From Ilumatobacteraceae bacterium (GTDB lineage: Bacteria > Actinomycetota > Acidimicrobiia > Acidimicrobiales > Ilumatobacteraceae): 64,000 nucleotides of DNA. The number at the start of each line of letters is the position of its first letter. The first letter of the stretch is position 1. The stretch is taken from positions 1 through 64,000 of the forward strand of contig JAJTFJ010000005.1 in the NCBI GenBank assembly GCA_021298435.1. The letters are read 5' to 3'. Below the pieces are notes generated by a model. That model had not been told where the DNA came from and did no database searches. It saw only the letters and a program-made list of their open reading frames with translations. This document shows positions 1 to 64,000 of the stretch, one piece after another. The position numbers and the translations under genes are program-made.

Positions 1-636
1 TGTTTCGGACAACTGAACAATGGTCTCTTCCACACGCAATGTCGAGCCTGGGTCAAGAGCAGAACATGGCTCATCAAGAAGCAATACCTCTGGCTTCAAT
101 GCAAGTGCGCGAGCGATACATAAACGCTGTTGCTGACCACCAGACAATGAACCGCCTGGGGCTTTCAAGCGATCCTTCACTTCATTCCACAAACCAGCAC
201 GAGTCAGACACTCTTCAACAAGGGCGTCCTTATCGTCTGTCTTTACACGGGCCAGCTTGAGCCCTGCAACGACGTTTTCCCCAATGTTCATTGCGGGAAA
301 TGGGTTTGCCTTTTGGAACACCATGCCAATGCGGCGGCGAATCTCAATCGGGTTGACTCCTGGTGCGTAAATGTCTTCGCCCTCGAAGAGGACTTCACCA
401 GCCATCGCTGCCTTGGGAATGAACTCATGCATGCGGTTGAGCAAGCGAAGGAATGTGGACTTCCCGCAGCCAGATGGACCGATGAGGCCTGTCACTGTGT
501 TCTCAGGGAAATGCAATGACACATCAGCCAATGCATGGTGCTTGTTGAACCACGCATGTACACCCACAGTTTCAAGACCACCGCGACGTGAAACTTCTTT
601 AGTAGTTCCGGTTTCGTTGTTCATGTTGTTCTCCAT
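1..636 (-). CDS. pstB: Phosphate ABC transporter ATP-binding protein PstB (partial, 3' end beyond window)
   Basis: Reverse-strand translation [71 protein letters not shown].. with Walker A and later [14 protein letters not shown] / [12 protein letters not shown]; adjacent to pstA/pstC; not in ORF track because it runs off the edge. Confidence 0.93.
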
Positions 637-644
637 GGGGTGGG

Positions 645-1697
645 TCACTTTCGAGCGAGGCGTGTACTGATGGTGCGAGCAATTGCAAAGAGAATGAAAA
701 CAACGCCGAGAAGTACGAGGGAACCACCCCAGGCACGCGTTGTTGCATTCTCATCTCCGAGACCAAGGCTGGAGAAAATGTAAATCGGAAGACTTGCGAT
801 GGGCTCATTCAAACTTGTGCTCTTGGCAACAAAGTAAGACGCGGTGAGGATGAGTGGGGCTGTTTCACCGACCACTCGAGCGATACCCAACACTGCCGCC
901 GTCACGAGACCAGAGGCGATCGTAGGAAGGACCACACGGAACGTTGTGCGTGATTGCGTTGCCCCAAGTGCATAACTGGCCGTGCGCAGGTCTTCAGGAA
1001 CAATCTTGAGAATCTCTTCAGAAGTGCGAGCCACCGTGGGAAGCATCAGGATCACAAGCGCAAGGGCTCCTGCCCAAGCACTGAAGCCACCGAAGAACAC
1101 CACCACCGTGGCGTAAATGAAAAGACCAGCAACAATCGAGGGGACACCACTCATTGCCTGAGTGAGGAATCGAACCAACTTCGCAAAACGGCCCTTAATC
1201 TCGACGATGTATACCGCGGCAAGAATGCCAAGTGGAACTGCAATCAACGATGCAATCAGCACCATCATCAATGTTCCGATGATTGCATGTGCAACTCCGC
1301 CATTCTGAATCACATCACTGCTCGGCGTAATGCGCATGTCATCTGTTAGGTATTTCGAATGGAAGGCCTTTGAGCCTTTTTGATACACGGTGACAAAAAT
1401 TGACACCCAAGGAATCGTGACAGCAGCAAATGCAACCGTAATGACTGCTGACGCAACACGATCAGAGGCCAGATTCCAGCCATGTCGTACCGAGCCAACA
1501 AACGCAACGACGGGCATCGCAAATGCAAGACCTACATACCAACCAAGAAATCCACTGAGCCCTGTCAAGGTATTGAGCAACCAACCAAAGATTCCGGACA
1601 ATGTCACCAACACACCAACACGCAGCAATGTGCCCCGAGAGTGATCCCATGGACGACGTGGTTCAGGGACCACTGTGCTTACCTCAAAAGTGGTCAT
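645..1697 (-). CDS. pstA: Phosphate ABC transporter permease PstA
   Basis: Multi-TM permease; [13 protein letters not shown]..., [29 protein letters not shown] motif; between pstC and pstB. Confidence 0.93.
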
Positions 1698-2665
1698 ACG
1701 ATTTTCCTTGAACGATTCACGATGACAGTGGCAAAGAAGTTGACGAGCAGAGTCACGAGGAACAGCACAAGACCAGCCGCCATGAGTGCCTTCAACTCGT
1801 AGTCGGTCGCTTCACCAAACTTGTTTGCAATCAATGACGCCACGTTGCCACCAGCCGAGGCGAGGATCTGGAAGTTTGTTTTGAATACCAGATTGAGGGT
1901 GAGATAGACGGCCACGGTTTCTCCCATTGCGCGGCCAAGGCCCAACATTGCACCGCCGACAAGTCCACTCTTTCCGAACGGAAGCACAACCGTGCGAATT
2001 CCAGCCCACTTTGTTCCACCGAGTGCGTAGGAAGCATCAATGAGATCACGTGGTGCTTGCCCGTACACCTCACGCGCCACCGAAGTAACAATGGGCAAAA
2101 TCATGATTGACAACAACAGGCCAGCCAACAGAGGTGAACGGCCAAAGATTGGTGTTTGAACATCAAACAAAGGGAACCAGCTGAGGTACTTGTACAGAGT
2201 GCCTGACCAATCCTCCACCAACGGCAAAAGAACGACATAACCCCAGATACCAAAGATGACTGAGGGAATCGCTGCCACTAAGTCGAGTACCGACGTAAGA
2301 ATCGTGCGAAGCAGTCGCGGTGCGTAGAACTCAATAAACAGTGCTGATGCAATTGCAAACGGGACCGCAACAAGAATTGCAATCACTGCAGTGACGACAG
2401 AGCCCACGAGCATCGCACCAATGCCCAAAACGGCTGTAGAAGTGTCTTCAGGATTTCCAATGTCCCACTTCGAAGTCGTGATGAAACTCAGACCAAAGTC
2501 AGCAAAAATTTCAAAACCTCGATACAGCAAGAACGCTGCAATCAAGATGAGAACAACAAGAGAAAAAAGTGCGCACGATGTCACGAAGCCGCGGAACACA
2601 CGGTCGACTCTGGTGTAGTGCGTTTCGATTTCCCGAGGCTCGGTGGGGGTGTCCAAGGTTTGCAC
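1694..2665 (-). CDS. pstC: Phosphate ABC transporter permease PstC
   Basis: Multi-TM permease; AAIPSVIFGIWGYVVLLP, LGRAMGETVAVYLTLN typical of PstC; overlaps pstA by 4 nt. Confidence 0.93.
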   Translation of the reverse strand: MQTLDTPTEPREIETHYTRVDRVFRGFVTSCALFSLVVLILIAAFLLYRGFEIFADFGLSFITTSKWDIGNPEDTSTAVLGIGAMLVGSVVTAVIAILVAVPFAIASALFIEFYAPRLLRTILTSVLDLVAAIPSVIFGIWGYVVLLPLVEDWSGTLYKYLSWFPLFDVQTPIFGRSPLLAGLLLSIMILPIVTSVAREVYGQAPRDLIDASYALGGTKWAGIRTVVLPFGKSGLVGGAMLGLGRAMGETVAVYLTLNLVFKTNFQILASAGGNVASLIANKFGEATDYELKALMAAGLVLFLVTLLVNFFATVIVNRSRKIV

Positions 2666-2696
2666 TGAGAAAGACTTTCAGTAGTACCTGTACCCC

Positions 2697-2726
2697 AATA
2701 AACGGCAAGGTGAACGGAAGGTAAAC
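2697..2726 (-). promoter_or_regulatory. Candidate Pho box (PhoP-type direct repeats) upstream of pstC
   Basis: Minus strand reads GTTTACCTTCC-GTTCACCTTGCC-GTTTATT; units at 2720-2726, 2709-2715 and 2697-2703 with 11-12 nt spacing; resembles the actinobacterial GTTCACC PHO box. Confidence 0.55.
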
Positions 2727-2765
2727 AGGTAGCCGAATTTTTCTACCTTCTGTCACCAGTCGGAT

Positions 2766-3401
2766 TCACCCACCGAGGGAGATGGAGCGACTGGCCAATG
2801 TGGAGACATCGGCTGAGTCGTGGGAAACCAGAAGGGTGATTCCTTTGAACTCCTGTAAAACAGCCGCCAAGACTGCCCGTAGTGGCTCCTTTGAGGCGGC
2901 ATCAATGGCTGACAAAGGCTCGTCCAAGAGCAGGACTGCCGGCCGTGCAGCGATAGCGCGGGCCAATGCCACCCGTTGTGCCTCCCCACCCGAGAGTGCA
3001 GACGCTTTTCGCTCCGCAAGATGCGATGCGCCGACTGCAACCAGTTGCTCCCGAGCCGTGGTATGTGCATCACTTCGCGAGGCACCCCGTGCCCGCAACG
3101 CCAAAGCAACATTGTCAACCACCGTCATTTGGCCAACGAGATGCAACGACTGAAACATCATCCCAATGTCTCGTTGCTCCGGCTCTACGTACACGTTGTC
3201 TTTCGATGAATCAAGACAGCGCCCGTTCAGGCTCATCGATCCTTCTGCAAGGCCCAATAGCCCGGCAACTACCGAGAGAAGAGTGCTCTTTCCTGAACCA
3301 TTGGGGCCGACAACAGCAACAACTTCTCCAGGAGAGAACTCCTCCTGAAGATCAAAGGCGCACTCTCCCCTTTGGATTTGTCCTTGGATGATCAAACTCA
3401 T
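2766..3401 (-). CDS. modC: Molybdate-type ABC transporter ATP-binding protein (short, lacks C-terminal TOBE/MOP domain)
   Basis: Walker A GPNGSGKST, signature ALSGGEAQRVALARAIAARP, LLLDEPLSAID; downstream of modAB. Confidence 0.8.
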   Translation of the reverse strand: MSLIIQGQIQRGECAFDLQEEFSPGEVVAVVGPNGSGKSTLLSVVAGLLGLAEGSMSLNGRCLDSSKDNVYVEPEQRDIGMMFQSLHLVGQMTVVDNVALALRARGASRSDAHTTAREQLVAVGASHLAERKASALSGGEAQRVALARAIAARPAVLLLDEPLSAIDAASKEPLRAVLAAVLQEFKGITLLVSHDSADVSTLASRSISLGG

Positions 3402-4183
3402 GCGTTACCTGAGTTCAGCAGTTGCGAGCGCAATCCGAAGATGACAGCTATCGCAAACAGAACCATGACGACAGAAAGACCCATCGCTAGTTCCCAGTCG
3501 CGCTCTAACAACTCATACACAGCCATGGGAAGAGTTTGCGTTTTGGCTTTCAAACTTCCAGCAAACGTGATTGACGCACCGAACTCGCCCACTGCACGAG
3601 CCCAGGCAAGAATTGCACCTGCAATCACTGATCCTTTTGTCATCGGAAGAACGACATGGGTGAATGTGCGGAATGGACCAAAGCCCATGACGCGCGCCGC
3701 ATCAATCACGCCACGATCCATTGTGCGGAATTGACTTTCTACAGCCAGCACAAGAAACGGCATTGCTACAAACAACTGAGACAACACGACAGCAGTTTGT
3801 GTGAACGGCAAAGAGATTCCAAGCGATGAAAGGAACCCACCAAAGACGCCTTTTCTACCCAGAGCTGACAACAGTGCGATGCCACCCACAACGGGCGGGA
3901 GAACGACAGGCACCGTGACTAAAGCACGCGCGAGAGTACGAACTTTGTCGGATGCGTTGGACATCGCCCATGCCAATGGCACGCCCAACAGAACACACAG
4001 TGCAGTTGCAATCAGAGAAGTCTGAAGCGTGATGCGGAGGGCACTTAACGCAGTGTCGTTCGACCACAGTTCACTCATGCGGGTCCACGGAACACGAACA
4101 AAGAGACCGATGATGGGAACAGCAACAACAGCCACTGCAAGAACAGCAATTGCTATCAGACTTTTTGCAGTACGCCTCATCAC
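3398..4183 (-). CDS. modB: Molybdate ABC transporter permease ModB
   Basis: Permease with VVLPPVVGGIALLSALGRKGVFG and GAILAWARAVGEFGASITFAGSLKAKTQTLPMAVYELLE (ModB motif). Confidence 0.9.
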   Translation of the reverse strand: MMRRTAKSLIAIAVLAVAVVAVPIIGLFVRVPWTRMSELWSNDTALSALRITLQTSLIATALCVLLGVPLAWAMSNASDKVRTLARALVTVPVVLPPVVGGIALLSALGRKGVFGGFLSSLGISLPFTQTAVVLSQLFVAMPFLVLAVESQFRTMDRGVIDAARVMGFGPFRTFTHVVLPMTKGSVIAGAILAWARAVGEFGASITFAGSLKAKTQTLPMAVYELLERDWELAMGLSVVMVLFAIAVIFGLRSQLLNSGNA

Positions 4184-4983
4184 TTCACCATTGCTTCGAA
4201 TCCAAAATCAGTCACGAGGCGCTCGGAGAACTTCGCCGACGTCATAAATGTCAGCAATCTCGTGACCTGTGAAGAATCATTGATTGGCGTCACGAAGTAG
4301 GTGGTCTTCTCCCCTAGTTGTTGCCCATTCTCTTCATCAGGAATCACGGTGCACACGAGGTCTGAACTACTCGCACACGAACTTGCATAGCCAAGGACAA
4401 CATCAAGTTCACCCATCTCTACCTTTGTCAAGAGATCAGAGGCGTTGATTGCTTCGGTGTCTGCCAATGCATTACGGCCAAAATCGAACGTGTTACCAAA
4501 TACATCACCAGCATTCGCCAACACTTCATCTGCCAATTCACCACATGGCGCAGTAGCGGCACACAGCCCGAGTTTCCACTTCTTTTCAAGAAGATCATCG
4601 ACTGCGATGACTTCTCGGGATGCGACACTGCCCTTGCTTGTGATGATCGCCAAGCTGCTCTCCACGATGGCGCGCGAAGTCTTCACATCAAGACCAGATG
4701 CAGTAACTGAAGTAGTGCCTGAGGAGAGGAACAAGTCGGGAGTTGCTCCTGCCTCAATAGAAGCCGCAAGGCTTCCGGACGACCCAAACTTGTACGTGAT
4801 GTCGCACCCCGACTCAGTACGTAATTCATCTGTCATCGCCGTCAATGCCGACGATAAGGAGCTGGCGGCGAAGATCTCCACGCTGCAATCGTCTGCTGAG
4901 TCTGTGGAGCTTTCTCCACATGCCGTGAGAGAAAGGGCTACAACAGCCGCAACACAGACTCGCTTCACTTTCACAGCGAGCAT
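4180..4983 (-). CDS. modA: Molybdate ABC transporter substrate-binding lipoprotein ModA
   Basis: Lipobox (ALSLTACGES); VEIFAASSLSSALTAMTDEL, KFGSSGSLAASIEAGATPDLFLSS typical of ModA; likely start at 4983 rather than 5010. Confidence 0.9.
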   Translation of the reverse strand: MLAVKVKRVCVAAVVALSLTACGESSTDSADDCSVEIFAASSLSSALTAMTDELRTESGCDITYKFGSSGSLAASIEAGATPDLFLSSGTTSVTASGLDVKTSRAIVESSLAIITSKGSVASREVIAVDDLLEKKWKLGLCAATAPCGELADEVLANAGDVFGNTFDFGRNALADTEAINASDLLTKVEMGELDVVLGYASSCASSSDLVCTVIPDEENGQQLGEKTTYFVTPINDSSQVTRLLTFMTSAKFSERLVTDFGFEAMVK

Positions 4984-4984
4984 G

Positions 4985-5003
4985 GTAGTCAAAATGTGAC
5001 TAC
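4985..5003. promoter_or_regulatory. Perfect inverted repeat GTAGTCA-AAATG-TGACTAC between modA and the padR-like gene
   Basis: Read directly: gtagtcaaaatgtgactac; 7-bp arms, 5-nt spacer, in a 46-bp divergent intergenic region. Confidence 0.6.
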
Positions 5004-5029
5004 TTCCCAATCGCTGCTAGTTTGAGCCC

Positions 5030-5536
5030 ATGGCCAAGCAGGACGCTCAACTTGCACGAGACGTCGTTCTCGCGCTGATTGTGTTGCAACCGCGTCACGG
5101 ATGGGCTCTCCACGAGGAACTGGCACCACGTGGTGAGATTGGCCGAGCTTGGACGCTCTCGCGGCAACTTGTGTACCGAGCGATCGACACTCTTGAAGTG
5201 GATGGCCTGGTCAAGCGCGCCAAGCCAAAAGACGGGGGCGGTGCCGACAAAGTCGTCATCTCTGCAACAGCAAAGGGCAAGGCTCACATCACGGCTTGGC
5301 TTGACCAGCCGGTCGAGCACCTTCGGGATGTCCGAACAGAACTAGTCGTGAAGATGATGCTGCGTGACCGTGCAGGTCTACCCGCACAGTCATTCCTTAG
5401 CGCTCAACACGAAGCCTTTGCTCCCCTGTTGCGCGCTATTGAATCATCCCCAGCGCAGACACCCGTCGATGGGTGGCGACGCGAGAGCGCATCAGCCGTC
5501 AAACGATTCTTAACGAGACTTGAGAAGTCTCTATAA
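5030..5536 (+). CDS. PadR-like winged-helix transcriptional regulator
   Basis: VVLALIVLQPRHGWALHEEL...LVYRAIDTLEVDGLVKR...ISATAKGKAHITAWL: PadR wHTH pattern; divergent from modABC. Confidence 0.8.
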   Translation: MAKQDAQLARDVVLALIVLQPRHGWALHEELAPRGEIGRAWTLSRQLVYRAIDTLEVDGLVKRAKPKDGGGADKVVISATAKGKAHITAWLDQPVEHLRDVRTELVVKMMLRDRAGLPAQSFLSAQHEAFAPLLRAIESSPAQTPVDGWRRESASAVKRFLTRLEKSL

Positions 5537-5546
5537 CAGCGAAAGA

Positions 5547-6257
5547 TCAGCCGCCGAGATATGCGGCACGAACAGCAGGATCATCAAGCAAGAGTTGACC
5601 ACTGCCTTCCTTCACCACATGACCGGTTTCGAGAACGTATCCACGACGTGCAGTACGCAGTGCTTGCGTTGCATTTTGCTCCACCAGCAAAACTGAGATT
5701 CCCTCAGAGTTGATCTGCTTAATGATTTCAAAGATTTGCGCAATCAACATTGGCGCCAACCCCATTGAAGGCTCGTCAAGCAGAAGCAAGCGTGGACGAC
5801 TCATCAGGGCACGGCCGATTGCCAACATTTGCTGCTCGCCGCCCGACAAGGTGCCACCGAGCTGAGTGATGCGTTCCTGCAAACGTGGGAAAAGATGAAA
5901 GACATGCTCAAGGTCTGCTGCTTTTTCTGCGGCATTTCCGCCTCGGACATATGTGCCCATGTCAAGGTTCTCACGCACAGTCATTCCGGGGAAAATGCCG
6001 CGGCCTTCCGGCGCCTGACAGATGCCCAGCTTCACACGATCGTGTGGAGCCATCTTGGTGATGTCTTGCCCTTCGAACTTGATGGAACCTTGTGCAACTG
6101 TACGAACACCCGAGATGGTGCGCATCGTTGTTGTCTTGCCAGCGCCGTTGGCACCAATCAGAGTGACGATTTCGCCCTCACCCACAGTGAAAGAGATTCC
6201 CTTGATGGCCTCAATGCGACCATAGAACACATGAAGATCATTGACTTCAAGAAGCAT
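5547..6257 (-). CDS. livF: Branched-chain amino-acid ABC transporter ATP-binding protein LivF
   Basis: LLEVNDLHVFYGRIEAIKGISF, GANGAGKTT, LSGGEQQMLAIGRALMSRPRLLLLDEPSMGLAP. Confidence 0.93.
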   Translation of the reverse strand: MLLEVNDLHVFYGRIEAIKGISFTVGEGEIVTLIGANGAGKTTTMRTISGVRTVAQGSIKFEGQDITKMAPHDRVKLGICQAPEGRGIFPGMTVRENLDMGTYVRGGNAAEKAADLEHVFHLFPRLQERITQLGGTLSGGEQQMLAIGRALMSRPRLLLLDEPSMGLAPMLIAQIFEIIKQINSEGISVLLVEQNATQALRTARRGYVLETGHVVKEGSGQLLLDDPAVRAAYLGG

Positions 6258-7023
6258 TGTCTTCGACTCCTAGGTACGCAGCAATCACTGCAGGATTGTT
6301 TCGAACATCCGCGGGCAAGCCATCAGCAATCTTTTGACCAAAGTCCAATACTGCAACACGGTCACTGACCTTCATCACAACATTCATGTCGTGTTCAATC
6401 AACAGCACCGTGTAGCCCTGCTCACGAATCTTCAGGATCAACTCATTGAGTTCTTCCTTTTCGGCTGGGTTAAACCCGGCTGCCGGTTCATCGAGGCACA
6501 GAAGTTTTGGTTCTGTTGCTAACGCGCGAGCAATCTCAAGTCGGCGCTGGTAGCCGTACGGAAGATTGCGCGCGGCAGTTTCAGCACGGTCAGAGATACC
6601 CATGAACTGAAGAAGTTCCATGGAACGCTCACGTGATTCTTTCTCTTCGTGCCGCTGACGGGATGTACGCAGAATTGCTCCACCGACCGACGCCTTCTTG
6701 CGTGCGTCAGCACCTACCATCACATTTTCAAGCGCTGTCATTTCTGAGAACAAACGAATGTTCTGGAACGTACGCGCAATGCCAACCTTGGTGATTTCAA
6801 AACGCTTTAACTTTGCGAGGTTCTTTCCTTCGAAAGAAACAGTACCCAGTGTTGGTGCATACACACCAGTCATGACGTTGAAACATGTTGTCTTGCCGGC
6901 GCCATTGGGCCCGATGAGACCAAGGATCTCACCCTGTTTAATCTGCAAGCTGACTTCATTCAACGCAGTTACACCGCCAAATTGCATCGTCACATTGTTG
7001 AAATCAAGGAGTACTTCACTCAT
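6247..7023 (-). CDS. livG: Branched-chain amino-acid ABC transporter ATP-binding protein LivG
   Basis: GPNGAGKTTCFNVMTGVY, IARTFQNIRLF, LLCLDEPAAGFNPAEKEEL. Confidence 0.93.
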   Translation of the reverse strand: MSEVLLDFNNVTMQFGGVTALNEVSLQIKQGEILGLIGPNGAGKTTCFNVMTGVYAPTLGTVSFEGKNLAKLKRFEITKVGIARTFQNIRLFSEMTALENVMVGADARKKASVGGAILRTSRQRHEEKESRERSMELLQFMGISDRAETAARNLPYGYQRRLEIARALATEPKLLCLDEPAAGFNPAEKEELNELILKIREQGYTVLLIEHDMNVVMKVSDRVAVLDFGQKIADGLPADVRNNPAVIAAYLGVEDNAS

Positions 7024-8108
7024 GAGGCCACCTCCCCTTCTTGGGACTTAGCTCTTCGCTTCTTGTGTTCATTTCCCACTCGCTTTGGCAAAATACCTTC
7101 GGGGCGGAACACCATCATCAGAACAAGAACGATGCCGAACACCAAAATTCGTTTGTCAGAGAAGTTGCGTAAACGCTCTGGCATGTACGCAACAAGTATT
7201 CCGCCGAGGATGGCACCGTACATGTTCCCTGAACCACCAAGGACAACGGCAGCGAGGAACAGAATCGAAAGTTGCAGTGGGAAGTTGTCGGGGTTGATGA
7301 ACCCCACCTTGCCTGCATAGTGAACACCCGCAAGTCCACCGATACCTGCGCCAATCGTGAACGCCCACAGCTTGAACTTGAAGGTATTCACGCCCATGAG
7401 TTCTGCAGCGTCTTCATCTTCACGGATAGCGACCCACGCACGACCGACGCGGGAATACTCCAATCGATGCAAGATGAAGATCACGATAAACACCATGGTG
7501 AGGCCGAGGTAGAAGTACGGCTTTGCATCCAACACGCCGAACTTCAATCCGAACATTGATGGTGGCTTCTTGATGTTGCTGATGCCGCGACTTGCGCCCA
7601 GCCAGTCCATGTTCTTAGCGGTGAGACGAATGATTTCACCGAAACCTAAAGTCACAATTGCCAAGTAGTCACCGCGTAAACGCAAAGTCGGTGTTCCAAG
7701 AATGAGCCCGAACAACATCGAAATCACCACTGCGATAGGCAAAGCCAACAGCCACGGAAGATTTCCATGTGCACTTGTCAAGATGGCCGTGACGTACGCA
7801 CCGACTGCATAGAAACCGACATAGCCGAGGTCCAACAAGCCGGCGATTCCAACAACAACGTTGAGACCTAATGCAATCAGAACAAAAATGACGACTTGAT
7901 CATTCAGCACAGTTTCAAACTGCGAACCAGGTGTATTGACGATCTGACCTAAGACAGGAACATCAGGCCAATAGGGCAAGAGGTATAGAGCAACAACGCC
8001 GAGGCCATATGCCGAGTAACGCTGCCACTTGTTCATTGCGCGGAATTGTTCTCCGAAGCCCGAGAACAGAGCGGTCACACGCAACCAAAAATTGAGGACC
8101 AGACTCAT
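7020..8108 (-). CDS. livM: Branched-chain amino-acid ABC transporter permease LivM
   Basis: GLNVVVGIAGLLDLGYVGFYAVGAY; LRLRGDYLAIVTLGFGEIIRL. Confidence 0.93.
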   Translation of the reverse strand: MSLVLNFWLRVTALFSGFGEQFRAMNKWQRYSAYGLGVVALYLLPYWPDVPVLGQIVNTPGSQFETVLNDQVVIFVLIALGLNVVVGIAGLLDLGYVGFYAVGAYVTAILTSAHGNLPWLLALPIAVVISMLFGLILGTPTLRLRGDYLAIVTLGFGEIIRLTAKNMDWLGASRGISNIKKPPSMFGLKFGVLDAKPYFYLGLTMVFIVIFILHRLEYSRVGRAWVAIREDEDAAELMGVNTFKFKLWAFTIGAGIGGLAGVHYAGKVGFINPDNFPLQLSILFLAAVVLGGSGNMYGAILGGILVAYMPERLRNFSDKRILVFGIVLVLMMVFRPEGILPKRVGNEHKKRRAKSQEGEVAS

Positions 8109-9229
8109 ACACGGGCCTTTCCAAGTGATTCACCCAACAAACCAGTAGGGCGGAACATAAGAACGACGAGCAATACGACGAACGCAATGACGTCTTTCCA
8201 TTGGCCACCGAAGATTGCCGAGCCATAGTTCTCAACGAGTCCGAGAAGAAGACCACCCAGCAGTGCGCCCTTGAGGTTTCCGATACCACCAAGCACTGCC
8301 GCAGTGAAGCTCTTCACGCCGAGGATGAATCCGATATTGAATCGTGTCTGGTCGTACACCAAGGTGAACAACATTGCAGCCCCACCGGCCATCACACCGC
8401 CGAGAGCAAACGTCACGATGATGATGAGGTCAACGTTGACGCCGAGAATGCGTGATGTTTCTGCATCTTGCGCCACGGCGCGAACACCACGGCCAAGTCG
8501 CGTCTTGTTCACGAATAGCGTGAGAGCAGTCATCATGAGCAAGGCGCCGACAATCACAATCGCATAGTCAATGCGCACATCGGTGCCGAACATTGTGAAG
8601 AGTGTTTTCTTTTCAAGAAGACGAGGTGTTTGGTACTGATCGCGACCATGCTTACTCCACACACCAACAGCCTCAGAGATTGCGGTGGAAGCACCAATTG
8701 CTGAGATCAAGAAGGCTAAGCGCGGTGCTTTCCGACCTTGCTTAAAGAAGCGCATATACGCATACGAAATTGGAGCAGTTGCCAACAAGGCGATGATCAC
8801 ATTTATTTTTGCTTGATCAACAAAAACAAGCGAGACGATGAACGTAGTGAGAAATGCAAGAACAATTGCACCAAATGCGTCGCCGTTGCCGCGCAGTGGG
8901 CGGTATGCAACACGCTCGAGTACCACTGCGCCGATGCCCGAGAAGAGCATGGCAATCAACATGATGAACACGAGGAAAATAATCAGAGTCATTCCCGTGC
9001 GATACGGATAGTTCCCATCTTCGAGAAGGGGAATACTCAAAAATTGTGACGATGCAAGAAGCGCACCAAAGGTGCCGACCATGAATATTTCAGAGTGAGC
9101 GAAGTTGATGAGGCGTAAGACGCCGTACACCAATGTGTAGCCAAGGGCCACGAGAGCGTAAATGGAACCAAGGGCCAGACCGGTAACGGTGAGTTCCCAG
9201 AAGGTTCGGATAATGAGCCAATCAGGCAT
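8105..9229 (-). CDS. livH: Branched-chain amino-acid ABC transporter permease LivH
   Basis: GLALGSIYALVALGYTLVYGVLRLINFAHSEIFMVG; GIGNLKGALLGGLLLGLVE. Confidence 0.93.
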   Translation of the reverse strand: MPDWLIIRTFWELTVTGLALGSIYALVALGYTLVYGVLRLINFAHSEIFMVGTFGALLASSQFLSIPLLEDGNYPYRTGMTLIIFLVFIMLIAMLFSGIGAVVLERVAYRPLRGNGDAFGAIVLAFLTTFIVSLVFVDQAKINVIIALLATAPISYAYMRFFKQGRKAPRLAFLISAIGASTAISEAVGVWSKHGRDQYQTPRLLEKKTLFTMFGTDVRIDYAIVIVGALLMMTALTLFVNKTRLGRGVRAVAQDAETSRILGVNVDLIIIVTFALGGVMAGGAAMLFTLVYDQTRFNIGFILGVKSFTAAVLGGIGNLKGALLGGLLLGLVENYGSAIFGGQWKDVIAFVVLLVVLMFRPTGLLGESLGKARV

Positions 9230-9292
9230 TGAGACAACCAGTTTCGTAGTGATGGTAAAGCTGAACGAGGGTCATTAACAGCGTAGACAAAA

Positions 9293-9326
9293 CAGTCGGC
9301 CAGGGAACAACGTCCCTGGCCGACTG
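9293..9326 (-). terminator. Strong stem-loop between livK and livH (attenuator/terminator)
   Basis: cagtcggccaggga-acaacg-tccctggccgactg: perfect 14-bp arms, 6-nt loop; followed on the minus strand by TGTTTTG. Confidence 0.75.
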
Positions 9327-9357
9327 CCGTTTTGACTTTCAGTGATTCCGAAAGGAA

Positions 9358-10485
9358 TTACTTGATAAGGCCAAGGCCCTTGATTGCGCCGTCCTTGATC
9401 TCGTATGCATAAACAGCCGAGCCAGTTACTTCGCCAGCCTCATCCCAGTTGAGCTGCTTGGTTACACCAGCAGCGTCGTAGGAGTTGATGAACTTAAGGA
9501 TGTCACCACGTGAGGTCTTGCCATCCTTCATTGCTGCAAGGAATACAGACGCTGCGTCATATGCCTCTGCGGCGTATGTTGCTGGGTCTTCACCCTTGTT
9601 TGCATCCTGGAATGCCTTCAAGAACTCTGGGTTGGAGTCTTTTGGTGCGCAGGTGCAGGTCAGGATTGCGCCTTCTGCTGCTGGGCCTGCTGCCTCAATG
9701 AAACCAACGTCAAGTGTTCCGTCGCCTGAGTAGAACTGTGCTGTCACACCGGCGTCTGCCATCTGCTTTGCAAGCTTGCCTGCAGCAGCGTAGTAACCAC
9801 CGAAGAACACTGCGTCAACGCCTGCGTCCTTCGCTGCGGTGATGACTGCTGAGTAGTCAGCTGCTTCTGGGTCGAGGCTGTTGAGTTCAACTGCCTTGTC
9901 ACCAAGTGATGTCTGAACGATGTCTGCGAGACCCTTGCCGTATTCGGAGTTGTCATCGATAACGCCGACCTTCATCTTGCCGTCAGCAACGATGCGTGAT
10001 GCAGCGCCTGGGCCCTGCTTGTCGTCACCTGCAAGTGCACGGTGGAACACGTCCCAGCCATTTGTTGAAAGAGCAGGGTTTGTTGCTGATGGTGTGATCA
10101 ATGGAAGACCAGCTTCTTCGAACTTTGCGTTCACAGCTGCTGATTCACCAGAGAATGCTGGTCCAACGATGCCCTTGACGCATGCGTCAGCGATTGCCTT
10201 GTCAGCAAGTGCTGGTGCCTGGTCTGGGTCACCTTGTGAGTCGTATGCCTCTACATCGATCTGTGCATCTGGGTTTGCTTCGTTGTGCTGAGCAACAGCG
10301 AGGTCGAGACCCTTCTTGATGTTGATACCGAGGTTGCCTGCTTCGCCGGTGAGTGCACCGAAGAATGCAATCTTCGAGTTGCCTTCACAAGCATCAGCTG
10401 AGCTGTCATCGCTGCCACCGCAGGCAACGCCTACGAGTGACAAAACGAGCATTGATGCGCCAACGCGCAGAACACTCTTCTTCAT
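9358..10485 (-). CDS. livK: Branched-chain amino-acid ABC transporter substrate-binding lipoprotein
   Basis: Lipobox (SLVGVACGGS), KIAFFGALTGEAGNLGINIKKGLDLAV; head of liv operon. Confidence 0.92.
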   Translation of the reverse strand: MKKSVLRVGASMLVLSLVGVACGGSDDSSADACEGNSKIAFFGALTGEAGNLGINIKKGLDLAVAQHNEANPDAQIDVEAYDSQGDPDQAPALADKAIADACVKGIVGPAFSGESAAVNAKFEEAGLPLITPSATNPALSTNGWDVFHRALAGDDKQGPGAASRIVADGKMKVGVIDDNSEYGKGLADIVQTSLGDKAVELNSLDPEAADYSAVITAAKDAGVDAVFFGGYYAAAGKLAKQMADAGVTAQFYSGDGTLDVGFIEAAGPAAEGAILTCTCAPKDSNPEFLKAFQDANKGEDPATYAAEAYDAASVFLAAMKDGKTSRGDILKFINSYDAAGVTKQLNWDEAGEVTGSAVYAYEIKDGAIKGLGLIK

Positions 10486-10565
10486 GTGTTTTCCCCTTTA
10501 AGGAATGTGGCGGGATTCGCCATTACTGGGTAGTAGACAAAAACTACCCGTAAATCAGGGGTACC

Positions 10566-11621
10566 TCAATAGGAGGAAAGGCGTTCCACCAAAGAAACCA
10601 CTTCTTGGTGAGTGTTATAGAGAGGTGCGAATCCGAACCGCATCAGGTCTGGAGGGCGAGAATCGGCGATAATCCCCTCGGCCGCCATGGCCGCGACAAG
10701 CTCCTTGCCGCCTGCAAACCCAAGCGCCACATGGCTTCCACGAGATTCGGGGGTTCTGGGGCTAGCCAAAGTGAACCCCCGGGGGGCCAAATGATCATCA
10801 AATAGGTCGATAAAGAATGAGGTCAAACTGACGCTCTTCTCCCTGAGTTTTTCTAGGGAAACCCCTGAAAAAACCTCGAGGGCAGCCTCTAAGGACTTCA
10901 TGGACAAGACATTGGCGGTGCCTGTGAGGAAACGGGCGATTCCCACCGCTGGGCGATAATCGACCTCGAACTCGAATGGCTCGGCGTGGCCCCACCAGCC
11001 TTGCAATGGTTGCCCAGCCGTTTCCAACAAACGTGGAGCGACATAAATGAATGCCGGTGCACCAGGACCGCCATTGAGATATTTGTACCCACACCCCACT
11101 GCGAAGTCAACATCGAGCACTTTGGCGGTGACAACCGCGGTGTTTGCATTGATGGCACCAATAATTTCGTCGGCTGTAACAGCAACAAGTTTCATGCCGT
11201 GCTGGCTTGCAACACTTTGCGCAATGTAAATGTCAGTCGGAAAGTTATTGATGTCAACGACAATCTCGGAACGATCCGCGCGAAGTGCAACGGCAGCCAT
11301 TAACGCTTTATGCAAATTGATGGACGTGTTGTCTGCGCAGATCACCGTGTCTGGCGCTGCACCAATGATGGGTGCGATGAGATTGCCCACACGCGCCGGC
11401 ATCTCGAGCCAATCTTCATTCCATGAACGAATGAGTCGCTCGCGCCATTCAAACTCAATCGTGCGGTTCAGAACTTCACGTGAGCGAAATGACAACGGCC
11501 CAAGAGAGTTTCCATCGAAGTACAAAGTTCCTTCAGGAATATCGAAATGTGAACGAAGCGAAGAGAGGGCATCCTGAGCATCGAGTTCCTGCGCATGGAG
11601 ACGTGCTTCGTTCAAATTCAT
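10566..11621 (-). CDS. kynU: Kynureninase-like PLP enzyme with apparent internal deletion (possible pseudogene)
   Basis: LYFDGNSLGPL, LIRSWNEDWL, DNTSINLHKAL, NNFPTDIYIAQSV, VGCGYKYLNGGPGAPAF, GWWGHAEPFEF are kynureninase motifs; the segment between TAVV and DFAVGC (normally with SHVxxxTG and WDLxHSAG) is missing. Confidence 0.85.
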   Translation of the reverse strand: MNLNEARLHAQELDAQDALSSLRSHFDIPEGTLYFDGNSLGPLSFRSREVLNRTIEFEWRERLIRSWNEDWLEMPARVGNLIAPIIGAAPDTVICADNTSINLHKALMAAVALRADRSEIVVDINNFPTDIYIAQSVASQHGMKLVAVTADEIIGAINANTAVVTAKVLDVDFAVGCGYKYLNGGPGAPAFIYVAPRLLETAGQPLQGWWGHAEPFEFEVDYRPAVGIARFLTGTANVLSMKSLEAALEVFSGVSLEKLREKSVSLTSFFIDLFDDHLAPRGFTLASPRTPESRGSHVALGFAGGKELVAAMAAEGIIADSRPPDLMRFGFAPLYNTHQEVVSLVERLSSY

Positions 11622-12403
11622 TGTGTCTTCCCCTTCAGGAGCCCAAGACACCAGTCTCCCACTTTGGTTCCCCGCTTCAATAGGTCATAGGGCAAGTCGA
11701 AGTGATCTCGATCTTCGTCAACCAGTATCTGTGTCGCAACGTTGTGACGACGCAAATACTCACCGAACTCTGCATTCTGACGGATGAATTCAGGAGGTTC
11801 GTGTCCACCCACTGCGAGGAGTGCATGAGGTGCGGCATGCTCAACGGGCAACAACTGCGGGCTTATTGCAGCCGCAGATTCACTAGTGAGACGTAAGGGA
11901 TCATTTGTTGGTGTCGCAACAAGAGGACGAACGTCATAGACACCACTCAGCAATACAAGTCCATCGACGCGACCCGCAACACGTACATCTCGTGAGCACA
12001 TTGCAGCCAAGTGAGCCCCAGCGCTTGACCCGGCAATAATCACTCGCGTTGGCTGCAATTCATCAATGGTGTGCAACACATCTGCGATGCATTCCTCCAC
12101 CATCTCTGCAATTGATGCATGGGGCGCAAGTGTGTATTCCACTGCGTGTAGCGCAATGCCTTCGGTCTGTGCATCAGGACCGTTGAATAAAGAATCCGCA
12201 GCCGACAACTTCTGCCAATACCCCCCATGAATGAAGATCAGCAGTGGAGCGTTCTTCTGTCGCAATCCTGCAGCATCGACTGTCGCACTACGAGTTCTGT
12301 ATTCCTCTAGATACTCATCAAGAGGGCGCTTAGCGAATTTGGACGGCGAATACTGAAAATCAACCTCTTCTGCAGTTGCATTGTGCCAATCAAACCCATT
12401 CAT
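11618..12403 (-). CDS. Alpha/beta hydrolase, probable kynurenine formamidase (arylformamidase)
   Basis: LLIFIHGGYWQ oxyanion motif, IAGSSAGAHLAAM nucleophile elbow; 4-nt overlap with kynureninase; start could also be 12430. Confidence 0.75.
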   Translation of the reverse strand: MNGFDWHNATAEEVDFQYSPSKFAKRPLDEYLEEYRTRSATVDAAGLRQKNAPLLIFIHGGYWQKLSAADSLFNGPDAQTEGIALHAVEYTLAPHASIAEMVEECIADVLHTIDELQPTRVIIAGSSAGAHLAAMCSRDVRVAGRVDGLVLLSGVYDVRPLVATPTNDPLRLTSESAAAISPQLLPVEHAAPHALLAVGGHEPPEFIRQNAEFGEYLRRHNVATQILVDEDRDHFDLPYDLLKRGTKVGDWCLGLLKGKTQ

Positions 12404-12471
12404 CTCACTCCACGGTAGAGCAATGAGCATCCGTATATGAAGAACACAACTGATTGTGCCAACATCGAGGG

Positions 12472-12951
12472 ATGGCAATCAGTGACGGCAACGGATGGGT
12501 TTTGTGCGAGCGATGCCACACCCGCCATTGGGGCCTGTACGGCGCTGCGGGCCTGTTGCTTGTGCGTACTGACCTGACTCCAACAAGTGTGTTGCTGCAG
12601 TTACGCGCCGGTTGGACACACGGCGGTGGAACATGGGCACTGCCAGGTGGTGCGCTTGATTCGCATGAAGACCCTGTGACGGCCGCAGCACGAGAAGCGT
12701 GGGAAGAAACGGGAATTGATCCTGATGACCTCACCTTCAAGGCCATCTACTCCGATGATCATGGCAACTGGCGTTACGACACGGTGATCGCGCATGCAGC
12801 ATCTGACGTTGGTGCATACGAGGCCAACGCTGAATCAGCAGATTTGCGATGGGTCGATATTGACGAGGTTGCAAGTTTTGATCTTCACCCCGGACTTCGC
12901 GCCACGTGGCCTGACCTCATTGAGCATGTAAAGACTTCATTGCAGTCATAG
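12472..12951 (+). CDS. NUDIX hydrolase
   Basis: Nudix box GGALDSHEDPVTAAAREAWEETGI. Confidence 0.9.
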   Translation: MAISDGNGWVLCERCHTRHWGLYGAAGLLLVRTDLTPTSVLLQLRAGWTHGGGTWALPGGALDSHEDPVTAAAREAWEETGIDPDDLTFKAIYSDDHGNWRYDTVIAHAASDVGAYEANAESADLRWVDIDEVASFDLHPGLRATWPDLIEHVKTSLQS

Positions 12952-12962
12952 GCGAACAACCG

Positions 12963-14111
12963 ATGAAGTCTCGCCACCTCTTTCTCCTTCTCTGCTCCAG
13001 TGCCCTTGGTGCGATGAGCTATGGCGTGATGTTCACCTTGTTGGATGACTACCGCGATGCATATTCCATTTCTGAATCAAAGCTTGGGTTCCTTGTCGCT
13101 GCTGGTTTCATTACCGGCTTTATTGCCAATGTCTTGATTGCCCCATTGGCAGACAGAGGTCACGCCAAGAAACTCGTTCTCTTTGGCATATCGGTGGAAA
13201 TCATCGGCTGTCTCACGATGGCCTTTGGCGGTTCATTTCCCATCTTGTTACTCGGACGATTCCTCACGGGTCTTGGCAGTGGAAGTTCAGAACCTGCGAT
13301 TCGTCGCATCATCATCTTGGCGAATCCAGACAACATGGGACGCAATCTCGGGCTATCAGTCAGTGCTGGTGTCGGTGGATTTGCATTAGGGCCAGTTATC
13401 TCCGCAGTAACCGCCGAAGCATTCGGTTTAGCCGCACCATTCCTGATCATCACGGCTCTATTGATCATCACATTCATCGGAATCTCACAACTGCACGTTG
13501 CCGAGACTGCGGTTGAAGACGCGCCTACGCAACGAGTTGCATTCGACTTGTTGCGCATTCGACCACTGCTAGGAGCAATCATCATCGGGCTCGCACTCTT
13601 TGTGATGATCGGAACATTCGATGCATTGTGGTCCGTGATGATGGATGACATTGCAGCACCAACATGGGTCGCAAGCGTAGGCATCACAATTTTTGCACTG
13701 CCTATGTTATTTCTTGCACCCTTGGGCGGGCGACTCACTCAACAAGTCGGACCATTCAAAGCCAGCATCTCAGGACTATCCATTGCGGCACTCTTCATGG
13801 CCACATACGGCATCATTGGATCGCCCTATGTCATGTTGGGTATTGGATTAGCCCACGGAGTGGTCGATGGCCTCACCATTACCGGTGGCTCAGCAGCAAT
13901 TGCACTCGTTGCGCCGCGCGAACGTCTTGCATCTGCACAAGGCTTGTACAGCGGCATGCAAACACTGACGGGTGGTCTAGCTGCAGGTACAGCAGGTTTT
14001 GCGTATGAACACATTGGCCGACACACTTTTTGGGTATGCACCATTGTGATGTTGATGCTGGTTGGAAGCGGTGCATTTCTTGCCAGAGGCAATCTACGCA
14101 TCAAGGGCTAG
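12963..14111 (+). CDS. MFS transporter
   Basis: 12-TM pattern; LIAPLADRGHAKKLVLFG, LLGRFLTGLGSGSSEPAIRRII. Confidence 0.88.
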   Translation: MKSRHLFLLLCSSALGAMSYGVMFTLLDDYRDAYSISESKLGFLVAAGFITGFIANVLIAPLADRGHAKKLVLFGISVEIIGCLTMAFGGSFPILLLGRFLTGLGSGSSEPAIRRIIILANPDNMGRNLGLSVSAGVGGFALGPVISAVTAEAFGLAAPFLIITALLIITFIGISQLHVAETAVEDAPTQRVAFDLLRIRPLLGAIIIGLALFVMIGTFDALWSVMMDDIAAPTWVASVGITIFALPMLFLAPLGGRLTQQVGPFKASISGLSIAALFMATYGIIGSPYVMLGIGLAHGVVDGLTITGGSAAIALVAPRERLASAQGLYSGMQTLTGGLAAGTAGFAYEHIGRHTFWVCTIVMLMLVGSGAFLARGNLRIKG

Positions 14112-14114
14112 CAG

Positions 14115-16364
14115 TTACTGCGCAGCTTGAATTGCGTTCCACACATTGATAGATGTGCACGGCATGTCAATGTGAGTCACACCGAGATAGCTCACAGCAT
14201 CAATGACTGCGTTATGAACAGCTGGTGTTGCACCGATCGTTCCGGCTTCACCAATTCCCTTTGCACCCAGCGGATTGCGAGGCGTTGGTGTTTCCATTGA
14301 GACTCGTTCAAAACTGGGCAACTCTGCTGCAGAGATGAATCCGTAATCGGCAAGGTTGGATGTAATCGGGTTGCCGTCTTCGTCGTAGGCAACAGTTTCC
14401 AACAATGCTTGCGCCACGCCTTGCGCGATGCCACCGTGCACCTGGCCATCAACGATCAGCGGGTTAATGATGGTGCCTGCATCGTCACACGCAATATGAC
14501 GAATCACGCCGACCATGCCGGTTTCAATGTCGACTTCAACAACACACACGTGTGAACCAAATGGGAAGGTTGCACCTTCTGGCACATAATCGACTTCTGC
14601 CTCAAGCGGAGCATCAATGCCCACCATTAGTTCCGCCCACGTACGAGCCGGCGCTGGTGAACCTGCAACGTGGAATGCTCCACGCACTGTGTCGATCACG
14701 ATGTCTTCAACAGCTGCTTCCAGCAAGTCAGCTGCACGTTGACGTGCCTTTTCAAGAACTGCATCTGTTGCCAACTTGACCGCACTGCCACCGACTTGCA
14801 ACGAACGAGAGCCACCGGTTCCGCCACCACGAATGACGTCATCGGTATCGCCGAAGTGAAATTCGATGCGATCAAAGGGAATGCCTGTTGCATCTGACAC
14901 CAACATGGCCCACGCCGTGTGATGGCCTTGGCCATGCGACGAAGAACCCGTACGGATGATTGCGCCACCATCAGCTTTGATTTCAACGGAGCCGTAATCG
15001 CCCGAACCCATTGGGTTTGTTGTCTCAACATAGGAAGCAAGACCAATACCAATCTGCAACGGATCACCTGAGGCGCGTCGGCGAGCCTGCTCTGCACGAA
15101 GGTCTGCATAACCCGCAGCATCTAATGCCTTATCGAGAGCAGCTTCATATTCGCCAGAGTCATACTTTGCACCCATGGAGGTGACAAGTGGGAAAGCAGA
15201 TGGCTGCAAGTAGTTACGACGACGAATCTCTGCAGGGTCGATTCCGCACACACGTGCGAACTCATCGATTGTGCGTTCGATTGCAGCAGTCGCTTCTGGT
15301 CGTCCAGCACCGCGGTACGCAACTGTTGGCGTTGTATTGGTTACGACTGAGTGAGATTCAAACTGCACTTTGGCGATGTCGTAGACGCCGCCCGCCATCA
15401 GACGAGTCATGTATGGCAACACCGCACCGGCTTTTGCATATGCACCAGCATCTTGCAAGAGGTCTAAACGGTAGGCAGTGATGCGGCCATCTTTCGTGCC
15501 ACCCATGCGAGTGCGCTGGCGTTGTGCACGACCATGACCCATCGACAACATGTTCTCGGTGCGGCTTTCTGTCCACCGAACAGGCACACCTAGCTTCAGA
15601 GCTGCCCAGCCAACGATGATTTCTTCGGCATAGACACCAGACTTTGCACCGAAGCCACCGCCGACATCGGGAGTGATGACGCGAACTTGATCTTTTTCAA
15701 GCCCCAATGTGTCTGCAAGACCATCACGGGCACCATGCGCGCCCTGACTGCATGCCCACTGTGTGAGACGTGTGCCATCCCATTGTGATGCACAGGAACG
15801 AACTTCCATTGGTGCAGGCGCAACACGTTGATTCTCAATTGTGAGTTCAACAACAACTTCACAGTCAGCAAAAATGTCGCCATCTTCACGTGCAGCAAAG
15901 GTAAGAACAATGTTGCTTCCAGCACCTGGATGCAACAGCACATCACCATTGAATGATTCATCCATATCGAGCACGACAGGAAGTGGCTCGTAATCAACGA
16001 TCACCGTTTCGGCTGCATCAATACCAAGGGTCTTGTCGGTACTCACAACGACCGCAACGATGTCGCCCACGAAGCGCACCGTGTCTTTGGCAACATACGG
16101 AAATGTAATGCCAGCATTCATCATCGGATTCGCAGGCGGTGCTGGATTCAGATTGATGTCATCAGCTGTCCACACATGCAGAACGCCAGGCATGGAACGT
16201 GCTTCATCCGCATCGATGCTGAGCAACTGAGCATGTGCCATTGACGAACGCACAAATGTGAGATGCACCGCACCAGGCATTTGTAGGTTTGCAATATATG
16301 TTCCCTCGCCTTTGAGGAAACGCGGATCCTCAACGCGAACAACGCGTGTTCCGAGGATGCTCAT
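14115..16364 (-). CDS. Xanthine dehydrogenase/aldehyde oxidase family molybdopterin-binding large subunit (form II CoxL-like)
   Basis: RVEDPRFLKGEGTYIANL start, GGGFGAKSGVYAEE, active-site loop VAYRGAGRPEA (form II AYRGAGR), GAKGIGEAGTIG. Confidence 0.92.
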   Translation of the reverse strand: MSILGTRVVRVEDPRFLKGEGTYIANLQMPGAVHLTFVRSSMAHAQLLSIDADEARSMPGVLHVWTADDINLNPAPPANPMMNAGITFPYVAKDTVRFVGDIVAVVVSTDKTLGIDAAETVIVDYEPLPVVLDMDESFNGDVLLHPGAGSNIVLTFAAREDGDIFADCEVVVELTIENQRVAPAPMEVRSCASQWDGTRLTQWACSQGAHGARDGLADTLGLEKDQVRVITPDVGGGFGAKSGVYAEEIIVGWAALKLGVPVRWTESRTENMLSMGHGRAQRQRTRMGGTKDGRITAYRLDLLQDAGAYAKAGAVLPYMTRLMAGGVYDIAKVQFESHSVVTNTTPTVAYRGAGRPEATAAIERTIDEFARVCGIDPAEIRRRNYLQPSAFPLVTSMGAKYDSGEYEAALDKALDAAGYADLRAEQARRRASGDPLQIGIGLASYVETTNPMGSGDYGSVEIKADGGAIIRTGSSSHGQGHHTAWAMLVSDATGIPFDRIEFHFGDTDDVIRGGGTGGSRSLQVGGSAVKLATDAVLEKARQRAADLLEAAVEDIVIDTVRGAFHVAGSPAPARTWAELMVGIDAPLEAEVDYVPEGATFPFGSHVCVVEVDIETGMVGVIRHIACDDAGTIINPLIVDGQVHGGIAQGVAQALLETVAYDEDGNPITSNLADYGFISAAELPSFERVSMETPTPRNPLGAKGIGEAGTIGATPAVHNAVIDAVSYLGVTHIDMPCTSINVWNAIQAAQ

Positions 16365-17119
16365 GCTGACCAGCCGCCATCAACGATGAATTCAGAGCCA
16401 GTGGAGTACGAACTGTCATCACTGCCGAGATACAAAGCCATTCGCGCAACATGAATGGGTTCGGCTTCATAACCAAGCGGAATCCGTGTGCGAACCATTT
16501 CGCGCACCCCTTCACCGGCTTCTTCAAAGGTTTGCAACATTGGCGTATCAATGATTCCTGGGTGAATCGAGTTCACGCGAACACCAAACGGCGCGAGTTC
16601 TTTTGCGACACCTTTTGTCATACCGCGTACTGCCCACTTACTCGCACCATAGGCAACAAAGCCAGGGGTGCCATCAAGACCTGCAACAGATGAGATGTTG
16701 ATGATGCTTCCCTTTTGGCGTTGCACCATATGAGGTGCCACGACTTTCATGCCAAGGAACACGCCCGTGACATTGATGTCCATGGTGCGTTCAAAGGAAG
16801 AGAGCTCGGTATCAAGAATTGATCCGCGCTCAAAGATGCCAGCGTTATTGACCAAGATGTCAATCTGGCCAAATGCCTTGAGTGACTGTTCAAGAACAGC
16901 TTTCCAATCAGATTCGCTCGTCACATCGTGATGCACGAAGATGCATTGCGAGCCGTCGGGAGACAGACGCTTGGCGGTCTCATTCCCCACTTCGTCGAGG
17001 ATGTCGGTGATGACAACCTTTGCGCCTTCATCGATGAAGAGTTGTGCTTCTGAAGCACCCATACCGCGTGCGCCACCCGTAATCAGAGCGACTTTGCCTT
17101 CGAGACGTGATTTACCCAT
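16361..17119 (-). CDS. SDR family oxidoreductase
   Basis: GGARGMGASEAQLF, NNAGIFERG, Sx12YxxxK (SSVAGLDGTPGFVAYGASK); 4-nt overlap with the downstream molybdoenzyme. Confidence 0.92.
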   Translation of the reverse strand: MGKSRLEGKVALITGGARGMGASEAQLFIDEGAKVVITDILDEVGNETAKRLSPDGSQCIFVHHDVTSESDWKAVLEQSLKAFGQIDILVNNAGIFERGSILDTELSSFERTMDINVTGVFLGMKVVAPHMVQRQKGSIINISSVAGLDGTPGFVAYGASKWAVRGMTKGVAKELAPFGVRVNSIHPGIIDTPMLQTFEEAGEGVREMVRTRIPLGYEAEPIHVARMALYLGSDDSSYSTGSEFIVDGGWSA

Positions 17120-17141
17120 GCAGAAGTTCTACTCCATGGCG

Positions 17142-17954
17142 TTAGTGCTGGACTACCCCTGCTTTGTCCTCTGTTCTCACCTGGAGAATTAAGCGGGTGG
17201 CCACGACTGTCAAAAGGCTGGCGAACAGAACATTTGAGACTGTGTCGGACATTTTCGTGGAAATCCATCCTCCAACAAAGGCTGAGAGGATGCCACCAAG
17301 GCCAACAATGCTTGCGGCCTTGAGGTCGACGTTCTTCTTTGTGCGATTACGCCACGTTCCCATGATGGAAGTGGGGATGATGACGGCAACTGAAGTGCCC
17401 TTCGCAAAAGTTGACGGCATGTGCAACAACATCATCATGGCCGGCACCATGACGACTCCGCCGCCGACACCGAGAAGGCCCGCCAAGATGCCCGTTGCAA
17501 CACCGATGGCAACCAACGCAACGATGGAACCCAGATTCAGGACTTCTCGTACACCTGAATCAAGTGGAAGGAAGAGGCGAATGGCAGTGACAATCAAGAG
17601 ACCAGCGAAAGCAATGGCAAGAGTTCGATGCGGCAAGACATTGAGTAATCGTGTCCCGAGTAGAGCGCCCAGCAATGCCCCTGCCGCCAAACATGCCGCG
17701 ACTCGCCAATCGACATGATCATGCGACCAGTACGACACCAGTGATGCCGCCGAGATAGGCAGCACCGCGGCGAGTGAGGTTCCGTGTGCGACGCGCTGAT
17801 CCATCTTGGCAATAAGCACTAGTCCGGGAACAAGAAGAATTCCGCCACCCACGCCGAACATGCCGGAAAGCAACCCTGCCGCAACACCCACCAGAACAAT
17901 GGTGAGCACACTGGCGGAATGCGATGGCGGAGCGAGAGTGGATTCATCTGACAT
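17142..17954 (-). CDS. Sulfite exporter TauE/SafE (TSUP) family permease
   Basis: Duplicated GxxxGxxGxGGG motifs: GLLSGMFGVGGGILLVP and GILAGLLGVGGGVVMVPAMM; likely start 17954. Confidence 0.88.
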   Translation of the reverse strand: MSDESTLAPPSHSASVLTIVLVGVAAGLLSGMFGVGGGILLVPGLVLIAKMDQRVAHGTSLAAVLPISAASLVSYWSHDHVDWRVAACLAAGALLGALLGTRLLNVLPHRTLAIAFAGLLIVTAIRLFLPLDSGVREVLNLGSIVALVAIGVATGILAGLLGVGGGVVMVPAMMMLLHMPSTFAKGTSVAVIIPTSIMGTWRNRTKKNVDLKAASIVGLGGILSAFVGGWISTKMSDTVSNVLFASLLTVVATRLILQVRTEDKAGVVQH

Positions 17955-18001
17955 GGGTTCCCATGCTCCCACAAATGCCAGATGTTCCCTAGGGTTCAGG
18001 A

Positions 18002-19657
18002 ATGCGTCGTCCACGACTGGCCTTGGTAGCACTATCCCTTGTGTTGACGGGTAGCGCATGCAGCACAACATCGACCACGACTGCTCCCCCGGTTCCAGAC
18101 ACCAGCGCTCTAGTGAAACAGATACTGAGTCATTGCACCGACCTTGCGGCACCTGAATTAGGAGAGGGCGTTCTTTGCATTGACAACGGTTTTCGCATCA
18201 AGTCGGATGACTTCTCATTTAAAAACTGGGGTCGCTCACTTTCGGCAGACGGCAATGTCACAGCACAAACACTGATTGACCTATTCGGACATGATTCCGT
18301 CTGCGTGGCAGGGCCAAAAGACACCTGCATTCTTCGTCCTACTGCAATTCAAAAACTAGAAGAGTGGAACACTGCTCTCAACGGTGGCCGCTGCGAAGGT
18401 CTTGCCGCATTGAGCACACGGTTTCTCCTTCGCATGGATTCTCCTTCCATATTTCAAACGAATGCTTCCAGCGTCTCTGCTCTTTCTCAAGACAATGCAA
18501 AGCTCAACTCGGCTGTTGTGTATTGGTGGGCAACACAGTTTCTCAATGAAGTCACCGATCATGCTGCAACATCACGCGGACTTTCACCCTTGCGTCTGGT
18601 TGACGATCTCATCCAAGGAATCGCCCACTCTGTTGGCCACACCGTCGGCATCTACAACGGTCCATCGGGTCATTCACTGACTCCGTTCGCTGTCACACAG
18701 CGCGGTGATGAGTTTGTGATTCATGTGTATGACAACAACCACCCCGGAGAACGCTTCGAACTATTCGTGAATTCCCGGACAAACCAATGGCGCTACCCAC
18801 GAGCGTTCCGCAATGTTGATGGCTCTTTCAACACATGGTCCGGTGGAACCGGCACTCTCGAGTTAACTGCGATGTCAACACGAAAGGGACCATTTCAGTG
18901 TTCGTTCTGCAATTCTTCGCTTGCACGCTCTGCACATGTCATCACCCTTGCTTCACGCGATATTCGTGCGTCAGGGTTTATCGAAGTCACGACCGAGAGC
19001 GGCGTCCTCCGCACTTCGCCCACTGACATAGATAACTCAATCGACGGAGCGATCGTTTCGATTGGGAAAGGCAGTGGCGGTGGACTTGTCACAATTTCAC
19101 TTCCCGCCACAGTTCAAAACTTTGACGTCAGACTTGTGCGTGCATCACAAGATGTTCCCGCAGCTGATGTCGTTCTCGGTCTGCGTCGTTCGGATGGAGC
19201 ATCCATTCAAGTCACAGGAAATCTTGCCCACGATGTCCTGAGCAACAAGAGTCGCTCAACTGCTCTCATCTCCGTAACGTCGGATGAAACATCCGTCCGT
19301 GCACCGAAAGAAAATGTTGCACGACTGAGTCTTTCTGCAGGGTCTCGCATTTCGCGTCGTGTGCTCAACGCCGGCGAGACATTGACCGTGAAGCCGATCT
19401 CTCAGAACAGCATTGAAGTATCGGTCAAGGGTGCAAATGGTTCTCGCACTCCCTTTGTCCCTATTGGCCTGACATCACAGTCGGCAACCACTGAACTCAA
19501 TGTTTCACTTGACGACACAGGGCAATTGACCCTTCTCCCCTCCCGCGTCGCACCCATCCGAGTCTCCGCAGCAACCCCTCGTAACTTCAATCCAGGTAAG
19601 ACAAACCAAACAACAACGACAACGGTTCCCACCATCGAAATTTCGGAACCTGACTAG
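18002..19657 (+). CDS. Secreted lipoprotein with candidate papain-like cysteine protease domain
   Basis: Lipobox (LVLTGSAC); NGGRCEGLA ... GHSLTPFAV ... IHVYDNNHPGE Cys/His/Asp(Asn) arrangement; Thr/Pro-rich tail. Confidence 0.6.
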   Translation: MRRPRLALVALSLVLTGSACSTTSTTTAPPVPDTSALVKQILSHCTDLAAPELGEGVLCIDNGFRIKSDDFSFKNWGRSLSADGNVTAQTLIDLFGHDSVCVAGPKDTCILRPTAIQKLEEWNTALNGGRCEGLAALSTRFLLRMDSPSIFQTNASSVSALSQDNAKLNSAVVYWWATQFLNEVTDHAATSRGLSPLRLVDDLIQGIAHSVGHTVGIYNGPSGHSLTPFAVTQRGDEFVIHVYDNNHPGERFELFVNSRTNQWRYPRAFRNVDGSFNTWSGGTGTLELTAMSTRKGPFQCSFCNSSLARSAHVITLASRDIRASGFIEVTTESGVLRTSPTDIDNSIDGAIVSIGKGSGGGLVTISLPATVQNFDVRLVRASQDVPAADVVLGLRRSDGASIQVTGNLAHDVLSNKSRSTALISVTSDETSVRAPKENVARLSLSAGSRISRRVLNAGETLTVKPISQNSIEVSVKGANGSRTPFVPIGLTSQSATTELNVSLDDTGQLTLLPSRVAPIRVSAATPRNFNPGKTNQTTTTTVPTIEISEPD

Positions 19658-19678
19658 TTCGGCAGGTAGTTTCGTTGC

Positions 19679-20551
19679 ATCGAAGCAAAGATCGTTCTCT
19701 TCTATAAATTCACTCCACTAGCTGATCCGATTGCGATTCGGCTGTGGCAGCGCGCCCTCTGCGAGAAACTGAATCTCAAGGGTCGAATCATTATCTCCAA
19801 GCACGGCATCAACGCAACTGTCGGTGGCGAACTCATGAACGTGAAGTTGTACGTACGTGAGACTCGTGAATTCGCTGCGTTCAAGGACATTGATTTCAAG
19901 TGGTCCGAAGGAGTCGGTGACGACTTTCCTCGCCTGAGCGTGCGCGTCCGCGAAGAGATCGTCACTTTTGGTGTGCCCGGAGAGATCCAGGTTGATGAGA
20001 ATGGAGTCATCGGCGGTGGCCAACACCTCACCCCTAATGAAGTCAACGCACTCGTGGAAGAACGTGGTGATGATGTTGTCTTCTTTGATGGACGTAACGC
20101 TTTTGAATCTCGCATTGGTCGTTTCCGTGGGGCGATTGTTCCGGACACTCGAACCACGCCAGATTTTGTTCGCGAACTTGAGAGCGGAAAGTTCGACCAT
20201 CTCAAGGACAAGCCCATTGTCTCGTACTGCACGGGTGGAATTCGGTGCGAAATCTTGTCTGTCATCATGAAGAATCGCGGCTTCAAAGAGGTGTACCAAA
20301 TTGAAGGTGGCATTGTTCGATACGCAGAGCAATACCGCGATAAGGGCCTGTGGGAAGGATCGCTGTACGTCTTTGATAAGCGCTTGAAGCTTGAGTACGG
20401 AAAAGAAGAACTGCTTCTTGGCGAATGCGATTATTGCGGTGGCGCCACCAACGATTTCTTCAACTGCCGCACGCTCACATGCCGCACTCGTATCTTGGTG
20501 TGCGATGAGTGCACCACCGAGGATGAACCTCAGTGCGTGAACTGTCGTTGA
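19679..20551 (+). CDS. trhO: tRNA uridine(34) hydroxylase TrhO / UPF0176 rhodanese-domain protein
   Basis: [80 protein letters not shown] (rhodanese Cys), C-terminal CxxC pairs; conserved N-terminus extends upstream of the ORF-track start (19835); candidate ATC start at 19679. Confidence 0.85.
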
Positions 20552-20558
20552 GATTTAT

Positions 20559-21476
20559 CTAACGAAACTGAGAAGCAACTTCGTGCCAGAAGATGCCGTA
20601 CTTTTCAAGACGCTCTTGCGCATTCGCACCCATGGTGAAATCAGGAACACAGATTTCATCGAAACCAAGCTCTTTGTATGCAGCGACAGCATCAACCAAT
20701 TGGCTAGGTGTTCCCACCACTGAACGATCAGCGGGTACGTGAGGACGCAACTTCTCTGCTGCCTCGTCTGACGGCGTGAGAAAGAACAGTGGCTGAACAG
20801 AAGTGCGGACTGTTGCAGGGTCGCGACCTTCTTTTTCACAGGCTTCGCGTAGTTTGGCAATCACACCGCCGGCGACTTCGGGCGTGCCCCAGGTATTCCA
20901 TTCCTGTGCAAACCGTGCCGTGAGACGCAACATGCGATTGCCACCCGTGCCGACCAAAATCGGAAGTGGAGACTGCACTGGCTTTGGCTCACAGGGTGCA
21001 TTCGTAATCGTGAAGTGCTCACCTGCAAACGTCGTGCGCTCTTGGCTCAACATGCTCTTTACGATCTCGATTGCCTCAGCGAAACGATCAACACGTGCCT
21101 TTGCGTCAAAGAGCTCAATGCCGAAAGCGGTGTGCTCGTTGATTTGCCAGCCTGCACCCATACCGAGAACAAATCGGCCATTGCTGATTTGATCAATGGT
21201 GGCTGCACGATTCGCAATCAGCGCCGGGTGGTTCATCGTGGTGGGTGTTACTAACGAACCAAGACGAAGGCGCGATGTGGTGACGGCAAGTGCAGACAGC
21301 ACACTGAAGCATTCGTGGAAATCCCCGCCGATGGGTTCACCATCGGGAGTGTTGGGCATGTAGTGATCGGCGTACCAAAAACCATCCCAGCCCATGTTCT
21401 CGACTTCCGAGACAAAGTCTCGAACTTCAGTCCACGGATGCGCGCTGTTTGCCCAAGCAGAAAAAAACATGTGCAA
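20559..21476 (-). CDS. LLM class (luciferase-like, probably F420-dependent) oxidoreductase
   Basis: WDGFWYADHYMP, RLRLGSLVTPTTMNHPALIANRAATIDQISNGRFVLGMGAGW. Confidence 0.88.
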   Translation of the reverse strand: MHMFFSAWANSAHPWTEVRDFVSEVENMGWDGFWYADHYMPNTPDGEPIGGDFHECFSVLSALAVTTSRLRLGSLVTPTTMNHPALIANRAATIDQISNGRFVLGMGAGWQINEHTAFGIELFDAKARVDRFAEAIEIVKSMLSQERTTFAGEHFTITNAPCEPKPVQSPLPILVGTGGNRMLRLTARFAQEWNTWGTPEVAGGVIAKLREACEKEGRDPATVRTSVQPLFFLTPSDEAAEKLRPHVPADRSVVGTPSQLVDAVAAYKELGFDEICVPDFTMGANAQERLEKYGIFWHEVASQFR

Positions 21477-21481
21477 AGAAA

Positions 21482-22801
21482 TCAGCTTGGGCCAGAGAAC
21501 ATGCCGCGATAGACCTGTGGCTTCGGTGGTGTTGATTCACCTTCGTAGCGGTTGATCTCAGCACGAGCAACAACGCCCCAGTGCACTTCGTCCGGACCAT
21601 CAGCAATACGCAGTGTGCGCTGGCTGGCGTACATGCGTGCAAGTGGAGTCCACTGCGACACACCAGTGCCACCGTGCATCTGAATTGCTTCGTCGATGAT
21701 TTGGCACACGCGAATAGGCACCATTGCCTTGACGGCACTCACCCAAACACGTGCTTCTGCGTTACCCATGGTGTCCATCGCCTTGGCAGCACGAAGAACC
21801 ATGAGTCGACATGCCTCGATCTCGATACGTGCCTTTGCGATGACTTCGGGGTTCTTACCCAAACGAACAATCGGACGACCAAATGCTTCACGAGTAAGGC
21901 CACGACGAATCATGAGTTCCAATGCACGCTCTGCTGCGCCGATTGAACGCATGCAGTGGTGAATACGACCAGGTCCGAGGCGAAGCTGCGAGATTTCGAA
22001 TCCGCGACCTTCACCCAAAAGAATGTTGTCCTTCGGTACGCGAGCATTCGTGAAACGAATGTGCATGTGGCCGTGAGGCGCATCGTCTTCACCGAAGACT
22101 TCCATTGGGCCGACAATCTGCACGCCAGGTGTGTCCATCGGAACAAGAATTTGTGAGTGCTTGCGGCTTGGTGGTCCATCAGGGCTTGTGAGCAACATGA
22201 CGATCATGATCTTGCAACGGGGGTCACCCGCGCCAGATGCGTAGTACTTGTCTCCGTTGATGACCCACTCGTCACCGTCAAGGTATGCAAGGCACTTCAG
22301 GTTCTTTGCGTCTGACGATGCAACATCTGGCTCTGTCATGACGTATGCCGAGCGAATCTCGCCATTCAACAATGGTGTGAGCCACTTGTCTTTCTGCTCG
22401 CGTGTTCCCACGCGCTCAAGAACTTCCATGTTGCCTGTGTCAGGTGCTGCACAGTTCATCGACTCTGATGCGAGAGGGTTCTTGCCCAACTCAACAGCGA
22501 TGTATGCATAGTCAAGGTTGGAAAGACCTTCGCCGGTCTCAGCATCAGGCAAGAAGAAGTTCCAGAGGCCTTGTGCTTTTGCTTTGGCCTTCAACCCATC
22601 AAGAAGCTCAAGCTGACCTGGTGCGTAATCCCAGCGGTTCTCGCGACCCTCACCCAATGCATAGAACTTCTCAGCAGTGGGTTCCACTTCTTCAGCAATG
22701 AACTTCTTTACTGCGTTGAACAATGGGATGGCCTTCTCAGACATCGCAAGATTCATCGAATCGTCGGTCTCTGATGCTGAATGCATTCCTGGCTTTGGCA
22801 T
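21482..22801 (-). CDS. Acyl-CoA dehydrogenase
   Basis: YVMTEPDVASSDAKN, GRIHHCMRSIGAAERALELM, QIIDEAIQMHGGTGVSQWTPLARMYASQRTLRIADGPDEVH. Confidence 0.9.
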   Translation of the reverse strand: MPKPGMHSASETDDSMNLAMSEKAIPLFNAVKKFIAEEVEPTAEKFYALGEGRENRWDYAPGQLELLDGLKAKAKAQGLWNFFLPDAETGEGLSNLDYAYIAVELGKNPLASESMNCAAPDTGNMEVLERVGTREQKDKWLTPLLNGEIRSAYVMTEPDVASSDAKNLKCLAYLDGDEWVINGDKYYASGAGDPRCKIMIVMLLTSPDGPPSRKHSQILVPMDTPGVQIVGPMEVFGEDDAPHGHMHIRFTNARVPKDNILLGEGRGFEISQLRLGPGRIHHCMRSIGAAERALELMIRRGLTREAFGRPIVRLGKNPEVIAKARIEIEACRLMVLRAAKAMDTMGNAEARVWVSAVKAMVPIRVCQIIDEAIQMHGGTGVSQWTPLARMYASQRTLRIADGPDEVHWGVVARAEINRYEGESTPPKPQVYRGMFSGPS

Positions 22802-22948
22802 GTCACGCTCCCTATTCAGTGGGCCGCTCTGACCCCTCTCGTCACCCTAGTTCTCCTCGGCCCTCTCACCCCATGGCGGACGGGTCCCCTTCTGTCTCCC
22901 TAATCCTTATTGGCTAAGGTCAATTCCTCTATCTATATGGGAGGCACC

Positions 22949-24850
22949 ATGTCGAGGACCGAACTCCACAAACCAGCAACTGCTCACACCAAGGCACGCA
23001 ATGCCACGGTGACGATTCCGACAGACGCTGGGGACTTTGAACGCGCCACTCGGGGGTTCATCGCCCCTCACCCCACCGGTCACATTGTGGACGCAACTGG
23101 TCGCACCGTCATCAACGTCAACGATTACGACTTCCTTGCAGTGGGCAACCCAGCCCCCGACACCGTGAACCCCAGCCTGTGGCGTCACGCGCAGTTGAAC
23201 CATCATCACGGACTCTTTGAAGTGCGTAAAGACGTCTACCAAGTTCGTGGATACGACATCTCCAACATCACATTCCTTCGCGGCAACACCGGCTGGCTAG
23301 TGATTGACCCACTTACAACAGAACAGACAGCTCGGGACAGCTATGAGCTCGTGACTGCACAACTTGGTTTCCTCCCGGTTGTCGCCGTGATCTACACACA
23401 CTCACACACCGACCATTTCGGTGGCGTTCTTGGTGTGACTACGCAAGAAGAAGTCGATGCTGGTCGATGCATCGTTATTGCGCCCGAACACTTCATGCAT
23501 GAGACCGTTGGCGAGAACGTGATTGCTGGTCCAGCGATGGGTCGCCGTGCACTCTTCCAATTCGGTCCTCTCTTGCCTGCAGCACCGACAGGTCACATCG
23601 ACTGTGGTCTTGGTAACTCTGTCCCCATTGGTCCTCCGGGACTCATTGCTCCGACACACGACATCACATTCACTGGCGAAGAGATGACAGTTGATGGCAT
23701 CCGCATTATCTTCCAACTCACACCAGAGTCAGAAGCACCAGCGGAGATGAACTTCTTCTTCCCCGACCTCAATGCCTTGTGTATGGCAGAAAACTGCAAC
23801 CACACAATGCACAACCTGATTCCGATTCGCGGCGCTCTTGTACGCAATGCGATGAATTGGTCGAAGTACATCAACGAAGCAATGGAATTGTTTGGTGCAC
23901 AGACCGACGTTGTGTTCACATCGCATCACTGGCCACGTTGGGGCAACGAAGATCTCATGGGCTTCCTCACCAATCAGCGCGACCTATACAAGTGGATGCA
24001 CGACCAAACAATGCGCTGGGCAAACCACGGTTTGGTCGCTGCAGAAATTGCCGAGACGTTGCAGTTGCCAGAAGAGTTCCTTGCAAACGACCACACCCGC
24101 GGGTACTACGGCGACTTGGTACACAACTCAAAAGCGGTGTACCAGCGATACCTCAGTTGGTACGACGGCAACCCAGCAAACCTGAAGAAGTATCCACCTG
24201 TCGAAGCGGGAAAGCGTTATGTCGAACTTGCCGGCGGTGCAGATGCACTTCTCGCCAAGGCACGTGCCGCGTTTGACGCCGGCGATTATCGCTGGGTCGT
24301 CGAACTTCTGAATCATTTGATTTTTGCTGATGCATCCAATCAGGCAGCTCGTGACTTGCAAGCTGACACGTTTGAGCAAATGGGATACCAGGCAGAGTCA
24401 GCAACATTCCGCAATGCGTATCTCAATGGCGCACAAGAACTTCGATACGGACCTCCTCCTCTGACTGGTGGAGCTGGACGAGGTCGTGGCATTCTGCGCG
24501 CAATGTCCGTCGAGCAAGTCTTTGACACCATTGCTGTTCGCCTGAAGTCAGAAGAAGTGGGTGGACAAAAACTGTTCATCAACTGGACGTTTACCGACCT
24601 CAATGAGAAGTGGGTGTTGGGATTATCTAACCGCACCCTGTTCCACGTGCAGGGCCGTCATGAATTTTCTGCAGCAGCAACGTTGACAATGGAAAGAATG
24701 ACACTCGTCGACATCGTGACCCAACAAACAACGTTTATGGATCAAGTCAACGGAGGCAATATCACTGTTGATGGCGATGCATCTGCGCTTCTGACCATCT
24801 TTGGCAACCTCGACGTGTTCACACCTGGGTTCCATATTGTGGAGCCATAG
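22949..24850 (+). CDS. MBL-fold alkyl/aryl sulfatase with C-terminal SCP2-like domain (SdsA/BDS1 type)
   Basis: IYTHSHTDHFGGV metal motif, NCNHTMHNLIPIRGALVRNAMNWSKYINEA, SCP2-like C-terminus; GGGAGG SD before ATG at 22949. Confidence 0.85.
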   Translation: MSRTELHKPATAHTKARNATVTIPTDAGDFERATRGFIAPHPTGHIVDATGRTVINVNDYDFLAVGNPAPDTVNPSLWRHAQLNHHHGLFEVRKDVYQVRGYDISNITFLRGNTGWLVIDPLTTEQTARDSYELVTAQLGFLPVVAVIYTHSHTDHFGGVLGVTTQEEVDAGRCIVIAPEHFMHETVGENVIAGPAMGRRALFQFGPLLPAAPTGHIDCGLGNSVPIGPPGLIAPTHDITFTGEEMTVDGIRIIFQLTPESEAPAEMNFFFPDLNALCMAENCNHTMHNLIPIRGALVRNAMNWSKYINEAMELFGAQTDVVFTSHHWPRWGNEDLMGFLTNQRDLYKWMHDQTMRWANHGLVAAEIAETLQLPEEFLANDHTRGYYGDLVHNSKAVYQRYLSWYDGNPANLKKYPPVEAGKRYVELAGGADALLAKARAAFDAGDYRWVVELLNHLIFADASNQAARDLQADTFEQMGYQAESATFRNAYLNGAQELRYGPPPLTGGAGRGRGILRAMSVEQVFDTIAVRLKSEEVGGQKLFINWTFTDLNEKWVLGLSNRTLFHVQGRHEFSAAATLTMERMTLVDIVTQQTTFMDQVNGGNITVDGDASALLTIFGNLDVFTPGFHIVEP

Positions 24851-24925
24851 AACTCTTCGGCAACTAGACGTAAGTCATTTATTTGCGTCAGTATTTAAGA
24901 TCCTGAGCAGCAAGGGGACGACAAT

Positions 24926-27900
24926 ATGGCTCATCGTGTGACAGCACCTGCCATGCAACGTGCACAACGCCTTCTCAGCGACCGCGTCGAGCCAAAAATC
25001 TTGAGCGATGGTCTGAACTTCGAGATTGTTGCAACAGAAGAATTCTTTGAGTCGCCTGGATACGACACTGCGACACGATCACAACTTGCACCTTTCACGA
25101 TTGGCACCAAATGGGGACGCGCATGGCACACGCGGTGGTTTCGATTATCAACCAAAGTCCCCGCGCACTTAAAAGATCAGCCACTCGTTGCCCATATTGA
25201 TCTTGGCTTCATCGGACGTGGCGATGGTTTCGAAGTGGAAGCTCTTGCGTACCGCGATGGGAAGGTGCTGCATGCCATCCAACCTGATCGCCGTCTTCTG
25301 CACCTCGGTGCTGGTGTTCTCGGCGAGCACATCGAGATTTGGATTGAAGCAGCAGCCACACCCATTATCGCTGGACATCAATCTGGCTATGGGCCAACGC
25401 CATACGGCGACCCGTCAACTGCACCCATCGCACCTATCTACACACTTCGGACGGCACGGCTCTGCGTCTTTCATTCCGACATCAATCAATTCTCTATCGC
25501 GTTGCATACGTGCATCAATCTCTGCCTCGACCTCGAAGAGAAGTCTCCGCAACGTGCACGAATTTTTGCCGCGCTCGAACGATGTGACCAGGTATTTGAT
25601 CCCAACAATGTCGCAGAGTCACTGCCACTTGCCCATGAAGAACTTACTTCTGTCCTCTCCGTTGGTAACGGCCCATCAGCACATCGCATCATCGCCACTG
25701 GTCATGCACATTTAGACACAGCGTGGTTGTGGCCAATCCGAGAGACTCGCCGGAAGGCACTGCGCACATTCGCCAACGCCGTGTATCTCCTCAACACCAA
25801 TCCAGACATGGTGTATTGCCACAGCCAGGCACAGCACTATGCGTGGGTGGCGCAGGATGCTCCAGAACTCTTTCAAGAAGTACAACGTCTTGTGGCAGAA
25901 GGACGTTGGGAACCAATCGGTGGCATGTGGGTGGAGACTGATCTCAACTTGCCATCGGGGGAAAGTTTGTTGCGTCAACTCGTACAAGGGCAACGAGCAT
26001 TTAGCCAGTGGTTCAACACAACATGTAACGGCGCATTCCTGCCTGATGATTTCGGATATCCCGGTGGTCTTCCTCAGATTGTGGCGCACGGCGGATGTGA
26101 ATGGTTCTTCACACAAAAGCTGAGTTGGAACGAGACAAATCGAATGCCTCACCATTCCTTCTGGTGGGAAGGAATTGATGGCACTCAAGTGTTCACCCAC
26201 TTCAGCCCTGTTGATACCTACAACGCAATCATGACTGCATCACAATTGCGTTTTGCAGAACGCAACTTCCGTGACCATGCCGGTGCATCATCCTCACTCG
26301 TGCTGTATGGACACGGCGATGGTGGCGGCGGACCGACTCAAACAATGATTGATCGTTCACGTCTTGCAGCCGACTTAGAAGGCGTTCCTCGAGTCAGCTT
26401 CGGGAAAGTAAAAGACTTTTTTGCTGACACAATCGACGAATACGGCGCTTCAGCCCCTCGGTGGGTTGGTGAAATGTACTTCGAAAAGCACCGTGGGACT
26501 TTCTCCACCCAAGTCAAGACAAAGCAAGGCAACCGTTGGAGCGAACGGCTCTTGCATGAACTCGAACTGTGGTCCGCATCTGCTGGCGTTCGCCCTGCGA
26601 CCATCGATGACCTGTGGCAACGGGTTCTCACTCAGCAGTTTCATGACATCATTCCTGGCTCGTCCATTGCATGGGTACACGCCGATACGGAAGCGGAGCA
26701 CGCTGCAGTCGCCGAAGAGATTGAAGTCATCCTCGCTCGAGTCATTCCGGTGCAGAAGGGCGACACACATGTTCTCAATCCAGCCCCGGTCCTTGTTAAC
26801 TCGGTTGCTGATATTGATGGTTCACCAGCATGGGTGACTGCGCCACCCTTTGCGGCTGCAAAAACATCACGCGAACTTCCCGATGATGTTCAAGCAGTGT
26901 CGGTTGAAGAACTGGCGAATGGGTGGCGTATCGCCAATGGACTCATCTCTTTTGACATCACACGAAATGGAAACATCGAATCCATCTCGAATGGTCAGAG
27001 AAATGTCATTCCTCCCGGACTTGTCACATCATTCACACTGAGACAAGATCGTCCCGCCGAGTATGACGCGTGGGATATCGACGCAACAGATGCAAATGCT
27101 CCAATCGAGGCGTGGCTGAATGAAGGAATAACAGCAGTTGTTGAATCAGGCCCACTTCGTGCGGTTGTCGAATGCGCATATGCGACTGACAATTCCCAAT
27201 TTGTCGTGCGCTACACCTTGCGTGCCCATTCACCCACTCTCGACATCGCCCTCGATGCCAATTGGCAAGAGTCAGAACGTCGACTGCAGTGGCAGTTACC
27301 TACCGGACTTCGATCAGTACAGGCACTGTGCGGCACCCAGTTCGGTCACGTTCAACGCGCCCGTCATGCAAACACCAGTTGGGATGTCGCACGATTCGAA
27401 GTCTGTGCACATCGCTATGTCGCTGTCCACGAACGTACCTTCGGCGTCGCGATTCTTGCCGATGGCCCTCGCGGATACGACGTGCGTGGAGACGAGTTGA
27501 AACTCACACTGTTGCGGGCACCACACTTTCCCGACCCACGGGCAGACATCGGGCAGCAACACCTGGAATGGTCAGTCATGCTCACCGATGGCGATCCACT
27601 TCTTCACGGCGTGGAAGAGGAATCTGCGCGAATTGCGCATCCACTTCGCGTTGTGGATGGCACGCCAGTTCTCTCACCTCTCGACATAGACCTTCGAGTT
27701 CATGGCGCACTCATCAGTGCCGTCAAGCCAGCAGACGATGAATCGGGAGATCTCATTGTTCGAGTGTGGGAAACATTGGGAAGTCGCACCCTTGGCACCT
27801 TGCAAGTAGGAGGAGCCATTGACGCCGAACTGTGCAATGGCCTTGAGGTCTCTGATGATGTCTCACTTGATGTCACCGACGGCGTAATGGATGTGGAACT

Positions 27901-27940
27901 TCGACCTTTCGAAATTCAAACCATTCGCATCAAGCGGTAA
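24926..27940 (+). CDS. Alpha-mannosidase, glycoside hydrolase family 38
   Basis: IATGHAHLDTAWLWPIRETRRK, WVETDLNLPSGESLLRQLVQGQRAF, LPDDFGYPGGLPQI. Confidence 0.92.
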   Translation: MAHRVTAPAMQRAQRLLSDRVEPKILSDGLNFEIVATEEFFESPGYDTATRSQLAPFTIGTKWGRAWHTRWFRLSTKVPAHLKDQPLVAHIDLGFIGRGDGFEVEALAYRDGKVLHAIQPDRRLLHLGAGVLGEHIEIWIEAAATPIIAGHQSGYGPTPYGDPSTAPIAPIYTLRTARLCVFHSDINQFSIALHTCINLCLDLEEKSPQRARIFAALERCDQVFDPNNVAESLPLAHEELTSVLSVGNGPSAHRIIATGHAHLDTAWLWPIRETRRKALRTFANAVYLLNTNPDMVYCHSQAQHYAWVAQDAPELFQEVQRLVAEGRWEPIGGMWVETDLNLPSGESLLRQLVQGQRAFSQWFNTTCNGAFLPDDFGYPGGLPQIVAHGGCEWFFTQKLSWNETNRMPHHSFWWEGIDGTQVFTHFSPVDTYNAIMTASQLRFAERNFRDHAGASSSLVLYGHGDGGGGPTQTMIDRSRLAADLEGVPRVSFGKVKDFFADTIDEYGASAPRWVGEMYFEKHRGTFSTQVKTKQGNRWSERLLHELELWSASAGVRPATIDDLWQRVLTQQFHDIIPGSSIAWVHADTEAEHAAVAEEIEVILARVIPVQKGDTHVLNPAPVLVNSVADIDGSPAWVTAPPFAAAKTSRELPDDVQAVSVEELANGWRIANGLISFDITRNGNIESISNGQRNVIPPGLVTSFTLRQDRPAEYDAWDIDATDANAPIEAWLNEGITAVVESGPLRAVVECAYATDNSQFVVRYTLRAHSPTLDIALDANWQESERRLQWQLPTGLRSVQALCGTQFGHVQRARHANTSWDVARFEVCAHRYVAVHERTFGVAILADGPRGYDVRGDELKLTLLRAPHFPDPRADIGQQHLEWSVMLTDGDPLLHGVEEESARIAHPLRVVDGTPVLSPLDIDLRVHGALISAVKPADDESGDLIVRVWETLGSRTLGTLQVGGAIDAELCNGLEVSDDVSLDVTDGVMDVELRPFEIQTIRIKR

Positions 27941-27943
27941 CTG

Positions 27944-28624
27944 TTACTTCAAGACCTTCAGACAAGTCAGTCCGCGGAATGTTTCCGGAACAATAAAGAC
28001 GTTGTAGCGATAATCACTCCAACAACTTGAACCAGTGACTTTTACTTTCTCGCCGCCTAGTTCACCGCTCGTGCGGTCAAGTGGCCAGTCTCCAGAAATA
28101 TCGGAGGCAACAAGACGTCGAGACAACTGGCCGGGTGTAACTGTTCCGGTGTAGACACCGTCATCGGTCAACTTAGATAGCCGCTTCTCAAACTGCGTGA
28201 TGCGTTCAATGGCTTCGTTGGCTGCGGCAGCGGCAGCGGCAGCGTCTCTGATTGCGGCAGCTGCATCATCGACAACCGTCGCGATCTTTTCAGCTGCGTC
28301 TTCGGCTGCTGCCTTTGCCTTTGCAGCTTCTGCTCGCGCCGCAGCGATATCAGATTCATACGCGTCGACTTTCTCTTCGAGCTTGCTCACTTTCGCTGAC
28401 AGTTCTCCGATTATCTCAAGAATGTTTGATGGTGGAAGCGAGTCATCGGGGATGAGTTCAGGAATCTCCCCTTCCGTCGGAACAGTGGTCTCGGTGGAAT
28501 CGTTAGGACCAGCAGTAAAGATCTGCCTGGCGGATGAACCTGCCCACACCACACCAACAACGAGGATGGATAACGCCACCGCAAACAATGAGGTTCCGAT
28601 AAGACTTGACGTCACTTTACGCAT
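27944..28624 (-). CDS. Membrane-anchored Ala/Lys/Glu-rich coiled-coil protein of unknown function
   Basis: N-terminal TM (LFAVALSILVVGVVWA), coiled coil (LSAKVSKLEEKVDAYESDIAAARAEAAKAKAAAEDAAEK). Confidence 0.6.
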   Translation of the reverse strand: MRKVTSSLIGTSLFAVALSILVVGVVWAGSSARQIFTAGPNDSTETTVPTEGEIPELIPDDSLPPSNILEIIGELSAKVSKLEEKVDAYESDIAAARAEAAKAKAAAEDAAEKIATVVDDAAAAIRDAAAAAAAANEAIERITQFEKRLSKLTDDGVYTGTVTPGQLSRRLVASDISGDWPLDRTSGELGGEKVKVTGSSCWSDYRYNVFIVPETFRGLTCLKVLK

Positions 28625-28722
28625 GTCATCACTCTACGGAGGGGGTGTCTCGCCTCTTCATTCACCTACCCCCACGCAGTACTGTCAATGTGTTGCAACG
28701 CGCAACATACAAAGGGGGCACC

Positions 28723-29697
28723 ATGGCTGAGCGTTTTGAAAATGGATACGGCGGACTTGTCGCTGTCGTCACTGGTGGCGGTACCGGCATGGGTCGTGAG
28801 CTTGTTCGTCAGCTCACTGCTCAAGGGTGCGATGTCGCAACGTGTGATGTCATCCCAGAGAATCTCGCAGCCACTGTCGATCTCTGTACAACTGATGGCA
28901 ACACCGGGCAGATCCTCACCCATATCGCCGACGTATCAGTTGAGACAGAAGTCCTCGCCTTCCGCGATGCAGTTGCGAAATGGCGCCCACATGTGCATGT
29001 CTTGTTCAACAATGCAGGCATCGGTGGCGGCGGAAGTTTCGTTCTTGATGAACGTGCCGGCTGGGAAAAGACATTCAATGTGTGCTTTGGCGGCGTCTAC
29101 AACAACACTCGCGCCTTTCTTCCCCTTCTTCTTGCTGCACCATTTGGTCAAGTGGTGAACACAAGTTCCGTCAATGGCTTCTGGGCAACTCTCGGACCCA
29201 ATGTGTCTCACACTGCGTACAGCGCAGCAAAGTTTGCGGTGAAGGGCTTCACTGAAGCTCTTATCACTGATTTCCGTTTGAATGCACCAACATTGCGCGC
29301 ATCTGTGGTCATGCCTGGCCACATCGGCACAGACATCATGATCAACTCTCAGAAGTTGCAGGGTGCCGACCCCGAAACAATGACGCAGGAACAACTTGAT
29401 CAGGTGCGCGAGCGCTACGAACGTCAAGGAACAGACATGTCAGCCATCAGCGATGCCGACCTTCGCGCTCTCATGAAGATGGGGGCAGAAGGCTTCCGCG
29501 ATGTTGCTCCGATGTCAGCTGCAGATGCATCGAAGTTCATTCTTGATTCAGTTTCACGCGGAGGTTGGCGCATTTTGGTCGGAGATGATGCAGTTGTGCT
29601 CGACGACGAAGTGCGCAAAGCACCAAAAGATGCGTACCTCCCCGAGTTCATGGACCGTCTCCATGCACGTGGCGCCATGAACGCTATGGGTCGCTAA
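28723..29697 (+). CDS. SDR family oxidoreductase
   Basis: VAVVTGGGTGMGRELVRQL, FNNAGIGG, SSVNGFWATLGPNVSHTAYSAAKFAVKG; GGGGG SD before ATG at 28723. Confidence 0.9.
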   Translation: MAERFENGYGGLVAVVTGGGTGMGRELVRQLTAQGCDVATCDVIPENLAATVDLCTTDGNTGQILTHIADVSVETEVLAFRDAVAKWRPHVHVLFNNAGIGGGGSFVLDERAGWEKTFNVCFGGVYNNTRAFLPLLLAAPFGQVVNTSSVNGFWATLGPNVSHTAYSAAKFAVKGFTEALITDFRLNAPTLRASVVMPGHIGTDIMINSQKLQGADPETMTQEQLDQVRERYERQGTDMSAISDADLRALMKMGAEGFRDVAPMSAADASKFILDSVSRGGWRILVGDDAVVLDDEVRKAPKDAYLPEFMDRLHARGAMNAMGR

Positions 29698-30000
29698 CCC
29701 CAACTGTTTCCAACCACTTTTAGTCAGGTTCGCTTGTCGTTCACCTGAAAGAAAGGTGCGTGTATCACCATGGCTACATGGAACACACACCACAGAAAAG
29801 TTCAGTTCTTGAATCAGTCGTCCTGGCCATCTCTTCCATCGGATTAGGCGCTTACTGTGCGTCATTTTCCAGCCATCTTGCGATGCAGGCAGTCCTCATG
29901 AGCCTGCCACCGGCAACACTTTTCATCTCTCAGCGCCGTAAAAAGGCCACTGTCGCCGTCATGGACGCACCTCGCCACACCGCAGTGGAATACTTATCGG

Positions 30001-30777
30001 GTGTTCACGCCGCCTGAGTATCTCTCCCCTTCGTCGATCCGCACCTTCCGCGACTGTCCGCAGAAGTTCAAGATCGGCCGATTTGACAACATCAAGGAAC
30101 CACCATCGTGGGCGACTCACCTTGGTTCCTTTGTTCACGAGGTACTTGAACACCTCTACGGTTTGCCTCACGAGGATCGCACCAATGATTCGCTGAAGAC
30201 TTTGGCCGGCGATCTCTGGACTACAAACGAGTGGGAAGCAAAAGTGCTCGCTCTCACCGAGCCCAAAGGTGGCATCAGAGATTTCAAAGTCGAGGCGTTT
30301 GCCAGCATGACCAACTTGTGGAAGTTGGAAGATCCTGCCGAAACAGATCTTGATGAGATGGAAATGAAGCTCGAAGCCGATGTCGAAGGTGTTCAGATGC
30401 TCGGATACATCGACCGCTTGATGATTGACGATGAGCAGTCAGCCATCATCTCCGATTACAAAACGGGCAAAATTCCGAATGAGAAATTCACATCGGAAGA
30501 CGACAAGTTCTTCCAGTTGCTCGCGTACGCACTGATGCTCGAAGCAAGTGATGGAGTGCCCACCAGCAAAGTGGAACTTCTGTATCTCACGCAGTCAGCC
30601 AAGCATGAACTTGCTGCAACACCAGTGAAGTTGTCGATCGCTAAAGGCACCATTGTGGAAACCAAGGAAGCCCTTGATGCAGCGTGTGGTACAGGCGACT
30701 TCCACTGCAACGTCACCAAACTGTGTGATTGGTGCCATTACAAAAAGATTGGCGTTTGCCCCGCCTGGAAGAGCTAG
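30001..30777 (+). CDS. PD-(D/E)XK nuclease superfamily protein (RecB/AddB-like, possible Fe-S staple)
   Basis: LSPSSIRTFRDCPQKFKI, GYIDRLM...IISDYKTGKIP catalytic block, C-terminal CNVTKLCDWCHYKKIGVCPAW. Confidence 0.82.
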   Translation: MFTPPEYLSPSSIRTFRDCPQKFKIGRFDNIKEPPSWATHLGSFVHEVLEHLYGLPHEDRTNDSLKTLAGDLWTTNEWEAKVLALTEPKGGIRDFKVEAFASMTNLWKLEDPAETDLDEMEMKLEADVEGVQMLGYIDRLMIDDEQSAIISDYKTGKIPNEKFTSEDDKFFQLLAYALMLEASDGVPTSKVELLYLTQSAKHELAATPVKLSIAKGTIVETKEALDAACGTGDFHCNVTKLCDWCHYKKIGVCPAWKS

Positions 30778-30778
30778 A

Positions 30779-30802
30779 GCGTTACGGCGTTACTCGTAAC
30801 GC
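30779..30802. terminator. Hairpin between convergent genes
   Basis: gcgttacg-gcgttact-cgtaacgc: perfect 8-bp arms; no clear U tract. Confidence 0.45.
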
Positions 30803-32289
30803 AGACAACCATCTTCCAAATTGGCAAGAGGAAGAATCTCTTTTTCCTGCCAGTAATCCTGGTCGTGCTTCCACTCGGACTTTGTGCCCGACTTTGGCAT
30901 GAGGTGCTGCGCACGCATCAAGTAGTTCGGGTTGAAGTTGCTGGGCTCAATCCAACTTCCCACTTCCATATCGGAATCTTCGGGACGCAATTGCGGAGTC
31001 ACACGCTGGGCACCCTTTTCTTCCATCACCTTGAACATGCGAAGAATAAAGTCGGCCATGAGGTCAACACGCAATGTCCAGCTGGCACGGAAGTAACCGA
31101 ACACCCATGCAAGGTTCGGAACATCTGTGAACATCATTCCGCGATACGTGACTGTTTGACTCCACTCGACTGGCTTGCCATCTACTTCGAACGGAATGTC
31201 GCCCAACACACTGAGATTGAATCCAGTTGCCGTGATGATGATGTCGGCATCAATCTGAGTGCCACCCTTGGTGAGAACTCCGGTTGCGTTGAACGTTTCA
31301 ATCTCATCTGTCACGACGCTTGCCTTGCCTGATGAAATACCTGCGAACAAGTCACCATTGGGCACAAACGCAATGCGTTGTTGCCATGGGCGGTATGACG
31401 GCGTGAAGTGCTTCATGTCGTAGCCCTCTGGCAGAAGGTCTTTCACACCAGTGAGCAACATGTCGCGCACCATGTCTGGCTCCTGCACGGACATCACGGT
31501 CACCATGTGCTGATCTGCAAGTGTCTTGCGGCGGGCAATCTCGTGAATCCACTCTTCGTTCACCTGCAATGCACGCAACTGATCAACCAGTTCATTGGCA
31601 TTACGGCCAGGAATGAAATACGTCGGAGAGCGCTGCAACATCGTGATGTGTTCAACGTCTTCGGCCATCGCCGGCACAACCGTTGCCGCTGTGGCACCCG
31701 AACCAATGACAAGAACTTTCTTGTTCTTGTAATCAAGATCTTGCGGCCATGTCTGCGGGTGAACGATCTTGCCCTTGTAGGAATCCATGCCTGGCCACTC
31801 AGGGGTGTACCCCTCTGAGTGCTTATAGTAGCCCTGACACATCCACAAGAAGTTCGTGGTCATCTGGAAAGTGTCACCGGTGTTCAAGTTGGTGACATCA
31901 ACAGTCCAGAGGTTGTCGGCACTCGACCACGATGCACCCGTAATGCGATGGCGATATCGAATGTGCTTATTGAGGTCATTGTCTTCAATGACCTCACCCA
32001 TGTACTTCTTGATTTCTTCCGAAGACGCGATGGGGGTGCCAACCCATGGTTTGAAGCGGTAGCCAAATGTGTAGAGGTCGCTGTCTGAGCGCACACCGGG
32101 ATATGTATGCATATGCCAGGTGCCGCCAAAGGTTTCGTATGCCTCAAGAACCACGAAGGACTTATTCGGAGCCTGATCTTGCAGGTGGTAGGCCGTGCCC
32201 ACGCCGGAGATGCCAGCGCCCACGATGAGGACGTCGAAGTGCTCAATACCCTGCTTGCGCTGTGTTGCCGAGTCTGCGGTCATGGTCAT
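30790..32289 (-). CDS. EthA-like flavin-containing (Baeyer-Villiger type) monooxygenase
   Basis: VLIVGAGISGVGTAYHL, FGGTWHMHTYPGVRSDSDLYTFGYRFKPW, KVLVIGSGATAATVVPAM. Confidence 0.9.
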   Translation of the reverse strand: MTMTADSATQRKQGIEHFDVLIVGAGISGVGTAYHLQDQAPNKSFVVLEAYETFGGTWHMHTYPGVRSDSDLYTFGYRFKPWVGTPIASSEEIKKYMGEVIEDNDLNKHIRYRHRITGASWSSADNLWTVDVTNLNTGDTFQMTTNFLWMCQGYYKHSEGYTPEWPGMDSYKGKIVHPQTWPQDLDYKNKKVLVIGSGATAATVVPAMAEDVEHITMLQRSPTYFIPGRNANELVDQLRALQVNEEWIHEIARRKTLADQHMVTVMSVQEPDMVRDMLLTGVKDLLPEGYDMKHFTPSYRPWQQRIAFVPNGDLFAGISSGKASVVTDEIETFNATGVLTKGGTQIDADIIITATGFNLSVLGDIPFEVDGKPVEWSQTVTYRGMMFTDVPNLAWVFGYFRASWTLRVDLMADFILRMFKVMEEKGAQRVTPQLRPEDSDMEVGSWIEPSNFNPNYLMRAQHLMPKSGTKSEWKHDQDYWQEKEILPLANLEDGCLRYE

Positions 32290-32424
32290 ATCTGCCCCCT
32301 GATTTCCACTTCAGATACTAAGACGGTGGCCCCATTTTGAAAGGGTCGAACTTTGACTCCCGCTGGACTCTCCCCCTGTTGAGGCTGGTTCATTCGTGAA
32401 TTAGTCTCCCGATGGGGGTTTGAC

Positions 32425-34170
32425 ATGTTTGACATCATCATTCGCGGGGGCACAGTTGTTGATGGCACAGGCGCACCATCGCATGTTGCTGACGTTGCCA
32501 TTTCTGGCGGGGTCATTGTGGAAGTTTCTGATCGCATCGTTGGCGAAGCATTCGAGGAGATTGATGCACACGGCAAACTTGTGACTCCGGGCTTCATCGA
32601 CATTCATACGCACTATGACGGTCAAGTCAGTTGGGACACATTGTTGGAACCATCCAGTTGTCACGGTGTGACCACCGTGGTTGTTGGTAACTGTGGCGTG
32701 GGCTTTGCACCTGTTCGTCCAGGCCAAGAAGAGTGGCTTGTGCAACTAATGGAAGGCGTCGAAGATATCCCTGGCACGGCACTGCATGAAGGAATTAGTT
32801 GGGAGTGGGAAACGTTCCCTGAATACCTCCAAGCAATCGACAAGCGTCGCTATGCAGTTGACATTGCTGCATACGTTCCTCACGGCGCTGTGCGTGGATA
32901 TGTGATGGGTGAACGTGGCGCACGAAACGAAGATGCCACTGCAGAAGATCTTGCAGAGATGGCCCGCATTGTGCGTGAAGCACGAGAAGCCGGTGCAGTG
33001 GGGTTCTCCACCAGTCGCACAATGGGACACAAAGCCAAAGATGGTCAACCAGTTCCTGGCACCTTCGCTAGCTCTGATGAACTCAATGCACTTGCCGATG
33101 CACTTGTTGCCGGTGGAGGCGGACTTTTCGAAGTTGCACCCGAAGTTCTTCCTGATGGTGGCGACCAACCAACAATGGGAATGACGGAAGAACTCGAGTG
33201 GATGGGCGAACTCGCTTTACGCACTGATCTCAAAGTCACGTTCTTGCTGTTGCAGTACATGACAATGCCCGATGCATGGAAGCAAGCACTAGATCATTCG
33301 TCGAAGATTCTTGAACAGGGCGGATACCTGCGACCACAAGTAGCAGCGCGCCCCTTCGGCATGATGATTGGCTGGGCTGGATATCACCAGTTCAACAAGC
33401 GTCCAACATTCATTGAGCTTGCGAAGTCATTGTCGCTTGATGACTTGAAGAAAGAACTCGCGAAGCCTGACGTGCGTGCGCAGATTCTTTCTGAAAAAGA
33501 TGAGCCAGTGAATCATCACATTCAGTTCGATGGTCTCGGACCACGACTGGGGCAGATCCCCCATCTCCTTTATGCAATGGGCAATGGCACCGATTACGAA
33601 CCCACCCCTGAGATGAGCGTGAAAGCACTTGCTGATGCCGACGGCGTTTCCACTGACGAGAAGGCATACGACTTGCTCAATGAAAACGGTGGAAATGCAT
33701 TCCTGATGTTCCCCACGTTGAACTATGTCGGCGAAAACCACGATGTTATCTACGAGATGTTGACCCACCCTGCTGCGATTAACGGCCTCAGCGACGGTGG
33801 TGCACATGTGCGAATGATTTGCGATGCATCCATTCCGACGTACCTACTGTCTCACTGGGCACGTGACCGTGAACGCGGTGCAAAGTTGTCTGTTGAGGAA
33901 GCAGTTCGCTTGCAGACCACCGCAACAGCAGAAGTGCTCGGTCTTTCTGATCGCGGACGGGTCGCTGTGGGTCAACGAGCAGATATCAACGTCATTGATT
34001 TCGAGAATCTGAATCTCTCGACTCCGTACACAGCAAATGACTTACCTGCTGGTGGACGTCGTCTTCTTCAATCAGCAACTGGGTACGTTGCAACCATTGT
34101 GAATGGCATCATCACACGACGCGAGGGTGTCGACACTGGGGAACGCCCCGGCCGTTTGGTTCGCGCCTAA
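32425..34170 (+). CDS. Amidohydrolase family protein (N-acyl-D-amino-acid deacylase type)
   Basis: IIRGGTVVDGTGAPSHVADVAI, VTPGFIDIHTHYDGQVSWD, SDGGAHVRMICDASIPTY. Confidence 0.9.
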   Translation: MFDIIIRGGTVVDGTGAPSHVADVAISGGVIVEVSDRIVGEAFEEIDAHGKLVTPGFIDIHTHYDGQVSWDTLLEPSSCHGVTTVVVGNCGVGFAPVRPGQEEWLVQLMEGVEDIPGTALHEGISWEWETFPEYLQAIDKRRYAVDIAAYVPHGAVRGYVMGERGARNEDATAEDLAEMARIVREAREAGAVGFSTSRTMGHKAKDGQPVPGTFASSDELNALADALVAGGGGLFEVAPEVLPDGGDQPTMGMTEELEWMGELALRTDLKVTFLLLQYMTMPDAWKQALDHSSKILEQGGYLRPQVAARPFGMMIGWAGYHQFNKRPTFIELAKSLSLDDLKKELAKPDVRAQILSEKDEPVNHHIQFDGLGPRLGQIPHLLYAMGNGTDYEPTPEMSVKALADADGVSTDEKAYDLLNENGGNAFLMFPTLNYVGENHDVIYEMLTHPAAINGLSDGGAHVRMICDASIPTYLLSHWARDRERGAKLSVEEAVRLQTTATAEVLGLSDRGRVAVGQRADINVIDFENLNLSTPYTANDLPAGGRRLLQSATGYVATIVNGIITRREGVDTGERPGRLVRA

Positions 34171-34218
34171 ATCTTCACATTGCACGCAATAGTTTCTGCG
34201 TGTACCAAAAGAAAAGTC

Positions 34219-34962
34219 TTAGCGACCCTTCCATTCGGGTGCACGCTTCTGTGCGAAAGCGATGGAGCCTTCTTTCGCGTCCTCACTGCTGAAAACAACC
34301 TTCTGCAGTTCACCAAGCAGCGCTGGGTTGCCGCCACCGATTTCATCGAGCATCAACTGCTTTGTTGCCTGCACAGCGAGTGGACCATTTGCCGACACGC
34401 GACCTGCAAGCGCAAGAGCAGCATCACGAAGACCAGCAGCAGGAACGACTTCGTTAATGAGACCGAGTTCTTTTGCACGGTCTGCACTGATGGGGTCACC
34501 AGTAAGGCCCATCTCCATTGCAACTGCCATCGGGATACGTGCTGGCAAGCGAACGCCGCCACCAGCAGCGAACAAGCCGCGCTTCACTTCTGGAATTCCG
34601 AAGCGAGCAGTCTCCACCGACACGATGAGATCACAGAACAACACCACTTCAAAGCCACCTGCAAGAGCGTGGCCATTGACTGCTGCAATGAGTGGCTTCT
34701 TGCACTGACGAAGTGCTGCAAAACCAAGACCAATTTTTGCGATGTCTTCACCAGCAGCAAATGCCTTGAGGTCCATTCCTGCACAGAAGACTTTTTCACC
34801 TGCACCAGTGATCACAATCGCGCGCACTTCAGGATTCTCGGCTGCATCATTCAATGCATTGGACAAACCCTCACTGAGAGCTCCGTTTAATGCGTTGCCA
34901 GCCTCTGGGCGGTTGAGCGTAATAACAAGAACGTTGTTCGTGATTTCTGTCAAGACTTCCAT
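34219..34962 (-). CDS. Enoyl-CoA hydratase/isomerase family protein
   Basis: VLVITLNRPEAGNALNGAL, AIVITGAGEKVFCAGMDLKAF, KPLIAAVNGHALAGGFEVVLFCD. Confidence 0.92.
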   Translation of the reverse strand: MEVLTEITNNVLVITLNRPEAGNALNGALSEGLSNALNDAAENPEVRAIVITGAGEKVFCAGMDLKAFAAGEDIAKIGLGFAALRQCKKPLIAAVNGHALAGGFEVVLFCDLIVSVETARFGIPEVKRGLFAAGGGVRLPARIPMAVAMEMGLTGDPISADRAKELGLINEVVPAAGLRDAALALAGRVSANGPLAVQATKQLMLDEIGGGNPALLGELQKVVFSSEDAKEGSIAFAQKRAPEWKGR

Positions 34963-35016
34963 AGCAATCTCCTCTAAAAGTGATTCTTTAGATTGCCACA
35001 AACAGCGCTGTGCGCT

Positions 35017-35472
35017 CTAGTTCTCGGCGGCAGCCTTGAGGTTTTTCAGCGTTTCTTCCATGTTTCGGCGATTGTGTTCTGCGCGATTCGACACGCCACT
35101 GACAAGCTTCCCGAGGCGATCTGCAAACTTGCTGCGGTAGTCGATCCAACTATGTGTCACGGTGCAACCTGCGCCTGATGGGGTGATCTCATAGACCCAA
35201 TCGCACCAATTCTTGCCGAGTGCCATCAATGCGAAACTGAACTTGTTTGGTGCGTCGACCTCATTGACTTTCACCGACGTAGACCAGGCCTTGTTGCCAT
35301 TCTTATTGCGACCTTTGAATCGTGCGCCCACGGCTGCCCCTGTTGCACCCTTCACCCATTCGCCGCCAAGGTTCTCGGGTGACCATTCCCCCATTCGAGG
35401 AAGGTCTGTTACTAATGCCCACACAAGCTCTGCTGGAGCGGAAATGTCTTGAGTAACGGAAACAGTGGCCAT
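35017..35472 (-). CDS. SRPBCC (START-like) family protein
   Basis: SVTQDISAPAELVWALVTDLPRMGEWSPEN. Confidence 0.85.
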   Translation of the reverse strand: MATVSVTQDISAPAELVWALVTDLPRMGEWSPENLGGEWVKGATGAAVGARFKGRNKNGNKAWSTSVKVNEVDAPNKFSFALMALGKNWCDWVYEITPSGAGCTVTHSWIDYRSKFADRLGKLVSGVSNRAEHNRRNMEETLKNLKAAAEN

Positions 35473-35525
35473 GGAAGTACCTCGCTAGTAATCAGCGAGA
35501 TACACAATGTTTCGCTTTGGAGAAC

Positions 35526-37040
35526 TTAGTCCCAGATGTGTTCGCCCTGGACCCACGTTGCGTGGAAGCCAGGACCACATCGGCTGGGAAGTTTTACTTT
35601 TGCAATCGGGCCAGCCTCGATGTCTTGTGCTGCATAGACCCAACATTCAGATGCATATGTCTCTAGGTTGGTGCAGATGGTGACGACGTATCCGTTGTCT
35701 TCTGCCCCACCGTTTGTACTGCGCGCGAAAGCAGACTCACTACCCAACCATCCATCGCCATAACTCACCATCTCACGCTTCATCGTTTCGTGGTCGTACT
35801 TCACGAGGTCCGTGAAGATCAGTGTCTTTGCTTCCAACGGAATGTGCTGGTGATACGAGTACCGCGTCTTTTGGCCGTAGAGATCAACATCGGGCAAACA
35901 GAACTCCACATTGAGGTCGTCCAATGATTCTTCGGAGGTTTCGCCAGTGCGCACATTCATGCGCCAGCGATACAGATGTGACTTCACCCGCATGTACGCC
36001 AACATGCTGGCCAATGGGCCTTCTGCCGGATCACGCTTAATGCGCGGGTCTGGCTGCATGCAGCCATCCATGATGATCCAGTCGCCTTCTTCCCATGCAT
36101 TCACCATGTGCAATACATAGCCCGGCTTGAACTCAAACCACTTCACTTGATCTTGTGTGCCGTAGCGAGGAATCACACCAATACGCGACGGCATATCGGG
36201 CTTAAACGTGACGACACGACGACCAATGCTCTTCAACATGTCAGGGTCGTGGAAGAACGGCCAGTCGTGCAACAAGCTGTAGTTCTCTGTGATGGTGATG
36301 TCGTGCGGTAAGCGCGGACCAGGCAAATCAATGCGAGCAACGTGCTTCAGCGCGCCGTGCTTGTCCCACACGTAATAGGTGTAGAAACTTTCAAAGTCTG
36401 CATAGTCATACCCAATGAGTTCACCTGTGCGCATGTCTGTTTTCGGATGCGCATTAAGAGTGGTACGCAAACTGCCGCCGAAGTCTTGTAAGCCCTTGGT
36501 ATCAAGAGTGACGGGGTCAAGTTCATACACCGCACCAGCGTTGTACCAACCAGTGATCAACTTGCCGTTATGGATGTTCAGCGTGGTGTTGGCAGTGTCC
36601 CGCACGTAGTCAGGATTACGTACCTCTTCGTAGCCGCGCGCTTCAGCATCACGAAGGTCAAATTCAGCCATCATGCCGTTCCGTGTTGTTGCAGCTCCAT
36701 TGATGTCATCCATCAAGACTTCTGTCTTCACGTACTTGCGAGAGAAAGAGACTTTGCCATCACGGAAGTAGATGCCGTAGACCATGCCGTCACCATCAAA
36801 GAAGTGATGATCGAACTTGGGGCGGAACATGGGGTTCGGCGACTGGCGGTAATACGCGCCATACATGTCCGCCGGAATTGTGCCTTCAACCTCCAGGTCG
36901 TCAGCAGTCACTTCTGTCATTACCGGTGCATAAAACCCATGCAAATAGGGGTTTCCTGCGTGCAGTTCATCGTTGATCCACGCCGGCGCATCGTCCGGAT
37001 CGGGCATCTGTGATTGCAGAACACGTGTACGAAGATCCAT
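35526..37040 (-). CDS. Carotenoid oxygenase (RPE65/lignostilbene dioxygenase) family protein
   Basis: EGTIPADMYGAYYRQSPNPMF, HHFFDGDGMVYGIYFRDGKVSFSRKYVKTE, LNAHPKTD, LPHDITITENYSLLHDWPFF. Confidence 0.9.
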   Translation of the reverse strand: MDLRTRVLQSQMPDPDDAPAWINDELHAGNPYLHGFYAPVMTEVTADDLEVEGTIPADMYGAYYRQSPNPMFRPKFDHHFFDGDGMVYGIYFRDGKVSFSRKYVKTEVLMDDINGAATTRNGMMAEFDLRDAEARGYEEVRNPDYVRDTANTTLNIHNGKLITGWYNAGAVYELDPVTLDTKGLQDFGGSLRTTLNAHPKTDMRTGELIGYDYADFESFYTYYVWDKHGALKHVARIDLPGPRLPHDITITENYSLLHDWPFFHDPDMLKSIGRRVVTFKPDMPSRIGVIPRYGTQDQVKWFEFKPGYVLHMVNAWEEGDWIIMDGCMQPDPRIKRDPAEGPLASMLAYMRVKSHLYRWRMNVRTGETSEESLDDLNVEFCLPDVDLYGQKTRYSYHQHIPLEAKTLIFTDLVKYDHETMKREMVSYGDGWLGSESAFARSTNGGAEDNGYVVTICTNLETYASECWVYAAQDIEAGPIAKVKLPSRCGPGFHATWVQGEHIWD

Positions 37041-37049
37041 CGTTATCCC

Positions 37050-38285
37050 CTAGTCCCTCACGCCAACAACAAAACTCGCGACAGTAGAAAGTGAGCCGCC
37101 AATGTTCAGCGTGCCAAATGTCTTGGCACCTTCTACCTGTACATCACCGGCACGATTTGTCACTTGCTTCACAGCATCAAACACCATGCGCGCACCTGTT
37201 GCGCCTACAGGATGCCCACCACCGATGAGACCACCACTGGGGTTGATGGGGAGTTTCCCACCACGTTCAATCAGTCCGCTCTCCACTGCTTTCCACGATT
37301 CACCGGGAGCCGTGATTCCAAAATGGTCAATCGCCATGTATTCAGTTGTTGTGAAGCAGTCATGGGTTTCGATGCCGTCAAGCTGCATCACATCAGAAAT
37401 GCCCGCACGGCTAAAGGCGTGAGCAATTGCTTCATTCACATGTGGAAAGACGAACGTGTCGTTCTTGCTGCGCTCCAGCTTGTCCATGAACTTGATACCC
37501 GCGTTGCGATGACCCCAACCGAGAATCTGAGCAGTCTCTGACGCCTTTTTTGCATGTCGTTGTGCGTATTGCTGCATGAACTTTTCCGAACAAAGGATCA
37601 GAGCGGACGCACCGTCAGTAATCTGACCGCAATCTTGACGACGTGTGCCTGGCTCAATGATGGGGTTCGCAACATCATCGTCGGTGAAACTTAAATCGGT
37701 GAACTTCCATGCGCGTGTTTGCGACAACGGGTTCAACTTTGCATTGCCGTAGTTGATTTCTGCGATGCGATTCAAATACTGGCGCTCAAGTCCGTAGCGG
37801 TAGGCATACTCCTCACCGAGAAGACCAAACACTGCTGGCCACATGAATGTGCAAGAGATTCCTTCATGACCTTGCCAGGATGCTGCGTTCTGATTGATCG
37901 ATGATTGGTCACCAGGGAGTGCTTTTTGTTCTTCCACACCAATCACTAGCGCAACGTCGTAACGCCCTGCTTCAATCTCTGACATCGCAGAGAGAATTGC
38001 GAGCGACGATGATGCACATGCACCTTCATGACGCATTGCGGGCTTGCCCCACAAACCAGGCACCACTTGTGACGCCATGGCACCGAGGTGACCCTGGCCG
38101 CGCTGCAGTTCAGAAAAGGCGTTGCCAACATGCACGGTGTCCACTTCGGAAACATCCACTGATGCATCTGCGAGCGCACCTTCAATGGCTTCGCGCATCA
38201 TGTCAGAGATGTCGAGACCTTCCTTCGCATAGCTGCGTGAAAAGTCCGTTTGGTAGCCCCCTAGGACATACACCGGTGCTGTCAT
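37050..38285 (-). CDS. Thiolase family protein (acetyl-CoA acetyltransferase/SCPx-like)
   Basis: HEGACASSSLAILSAMSEIEAG, INPSGGLIGGGHPVGATGARMVFD. Confidence 0.9.
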   Translation of the reverse strand: MTAPVYVLGGYQTDFSRSYAKEGLDISDMMREAIEGALADASVDVSEVDTVHVGNAFSELQRGQGHLGAMASQVVPGLWGKPAMRHEGACASSSLAILSAMSEIEAGRYDVALVIGVEEQKALPGDQSSINQNAASWQGHEGISCTFMWPAVFGLLGEEYAYRYGLERQYLNRIAEINYGNAKLNPLSQTRAWKFTDLSFTDDDVANPIIEPGTRRQDCGQITDGASALILCSEKFMQQYAQRHAKKASETAQILGWGHRNAGIKFMDKLERSKNDTFVFPHVNEAIAHAFSRAGISDVMQLDGIETHDCFTTTEYMAIDHFGITAPGESWKAVESGLIERGGKLPINPSGGLIGGGHPVGATGARMVFDAVKQVTNRAGDVQVEGAKTFGTLNIGGSLSTVASFVVGVRD

Positions 38286-38373
38286 TGTTCCCCCTTGACC
38301 CCTCTGACGGTAGTCGGGATTCAGGGTGAATTAGAAGTGCGACCAGAGCCTTATGGTCTCTTCCGATAAGCCC

Positions 38374-40185
38374 CTAGGAGCGGGAGAACTGCAGGCCTTC
38401 AAACGCACCAGACGTGCGCCACGCCTCAAGGTGCTCAAAGAAAGCAATCGGACCGCCAGGGTGCCCACTGCTGTTGAGCTGCTCCTTTCGACCCATCGGC
38501 TTGCCCTCGTTGTTGTAATACCCCGGGGTGCAGTCGCTGTTGCCACGCAACCCACGTTGTATGCCACTGATGAGCTCGATCCATGCATCCTCGGCATCTT
38601 TGGTGACTTCCACTGCCGTCGCACCTGTGCGTTCTGCTTCGGCGATGACAGCAGCAATCGCGACGCTGTTCTCCACATAATTCTGCGGAATATTGGAGAT
38701 GAGATTCGCAGCTTGTGCTGCACCCAAGATGTACATATTGGGGAATCCGTGCACATGGATTCCGTGGAGTGTGTGCATACCTTCGGACCAATACTCCGAC
38801 AGCAGCTGACCATCGCGCCCGGCAACGTCGTAGCCGTTGCGACGCGAATACGACGTGCCCACTTCAAAACCCGAAGCAATGATTAAGCAATCAAGTTCGT
38901 AGTGGACACCATTGACCCACACGCCCGTTTCATCAATGCGTTCAACGCCTCGCCCTTCAGTATCAATGAGATGAGTACCCGGGTTGTTGTACGACTGCAG
39001 ATATTCATCATGAAAGCACGGACGCTTGCACAGTTGGCGATACCAAGGCTTCAGACCTGCCGCAGCTTGTGGATCACGCACGATGCTGTCGACTCGCGCA
39101 CGAATCTCCGTCATCTTTTCGTCGTCGCTCTCTTCATATGCAGCGAGCAGAGTGTCTGGTCCAAACTCCTCCCCTGCTTGCACCTTTTCAATCACGCGAT
39201 CACGTATGCGTAGTGAGATATCAGTCCAGCCGTCCTTCACTAAGTCCTCGTCAGTAAAGCCCATCGTTTGCAAAGTGGTGAAATTCATCATCCACTCGCG
39301 CTGCCACCCTGACTTCAACTCACTGAACCACTCAGGGTCAATGGCGTGGTTGTTTCGTTCATCAATTGCTGATGGCGTGCGCTGAAAGACAAACAGTTCC
39401 TTTGCTGCGCGAGATAGATGCGGAATGCACTGCACAGACGTTGCACCCGTACCGATGATGCCAACTCGCTTATCTGAAAGATTTGCCATGAGCGCGCCAG
39501 ATGGATCGCCGCCTGTGTACTCATAGTCCCAGCGGCTGGTATGGAATGCATGACCTTTAAATGACTGCAGACCAGGAATGCCTGGGAGTTTGGCGCGATG
39601 TAACGGGCCTGTGCCCATTGCGAGATGACGAGCACGAATGACATCGCCACGATCAGTGCGCACGATGTACCGCGATGCATCAGCATCCCAGTCAATAGAA
39701 GTAATCCCTGTTGAGAACAGTGCGCCTTCGTACAGATCAAATGTGGTCGCAATGCGCTTTGCGTGTGCGTGAATCTCTGGCGCTGGCACGTACTTCGCTG
39801 AAGGGATCGTTCCTGTTTCTTCCAACAACGGCAGGTAAATCATGGCTGCGGTGTCACACATTGCACCGGGATAGCGATTCCAGTACCAAACGCCGCCGAC
39901 GTCTCCCGCTTTGTCAATCAGACGAATATCAGTAATGCCGGCTTGTTTGAGACGAGCCCCCGTGACGAGTCCAGCAAAACCAGCACCAACAATGAGGACG
40001 GTGACATCGTCATGGATTGCATCACGATCAGCAGGTTGCACGTACGGATCATCAAGCAAATTCGAGAATCTGCCGAATGGCTGTTGATACTGCTCATTAC
40101 CATCGGAGCGAATTCTCTTATCTCGCTCTGCGTTGTACTTCTCTCGAAGTTCTTCGCGCTCGCTGGGGGTCAGTTGAACGGCCAT
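38374..40185 (-). CDS. Baeyer-Villiger type FAD-dependent monooxygenase
   Basis: VLIVGAGFAGLVTGARL, GGVWYWNRYPGAMCD, FKGHAFHTSRWDYEYTG, VGIIGTGATSVQCIP. Confidence 0.92.
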   Translation of the reverse strand: MAVQLTPSEREELREKYNAERDKRIRSDGNEQYQQPFGRFSNLLDDPYVQPADRDAIHDDVTVLIVGAGFAGLVTGARLKQAGITDIRLIDKAGDVGGVWYWNRYPGAMCDTAAMIYLPLLEETGTIPSAKYVPAPEIHAHAKRIATTFDLYEGALFSTGITSIDWDADASRYIVRTDRGDVIRARHLAMGTGPLHRAKLPGIPGLQSFKGHAFHTSRWDYEYTGGDPSGALMANLSDKRVGIIGTGATSVQCIPHLSRAAKELFVFQRTPSAIDERNNHAIDPEWFSELKSGWQREWMMNFTTLQTMGFTDEDLVKDGWTDISLRIRDRVIEKVQAGEEFGPDTLLAAYEESDDEKMTEIRARVDSIVRDPQAAAGLKPWYRQLCKRPCFHDEYLQSYNNPGTHLIDTEGRGVERIDETGVWVNGVHYELDCLIIASGFEVGTSYSRRNGYDVAGRDGQLLSEYWSEGMHTLHGIHVHGFPNMYILGAAQAANLISNIPQNYVENSVAIAAVIAEAERTGATAVEVTKDAEDAWIELISGIQRGLRGNSDCTPGYYNNEGKPMGRKEQLNSSGHPGGPIAFFEHLEAWRTSGAFEGLQFSRS

Positions 40186-40312
40186 AGACCTCAGACTATG
40201 TGCCTTTCCACAATCATTCAGAGTTGAGCACCCATCTAGAAGTAATCGACGGAGCCAGGACCGAGGTAGACATTGAGTTATCGCGATTGAATGCAGTCAA
40301 TACATTCATGTT

Positions 40313-40741
40313 GTGACGCCTAGGCAATACAGTGGCCACATGCCACATGTTGAAGCAAACGAAACCGCGTTAGACGCAATGCGGCTACTAGACCCAAATG
40401 AGCCTGTCGTCATGCTGAACTTATTGAAGTTTCGCGATGTCGCAATCGATGGGTACGGAGTAGACGGCATGACCGGCAGTCAAGCATTTCGTCGCTATGG
40501 AGAGTTGAACGATCAAGAAGATGTGAAGTTTGGAAGCGAGCCCATTTGGATGGGTCTCGCAAAGAACACGATTATTGGAGACGAAGAATGGGATCTTGCG
40601 ATTCTTGTGCGCTACCCCACTCGTCAACATTTCATCGACAAATTGGACGACTCGAAATATCGCGAGATTTCAAAAGTTCGTGAGGCAGCACTTCTCGACA
40701 GCCGTCTGGTTGAGTTATCTCAACTCTTCAGTGCTCAATAA
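40313..40741 (+). CDS. DUF1330-like protein
   Basis: PNEPVVMLNLLKFRD ... WDLAILVRYPTRQHFIDKLDDSKYREISKVREAALLDSRL resembles DUF1330. Confidence 0.65.
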   Translation: MTPRQYSGHMPHVEANETALDAMRLLDPNEPVVMLNLLKFRDVAIDGYGVDGMTGSQAFRRYGELNDQEDVKFGSEPIWMGLAKNTIIGDEEWDLAILVRYPTRQHFIDKLDDSKYREISKVREAALLDSRLVELSQLFSAQ

Positions 40742-40763
40742 ACTTTTCGAAGTTCGTCTGGGA

Positions 40764-41333
40764 CTAGCGGCGACCCGTGAGGTCAATCAATCGCGCTTGA
40801 AGATCTGCAGACTCTGGAACATTGCCACTGGGGCCTTCACCGAACATGCCGAGGTTGCCGATCATCGGAGCCATCGGCGACAAGCTATTCCATGCAAATT
40901 CAACCACTGCCGGGTCAAGGACAACCTTACGACCCATACCGACGCCCAAGTCCCATGCATGCAATGCGAAGTCACAAATTCGGAACATCATCAATTGCCC
41001 AACAGGCATATCCATCATCGGATGCTCCACCACTGTTGATGGATCTGCAATCGCCTCAAATGCCTTTACATGATCCGCAACAGCCGCGGCGTAATCCGCA
41101 CGAGGATCTGCACTGAATTCATAGTTATGAAAGAACGGAGAGAGTTCGTCACGCTTTGCTCCACGAAGTGCCATGTTGCAGGAAACCGCACCACCAACAA
41201 TGTGGCGAAGAAGTGCAGTGACATCCCAGCCATCGCATTTGGTTGCTTTTGCCCAATCAGCATCAGAGGTCTTCTCTAACTCTTCGCTGAAATTGTTGAT
41301 GGCGGACTGAAGGAGTGCAATAGACATGGACAA
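40764..41333 (-). CDS. TIGR03086-like / DinB-type metal-binding protein
   Basis: TKCDGWDVTALLRHIVGG, RICDFALHAWDLGVGMG. Confidence 0.78.
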   Translation of the reverse strand: MSMSIALLQSAINNFSEELEKTSDADWAKATKCDGWDVTALLRHIVGGAVSCNMALRGAKRDELSPFFHNYEFSADPRADYAAAVADHVKAFEAIADPSTVVEHPMMDMPVGQLMMFRICDFALHAWDLGVGMGRKVVLDPAVVEFAWNSLSPMAPMIGNLGMFGEGPSGNVPESADLQARLIDLTGRR

Positions 41334-41392
41334 AAAGTAGCCCAGTTGCCCTTACATGTATTCACCAGACACCTAGGTGCTGGCACCAATAA

Positions 41393-41587
41393 CTAGTCGC
41401 AGCAGCTATCGCGCCAGCCGCACGTGCGACATTTGTAGTGAGCGTGTTCCGGAATCAGATCTGCACCGCACAACTGGCATTCAGAGAAAGTTCCATATCG
41501 AGCTCGGCACTGATCATATGTTGCCGCTGCAACAGGCTCTGTTTGCGTTGTATTGCTCTCGTTCACAATTCCCATTCTTGCACTCAC
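41393..41587 (-). CDS. Small zinc-ribbon protein (unknown function)
   Basis: CQLCGADLIPEHAHYKCRTCGWRDSCCD; 64 aa or 60 aa from 41575; divergent from the oxidoreductase at 41618. Confidence 0.5.
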   Translation of the reverse strand: MSARMGIVNESNTTQTEPVAAATYDQCRARYGTFSECQLCGADLIPEHAHYKCRTCGWRDSCCD

Positions 41588-41617
41588 GAGTCAGACGGAC
41601 GCGAGTATTGTCTCGTG

Positions 41618-43036
41618 ATGCCCCAAAGCATGATTCAACGAGCCGAAGTCCTCATCAAGAAGCTTCTCGGTACACGCTCTGATTGGCGCCTCACCAAGCC
41701 TCAGAGACCACAGCCACTGCACGTGTCATCCACGTGGATTGGGCCCGTCTTGGCAATCATCACTATTTGCGTGGGTTGGTTTGCCTTTCCCGACACCATC
41801 GGCGATGGCAATGCCGCATTTGCGCTCTTCATTGGTTCTGTTTCCATCATGATGATGACGTGGAGCAATCTTCTCTCCACACGCGTTCTTCCACTCGAGC
41901 AAATATTCGGTGGTGTGGATCGCATGTACATCTGGCACCGCTGGTTGGGCGCATTGTCCGTTGGTGCCATGTGGCTTCATATGGAAACAACAGACGACAT
42001 CAAAGGAATCCGCGGAGCATCTCGGGACGTTGCCGACGCAGCTGAAGACTTAGCCGAGACTGGATCAACCCTTCTTTACATCCTCGTGGGAATCAGTCTT
42101 CTCCGCTGGATTCCCACTCGATGGTGGCGTTTCACCCACAAGCTTCTGATTCTTCCGTATGCATTTGCGTGCTGGCACTTCTACACAGCAACAAAGCCCT
42201 ATGCAAATGATTCATTCTGGGGTGCATGGTTCACGGGGTTCATGTTTCTTGGAATTGCCGCATGGGTGTATCGAGTGGTGTGGCGCGACATGTTCCGCAA
42301 AGGAAAACTTCATCGTGTCTCACACATAGAACACACCGGCAATGTCATCACGATTGAGCTCGAACCCATTGGCAAAGCTCTCAAGTATCAATTGGGGCAG
42401 TTTGTTTTTCTCACAGTGAAAGTCCCTGGTTTGGGGGAACCACATCCGTTCACCATTGCATCGTCACCAGATGAGCCTGTTCTCCGATTCGTCATCCGTG
42501 ATCTGGGTGATTGGACTCATCACCTCATCGAGTCACTTGCTGTGAACGACCGCGTTGTTGTGGAAGGTGCGTACGGACGTTTAGCCCCCATCCCCCATCA
42601 GCATGTTGATCAAGTTGTCTGGATCGCAGGTGGTGTGGGCATCACGCCATTCCTGGGTGCCGCCATTTCGCAGCAGTCTGATGATGGACCGACACCACAC
42701 CTCTTCTATTGCGTTCCGTCTCGAGACACTGCGCCTGCGATTACTGCTCTTGAACAGGCAGCACACGAAGGGCGTATTCATCTCCATGTTCATGCTTCTG
42801 ACGAGAAGAATCGCATTCAGCCAGAGCATGTCACCACAGCGATTGCTAATCACGACTTGAATGGCGCACACATCGTGATGTGTGGGCCTGATTCCCTCGT
42901 CAAATCAATGAAGAGCGGACTGCGTCAATACGGTGCGCGTCACATTCACATTGAAGGCTTTGACATTCGTAGCGGAGTTGGACCAGACATGTCTCGTTAC
43001 TTCGATGACGTTGTGCGCTCTGTTTTGAAGAGGTGA
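41618..43036 (+). CDS. Ferric-reductase-like transmembrane / FAD-NAD oxidoreductase
   Basis: Multi-TM N-terminus with haem-ligand-like His; LGEPHPFTIASSP FAD motif, VWIAGGVGITPFLG NAD motif, MCGPDSLV. Confidence 0.85.
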   Translation: MPQSMIQRAEVLIKKLLGTRSDWRLTKPQRPQPLHVSSTWIGPVLAIITICVGWFAFPDTIGDGNAAFALFIGSVSIMMMTWSNLLSTRVLPLEQIFGGVDRMYIWHRWLGALSVGAMWLHMETTDDIKGIRGASRDVADAAEDLAETGSTLLYILVGISLLRWIPTRWWRFTHKLLILPYAFACWHFYTATKPYANDSFWGAWFTGFMFLGIAAWVYRVVWRDMFRKGKLHRVSHIEHTGNVITIELEPIGKALKYQLGQFVFLTVKVPGLGEPHPFTIASSPDEPVLRFVIRDLGDWTHHLIESLAVNDRVVVEGAYGRLAPIPHQHVDQVVWIAGGVGITPFLGAAISQQSDDGPTPHLFYCVPSRDTAPAITALEQAAHEGRIHLHVHASDEKNRIQPEHVTTAIANHDLNGAHIVMCGPDSLVKSMKSGLRQYGARHIHIEGFDIRSGVGPDMSRYFDDVVRSVLKR

Positions 43037-44262
43037 AGGTGAGCCTCAGCAAGCTGCTCGCATTGTCGGCATTCTTTGGCGCTGCGGGAAACTCTGCCGT
43101 TCATGTTGCAATCCCATGGTTGGTTCTGGAAACCACTGGATCCTCAGCGCAAGCCGGAATCGTTCTCGGGCTCAGTGGGCTCTCCGTCATCTTTACTGCA
43201 CCACTCATTGGCGGACTGATTGCAGTGCTCGGTGCACGTCCTGTATCCGTCTGGGCTGACATCATCTCAGCCACGTCGGTACTCCTCTTTCCCATCGTCG
43301 GAACAGTGTTCGGACTCAACATTGCATCTCTTCTCATCATCGCAATCGTCGGAGCAATGTTTGACCCTGCAGGAGCAACTGCGCGTAAGTCACTTATTCA
43401 GCCGGTTGTCGAAAAAGAAGGACTCTCCCTCACCAAGTTCAACGGTACCTATGAAGCCGTTGCAACTATTGGCACTGTGATCGGCCCCACAGCAGCAGCT
43501 TTGGCAATCAGCGTCATCGGCGTGAACGCAACCTTCTATGTGATTGCAGTTGTATTTGTTTTCGCTTCGGCAACCGCATCATTTATTCCGGTCATCACCG
43601 TGCGAGGCGAGAAAGGCAAAGCCTTCTCCGTCAGCAACGTTGTCGGTGAAACACGCCTTGGTGTGAGCACTCTGTGGCTCGACAAACCGCTGTTGTCACT
43701 CGTCGGTCTCTACACAATGCTCACCGCCATCTATATGCCGGTTGAGTCCATTGTGTTGTCGCGCTACTTCCAAGACCTTGACGAGCCGCAAATATTGGGC
43801 TTTGTATTGTCAGCAATGTCCGTCGGCATTGTGATCGGCGCACTGCAGTTTCATCGTGCCGTTCGCATTCTCTCGCCCAGGAATCTTGTGGTCATTTCAA
43901 TGTCGCTCATCGGAGCAGTGGTGTGCGCAATGGCATTCCTTCCTGACGCAATCGCATTTATTGGTCTTGGGCTTGCACTCGGACTTGCATTCGGCCCCGT
44001 CAGCCCACTCACCAATTACTTGGTACAACGACGAGTGCCGCAACATCTTCACGGCCCTGTGTTTGGCACGCAGTTTTCTCTCACGCACTTAGCGCTTCCC
44101 GTTGGAACATTGGCACTGGGATTGATTGTGCAATCGGTTGCTATTGCGCCATTGCTATTTGTGATTGGCGCATTGTTTATTGCCGTCACACTTTTGGTGG
44201 GCTTTTTTGGCCCACTTCGTCGCCTCAGTGTGAACGCGATACACCAAGTCGACACGCTGTAG
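43033..44262 (+). CDS. MFS transporter
   Basis: 12-TM pattern; AGIVLGLSGLSVIFTAPLIGGLIAVLGARPVSVWADI; overlaps preceding gene by 4 nt. Confidence 0.85.
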   Translation: MKVSLSKLLALSAFFGAAGNSAVHVAIPWLVLETTGSSAQAGIVLGLSGLSVIFTAPLIGGLIAVLGARPVSVWADIISATSVLLFPIVGTVFGLNIASLLIIAIVGAMFDPAGATARKSLIQPVVEKEGLSLTKFNGTYEAVATIGTVIGPTAAALAISVIGVNATFYVIAVVFVFASATASFIPVITVRGEKGKAFSVSNVVGETRLGVSTLWLDKPLLSLVGLYTMLTAIYMPVESIVLSRYFQDLDEPQILGFVLSAMSVGIVIGALQFHRAVRILSPRNLVVISMSLIGAVVCAMAFLPDAIAFIGLGLALGLAFGPVSPLTNYLVQRRVPQHLHGPVFGTQFSLTHLALPVGTLALGLIVQSVAIAPLLFVIGALFIAVTLLVGFFGPLRRLSVNAIHQVDTL

Positions 44263-44272
44263 GCGCAGCGCT

Positions 44273-45487
44273 CTATTCGATGCGCATGCCGGAGATTGCA
44301 CGAGCAATCACCAGTTGCTGAATCTCTGAAGTGCCCTCAAAGATGGTGTGAATCTTCGCATCGCGGTGCATGCGCTCGACGTGGTACTCACGTGTATAGC
44401 CATAGCCACCGAGAATTTGAATTGCTTCTTCAGTCACGCGCACTGCAGTTTCTGATGCGTAGTACTTCGACATTGAACCTTCAGCGTTGGTGAAGCCGCC
44501 ATTGCGACCCAACCAAGAGGCGCGCCAGATGAGCAAACGTGATGCATCAATTTGTGTTGCCATGTTGGCCAACTTGAACGCAATTGCTTGGTTCATGATG
44601 ATGGGCTTGCCGAACGCGGTGCGCTCCTTGGCATAGTCCAACGCGATTTCGTAGGCAGCACGTGCAACACCAAGTGCTTGTGCACCCACTGCTGGACGAG
44701 TCGACTCGAACGTCTTCATTGCAGGCTGTGCTTCGCCGGTCTTGCCGATGTCGCGTGCACGAGCAAGCTTTGCATCAAGCTTTTCCTTGCCGCCCAACAA
44801 GCAATGACCAGGAATGCGCACATCGTCCAACACCACTTCTGACGTGTGCGATGCACGAATGCCGTGCTTCAAATACTTCTGACCTTGGCTGCAACCCTTT
44901 GTGTTGGGAGGAATGATGAAGGACGCCTGACCGCGACCCTTGAGTGCAGGATCAACTGCTGCCACCACAACGTGCACGTTTGCAATACCACCGTTGGTGA
45001 TCCATGCCTTTGTACCGTTCAATACCCATTCATCTTTTGCTTCGTCGTACACGGCACGTGTGCGAAGTGACGACACGTCAGAGCCGGCATCTGGTTCAGA
45101 TACGCAGAATGCTCCGAGCTTCACATCATTTGCATCGCCGTAACACTGTGGCACCCACTCCGCTACTTGTGCTGGTGTGCCGTTACCGGCAATACCTGCA
45201 GCTGCCAAACCGGAACCCATGATGGCCATACCGATACCGGCATCGCCCCAGAACATCTCCTCAATCGTGACAGGCATTGTCAAACCAGTGGGGTCTGACA
45301 TGTTGTTCATCAAGAACTCCCAGCCGTACATACCGATCTTTGCGGCCTCTTGCACGATCGGCCATGGGAACTCTTCGCGCTCATCCCACTCAATTGCATT
45401 GGGGCGAATCACATCTTTTGCAAACTGGTGCACCCAGTCTTTGATCTGCAATTGGTCATCGTTGAGGTGGAGGGAAAATTCAGCCAT
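44273..45487 (-). CDS. Acyl-CoA dehydrogenase
   Basis: FCVSEPDAGSDVSSLRTRA, GTKAWITNGG, EEAIQILGGYGYTREYHVERMHRDAKIHTIFEGTSEIQQLVIAR. Confidence 0.95.
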   Translation of the reverse strand: MAEFSLHLNDDQLQIKDWVHQFAKDVIRPNAIEWDEREEFPWPIVQEAAKIGMYGWEFLMNNMSDPTGLTMPVTIEEMFWGDAGIGMAIMGSGLAAAGIAGNGTPAQVAEWVPQCYGDANDVKLGAFCVSEPDAGSDVSSLRTRAVYDEAKDEWVLNGTKAWITNGGIANVHVVVAAVDPALKGRGQASFIIPPNTKGCSQGQKYLKHGIRASHTSEVVLDDVRIPGHCLLGGKEKLDAKLARARDIGKTGEAQPAMKTFESTRPAVGAQALGVARAAYEIALDYAKERTAFGKPIIMNQAIAFKLANMATQIDASRLLIWRASWLGRNGGFTNAEGSMSKYYASETAVRVTEEAIQILGGYGYTREYHVERMHRDAKIHTIFEGTSEIQQLVIARAISGMRIE

Positions 45488-45632
45488 GGCTCAAAGTTAC
45501 TAGCGGGTATTGCCAACAGCACAAGTAGTGGAGTGTCTTCGGCAGATTTCACAGGGTGCCGATTTTTCATCATGCCGTACAAGGGTTTTGGAGTGCACAT
45601 CTCACGGACACAAGCAGAAAAAGAGGTGTACT

Positions 45633-45959
45633 TTGAGCACAATCGAAACAGACCGATGGATTCTTCATTCTCGAATCCGTGAGGTCCTCGGCAACCGAGA
45701 GGGGGACATTCTGATGGAGCACTTACCGCCAGCCGGATGGTCCCACCTCGCCACAAAAGACGACGTCACGATGGCCAAGTTAGAACTCCGCGCCGAGATG
45801 GCCGAGATCAAGGCGGAACTCAAAGCCGACATCGCAGAGGTACGCATTGCAATGGAAAAAGGTTTCCGTGCACAGACGTGGAAGATGGTCGCAGCGATCG
45901 GAACATCGCAAGCCATCTCCGTGGCCATCATGGCCGCAATGGTGAACTCTCTTCGCTAG
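45633..45959 (+). CDS. Coiled-coil protein with C-terminal TM segment (unknown function)
   Basis: TTG start; IREVLGNREGDILMEHLPPAGWSHLATKDDV followed by coiled coil and hydrophobic C-terminus. Confidence 0.6.
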   Translation: MSTIETDRWILHSRIREVLGNREGDILMEHLPPAGWSHLATKDDVTMAKLELRAEMAEIKAELKADIAEVRIAMEKGFRAQTWKMVAAIGTSQAISVAIMAAMVNSLR

Positions 45960-47141
45960 TTACTGAGCAGCAACTGTGGCAGGGCGAGTAATGCTCCACA
46001 CAGCCATGAGCGCCACCATCATCAGTACGCCACTCACTGCGAACGGTGCGCTGATCCCGACGCGGTCGAACAACAAGCCAGCCATTACTGGGCCGGCGAT
46101 ACGACCAAATGCCGCTGTGCTTTGTTGATAACCAATTGCTTCTCCGCGTCGCTCCACTGGTGCAAGTTCCGCCACAAGTGAGCTACCCGACGGGCTAGAG
46201 AATCCTTGACCGACGGATAACAGAAACAGTGCAACGAGCAACACGATCCACGACGTTGCAAGACTCAACAACAACAGTCCCACTGCAACTAACACAAGAC
46301 CAAGACGCAGCAATTTTCGTGAACCAAGTTTGGCTGTGAGAGGTCCGATGAGACCACCCTGCACTCCGACCAACGTGATGCCGACGAAGACAAAAACCAA
46401 TGAGGCAGTGCCACTGGTGAATCCGAAATTTGCGTTCTCTTTGCCCCACAGAGAAAAAGTCGATTCAAAACCGGCGAAGCCGAGCATCGATATAAAGCCA
46501 ACAATCGCAAAACGCTGTAACGCAGGCGACAGTGCACTGCGCTTTCTCGAAGTGACTGGCACATGTGATGTATCTGGTTTTGTTTCCGGAAGTCGAAAGA
46601 TTGCGATCACTGCATTCACCGCAGCAATCGCACCCGCAACAAAGAACGGAACGTGAGGCCCGCCCAAAGCGGCGAGTCCGCCAAGTGCGGGGCCAACAAC
46701 AAAACCCACACCGAATGCTGCGCCCATCATTCCCATCAACTTGGCGCGCTGTTCTGGTGGAGCAATATCGGCCACCGCACCCTGCGCGACGGCAACACTC
46801 GCACCTGATGCGCCGTCAAGTGCACGTCCGAGGAACAACACCCACAACGCCCCTGCCAAACCCGTCACGATGCTTCCCACCGCAGTACCGACAAGCGAAA
46901 AGATGATGACTGGCTTGCGTCCGATGCGATCAGAAACACGCCCAAGAATCGGCGCAAAAATCATCTGCGCAACTGAGAACGTGGCGAACATGAGACCTAC
47001 CTGGAGTCCATTGGCACCAAATGTTTCCGCGTAATGACCGAGGATGGGCACGATGATGCCAAAACCAATGAGGTCGAGAGCGACAGTTGTCCAAATAATC
47101 CAATAACCCGCAGGCATTGGTGTGCGTTCGCGCTTAGCCAC
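45960..47141 (-). CDS. MFS transporter (TetA/multidrug-like)
   Basis: LIGFGIIVPILGHYAETFGANGLQVGLMFATFSVAQMIFAPILGRVSDRIGRKPVI. Confidence 0.9.
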   Translation of the reverse strand: MAKRERTPMPAGYWIIWTTVALDLIGFGIIVPILGHYAETFGANGLQVGLMFATFSVAQMIFAPILGRVSDRIGRKPVIIFSLVGTAVGSIVTGLAGALWVLFLGRALDGASGASVAVAQGAVADIAPPEQRAKLMGMMGAAFGVGFVVGPALGGLAALGGPHVPFFVAGAIAAVNAVIAIFRLPETKPDTSHVPVTSRKRSALSPALQRFAIVGFISMLGFAGFESTFSLWGKENANFGFTSGTASLVFVFVGITLVGVQGGLIGPLTAKLGSRKLLRLGLVLVAVGLLLLSLATSWIVLLVALFLLSVGQGFSSPSGSSLVAELAPVERRGEAIGYQQSTAAFGRIAGPVMAGLLFDRVGISAPFAVSGVLMMVALMAVWSITRPATVAAQ

Positions 47142-48495
47142 GACGAATGCGCGTGCCTTCCTTAAAGGTTTCTACGAGATATCCAAGGTTCTGCAACTCA
47201 ATACGAATTGCATCTGCTGTTGCAAAATCTTTTGCGGCGCGAGCTTCATCAAGTGCTCGACCCTTCGCGATGATGTCATCATCGTTGTCTTCACCTGACG
47301 ACAACGAGAGCCCCAGTGATTCAAGCAACTCAATCACTGCTGCGCGCATTGCGGGAACAGCCGCATCTTTCCCTGAGTCGGTTGCAATGTTTGCACGGCG
47401 CACAGTGTCAAACACCAACGCCATGGCGGCAGGAGTATCAAGATCGTTATCCATCGATGCGCGGAACATCGCAACAATGTCGCGGTCAGCAACACCACCT
47501 GCATACGAAGCAGTGCGCGCAGCAAACGAATCAAGACCAGCGAGCGCCGCAACACAGGAGTCGATGTTGTCTTGACCAACACGCACTGGTGAGCGGTAAT
47601 GAGTCTGCAACAACAACATGCGATACGCACGGGCGTCATACTTCTCAAGCAAGTCGAGAAGGTTCATCACGTTGCCAAGACTCTTTGACATCTTTTCGCC
47701 TTCAAGGTCCACAACAAAGCCGTTGTGCATCCAATGATTCGCGAATGTTTTGCCGAGCGCAACAGCTTGTGCACGTTCGTTCTCATGGTGCGGGAAACGA
47801 AGATCTGCTCCACCGCAGTGAAGGTCAAACCCTTCACCAAGAAGTTCCAGGCTCATCACCACACACTCGCTGTGCCAGCCCGGACGACCTTCGCCCCACG
47901 GTGATGGCCACGCTGGCTCGCCGGGCTTAGTGAATTTCCACAATGCAAAGTCAGCAGGGTGCTTCTTATTGCCAGCACCAAGCACTTCACGGTCGCCACC
48001 GCCGCTCAACATGTCATCAACGCTCTGATGTGCAAGCAAGCCGTAGTCGGGCACTGCAGCAATGCTGAGGTACACGCCATCATCGGTGACGTACGCGGCA
48101 TCGCGACCAATCAACGTGGCAATCATGTCCACCATCTGCTGCACGTATTCCGTGGCATGGGGAACATCGTCGGGGCGCTGAACACCCAACTTGCCCATCG
48201 CCTCAAACCACACGTTTTCGCATTTGTCGGTGATCTCGTTCCAGGGGCGACCCTCGCGCTGGGCGCGGTCGATGATCTTGTCGTCGATATCGGTGATGTT
48301 CGAGACCAGGCGAACCTGAAGACCCGTATAAGAGAGGTACCGGCGCAGGATGTCGTAGACCAAAGTGGCCCGGCCATGGCCCAGATGGGGTGGCCCGTAC
48401 ACCGTGGGGCCGCAGAGGTAGATGCTGACCTTGCCCGGCTCTCGCATGGCGAGAGGTTTCACGCTCTTGGTGGCGGTGTCGTAGAGGTTCAGCAC
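47134..48495 (-). CDS. cysS: Cysteinyl-tRNA synthetase
   Basis: [63 protein letters not shown]; CysS-type C-terminus [18 protein letters not shown]. Confidence 0.93.
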
Positions 48496-48521
48496 TCTGA
48501 CAAGCCTACGATTTAAGACCT

Positions 48522-51095
48522 ATGTCCACTGTCCCTGAGAAGCCCTCCCTTGACGACATCGAACCCAAATGGGTCACTTCTTGGGAGTCGCAGGGCACAT
48601 ATTCCTTTAATCGCTCCGCCGAGCGCTCGAATGTGTTCGCAATCGATACCCCACCCCCCACGGTCAGCGGCTCTTTGCACATGGGCCACGTCTTCTCCTA
48701 TACCCACACCGACACTGTCGCTCGGTTCTGGCGCATGCGCGGCAAGAGCGTTTTCTACCCCATGGGTTGGGACGACAACGGCCTGCCCACCGAGCGTCGC
48801 GTACAAAATTACTTCGGGGTGTCATGTGACGCTTCGGTTCCGTACGTTCCTCATTTGCAGCCACCATTTCGCGGCGACCCACCAAAGGATCACAAACCAG
48901 TTCCTGTCTCACGTCCGAACTTCATCGAGTTGTGCGAAGAGCTCACCGCTGAAGACGAAAAGGTTTTCGAAGATCTCTTCCGCCAACTGGGACTCTCTGT
49001 TGATTGGTCACTTCTCTACACAACAATTGATGAGCGTTCCCGTCGCACAAGTCAGCGCGCGTTCCTTCGCAACTTGAAGCGCGGTGAGGCATACACACAA
49101 GAAGCCCCCACTCTCTGGGATGTTGATTTCAAAACTGCAGTTGCACAAGCTGAACTAGAAGATCGCGAACGCCCTGGTGCGTATCACACCGTGAAGTTTC
49201 ACAAGTCAGATGGTTCTGGTGACATTCTCATTGACACAACACGTCCCGAACTTCTTCCAGCATGTGTTGCACTGATTGCACATCCTGAAGATGAGCGCTA
49301 CATCCCGTACTTCGGCAAGACAGTGCGTTCTCCGTTGTTCAACGTCGAAGTTCCTGTGCTGGCACATCCACTTGCTCAACCCGATAAGGGCACTGGCATT
49401 GCAATGTGTTGCACATTCGGTGATCTCACCGACGTGATTTGGTGGCGAGAACTGCAACTGCAGATGCGGCCCATCATCGCCCGCGATGGTCGCCTTGTTG
49501 CTGATGCTCCTCAGGGACTGACTGATGCAACTGGTCTCGAACACTTCGCTTCACTTGTTGGCAAGTCTGCGAAGCAAGCACAAACTGCAATCGCCACGAT
49601 GCTGATGGAGCACGGTGAAATGGTCGGCGAGCCTCGCCCCATTACGCACCCTGTGAAGTTCTACGAAAAGGGCGATCGTCCTCTCGAAATCGTGACAAGC
49701 CGTCAGTGGTACATCCGCAACGGCGGTCGTGACACCGCATTGCGTGATGAGTTATTGGCGCGTGGTGCAGGCCTCACATGGCACCCCGACCACATGCGAC
49801 ATCGCTATTCCAACTGGGTCGAAGGACTCAATGGTGACTGGCTTGTCAGCCGTCAGCGCTACTTCGGCGTGCCTGTTCCTGTGTGGTATCCGCTTGATGC
49901 CCAGGGCGAAATCATGCATGACAACCCAATTGTCCCTGAGGAATCAGCATTGCCAATTGACCCCAGCACCGACGTGCCAGCTGGATTTACCGCAGATCAA
50001 CGTGGCGTCGCTGGCGGCTTCATCGGTGACCCCGATGTCATGGACACGTGGGCAACCTCATCACTCACACCGCAGATCGCTGCGAAGTGGGAAGACGATG
50101 CCGACCTTTTCTCACGCGTGTACCCATTTGATGTTCGCCCGCAAGGTCACGACATCATTCGTACGTGGTTGTTCTCCACCATGGTGCGTTCTCACTTCGA
50201 ACATGGCATGGCTCCCTGGAGTAACGCTGCAATGTCCGGATGGATTCTCGATCCTGATCGCAAGAAGATGTCGAAGTCGAAGGGCAATGTTGTCACTCCG
50301 ATAGATCTCTTTGAAAAGTACGGCAGCGACGCAGTTCGCTACTGGGCTGCAGGCGCACGACCTGGCATCGACACTGCATTTAGCGAAGACCAAATGAAAG
50401 TTGGTCGCAAGCTTGCAACAAAGCTGCTGAACGTGACCAAGTTCGTTCTCGGCTTTGGTGACGCAGATGAAACAATCACTCCTTCACATCACATCGACGC
50501 CGCCATGTTGCGTCGTCTTGCTGCGGTCGTTGATGAATGCACGACTGCATTTGAGAATTACGACTACGCACGAGTTCTTGAACGCACAGAATCATTCTTC
50601 TGGTGGTTCTGTGACGACTATGTCGAACTCGTCAAGACGCGTGCATACGGTGAAGGCGGCAATGCAGAAGGTGCAGCATCAGCTCGCGCCGCTTTGTGCC
50701 GTGCGTTGTCAACCTTGCAGCGTCTCTTTGCACCGATTCTCCCATTCGCAACTGAGGAAGTCTGGAGTTGGTGGCAGGCCGGTTCCATTCATCAAGCAAC
50801 ATGGCCGAACTCACAGGAACTCACCGCAGGACTTTCGATCGATGCAGACGATGCATTCATTGACGCAGTCTGTGGAACTCTCGCGCTCATTCGCCGCGCC
50901 AAGACAGAGGCCAAAGTCAGCCAGCGTGCCGTTGTTGAATTGGCAGCAATCACAGCGTCTGACTCTTCAATGAAGGCCATCACCGCTGGTTGGGAAGACA
51001 TCGCCAACGCCGGTTCAGTCGCCAACTGGACCAGCTCAATTGCAGATGTTTCAGAGGTTTCTGTGGCTGTAACCCTTGCTCCACCTGTGGAATAG
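48522..51095 (+). CDS. valS: Valyl-tRNA synthetase
   Basis: PPPTVSGSLHMGHVFSYTHTD (HIGH), GWDDNGLPTERR, KKMSKSKGNVVTP (KMSKS). Confidence 0.93.
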   Translation: MSTVPEKPSLDDIEPKWVTSWESQGTYSFNRSAERSNVFAIDTPPPTVSGSLHMGHVFSYTHTDTVARFWRMRGKSVFYPMGWDDNGLPTERRVQNYFGVSCDASVPYVPHLQPPFRGDPPKDHKPVPVSRPNFIELCEELTAEDEKVFEDLFRQLGLSVDWSLLYTTIDERSRRTSQRAFLRNLKRGEAYTQEAPTLWDVDFKTAVAQAELEDRERPGAYHTVKFHKSDGSGDILIDTTRPELLPACVALIAHPEDERYIPYFGKTVRSPLFNVEVPVLAHPLAQPDKGTGIAMCCTFGDLTDVIWWRELQLQMRPIIARDGRLVADAPQGLTDATGLEHFASLVGKSAKQAQTAIATMLMEHGEMVGEPRPITHPVKFYEKGDRPLEIVTSRQWYIRNGGRDTALRDELLARGAGLTWHPDHMRHRYSNWVEGLNGDWLVSRQRYFGVPVPVWYPLDAQGEIMHDNPIVPEESALPIDPSTDVPAGFTADQRGVAGGFIGDPDVMDTWATSSLTPQIAAKWEDDADLFSRVYPFDVRPQGHDIIRTWLFSTMVRSHFEHGMAPWSNAAMSGWILDPDRKKMSKSKGNVVTPIDLFEKYGSDAVRYWAAGARPGIDTAFSEDQMKVGRKLATKLLNVTKFVLGFGDADETITPSHHIDAAMLRRLAAVVDECTTAFENYDYARVLERTESFFWWFCDDYVELVKTRAYGEGGNAEGAASARAALCRALSTLQRLFAPILPFATEEVWSWWQAGSIHQATWPNSQELTAGLSIDADDAFIDAVCGTLALIRRAKTEAKVSQRAVVELAAITASDSSMKAITAGWEDIANAGSVANWTSSIADVSEVSVAVTLAPPVE

Positions 51096-51154
51096 CCCAC
51101 TCTCCCCCACAACGACGACCTCTGAGCCACCCCGAGAACTACGGTTACACACGC

Positions 51155-52459
51155 ATGTCGGACGCCATCAAGAAACCTCGCCACAGTGGGAAGCAACGCA
51201 TTTTTGTGTTCTTCAACATCGCGTTGGCTGTCGTCACAATTCTTGCTGGCTCTGGTTTGTTGTACGCCAACTGGAAGCTGGGCAATCGTCAAGTAGTCGC
51301 CATTGACACCACCAACAACTCAGATGGTGACCTGAACCTTCCTGAAGGCGATCGCACTGCAAAGAACTTCCTCATCACGGGTTCTGATAACAACGCCTGT
51401 ATCAGCAAGGACTCACCGTTCTACGGCGGCTTTGGCAAGCGCAGCGCCTATGGCAGTCGATCCGACTCTCTCATGGTTGTGCGCGTGAACCCCATTGATA
51501 ACCAAGCAGCAATTCTTTCTTTCCCACGTGACATGTGGGTCAAGCAAGCTGGCTCGTCACGCAGTAATCGTATTAACGCCAACTTCAACAAGAACGACCC
51601 CAACCGGTTGATTCGCACTCTGAAAGAAAACTTCGATATCAGCATTGACCACTACATCAATGTTGACTTCTGCGCTTTCGCAGGCATCGTCAACGCTGTT
51701 GGTGGCGTACGAGTTCCTTTCCAATACAAGGCTCGAGACAAGCGAACAGGCTTCAAGGTTCTCCGTGCACGCGTGTGTTACACCTTCCAAGGTGACCATG
51801 CATTGGCCTACATGCGTTCTCGTCACTACTCCTGGTACGACCCTGCAACGCTCAAATGGCGCACTGACGGCACCTCTGACTACGGCCGTATCTCACGCCA
51901 GCAAGATTTCATGAAGCGAGTCATCCGCAAGTCTCTTGATAAAGCTCGCACGAACCCACGTGTGGCAACGGGCATTATGAACGCTGCACTCAAGAACATC
52001 ATCACTGACGACAAGCTCACACCACTCACTGTGTTGCAATTAGGTCAAGCAATGAAGAACTTTGACACTGAGACGATGGGCAGTTACACAATGCCCGGCA
52101 CAGGAACCATGATCGATCAGGCTGCAGTTATTCTTCCTGACCTTGAGAGCAGCACCTCAAAGAAGATTCTGTCCGTCTTCCAAGGCAAGGCAAGTCTCAG
52201 CACCACAATCAAGGGTGCAGCGGCTTCGAGTTTGATTCCCACAGTGACAACTCTCGTTGCACTGGCATCAGTTCCCAGTGTTTCAAAGTCGAGCGCAGAC
52301 GCAATTGCAGTGAGCCCCACGGCAACAACGCCAACCGGCAGCAATAATCTCGCCACTGCAAAGACCACGACGACCACAACCACCACCGTTCCTTCCGTCA
52401 GTATTGATCAGGACACACGCGGAGTGGTTCCCCCGAACGATCCCACCTGTCAATACTGA
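51155..52459 (+). CDS. LytR-CpsA-Psr (LCP) family protein
   Basis: Single TM; GSRSDSLMVVRVNPIDNQAAILSFPRDMWV, RVCYTFQGDHALAYMRSRH, GRISRQQDFMKRV; Thr-rich tail. Confidence 0.9.
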   Translation: MSDAIKKPRHSGKQRIFVFFNIALAVVTILAGSGLLYANWKLGNRQVVAIDTTNNSDGDLNLPEGDRTAKNFLITGSDNNACISKDSPFYGGFGKRSAYGSRSDSLMVVRVNPIDNQAAILSFPRDMWVKQAGSSRSNRINANFNKNDPNRLIRTLKENFDISIDHYINVDFCAFAGIVNAVGGVRVPFQYKARDKRTGFKVLRARVCYTFQGDHALAYMRSRHYSWYDPATLKWRTDGTSDYGRISRQQDFMKRVIRKSLDKARTNPRVATGIMNAALKNIITDDKLTPLTVLQLGQAMKNFDTETMGSYTMPGTGTMIDQAAVILPDLESSTSKKILSVFQGKASLSTTIKGAAASSLIPTVTTLVALASVPSVSKSSADAIAVSPTATTPTGSNNLATAKTTTTTTTTVPSVSIDQDTRGVVPPNDPTCQY

Positions 52460-52479
52460 TTCGTCAATAAATACGGCGT

Positions 52480-53337
52480 CTACGCGCTTGCTTCCAATGC
52501 AAACGCAATGACTTCAGGAATCTCGCTGGGACCCCCGACAAGAGCCAAACGCGCGCCCACTCTGTTTGCAAACGCACGTGCTTCATCGTGATCATCACGT
52601 GGAGCAATCACAATCAGTTCTTCCATGCCATGTGCCGCCATCTCAGCATCGCCTTCGACCGTTGCTCGACAATCAGACAAAAGAATCGTGATACGACGAC
52701 CCGCACGTGATCGTGACAACTGTTGGCGTGCAGCCAACAATGCACCGGCGAGGTCGGTTGTACCGTGCCCCCGCAATGTGAGCACATCATTAATCACACG
52801 CTCACTCGACTTCGGTACATCCTGACTCTTTGTCACGACGACATCTTTGCCAAATGCAATCACGCTGTAGTCCTCAGGATTGCGACTTGCAATTGATGCA
52901 GTTGCCACGGCATTCGTCGCCAATGGCTGACCACCCATAGAGCCACTGCGATCTAACAACAAGCAGAAAGCAGTGCCCGGTTTGCGCCAACCGCGCACAC
53001 GTAAACGATCTGGGTCGATGGCATGCCCGCGACGGGATTCACTGATTGCTTCAAGACTCGCATCAATGTCGATGTCACCAGCCTCTGGGCTGTATGCCTG
53101 TTCCACCATCTTGCCGATGCCACGTGGTCGAGCGCGTCCGCGTGCGCCAAGATCCAACATCAATCTGCCAGCGAGACGCTTTGCTAACTCTCGCAATTTC
53201 GGGTCCGTTGCACCCGTGAGGTCTGCGAGTAATCCCAGCATTTCATCGGGACTGTTCTGCATTGCTTCATCAACTGCGTACTCATCGAGTTCTCCTACTT
53301 CAGGAGAAATTTGTTCGAAGTTGTCATTGCGTGACAA
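52480..53337 (-). CDS. VWA domain protein (MIDAS motif, MoxR partner)
   Basis: FCLLLDRSGSMGGQPLATNAVATASIA, GHGTTDLAGALLAA, ILLSDCRAT. Confidence 0.85.
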   Translation of the reverse strand: MSRNDNFEQISPEVGELDEYAVDEAMQNSPDEMLGLLADLTGATDPKLRELAKRLAGRLMLDLGARGRARPRGIGKMVEQAYSPEAGDIDIDASLEAISESRRGHAIDPDRLRVRGWRKPGTAFCLLLDRSGSMGGQPLATNAVATASIASRNPEDYSVIAFGKDVVVTKSQDVPKSSERVINDVLTLRGHGTTDLAGALLAARQQLSRSRAGRRITILLSDCRATVEGDAEMAAHGMEELIVIAPRDDHDEARAFANRVGARLALVGGPSEIPEVIAFALEASA

Positions 53338-53405
53338 GTCTCGACGAGACGTTGTTCGCTTGCCTGCATCCGCAACGGCTTGGTCGGCGGCTTCGCCTTC
53401 CTTTG

Positions 53406-54243
53406 TTAGAGGGAGGTCGTGCCCCGGTTCGTCGGGGCTCCAGCTTTTCCCTCGCCAGGGTCTCCTTCAACACGCCCAAAAACGTCTTGCCAAATCTCTG
53501 TGACGATTTCTTCAGACGTACGTACGCCACCTTCACGCACACGCACGCGTCCTGACAATGCAACCAATGCGGCATCGACGCCCACACTTGGTTGATCAAC
53601 AGTTGATTCGCGCAATTCAGCCAATGAAACTGCCACTTTTGCAAAGTCAACGGCGCCACGAACAGATGAGCCCACGCGCAAGTCAGGATGCTGACGAGTA
53701 CGACGAACAACTTCTACCGACACGACACACGCGGTCGTACACCGCGCCAGAGATTCGTGCTGTACCCACTGCATCAAAAGGGTTCATCGCAGCAACCAAG
53801 CGGAAGCCAGGCGAAGCAGCAATACGACCCAAACGTGGAACATTCAATTCAGCTTCACTCATCACAGTGATGAGAACGTTAAGTGTTTCTTCGGGAATGC
53901 GATTGATCTCTTCGACATACAACAAAGAACCATCGCGCATCGCAGAGACCAACGGGCCATCAACAAACACCGATGGGTCATAGCCCTCGTTGAGAACACG
54001 TGCGGGGTCGAAGTGACCCACCAAACGGGCAGGAGTTAACTCGGCATTGCCTTCGACAAATTCGAATCCGATACCTAAGCCTTGAGCAACGGCTCGCAAC
54101 AACGTTGACTTGCCAGTTCCCGGAGGACCTTCTAACAACACGTGACGATCTGCAGCCAGCGCCGCAAGAACTAATTCGAGTTCACGCGTGCGCCCCACCA
54201 CATGTGATGAGAGCGTGTTGCGCAGAGATGCAGCGCTAGTCAT
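53406..54243 (-). pseudogene. MoxR-type AAA+ ATPase, apparently disrupted by internal deletion plus frameshift
   Basis: Frame A (54243-53683): LLEGPPGTGKSTLLRAVAQ...VAAMNPFDAVGTARISGAVYDRVCRV then GRSCSSYSSAS*; frame B (53777-53406) continues VSVEVVRRTRQHPDLRVGSSVRGAVDFAKVAVSL, the family C-terminal motif. Confidence 0.75.
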
Positions 54244-55387
54244 TGACAATGACGCCGCGAATGTTTTCGCCGTCACGCATTGCCTGGTAACCCTCATTGA
54301 TCTGATCAAGCGTGTACCGCTTTGTAATCAGTTCATCAAGCTTGAGGTCACCAACGCGATACATGTCGAGAAGTTTTGGAATGTCTGCACGTGGGTTCAA
54401 GCTGCCAAAGATGGTTCCCTTGACTTCTTTGTTCCACATTGCCAACTGGAAGAGGTTGATATCGGCGCTTGTCTCATGCATTGGCGAGATTGCAGTGACA
54501 ACACATGTGCCACCCTTGCCAACCATTGCCATGCCCTCGCCCATCATGTTGCCGTGCAACACGCCGGGGGTCATGATGACGCGATCCGCCATTTCACCCC
54601 ATGTCAATTCATTGATGTGAGGAATTGCTTCGGCCATCGATGAGAACGTATGCGTTGCACCGAACTCCATTGCCTTCTCGCGCTTGAACTCCACAGGGTC
54701 AATTGCGATGATGCGCTTTGCGCCAGCCATGCGAGCACCTTGCACGGCGTTAATGCCTATGCCACCGATGCCAACAACGACAACAGTGTCACCAGGTTGC
54801 GTGTCGGCGCGGTTCGTGGCTGAGCCCCAACCCGTTGCAACACCACACGACACCAATGCAACTGCATCGAGTGGAAGATCTTTCTCCACCTTGATGAGTG
54901 ATGCTTCTGCCACCGTTGCGTATTCAGAGAATGTGCCCAACTTGGCCATCAGCTTCACGGGGCGACCATCTTTGACATGGTGACGGTGAGTGCCGTCCGT
55001 GATCATGCCGCCTGTGAGGGTTCCTGCGCCCAAATTGCAGAGGTTTTGACGCCCTGTGGAGCAATAACGGCACCGCCCACAAGATGGGACGAAGCTGGCT
55101 GACACATGGTCGCCGGGCTGCAATGTCGTGACGCCGGGGCCACACTTCACCACAACGCCAGCACCTTCGTGACCGCCGATGAACGGGAAGAAATCATCCA
55201 CGCCCATCATGGCGAGGAGTTCCTTCGGAGGAACCATGTCACCCGTGACGAAGTGCTCGTCTGAGTGGCACATGCCGGAGACTTTCCAGTTGACGAGAAC
55301 TTCATTCGCCTTTGGTTCGTCGACTTCAATCTCTTCGACGACCCATGGCTGATCCATTCCGTACAAAACAGCAGCACGTGATTTCAT
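54236..55387 (-). CDS. Zn-dependent alcohol dehydrogenase, NDMA-dependent (mycofactocin-associated) type
   Basis: SGMCHSDEHFVTGD, PFIGGHEGAGVV, PSCGRCRYCSTGRQNLCNLGA, VVVVGIGGIGINAVQGARMAGAKRIIAIDPVEFKREKAMEFGATH. Confidence 0.9.
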   Translation of the reverse strand: MKSRAAVLYGMDQPWVVEEIEVDEPKANEVLVNWKVSGMCHSDEHFVTGDMVPPKELLAMMGVDDFFPFIGGHEGAGVVVKCGPGVTTLQPGDHVSASFVPSCGRCRYCSTGRQNLCNLGAGTLTGGMITDGTHRHHVKDGRPVKLMAKLGTFSEYATVAEASLIKVEKDLPLDAVALVSCGVATGWGSATNRADTQPGDTVVVVGIGGIGINAVQGARMAGAKRIIAIDPVEFKREKAMEFGATHTFSSMAEAIPHINELTWGEMADRVIMTPGVLHGNMMGEGMAMVGKGGTCVVTAISPMHETSADINLFQLAMWNKEVKGTIFGSLNPRADIPKLLDMYRVGDLKLDELITKRYTLDQINEGYQAMRDGENIRGVIVND

Positions 55388-55419
55388 GATTCCCCCTGAA
55401 AGTTTTCTAAGCGGTTGAT

Positions 55420-56535
55420 TTATTCGTAAACGAGAACGCCGCGGATGTTCTTGCCATCGCGCATGTCTTGGTATCCCTGGTTGATGTCATCGAGCGTGTA
55501 GGTGTTTGTCACCAAGCCGTCGAGATCAAGTTGTCCTTCGCGGTACATGCCAAGAAGTTTTGGAATATCGGCACGTGGGTTACCCGAACCGAACAATGAA
55601 CCAACAACTTGCTTCTCCATCAATGTGAGGTCAAGAAGGCTCATGTTTGCTCCACCCATTTCAAAAGCAGGGTGAATGTTGGTGACAACAACGCGACCAC
55701 GCTTTGCAGCAAGTGCCATTGCTTCACCCATGAGCTGGCCATCGCCCACACCCATTGTCAAGATGACCTTGTTTGCCATGGTTCCCCATGTGAGCTCTTG
55801 CAAGAACGGCAATGCTTCGGCCATTGAGCTCACTGTGTGAGTTGCACCGAATTCCATTGCCTTTTCGCGCTTGAACTCGACCGGGTCGATAGCGACGATG
55901 CGCTTTGCACCAGCGAGCTTTGCGCCCTGAATTGCGTTCGCACCGATACCGCCAACGCCGACAACAACGACAGTGTCACCAGGAGCAACATCTGCTGCAT
56001 ACACAGCCGAACCCCAACCGGTGACAACACCGCAACCGAGCAAGCATGCCTTGTCGAGAGGAACATCTTTTTCGATCTTGATGCACGATGCTTCGTTCAC
56101 CACTGTGTGATGAGCGAAGGTTCCGAGCATGCACATGAGCGTGAGGTCTTTGCCTTGTGCGTGGTGACGTGAGGTGCCGTCAGAAATCTGAAGACCAAGT
56201 CCCATGAGTGCACCGAGGTCGCACAAGTTCTGATGGCCGGTGGAGCAGCTTGGGCAACGGCCACATGATGGGATGAAGCCGAACACCACGTGATCGCCAG
56301 GGGCAATCCAGCTGACGCCTTCGCCGACCTGCTCAACAACGCCGGCACCTTCGTGGCCGCCCACGATGGGCAGAGCGAATGGAAGGTCGCCTGTTGTGAG
56401 GTGCTCATCTGAGTGGCACATGCCTGATGCGGCAATCTTGACCAGAACTTCGCCTGGACCAGGAGCATCAAGCTCGATCTCTTCGACGCTCCATGGAGCA
56501 TTAACTTCCCAGAGCACTGCTGCCTTCGTCTTCAT
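55420..56535 (-). CDS. Zn-dependent alcohol dehydrogenase, NDMA-dependent (mycofactocin-associated) type, paralogue
   Basis: SGMCHSDEHLTTGDLPFALPIVGGHEGAGVV, PSCGRCPSCSTGHQNLCDLGA, same VVVVGVGGIGANAIQGAKLAGAKRIVAIDPVEFKREKAMEFGATH block. Confidence 0.9.
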   Translation of the reverse strand: MKTKAAVLWEVNAPWSVEEIELDAPGPGEVLVKIAASGMCHSDEHLTTGDLPFALPIVGGHEGAGVVEQVGEGVSWIAPGDHVVFGFIPSCGRCPSCSTGHQNLCDLGALMGLGLQISDGTSRHHAQGKDLTLMCMLGTFAHHTVVNEASCIKIEKDVPLDKACLLGCGVVTGWGSAVYAADVAPGDTVVVVGVGGIGANAIQGAKLAGAKRIVAIDPVEFKREKAMEFGATHTVSSMAEALPFLQELTWGTMANKVILTMGVGDGQLMGEAMALAAKRGRVVVTNIHPAFEMGGANMSLLDLTLMEKQVVGSLFGSGNPRADIPKLLGMYREGQLDLDGLVTNTYTLDDINQGYQDMRDGKNIRGVLVYE

Positions 56536-56555
56536 GACGTCCCCTTTGGTTCGGT

Positions 56556-56576
56556 CAGTTGGACGAGGCCCAACTG
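56556..56576. promoter_or_regulatory. Inverted repeat CAGTTGG-ACGAGGC-CCAACTG in the ADH/mftA divergent intergenic region
   Basis: Read directly; 7-bp perfect arms, 7-nt spacer. Confidence 0.45.
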
Positions 56577-56597
56577 GTGTCCTTGAAGATTACTCAC

Positions 56598-56625
56598 AGG
56601 CCCCCAACCTTCTCTAGTGGGGCCT
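56598..56625. promoter_or_regulatory. Second inverted repeat AGGCCCC-N14-GGGGCCT just upstream of mftA
   Basis: Read directly: aggccccCAACCTTCTCTAGTggggcct region; 7-bp perfect arms. Confidence 0.35.
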
Positions 56626-56646
56626 TGCGGGGGTACTCTCATAGGC

Positions 56647-56766
56647 ATGGAACAAGACACCCCACAGACCCAAGTCACCGAGCAGGTCGAAGCCACCGAA
56701 GCAGTCGTCACTGAAGAGCTCCTCGTTGAGGAAATCTCCATTGATGGCATGTGCGGTGTCTACTGA
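56647..56766 (+). CDS. mftA: Mycofactocin precursor peptide MftA (39 aa)
   Basis: Translated by hand: MEQDTPQTQVTEQVEATEAVVTEELLVEEISIDGMCGVY*; diagnostic C-terminus IDGMCGVY; directly upstream of mftB/mftC; missing from the supplied ORF track, whose listed ORFs are all 60 aa or longer. Confidence 0.97.
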   Translation: MEQDTPQTQVTEQVEATEAVVTEELLVEEISIDGMCGVY

Positions 56767-56780
56767 GCCCTCAGGCTCAG
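56763..56780 (+). promoter_or_regulatory. Hairpin spanning the mftA stop codon (mftA-mftB intercistronic)
   Basis: CTGAGCC-CTCA-GGCTCAG: perfect 7-bp stem, 4-nt loop. Confidence 0.65.
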
Positions 56781-56785
56781 CCGTT

Positions 56786-57052
56786 ATGACCCTCACGCTC
56801 GAGTCGGCGTGCGAGATGCACCCGCAGGTCGCCCTGCGACCCGAGCCCTTCGGGGCGCTCGCCTATCACTATGGCAACCGACGCCTCGTCTTTCTTCGCC
56901 ATCCCGACATTGTTCGGGTGGTACGCAATGTCTCCACGTATCCCTCACTTCGCGATGCACTCGCCGGTGAAGGAGTCGAGGAGCAGCGCTGGCCTTCCTT
57001 CGTGAAGGCACTTTCCACTCTCACCACATCGGAGATCATTCGTGTCCGCTGA
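56786..57052 (+). CDS. mftB: Mycofactocin peptide chaperone MftB
   Basis: VALRPEPFGALAYHYGNRRLVFLRHPDIVRVV; between mftA and mftC; start at internal ATG 56786. Confidence 0.95.
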   Translation: MTLTLESACEMHPQVALRPEPFGALAYHYGNRRLVFLRHPDIVRVVRNVSTYPSLRDALAGEGVEEQRWPSFVKALSTLTTSEIIRVR

Positions 57053-58157
57053 AAGCCTCGTTACCCAGATGAAGTCAGGGCTCGATGCCCCTATTTGTCT
57101 CACATGGGAACTCACCTACGCCTGCAACCTTGCATGTGTCCACTGCCTCTCAAGTTCTGGTCAGCGCGACGAGCGTGAGTTGTCAACAGAGCAGGCAAAA
57201 GCTGTTCTTGATGAACTGCGTGACTTGCAGGTGTTCTACATCAACATCGGTGGCGGCGAGCCAATGGTGCGTCGTGACTTCTTTGAAATTCTCGAACACT
57301 CCATCTCCAATGGCATCGGAGTGAAGTTCTCCACCAACGGTGCATTCATCGACAAGAAAAATGCAGAGCGTCTTGCCACGATGGACTACCTCGACATTCA
57401 AATCAGTCTCGATGGAACCACCGCAGAGGTCAACGATGCAGTGCGCGGCGAAGGCTCATACGCCACAGCAATTACTGCAATGGAAAATCTTCGCGATGCA
57501 GGCTTTGGTCAATTCAAAATCTCTGTTGTTGTGACACGTCACAACGTTGATCAACTCGATGAGTTCAAAGCACTCGCAGATTCGTTTGGTGCACAACTTC
57601 GAATTACGCGTCTTCGTCCTGCCGGCCGCGGCGCCGACACATGGAATGAATTGCACCCCACCAACGCACAACAGCGTCAGATTTACGACTGGCTGTTGGC
57701 GCATGGAGAAAACGTTCTTACTGGTGACTCCTTCTTCCACCTAAATGCATTTGGTGAATCACTCCCCGGCCTCAACATGTGTGGAGCAGGTCGCGTGGTG
57801 TGTCTCATCGATCCATTAGGTGATGTGTATGCATGCCCGTTCGTGATTCATGAAGACTTCAAAGCAGGAAATGTTTTAGACGATGGCGGATTCACCAAGG
57901 TGTGGCGCGGATCTGATTTGTTCCTCGAACTTCGTGAACCACAAAGTGCCGGTGCATGTGCATCGTGCGGTGCCTTTGATGCATGTCAAGGCGGATGCAT
58001 GGCTGCCAAGTTCTTCACAGGCATTCCACTCGATGGCCCCGACCCAGAATGTGTCGGCGGAGACGGAGAGAAGTTGCTGGGGGCTGTTCCCGTTGCACTT
58101 CTTCCACGTCCTTCTATGGACCACTCAAAGCCAGCCCGCATCAAGGTCAACTCATGA
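57042..58157 (+). CDS. mftC: Mycofactocin radical SAM maturase MftC
   Basis: CNLACVHC radical SAM motif, INIGGGEPMVRRDFFEI, C-terminal SPASM-like cysteines (CGAGRVVCLIDPLGDVYACPF; CASCGAFDACQGGCMAAK). Confidence 0.96.
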   Translation: MSAESLVTQMKSGLDAPICLTWELTYACNLACVHCLSSSGQRDERELSTEQAKAVLDELRDLQVFYINIGGGEPMVRRDFFEILEHSISNGIGVKFSTNGAFIDKKNAERLATMDYLDIQISLDGTTAEVNDAVRGEGSYATAITAMENLRDAGFGQFKISVVVTRHNVDQLDEFKALADSFGAQLRITRLRPAGRGADTWNELHPTNAQQRQIYDWLLAHGENVLTGDSFFHLNAFGESLPGLNMCGAGRVVCLIDPLGDVYACPFVIHEDFKAGNVLDDGGFTKVWRGSDLFLELREPQSAGACASCGAFDACQGGCMAAKFFTGIPLDGPDPECVGGDGEKLLGAVPVALLPRPSMDHSKPARIKVNS

Positions 58158-58741
58158 GTCCAGTCGTTGTTGTTCTTGCAGCAATTGCGTCGTACTTCGT
58201 CGGCACCATTCCCAGCGCCATTGTTGTTGCTCGCACCAAAGGCGTCGACATCACAACATTCGGCTCAGGCAACCCCGGTGCAAGCAACGTTGCACGTGCT
58301 TTGGGCTGGAAATACGGCTCCATTGTTTTCGCAATTGATGCCGCAAAGGGAGCCATTCCTGCTGCCATCTTCTTAGGCGATCGCCCCATTGCTTACGTGT
58401 GCGGAGCTTTTGCAATTCTCGGACACCTCTTCCCCATCACTCGTAAATTCAAAGGCGGCAAGGGTGTTGCCACAGGCGCTGGCCTGTTGTTGCCATTGCA
58501 TCCACTCTTCATGATCATCTGTGCCATCACATGGATCTCACTGATGAAGCTCACGAAGAAGGCTTCCATCGCATCCATCGTCGTTGTGCCACTGCCCATC
58601 ATCATGATTGCGCTATCGAAGAAGCCGACATGGGAAGTATTCGCTTTTGTCGGGATCGCTCTTCTCATTGAAGTTCGACATGTTTCGAACATCAAGCGCC
58701 TTTTGTCAGGTAGCGAGAACACTCTCGACGTCAAGAAGTAG
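58154..58741 (+). CDS. plsY: Glycerol-3-phosphate acyltransferase PlsY
   Basis: YFVGTIPSAIVVAR, FGSGNPGASNVARALGWKYG, LGHLFPITRKFKGGKGVATGAG; ATGA overlap with mftC; the ORF-track start (57983) is too early. Confidence 0.9.
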   Translation: MSPVVVVLAAIASYFVGTIPSAIVVARTKGVDITTFGSGNPGASNVARALGWKYGSIVFAIDAAKGAIPAAIFLGDRPIAYVCGAFAILGHLFPITRKFKGGKGVATGAGLLLPLHPLFMIICAITWISLMKLTKKASIASIVVVPLPIIMIALSKKPTWEVFAFVGIALLIEVRHVSNIKRLLSGSENTLDVKK

Positions 58742-58744
58742 AGA

Positions 58745-59446
58745 TTGTTCTCAATGGGCTCTGCGACATCTGCAGAAATCGCCGAGTCGCGGCCAATTCT
58801 TCTTCTTCCCCTCGGTGCATGGGAACAACACGGCCCGCATCTGCCGCTTGATACCGACACCATGATCATCACTCGTGTGATCGCTGACGTCCTACGTCAC
58901 GAAGACCTCCGTACTGTCAATGTGATGTCGGCGCCAGCAATCTCCATCACTGCAAGCGATGAGCACCATGGTTTCCCTGGCACTCTCAGTACCGGCACAC
59001 AGGCATTAAAAGATTCTGTTGTTGCTATTTGCCGATCTGCATCGTGGGCAACGGGCGTGTGCATCGCGAATGGGCACGGCGGCAATGCAGATGCATTGGC
59101 AGCAATCACCTCTGCACTTGCATACGAAAGCATCACACACAGCGTGTGGTCTCTTCCTTCCTATAGCGGCGGCGACATGCACGCAGGCCACACCGAGACG
59201 TCTCTTTTGTTACACATCGCACCCAATGAAGTTCGCAGCAATGTGATTGCTCGCGGAGCAACCCATGATGCTGGTCTTATCGACGCCATGCGTGATGGTG
59301 GGGTGCAAGCAGTGTCTGAAAACGGAATCATTGGCGATGCAAGCACTGCAACTGCTTCTCACGGGAAAGCTGTCCTCGATTTGTACACCAACTCTCTTCG
59401 TGCACATGTACTTGACTGCCACCGTGAGTGGACAACAAAGAAATGA
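58745..59446 (+). CDS. mftE: Mycofactocin precursor peptidase MftE (creatininase family)
   Basis: ILLLPLGAWEQHGPHLPLDTDTMI, IANGHGGNADAL, GDMHAGHTETSLLL; TTG 58745 or ATG 58754 start. Confidence 0.93.
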   Translation: MFSMGSATSAEIAESRPILLLPLGAWEQHGPHLPLDTDTMIITRVIADVLRHEDLRTVNVMSAPAISITASDEHHGFPGTLSTGTQALKDSVVAICRSASWATGVCIANGHGGNADALAAITSALAYESITHSVWSLPSYSGGDMHAGHTETSLLLHIAPNEVRSNVIARGATHDAGLIDAMRDGGVQAVSENGIIGDASTATASHGKAVLDLYTNSLRAHVLDCHREWTTKK

Positions 59447-60822
59447 ACACATCAGGTCTCACAACTGATGATCAATGGTTTCGGTCCGAGAATGGATCAG
59501 GACTCCTTGCGGGATCACCACTGACTTATTTCTCAGTCACTGATGCTGGTCAAAAGATTCTTGATGCAATCGAAAACAACAAACCTCTTCCCGTTAATCA
59601 CGCAGCTCTGACACAACGACTCCTCGCCAAAGGGGCAGTTCACCCGGCGTATGACACACCTGGGAACGCTGCGGATCTCACAGTTGTTATCCCCTCATAT
59701 GTTTCCGAGACAACACACCTAGAACGCCTGCAAACATTGGTGGATTCGCTCGCCGGACTGCACCTCATTGTCGTTGATGACTGTTCACCAATTGGCATTG
59801 TTCTGAGTGGCGCCGAGGTTATTCGGCTACCGACAAACCAAGGTCCCGCAACTGCACGGAACGCTGGGCTCAATGCAGTCACCACTGCGTATGTCGCTTT
59901 CGTCGACGACGACACATCAGTAACTGCTCACCAACTTCTCGCTCTGACTTCTCACTTCACCGACATGAGTGTCGATGTTGTCGCACCACGGGTTGCGAGC
60001 ACATCTGGAGAGTCTCTTGTTGCCGAGTACGAAACCTTTCACTCTCCCTTAGATCTCGGTCTCCTTCCTTCCGTGGTGCGACCACTCTCACGTGTCTCGT
60101 ATGTTCCAGCTGCCGTGCTCGTCGCTCGCACCCACGCAGTGAAAGAGATGCATGCATTCGATACATCAATGCGACTCGGCGAAGACGTTGACCTCATTTG
60201 GCGAATAGTCGAAGAGGGCAGAACCGTCCGATACGACCCAACAGTGATTTGTCACCACGCGCCTCGCATGACAATACGTGCGTTACTGAAACAACGATTC
60301 GGCTACGGACGCAGCGCAGCATCACTTGATAGAAAACATCCGTTCACTGCAGCGCCACTGCGTGCCAACATCGTGATGCTGATTCCAGCCATTGCACTTC
60401 TTAGTGGATATGTCTTTGTCGCAGCCGCTCTCGTGCCTCTCATGCTTGTGTGGTTCTCGATCACGTTGCGTCAGACCAAAATCCCACTCACAACAAGAGC
60501 GAAACTGGCGATGACAGGATGGTTCTCCACGGTGCGACTCCTGACTTCTGCGATTATGCGAGTCTGGTGGCCGCCAGTACTTCTCATCGGCCAATTCTCA
60601 CTGCGAGTCGGAGCAGTCTTTGTCTTCAGTGCTTTCGTGCCTGCGATGTACGGACTCATGCGCAATAAACCGCGACATACCGTCGGGTATATCACTCTTC
60701 GTATTCTTGACCCCATGGCATATGGCGTCGGCGTGTGGGCTGGCGTGATTCGAGACCGCAACCTCAGATGTTTATTACCGGTAGTCACTCGTAGTTCAAT
60801 CCGACTACGGTCAAAGGTGTGA
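59443..60822 (+). CDS. mftF: Mycofactocin glycosyltransferase MftF (GT2)
   Basis: LLAGSPLTYFSVTDAGQKILDAI, LTVVIPSY, LIVVDDCSP, LPTNQGPATARNAGL, AFVDDDTSV, LGEDVDLIWRIVEEG; ATGA overlap with mftE. Confidence 0.93.
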   Translation: MNTSGLTTDDQWFRSENGSGLLAGSPLTYFSVTDAGQKILDAIENNKPLPVNHAALTQRLLAKGAVHPAYDTPGNAADLTVVIPSYVSETTHLERLQTLVDSLAGLHLIVVDDCSPIGIVLSGAEVIRLPTNQGPATARNAGLNAVTTAYVAFVDDDTSVTAHQLLALTSHFTDMSVDVVAPRVASTSGESLVAEYETFHSPLDLGLLPSVVRPLSRVSYVPAAVLVARTHAVKEMHAFDTSMRLGEDVDLIWRIVEEGRTVRYDPTVICHHAPRMTIRALLKQRFGYGRSAASLDRKHPFTAAPLRANIVMLIPAIALLSGYVFVAAALVPLMLVWFSITLRQTKIPLTTRAKLAMTGWFSTVRLLTSAIMRVWWPPVLLIGQFSLRVGAVFVFSAFVPAMYGLMRNKPRHTVGYITLRILDPMAYGVGVWAGVIRDRNLRCLLPVVTRSSIRLRSKV

Positions 60823-61775
60823 CGATTCGACTTGCAGTGAATGAGCCCCGGTGGCTCGCACATGTTCAAGGGGTTGCCAAGGCAATGCCAGGCCTCGTTC
60901 CGGTCGTCAAGGGCAACGGATACGGGTTTCGTCGTTGGAATCTCATGCCACTCGCAGGTCAACTCAGTAACGAAGTGGCCGTCGGAACCGTGTTCGAAGC
61001 TCGAGATATTCCGAGCAACGTGACTCCGATTGTTCTCACGCCCACACTCACCGCCCCACCAAATAACTTGCCACTAAATACGGTGATGACTATTAGTTCG
61101 CCTCATCATGTGATTGCACTGAACTCTGCTGGTTGGAGTGGTGAAGTCATTGTGAAGCTTCAGTCTTCAGCGATGCGCTACGGCGTTGAGAGGGCCATGT
61201 TGCAATCGTTGTTGTCAGACATTGAGAATGCGCGACTCACAGTTCGTGGTTATGCAATTCATCCACCGCTTGACGGCGACGCCGCGTTGCATCTCAAAGA
61301 TGTCACATCTTGGCTTGATGTTCTTGATGCTCGACTTCCGATTTATGTCAGCCATCTTGATAGTGCCGCATATGAGAAATTGCGGACGACTCATCCTGAT
61401 CGAGACTTTCGCATTCGTCTTGGAACTTCGCTATGGCATGGCGATAAGTCAATGATGCAGCTCTCTGCGGACATTGTTGATCATCATCCGATTGAAGCTG
61501 GCATGCGCGCTGGTTATCGCCAAGTCAAGGTTGACGGACCAGGAGAAATCGTTCTCGTCGGATGCGGAACAGCGCATGGTGTCACGCTTCTCCCAGATGG
61601 TCGCAGTCCGTTCCACTATCAACGCCAGCGTCTCAATGTGTTGGAACCACCACACATGCACACATCAATGTTGATTGTTTCTAGAGGACGCCCTATTCCC
61701 AGCATTGGTGAATGGATTGATGTTCAACAACCGATGACACGCGTGCAAGTTGATCTCTTGCAGTGGATTAAGTAA
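60819..61775 (+). CDS. Alanine-racemase-like PLP (fold type III) protein
   Basis: LVPVVKGNGYGF (PLP Lys motif), VIVKLQSSAMRYG, IRLGTSLWHGDK; GTG start overlapping the mftF stop by 4 nt. Confidence 0.8.
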   Translation: MTIRLAVNEPRWLAHVQGVAKAMPGLVPVVKGNGYGFRRWNLMPLAGQLSNEVAVGTVFEARDIPSNVTPIVLTPTLTAPPNNLPLNTVMTISSPHHVIALNSAGWSGEVIVKLQSSAMRYGVERAMLQSLLSDIENARLTVRGYAIHPPLDGDAALHLKDVTSWLDVLDARLPIYVSHLDSAAYEKLRTTHPDRDFRIRLGTSLWHGDKSMMQLSADIVDHHPIEAGMRAGYRQVKVDGPGEIVLVGCGTAHGVTLLPDGRSPFHYQRQRLNVLEPPHMHTSMLIVSRGRPIPSIGEWIDVQQPMTRVQVDLLQWIK

Positions 61776-61781
61776 CTACTT

Positions 61782-62675
61782 CTATACGTGAGAAGACACG
61801 GCGCGATTTAAGCCGCGCCAGCCGACAGCAGATGCGCCGACTAGTGGTCCCTCATCAGCCAGACGCGCTGGAACAATGCGAGCATTCTTAGAGAACTCAA
61901 GTCCGCACAACTCATCAAGAGTTTTCTGAGCAGAGTTGAAAAACGTTGCACCAAATCCAAGTGCGACACTTCCGCCAACACAGACAAGTTTGAGATCAAG
62001 AAGGTTGCAGACAGAAGCAACACCGCGTCCGACCATGCGACCTGTGCGCACCATTGTCTCGTAGGTGGGCTGAGATGGGGGTCGACCAGTAATTGCCTCG
62101 ATGGCGGGTCCCGAGGCCTCTGCTTCCAGGCAGCCACGGCCTCCGCAGGTACACCGGCGCCCATTGGGCTCCACAATCACATGGCCCACATGGCCTGCAT
62201 TGCCGCTTTCGCCGTCCAAAAGCTGCCCATTGAGCACGATTCCGCCGCCCACACCGGTGGAAACGACCATGGCCATGAAGTTGTCGACGCCCTTGGCTGC
62301 ACCCAACCAACCTTCGGCGAGGGCCAGGGCCTTGGCGTCACCATCTCCAAAGACAGGAAGGCCTGTACTGAATGCAAGCTGATCACGAAGAGGAAAATTC
62401 TTCCACTGCGGAATATTGAGTGGAGACACTGTTTCAACATTGCGAGTAATCGGACCGGCAGAACCCACCCCAACAACAGATGGAGTCGCGCCGTGATGAT
62501 CGCGCGCCCTCACAAGTTGTGACTGAACTGCCTTATCAAGATCATCAAACAGTTCTTCCGCAGTCGCTGTGTGATCAACAGGAACATTGAGACGATCGAC
62601 AAGTTCTCCGGCACGAGTCACCAAACCGACGGAGAACTTCGTTGCTCCGATGTCGATTGCGAGTGCCAAATCCAT
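61782..62675 (-). CDS. ROK family glucokinase-like sugar kinase
   Basis: ALAIDIGATKFSVGLV, VVSTGVGGGIVLNGQLLDGESGNAGHVGHVIVEPNGRRCTCGGRGCLEAEASG. Confidence 0.9.
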   Translation of the reverse strand: MDLALAIDIGATKFSVGLVTRAGELVDRLNVPVDHTATAEELFDDLDKAVQSQLVRARDHHGATPSVVGVGSAGPITRNVETVSPLNIPQWKNFPLRDQLAFSTGLPVFGDGDAKALALAEGWLGAAKGVDNFMAMVVSTGVGGGIVLNGQLLDGESGNAGHVGHVIVEPNGRRCTCGGRGCLEAEASGPAIEAITGRPPSQPTYETMVRTGRMVGRGVASVCNLLDLKLVCVGGSVALGFGATFFNSAQKTLDELCGLEFSKNARIVPARLADEGPLVGASAVGWRGLNRAVSSHV

Positions 62676-62775
62676 AAGTCGTCTATTCTCGCAAAAACAA
62701 TTAATTTCCAAACGAAAAACCGACAAACTTTTCTACGAAGTACCTAAGTCTTCGATTGTTTTCTACGATTACAGC

Positions 62776-63438
62776 GTGAAATCTTCATGGGACGACATTC
62801 TTCAGAATGAATTCATTAGTCCCTATTTTTTATCAATGACTCAGTTTCTTGATGAGGAGCGCTCCGAACATCACGTGTTTCCACCACAAGAAAAAGTCTT
62901 TGCCTCGCTCGACGCAACATCTTTGCGTGACACCAAAGTCGTCATTCTTGGACAAGACCCGTATCACGGTGACGGACAAGCTGATGGACTCGCCTTCTCA
63001 GTTTCAGAAGGAACACCGATTCCCCCATCACTGCGCAACATTTTGAAAGAACTACACGACGACATAGGTGCTGCAATTCCTTCTCATGGCAACCTCATCT
63101 CATGGGCACAACAAGGAGTGCTCTTGCTCAACACAACTCTCACTGTGAGGGAAGGAGAAGCCGGATCTCATTACGGACGCGGGTGGGAGACTTTGACTGA
63201 TGTCATCATCAGAAAAATCAATGAAAAGCCTGATTCTGTTGTCTTTCTCCTCTGGGGCGCACATGCGCGAAAGAAGAAATCCCTCATCACCCAGCCCCAT
63301 CACGTGGTGATTGAAGGGGTCCATCCCTCCCCCTTGTCTGCCTATCGAGGATTCTTTGGGAGCAAGCCGTTTTCACGGGTCAACACTGCATTAGAACAAG
63401 TAGGCCACCGCCCCATTGATTGGGCAATCCCCTCGTGA
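62776..63438 (+). CDS. ung: Uracil-DNA glycosylase, family 1
   Basis: VVILGQDPYHGDGQADGLAFSV, GVLLLNTTLTVREGEAGSHYGRGWE, VHPSPLSAYRGFFGSKPFSRVN; GTG start 62776. Confidence 0.94.
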   Translation: MKSSWDDILQNEFISPYFLSMTQFLDEERSEHHVFPPQEKVFASLDATSLRDTKVVILGQDPYHGDGQADGLAFSVSEGTPIPPSLRNILKELHDDIGAAIPSHGNLISWAQQGVLLLNTTLTVREGEAGSHYGRGWETLTDVIIRKINEKPDSVVFLLWGAHARKKKSLITQPHHVVIEGVHPSPLSAYRGFFGSKPFSRVNTALEQVGHRPIDWAIPS

Positions 63439-63487
63439 ACAATCTCTTCGCATCTGAATAGAGCACACTTTCACTGCCTAACAAATT

Positions 63488-63517
63488 CATGGGTTGCTGT
63501 GGGACAATCAACCCATG
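63488..63517. promoter_or_regulatory. Inverted repeat CATGGGTTG-N12-CAACCCATG overlapping the tetR start codon
   Basis: Read directly; perfect 9-bp arms, 12-nt spacer. Confidence 0.55.
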
Positions 63518-64000
63518 GCAATAGCTAGTCGGCAATCGGAGAAGTCTCGACAGACAGATCTCAAGGTTGCACAGAGTGCAGCTAAAGCAGTGCGGACTGT
63601 TGGAGTCGACCAGATGGCACTCACGCGTGTTGCTGCCGATGCAGGATTCTCCAGTGGTGCCATCTACGCGCGATGCGATGATCGGTCTGAACTTGTTGTC
63701 CTTGCGTGGGAGAAAAGTTTTTGGCCAATGTTGTCAGAGATCTTGTCGCTTCTTATCGAATCTGTTCTCTCACGATCCACCGTGAATTCAGAACAGATCA
63801 GAGAATTGTTCGAGCGTGCAAGTGGTGAGGATGCAATTCCCGATCTGGGAAGTGCGATGGAAGTTATTGTGGCCTCTCGTCGCGATGAGGTCATCGCCGA
63901 AGTTGTTCAACGTGACATCAACGGGCTGATGGAAGACCACGGCGTGGGTCCCTCTACAGATGGAGCAGATCGACAAGCTGTTGTCGGAGCCATCTGCACA
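63515..64000 (+). CDS. TetR-family transcriptional regulator (partial, runs off window)
   Basis: Hand translation MAIASRQSEKSRQTDLKVAQSAAKAVRTVGVDQMALTRVAADAGFSSGAIYARCDDRSELVVLAWEKSF...: TetR HTH; open to the last base, hence absent from the ORF track. Confidence 0.8.
   Translation, partial: MAIASRQSEKSRQTDLKVAQSAAKAVRTVGVDQMALTRVAADAGFSSGAIYARCDDRSELVVLAWEKSFWPMLSEILSLLIESVLSRSTVNSEQIRELFERASGEDAIPDLGSAMEVIVASRRDEVIAEVVQRDINGLMEDHGVGPSTDGADRQAVVGAICT

Follow-up and report, generated by a model that had tools for sequence, protein, structure and literature searches.

The mycofactocin (MFT) genes of the analysed window, a stretch of 64,000 nucleotides from an Ilumatobacteraceae genome which we take to be that of a freshwater actinobacterium, very probably belong to an ordinary mycofactocin system that is split over two places, with plsY and a racemase-like gene (60819..61775, hereafter rac) as resident genes dispensable for mycofactocin. 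This explanation is based on the gene identities, synteny and distribution presented here, and the order of reactions is taken from established work. Proteins were identified with NCBIfam models judged against curated cut-offs and with Pfam as a second set, junctions were read straight from the window nucleotides, and comparisons were made within a family set of 151 Ilumatobacteraceae (f1) genomes, in which g1 is the genus of the window genome and g6, g138 and g143 are other genera. The genes concerned are as follows:

54236..55387, minus strand: NDMA-dependent (mycofactocin-type) alcohol dehydrogenase 2; TIGR03989, 559 bits (cut-off 440)
55420..56535, minus strand: NDMA-dependent (mycofactocin-type) alcohol dehydrogenase 1, divergent from mftA; TIGR03989, 563 bits (cut-off 440)
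56647..56766, plus strand: mftA, precursor peptide of 39 aa with the core IDGMCGVY; TIGR03969, 50.4 bits (cut-off 25), and PF23709, 48.5 (27)
56786..57052, plus strand: mftB, precursor-binding chaperone, ATG 56786 read from the sequence; TIGR03967, 94.9 bits (cut-off 33)
57042..58157, plus strand: mftC, radical SAM/SPASM maturase with CNLACVHC; TIGR03962, 623.3 bits (cut-off 265)
58154..58741, plus strand: plsY, glycerol-3-phosphate acyltransferase; TIGR00023, 145.9 (cut-off 137.2), and PF02660, 156.1 (24.1)
58745..59446, plus strand: mftE, creatininase-family peptidase, alternative ATG start at 58754; TIGR03964, 215.8 bits (cut-off 172)
59443..60822, plus strand: mftF, GT2 glycosyltransferase; TIGR03965, 314.9 bits (cut-off 280)
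60819..61775, plus strand: rac, racemase-like PLP-fold protein, last gene of the run; PF01168 (Ala_racemase_N), 41.3 bits (cut-off 24.1)
61782..62726, minus strand: ROK-family kinase, part of the resident neighbourhood; PF00480, 188 bits
62728..63438, plus strand: uracil-DNA glycosylase (UDG), resident neighbour with uncertain start codon; PF03167

Judged from its sequence, the window cluster is a genuine mycofactocin biosynthetic gene cluster, and it is presumably expressed and active. The original prediction had named mftA, mftB, mftC, mftE and mftF, and all five products, as well as PlsY, score over the curated NCBIfam cut-offs with E-values between 1e-13 and 1e-187, well clear of chance matches; the 39-aa peptide with its canonical MftA end IDGMCGVY matches TIGR03969 and 57042-58157 matches TIGR03962, the CxxxCxxC motif in the MftC translation reading CNLACVHC. 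That this is a mycofactocin cluster with a layout unlike that of mycobacteria is likewise borne out. The mftA stop codon (56764-56766) is separated by 19 nt from the mftB ATG, and the later junctions are all as previously described: an 11-nt overlap of mftB and mftC, ATGA at mftC/plsY, a 3-nt gap between plsY and mftE if TTG 58745 is taken as the mftE start, ATGA at mftE/mftF and GTGA at mftF/rac. The two divergent NDMA-dependent alcohol dehydrogenases had not been mentioned; enzymes of this type are typical mycofactocin clients.

In the proposed pathway, MftB would present MftA to MftC, which would decarboxylate and cyclise the C-terminal Val-Tyr of MftA; MftE would release AHDP, MftD, encoded beyond the contig end in congeners, would deaminate it, and MftF would attach glucose units, with mycofactocin serving as the electron acceptor for the two divergent alcohol dehydrogenases. 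The resident order would be plsY-dedA-racemase-DUF418/HGSNAT-like-UDG, with mft blocks around and between these genes; plsY and rac would share transcription with the mft genes and, in the compact window genome, be translationally coupled to them, without being needed for mycofactocin.

MftC is found in 124 of the 151 genomes, and the 27 without it include all sampled members of g138 (n = 12) and g143 (n = 12), 24 genomes in which no MftF, MftD or MftE scores over the cut-off either. When dependence on the mft genes was tested in these MftC-less genomes, the presence of both neighbours proved independent, PlsY being kept in 24/24 and rac in 23/24. All ten g138 and g143 loci that were read show plsY-dedA-rac on one strand with gaps of 20-80 nt and mft genes absent. 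Since plsY and rac stay side by side in mft-less relatives, they probably lie outside the mycofactocin pathway, and the earlier claim that the pathway includes plsY and a PLP enzyme is not supported. UDG also remains downstream of rac in MFT-less relatives; the ROK kinase is present in g1 loci and was not found in g6 loci. In the rac tree, g138 clusters at support 88 with g6, a genus bearing MFT, and g143 is placed away from them, so that at least two changes of state are indicated; after the mft losses in g138 and g143, both proteins could have gained new roles. Operon content can mislead pathway inference, and because two genera naturally lack the cofactor, pathway genes and neighbours can be told apart here with no wet experiment.

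The translational coupling proposed for the run is present in the window, but the plsY/mftE and mftF/rac couplings are not conserved in relatives: dedA intervenes between plsY and mftE in most g1 congeners, and in 28 of the 38 loci having both mftF and rac a DUF4395 gene on the opposite strand parts the two. These interruptions rule out a conserved seven-gene translationally coupled operon as a general feature. Several genera also have OYE genes or other insertions between mftC and plsY.

The window plsY is most likely a resident housekeeping gene and not one dedicated to mycofactocin, and its product presumably does the usual phospholipid job. The gene in the mft run is the single PlsY copy of the window genome, which rules out a second, specialised copy, and being the sole PlsY it probably encodes the housekeeping enzyme. 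In g1, 11 genomes have a PlsY, in each case exactly one and always behind mftC; across Ilumatobacteraceae plsY lies at most 400 bp behind mftC in 47 of 57 loci, and the PlsY family is found in many members of Acidimicrobiales without MftC.

Similarly, rac is most likely a resident gene that is kept in MFT-less relatives. Ala_racemase_N is its only Pfam or NCBIfam match, the NCBIfam alanine racemase model giving 15.2 bits, far under its cut-off of 218, and a second, full-scoring Ala_racemase_N homologue is located elsewhere in the window genome. The AlphaFold model of rac (pLDDT 93.6) matches Alr structures, and Foldseek finds the alanine racemase fold (best E 5.6e-18, TM about 0.7-0.78). Residues were compared through a PDB profile alignment; a pairwise MAFFT alignment of rac with Alr from the same genome was of low quality. 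The motif PVVKGNGYG is conserved, the PLP lysine K31 and also Y35 showing no variation among 18 relatives, and the position of Tyr265, the second catalytic base (GYADG motif), is occupied by S/T in all 18 aligned relatives (GxG[ST]AxG). Within the family, rac is beside mftEF and on the same strand in 38/38 loci having mftF and rac. Random neighbours would not be expected to stay together as persistently as rac does with mftEF and plsY with mftC, and shared regulation or a secondary link of the two with the mft genes is possible.

It is very unlikely that PlsY and the PLP enzyme are biosynthetic, for instance by acylating the sugar chain and reacting with the free amine group of AHDP to give a modified cofactor. 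Such roles would fit the tight coupling of both genes to the mft genes in the window, the enduring proximity of rac to mftEF and of plsY to mftABC in the family, and the retention of the PLP lysine motif in rac, the alpha-amino lactam of AHDP being in principle bindable by a PLP enzyme; however, 23-24 of 24 genomes devoid of mycofactocin genes retain the two together, PlsY is the only copy and its family occurs in MftC-less members of the order, and in MFT-bearing families outside Ilumatobacteraceae neither gene is present at the mft locus. Under a co-regulation reading, plsY and rac would not be pathway enzymes, but their position in the transcript would be under selection and would couple alcohol oxidation to the synthesis of membrane lipids or the envelope. 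The same-strand arrangement is conserved across the family, and MftR, which represses the mft genes in mycobacteria, reacts to long-chain acyl-CoA (PMC8728441), a ligand metabolically close to the PlsY substrate, but with the DUF4395 gene parting mftF from rac in most loci, insertions parting mftC from plsY in several genera and no MftR among the genes identified at the window locus, we regard this reading as unlikely.

A lineage truly without MftD, with a different amine-bearing product and perhaps rac in the place of MftD, would agree with the best MftD score in the window genome (G000, 76.5% complete), which is 254.6 bits and under the cut-off of 470.85. However, ten of ten more complete g1 congeners have MftD over the cut-off (660-706 bits), and the window aligns collinearly with G262:C13 at 46.1-116 kb and with G285:C3 at 142.7-70.4 kb, in which contigs mftD is at G262:C13:18637 and G285:C3:164280, i.e. 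beyond the G000 contig start and 22-27 kb past the point where the window contig ends. On these genome comparisons the absence of mftD from the window assembly is most probably a contig-edge effect, and the congeners and the collinearity speak strongly against a true loss in the window lineage. As rac occurs in MftD-bearing, MftD-less and MFT-less genomes, it is also ruled out as a stand-in for MftD, and the reading as a whole is extremely improbable. Of the two cluster types proposed below, the window lineage would be the MftD type.

Among Acidimicrobiales mft loci outside the window, 61 have mftD, 32 have a five-gene module and none has both. The module is composed of two OYE/FadH Fe-S flavoproteins (TIGR03996 and TIGR03997), ETF alpha (NF038209, mycofactocin-associated), FixC and ETF beta (best model TIGR04503, just under the cut-off), and sits between mftC and mftE in the MftD-less cluster type. 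The mutual exclusion suggests that the module replaces MftD, and the chances seem about even that Acidimicrobiales possess two interchangeable cluster types, one with MftD making pre-mycofactocin and one with the OYE/ETF/FixC module oxidatively deaminating AHDP. The OYE/FadH flavoproteins would deaminate AHDP like trimethylamine or histamine dehydrogenase, and the electrons would pass via ETF and the FixC-like quinone reductase to quinone; alternatively, the module may re-oxidise mycofactocinol, as MftG does. In Ilumatobacteraceae, plsY and dedA are interleaved with the module, which would explain the plsY between mftC and mftE in the window. Saccharopolyspora erythraea reportedly produces mycofactocin without MftD, and the exclusive pair, if true, would explain mycofactocin synthesis in MftD-less bacteria. 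Our literature search found no paper tying mycofactocin to Acidimicrobiia and none tying it to electron transfer flavoproteins.

The window PlsY resembles known PlsY in its families over the cut-off and its sole genomic copy, but the gene lies directly behind mftC, a position found in most Ilumatobacteraceae genera and in no other sampled family of the order. With alanine racemase (PLP fold type III), rac shares the fold, the PLP-lysine motif, the substrate arginine and the Arg-x-Gly motif in the profile alignment, whereas identity is about 15% and the catalytic Tyr265 is replaced by S/T. The Mycobacterium cluster mftR-A-B-C-D-E-F-G has the mftA, B, C, E and F families in common with the window, in the same relative order, and both have NDMA-dependent alcohol dehydrogenases as clients (PMC3023750, PMC11778925); in the window lineage, however, mftD is far off, plsY stands between mftC and mftE, rac follows mftF, and the alcohol dehydrogenases are divergent neighbours. 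The mycofactocin-like clusters of Saccharopolyspora (BGCFlow, PMC11162802) likewise have mftA with IDGMCGVY, mftB and mftC and no mftD in the cluster, but they carry a TIGR03997 OYE-family gene and mftD is without match, whereas in the window lineage mftD lies outside the cluster and the locus carries no OYE gene. A closer parallel to the Saccharopolyspora clusters than the window lineage is offered by the Acidimicrobiales without MftD.

The cluster in the window is a genuine mycofactocin cluster with a lineage-specific layout. MftA (50.4 bits; curated NCBIfam cut-off 25), MftB (94.9; 33), MftC (623.3; 265), MftE (215.8; 172), MftF (314.9; 280) and PlsY (145.9; 137.2) all exceed their curated cut-offs, and the racemase-like protein (Rac) encoded after mftF has Pfam Ala_racemase_N as its sole match (41.3 bits), so the gene list of the original prediction is correct. 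The gene junctions read from the sequence are also as it gave them; mftB starts at 56786, 19 nt 3' of the mftA stop. Two further genes lie divergently upstream of the mft genes:

55420-56535, divergent: NDMA-dependent alcohol dehydrogenase (TIGR03989, 563 bits)
54236-55387, divergent: NDMA-dependent alcohol dehydrogenase (TIGR03989, 559 bits)

These enzymes form a nicotinoprotein class linked to mycofactocin (PMC3023750). After them, on the minus strand at 52480-54309, a VWA-domain protein and a MoxR-like AAA ATPase were recognized by eye, possibly an insertion or a chaperone pair; frames resembling this pair adjoin the dehydrogenase at another locus (L068), in both cases seen in translations only. 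At the window end a TetR-like regulator, also recognized by eye, begins 3' of UDG (63494-64000, plus strand), and a Pfam search of the piece of its frame inside the window gave no match.

No MftD over the cut-off was found in the window's own genome (1.53 Mb, 56 contigs, 76.5% complete), while all ten more complete congeners possess it (660-706 bits), away from mftC. Collinearity, compared across the window except 34-48 kb, extends over most of its length to contigs of two relatives, G262:C13 (46.1-116 kb) and G285:C3 (142.7-70.4 kb). There mftD is located at 18.6 kb and 164.3 kb, respectively, 22-27 kb past the position matching the start of the window's contig, and the gap is an assembly edge. 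Moreover, mftD falls beyond the flanks taken around mftC in 36/36 MftD-bearing mftC loci of Ilumatobacteraceae, hence the split layout is a trait of the family. Several public records of the window's lineage (L188-L267) bear an evidently wrong name in their titles, Bifidobacterium breve or Ferrithrix thermotolerans.

The original prediction also placed plsY and a PLP enzyme in the mycofactocin pathway, but both are kept in two genera of the family that lack the mft genes, g138 and g143 (12 genomes each). MftC is absent from all 24 sampled genomes, and MftF, MftD and MftE have no match over the cut-off, yet PlsY is retained in 24/24 and Rac in 23/24. In all ten loci read from these genera plsY, dedA and rac lie on one strand with gaps of 20-80 nt and with no mft genes, followed by UDG further along wherever the contig is long enough; in g138 a DUF418/HGSNAT-like membrane protein comes next after rac. 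Residency of plsY and rac predicts such conservation; a role in mycofactocin only does not. In the Rac tree g138 groups with the mycofactocin-bearing genus g6 (support 88) and g143 stands apart, indicating that the mycofactocin state changed at least twice; loss is the inferred direction because the cluster is present in the other genera.

Among the order loci read around mftC (199 genomes sampled, MftC over the cut-off in 77), plsY follows mftC only in Ilumatobacteraceae, in 7/7 members, one of them (G135) with other genes in between. Within the family MftC occurs in 124 and PlsY in 147 of 151 genomes. Each of the 11 PlsY-bearing genomes of the window's genus has exactly one copy, the gene behind mftC, and PlsY is also present in many order members without MftC over the cut-off; it thus behaves as a housekeeping acyltransferase. 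A regulatory link to the mft genes may exist, given the persistent adjacency: plsY lies within 400 bp of mftC in 47/57 family loci, and rac follows mftF on the same strand in 38/38 loci holding both, with an opposite-strand DUF4395 gene in between in 28 and none in ten compact loci, including the window. Nevertheless, plsY and rac are most likely resident genes rather than pathway enzymes.

Rac is likely a PLP enzyme other than a canonical racemase. Its AlphaFold model is confident (pLDDT 93.6, pTM 0.87), and the solved structures that it matches best are racemases acting on alanine or serine (best E 5.6e-18, TM about 0.7-0.78, ~15% identity). The 18 relatives align well and conserve the PLP-lysine motif PVVKGNGYG, and a profile alignment to one solved alanine racemase places Ser/Thr at the tyrosine of GYADG. 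The genes kept beside rac encode PlsY, a DedA-family protein and an HGSNAT/DUF418-like protein, which suggests that Rac acts in the membrane or envelope. In the alanine racemase frame of the window's genome (L035:1426-2451, contig G000:C10) the region of the catalytic tyrosine (GYADG) is apparently missing, owing perhaps to a deletion or an assembly error.

Many genera of the family possess mftA, B, C, E and F without MftD, even in nearly complete genomes (e.g. G103, 99%). In these clusters OYE/FadH-family flavoproteins lie directly 3' of mftC or plsY (6/6 examples tested exceed the TIGR03996 or TIGR03997 cut-off). In MftD-less clusters three further genes precede mftE-mftF, encoding ETF alpha (357.7 bits with NF038209; cut-off 240), a FixC-like protein that scores under the cut-offs of the subfamily models, and ETF beta (179.7 bits with TIGR04503; cut-off 200), a set found in 0/75 MftD-bearing loci. 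Among the mft loci of the order, 100 extend far enough downstream to be scored: 61 carry MftD only, 32 OYE only, seven neither and none both; the table was drawn up after the pattern was seen in Ilumatobacteraceae, and the other families are a partly independent check. Locus L081, which has MftD, also holds an OYE gene 7.9 kb upstream but was scored OYE-less owing to the opposite orientation of that gene. On the MftC tree MftD changed state at least 25 times and OYE at least 20, and well-supported branches give six independent pairs, on average 5.5 concordant and 0 discordant (median p 0.031). In the comparisons between genomes described here, genes were labelled with HMMs trained on sequences of the window and of related genomes, NCBIfam being applied to examples, and absence calls in the mostly draft assemblies depend on cut-offs and completeness. 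The OYE_1/OYE_2, ETF alpha, FixC and ETF beta module may replace MftD.

In other families the module occupies exactly the mftC-mftE interval (e.g. L061, L066), and in Ilumatobacteraceae it is interleaved with residents, as mftABC-OYE1-plsY-OYE2-dedA-etfA-fixC-etfB-(mftE)-mftF in L150, L153 and L167. The window order, mftABC-plsY-(dedA)-mftEF, is the remainder once the module is absent. Loci displaying the exclusion include L150, L153, L154, L158, L061, L066, L084, L089 and L101. Genus g136 holds both types, a within-genus switch: L150 and L153 are MftD-less, and L149, L151 and L152 carry mftABC, plsY, dedA, mftF and rac, with MftD elsewhere. The latter three have no mftE at the locus, and their genomes (G199, G263, G297) hold only a 138-141-bit creatininase paralogue. 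Neither MftD over the cut-off in the genome nor OYE near mftC was found for L058, L067, L078, L086, L159 and L168.

NCBIfam names already tie these OYE and ETF families to mycofactocin; we found no mention of their mutual exclusion with MftD in the searchable literature. Our search finds trimethylamine and histamine dehydrogenases in the Fe-S flavoprotein superfamily of the module OYE, below 2,4-dienoyl-CoA reductase. Trimethylamine dehydrogenase oxidizes an amine and hands the electrons to ETF. Since the MftD step is likewise the oxidative deamination of an amine (PMC11778925), it is plausible that an OYE-ETF-FixC route would oxidatively deaminate AHDP in place of MftD. The module could instead re-oxidize mycofactocinol, given that MftG is missing from roughly one in four genomes with MftC (PMC11778925). 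Clusters that carry TIGR03997 and lack mftD have been described in Saccharopolyspora (PMC11162802), and the same source, citing Ellerhorst 2022, states that S. erythraea makes methylated mycofactocin.

Follow-up and report, generated by a model that had tools for sequence, protein, structure and literature searches.

The locus raises the question of whether a frame of only 39 amino acids, hidden from any list of open reading frames cut at 60 residues, encodes the peptide from which the known redox cofactor mycofactocin is made. Within the window, by which we mean the whole stretch of 64,000 nucleotides analysed here, positions 56647–56766 of the forward strand translate to MEQDTPQTQVTEQVEATEAVVTEELLVEEISIDGMCGVY, letter for letter the peptide given in an earlier note on this DNA, which had named the gene mftA. 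The search proposed there with TIGR03969, the NCBIfam model of the mycofactocin precursor MftA, returned 50.4 bits for the 39-aa frame (cut-off 25, E 1.4e-13), and the Pfam model PF23709 scored 48.5 bits (cut-off 27, E 9.7e-13). In the whole genome, this frame was the sole match to TIGR03969 (E 6.7e-13), and none of 14 control genomes contained one. The peptide ends in SIDGMCGVY followed by the stop codon, placing Val-Tyr at its extreme C terminus; this tail with its stop occurs once in the six frames of the window and in 0 of 60 simulated windows. A weak similarity to the variant MftA model NF040489 (19.5 bits) stays below its cut-off of 30, and the peptide is therefore assigned to the standard type.

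The reason why the gene is easily overlooked lies in its length. At a 60-aa threshold the frame is indeed unlisted, as the earlier note had argued, while lowering the threshold to 30 aa brings up a GTG-started version of 49 aa (56617–56766); the ATG at 56647 is the start kept among close relatives. The same note was also right about the frame at 56726, a TTG-started ORF of 108 aa (56726–57052) which overlaps the 3′ end of mftA and is over-extended: the TIGR03967 match begins at residue 7 (profile position 4) of the frame opened by ATG 56786 and extends almost to the end of that frame, so that MftB starts at 56786. One part of the signature named in that note needs correcting: the acidic leader does not belong to it, as what marks the family is the C-terminal stretch of 23 residues, and the leader varies.

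Next, we looked at the conservation of the gene among relatives. Counting the genome of the window itself, 36 genomes out of 61 searched carry MftA above cut-off, the order mftA-mftB-mftC is kept across the family loci, and mftA precedes mftB-mftC in nearly all relative loci covering that stretch. The last eight residues are unchanged in 45 distinct relatives, and among the corresponding codons the first, second and third positions vary in 0, 0 and 7 of 8 cases. Variation restricted to third positions shows that selection acts on the protein. An identical 39-aa peptide is present in a separately deposited metagenome-assembled contig (WLHL01000076.1, locus L095), which makes a sequencing error in the frame unlikely. 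Taken together, the two curated models, the place directly before mftB and mftC and the conservation across relatives make it almost certain that the frame is a genuine and ordinary mftA. That the ORF is short and missing from the long-ORF list might suggest a frame arisen by chance or the remnant of a decayed mftA, but such a reading is exceedingly improbable given model scores of about twice the cut-offs, the identical peptide in another MAG, an invariant core with synonymous changes only, and intact partner genes. Besides that, short tandem repeats were observed in some MftA leaders, namely TDHDV TDHDV ... and VGDM VGDM (L108 around 5612–5728; L137 around 5600–5715), which indicates that the leader is little constrained.

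In all these features, namely a C-terminal 23-residue region ending in IDGMCGVY, a place before mftB-mftC, a short variable leader and a tendency to be missed by gene callers, the gene resembles the MftA family of TIGR03969/PF23709. Haft 2011 defined this family, recovered unannotated copies by six-frame search and listed M. tuberculosis mftA as a "missed gene call" (PMC3023750). The unannotated mftA reported here is thus no discovery and adds one more genome to that observation.

Table 1 Predicted features of the mycofactocin locus in the window.
Feature	Coordinates	Strand	Support
Second NDMA-dependent alcohol dehydrogenase	54236..55387	-	TIGR03989, 559 bits (cut-off 440)
NDMA-dependent alcohol dehydrogenase (nicotinoprotein), divergent from mftA	55420..56535	-	TIGR03989, 563.2 bits (cut-off 440)
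Predicted -10 element TACTCT	56634..56639	+	7 nt before mftA ATG; TANNNT comparison of relatives
mftA, mycofactocin precursor peptide, 39 aa, core C-terminal Val-Tyr	56647..56766	+	TIGR03969, PF23709, conserved start codon
mftB, peptide chaperone for MftC	56786..57052	+	TIGR03967, 95.2 bits (cut-off 33)
mftC, radical SAM/SPASM maturase	57042..58157	+	TIGR03962, 623.3 bits (cut-off 265)
plsY, glycerol-3-phosphate acyltransferase	58154..58741	+	TIGR00023, 145.9 bits (cut-off 137.2)
mftE, creatininase-type peptidase	58745..59446	+	TIGR03964, 215.8 bits (cut-off 172)
mftF, glycosyltransferase	59428..60822	+	TIGR03965, 314.8 bits (cut-off 280)
Alanine-racemase-like protein, PLP fold type III, divergent	60819..61775	+	PF01168, 41.3 bits

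The surroundings of mftA provide the partner genes in one neighbourhood, where MftA, B, C, E and F as well as two NDMA-dependent alcohol dehydrogenases pass their curated cut-offs (Table 1). From mftB onward, neighbouring genes overlap or almost touch in an operon-like manner; the start of mftE is ambiguous between TTG 58745 and ATG 58754. No Rfam family was found in 54000–64000, and no tRNA in the window. Sequence, gene order and family membership are read directly from this DNA; the chemistry we infer from homology to the mycofactocin pathway as published (PMC11778925; PMC3023750). MftB would bind the 39-aa MftA and present it to MftC, which would decarboxylate and cyclise the C-terminal Val-Tyr. 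MftE would release the cyclised dipeptide (AHDP), an MftD presumably encoded elsewhere in the genome would deaminate it to redox-active premycofactocin, and MftF would add glucose. The resulting mycofactocin would most likely accept electrons from the two neighbouring dehydrogenases, whose nicotinoprotein class (TIGR03989) was proposed as mycofactocin partners by Haft 2011 (PMC3023750).

One component of this pathway, MftD, was not found above cut-off in this assembly (best score 254.6 versus 470.85 bits), and its standard slot in the order mftABCDEF is occupied by plsY. In principle, this could point to a truncated or differently finished cofactor, with the pathway stopping at AHDP, or to deamination by another enzyme, either an LldD-like protein (contig C53) or the alanine-racemase-like protein with whose gene the operon ends. 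However, the MftD model scores above cut-off in 26 of the 61 genomes searched, most congeners among them, and in this genus mftD is unlinked to mftABC: mftC and mftD lie about 90 kb apart in both G001 (C13:108515 and C13:18637) and G003 (C3:76303 and C3:164280), the latter a close relative with an MftC 98% identical. The mftD of G001 (L066, 5617–6855) adjoins genes for a HAD phosphatase and a zinc ABC transporter. The entire 9-kb mftD neighbourhood of G003 lacks a counterpart in the present assembly, whose 56 contigs total 1.53 Mb at 76.5% completeness; both points argue for an assembly gap. As for the substitutes, the LldD-like protein co-occurs with true MftD in many congeners, and a genome without mft genes also has the alanine-racemase-like gene in its plsY-dedA block. 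A truncated or differently finished cofactor is therefore very improbable, and the MftD-less pathway was dropped in view of the congeners with unlinked mftD and the wholly missing neighbourhood. The comparison points to an assembly gap as the simplest reading; that the strain possesses MftD is likewise an expectation from homology.

A similar question concerns plsY and the alanine-racemase-like gene, which might be newly recognised components of the mycofactocin pathway. In almost every family genome checked, both lie within the cluster or next to it, and plsY overlaps the mftC stop codon. On the other hand, plsY is the sole copy found in this assembly, as in nearly all congeners, and its lipid role would be required anyway; since it is the only copy, plsY is probably a housekeeping gene inside the operon. 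More telling for both genes is G034, a genome of the same family (91% complete) with no mftA or mftC above cut-off. Here, valS, an LCP gene, plsY, dedA and the alanine-racemase-like gene form an uninterrupted run (L177, G034:C46, 1379–7449), with no mft or NDMA-dependent dehydrogenase genes in between. In other relatives, dedA is located between plsY and mftE. It follows that the mft genes are interspersed among members of a block that can stand without them. A role of the two genes in the pathway is very unlikely, and both plsY as a pathway part and the alanine-racemase-like protein as a deaminase were dropped, as the genes persist in one block in this mft-less genome. The alanine-racemase-like protein is a family-specific neighbour and probably stands outside the pathway.

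As a next step, we compared the region upstream of mftA among relatives. Of 63 distinct relatives, 47 have a TANNNT hexamer starting 12–14 nt ahead of the mftA start codon, against 0–5 for the other three-base bins, a count over sequences of shared ancestry that does not represent 63 independent events. A −10 element of a leaderless transcript would be expected at this distance, which suggests, together with homology, that the mftA mRNA is leaderless in the Ilumatobacteraceae-type lineage. Most relatives without the hexamer belong to Mycolicibacterium, Pseudonocardia, Rhodococcus and similar actinobacteria outside this lineage, and in many of these a Shine-Dalgarno-like AGGAG precedes mftA. 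Set against the MftA family of TIGR03969/PF23709, the start signal of this lineage looks leaderless and the peptide shows no difference. A standard sigma-70 scan found no promoter, and the −10 signal emerged solely from the comparison of relatives. Further upstream, the block CTTCTCTAGTGGGG (56609–56622) is conserved in many close relatives and may belong to a regulatory stretch that mftA shares with the divergent dehydrogenase.

The cluster resembles the mycobacterial mftRABCDEFG cluster in MftA, B, C, E, F and the NDMA-dependent dehydrogenases. It deviates from it in the unlinked mftD, the position of plsY between mftC and mftE, the dehydrogenases directly divergent from mftA, and in MftR (TIGR03968) and MftG (TIGR03970), neither of which was found above cut-off in eight family genomes, of which five reach 90% completeness or more. 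About a quarter of genomes with mftC are without MftG (PMC11778925), and its lack here thus falls within known variation. It is conceivable, albeit somewhat doubtful, that Ilumatobacteraceae differ from mycobacteria in how mycofactocin is controlled and reoxidised, with a leaderless mftA mRNA not under the control of MftR, MftD supplied from a separate locus, cofactor reoxidation by a route other than MftG, and a cassette around plsY-dedA that is present or absent as a unit.

Altogether, mftA adds a routine case to a well-described family, and the value of its identification lies in the correct annotation of a short gene. The unlinked mftD, the lack of MftR and MftG, the conserved leaderless-type start and the mft-less relative with the same neighbours joined describe how mycofactocin genes are organised in streamlined freshwater Acidimicrobiia; these surrounding features are details of a lineage and not a new kind of system. 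Among the open-access papers searched, none mentions mycofactocin in connection with Ilumatobacter or Acidimicrobiia. The host is an uncultured actinobacterium from fresh water, of Ilumatobacteraceae type. Its nearest named records carry the labels Actinomycetota, Acidimicrobiaceae or Ilumatobacteraceae; all are metagenome assemblies, and the isolate names of several point to lakes and reservoirs. Two further MAG contigs, CAMCZG010000032.1 and CAMDER010000032.1 (L116, L137), are labelled Bifidobacterium breve and encode an MftC 80–83% identical to that of this Acidimicrobiia-type lineage; judging by these sequences, the two labels look wrong.
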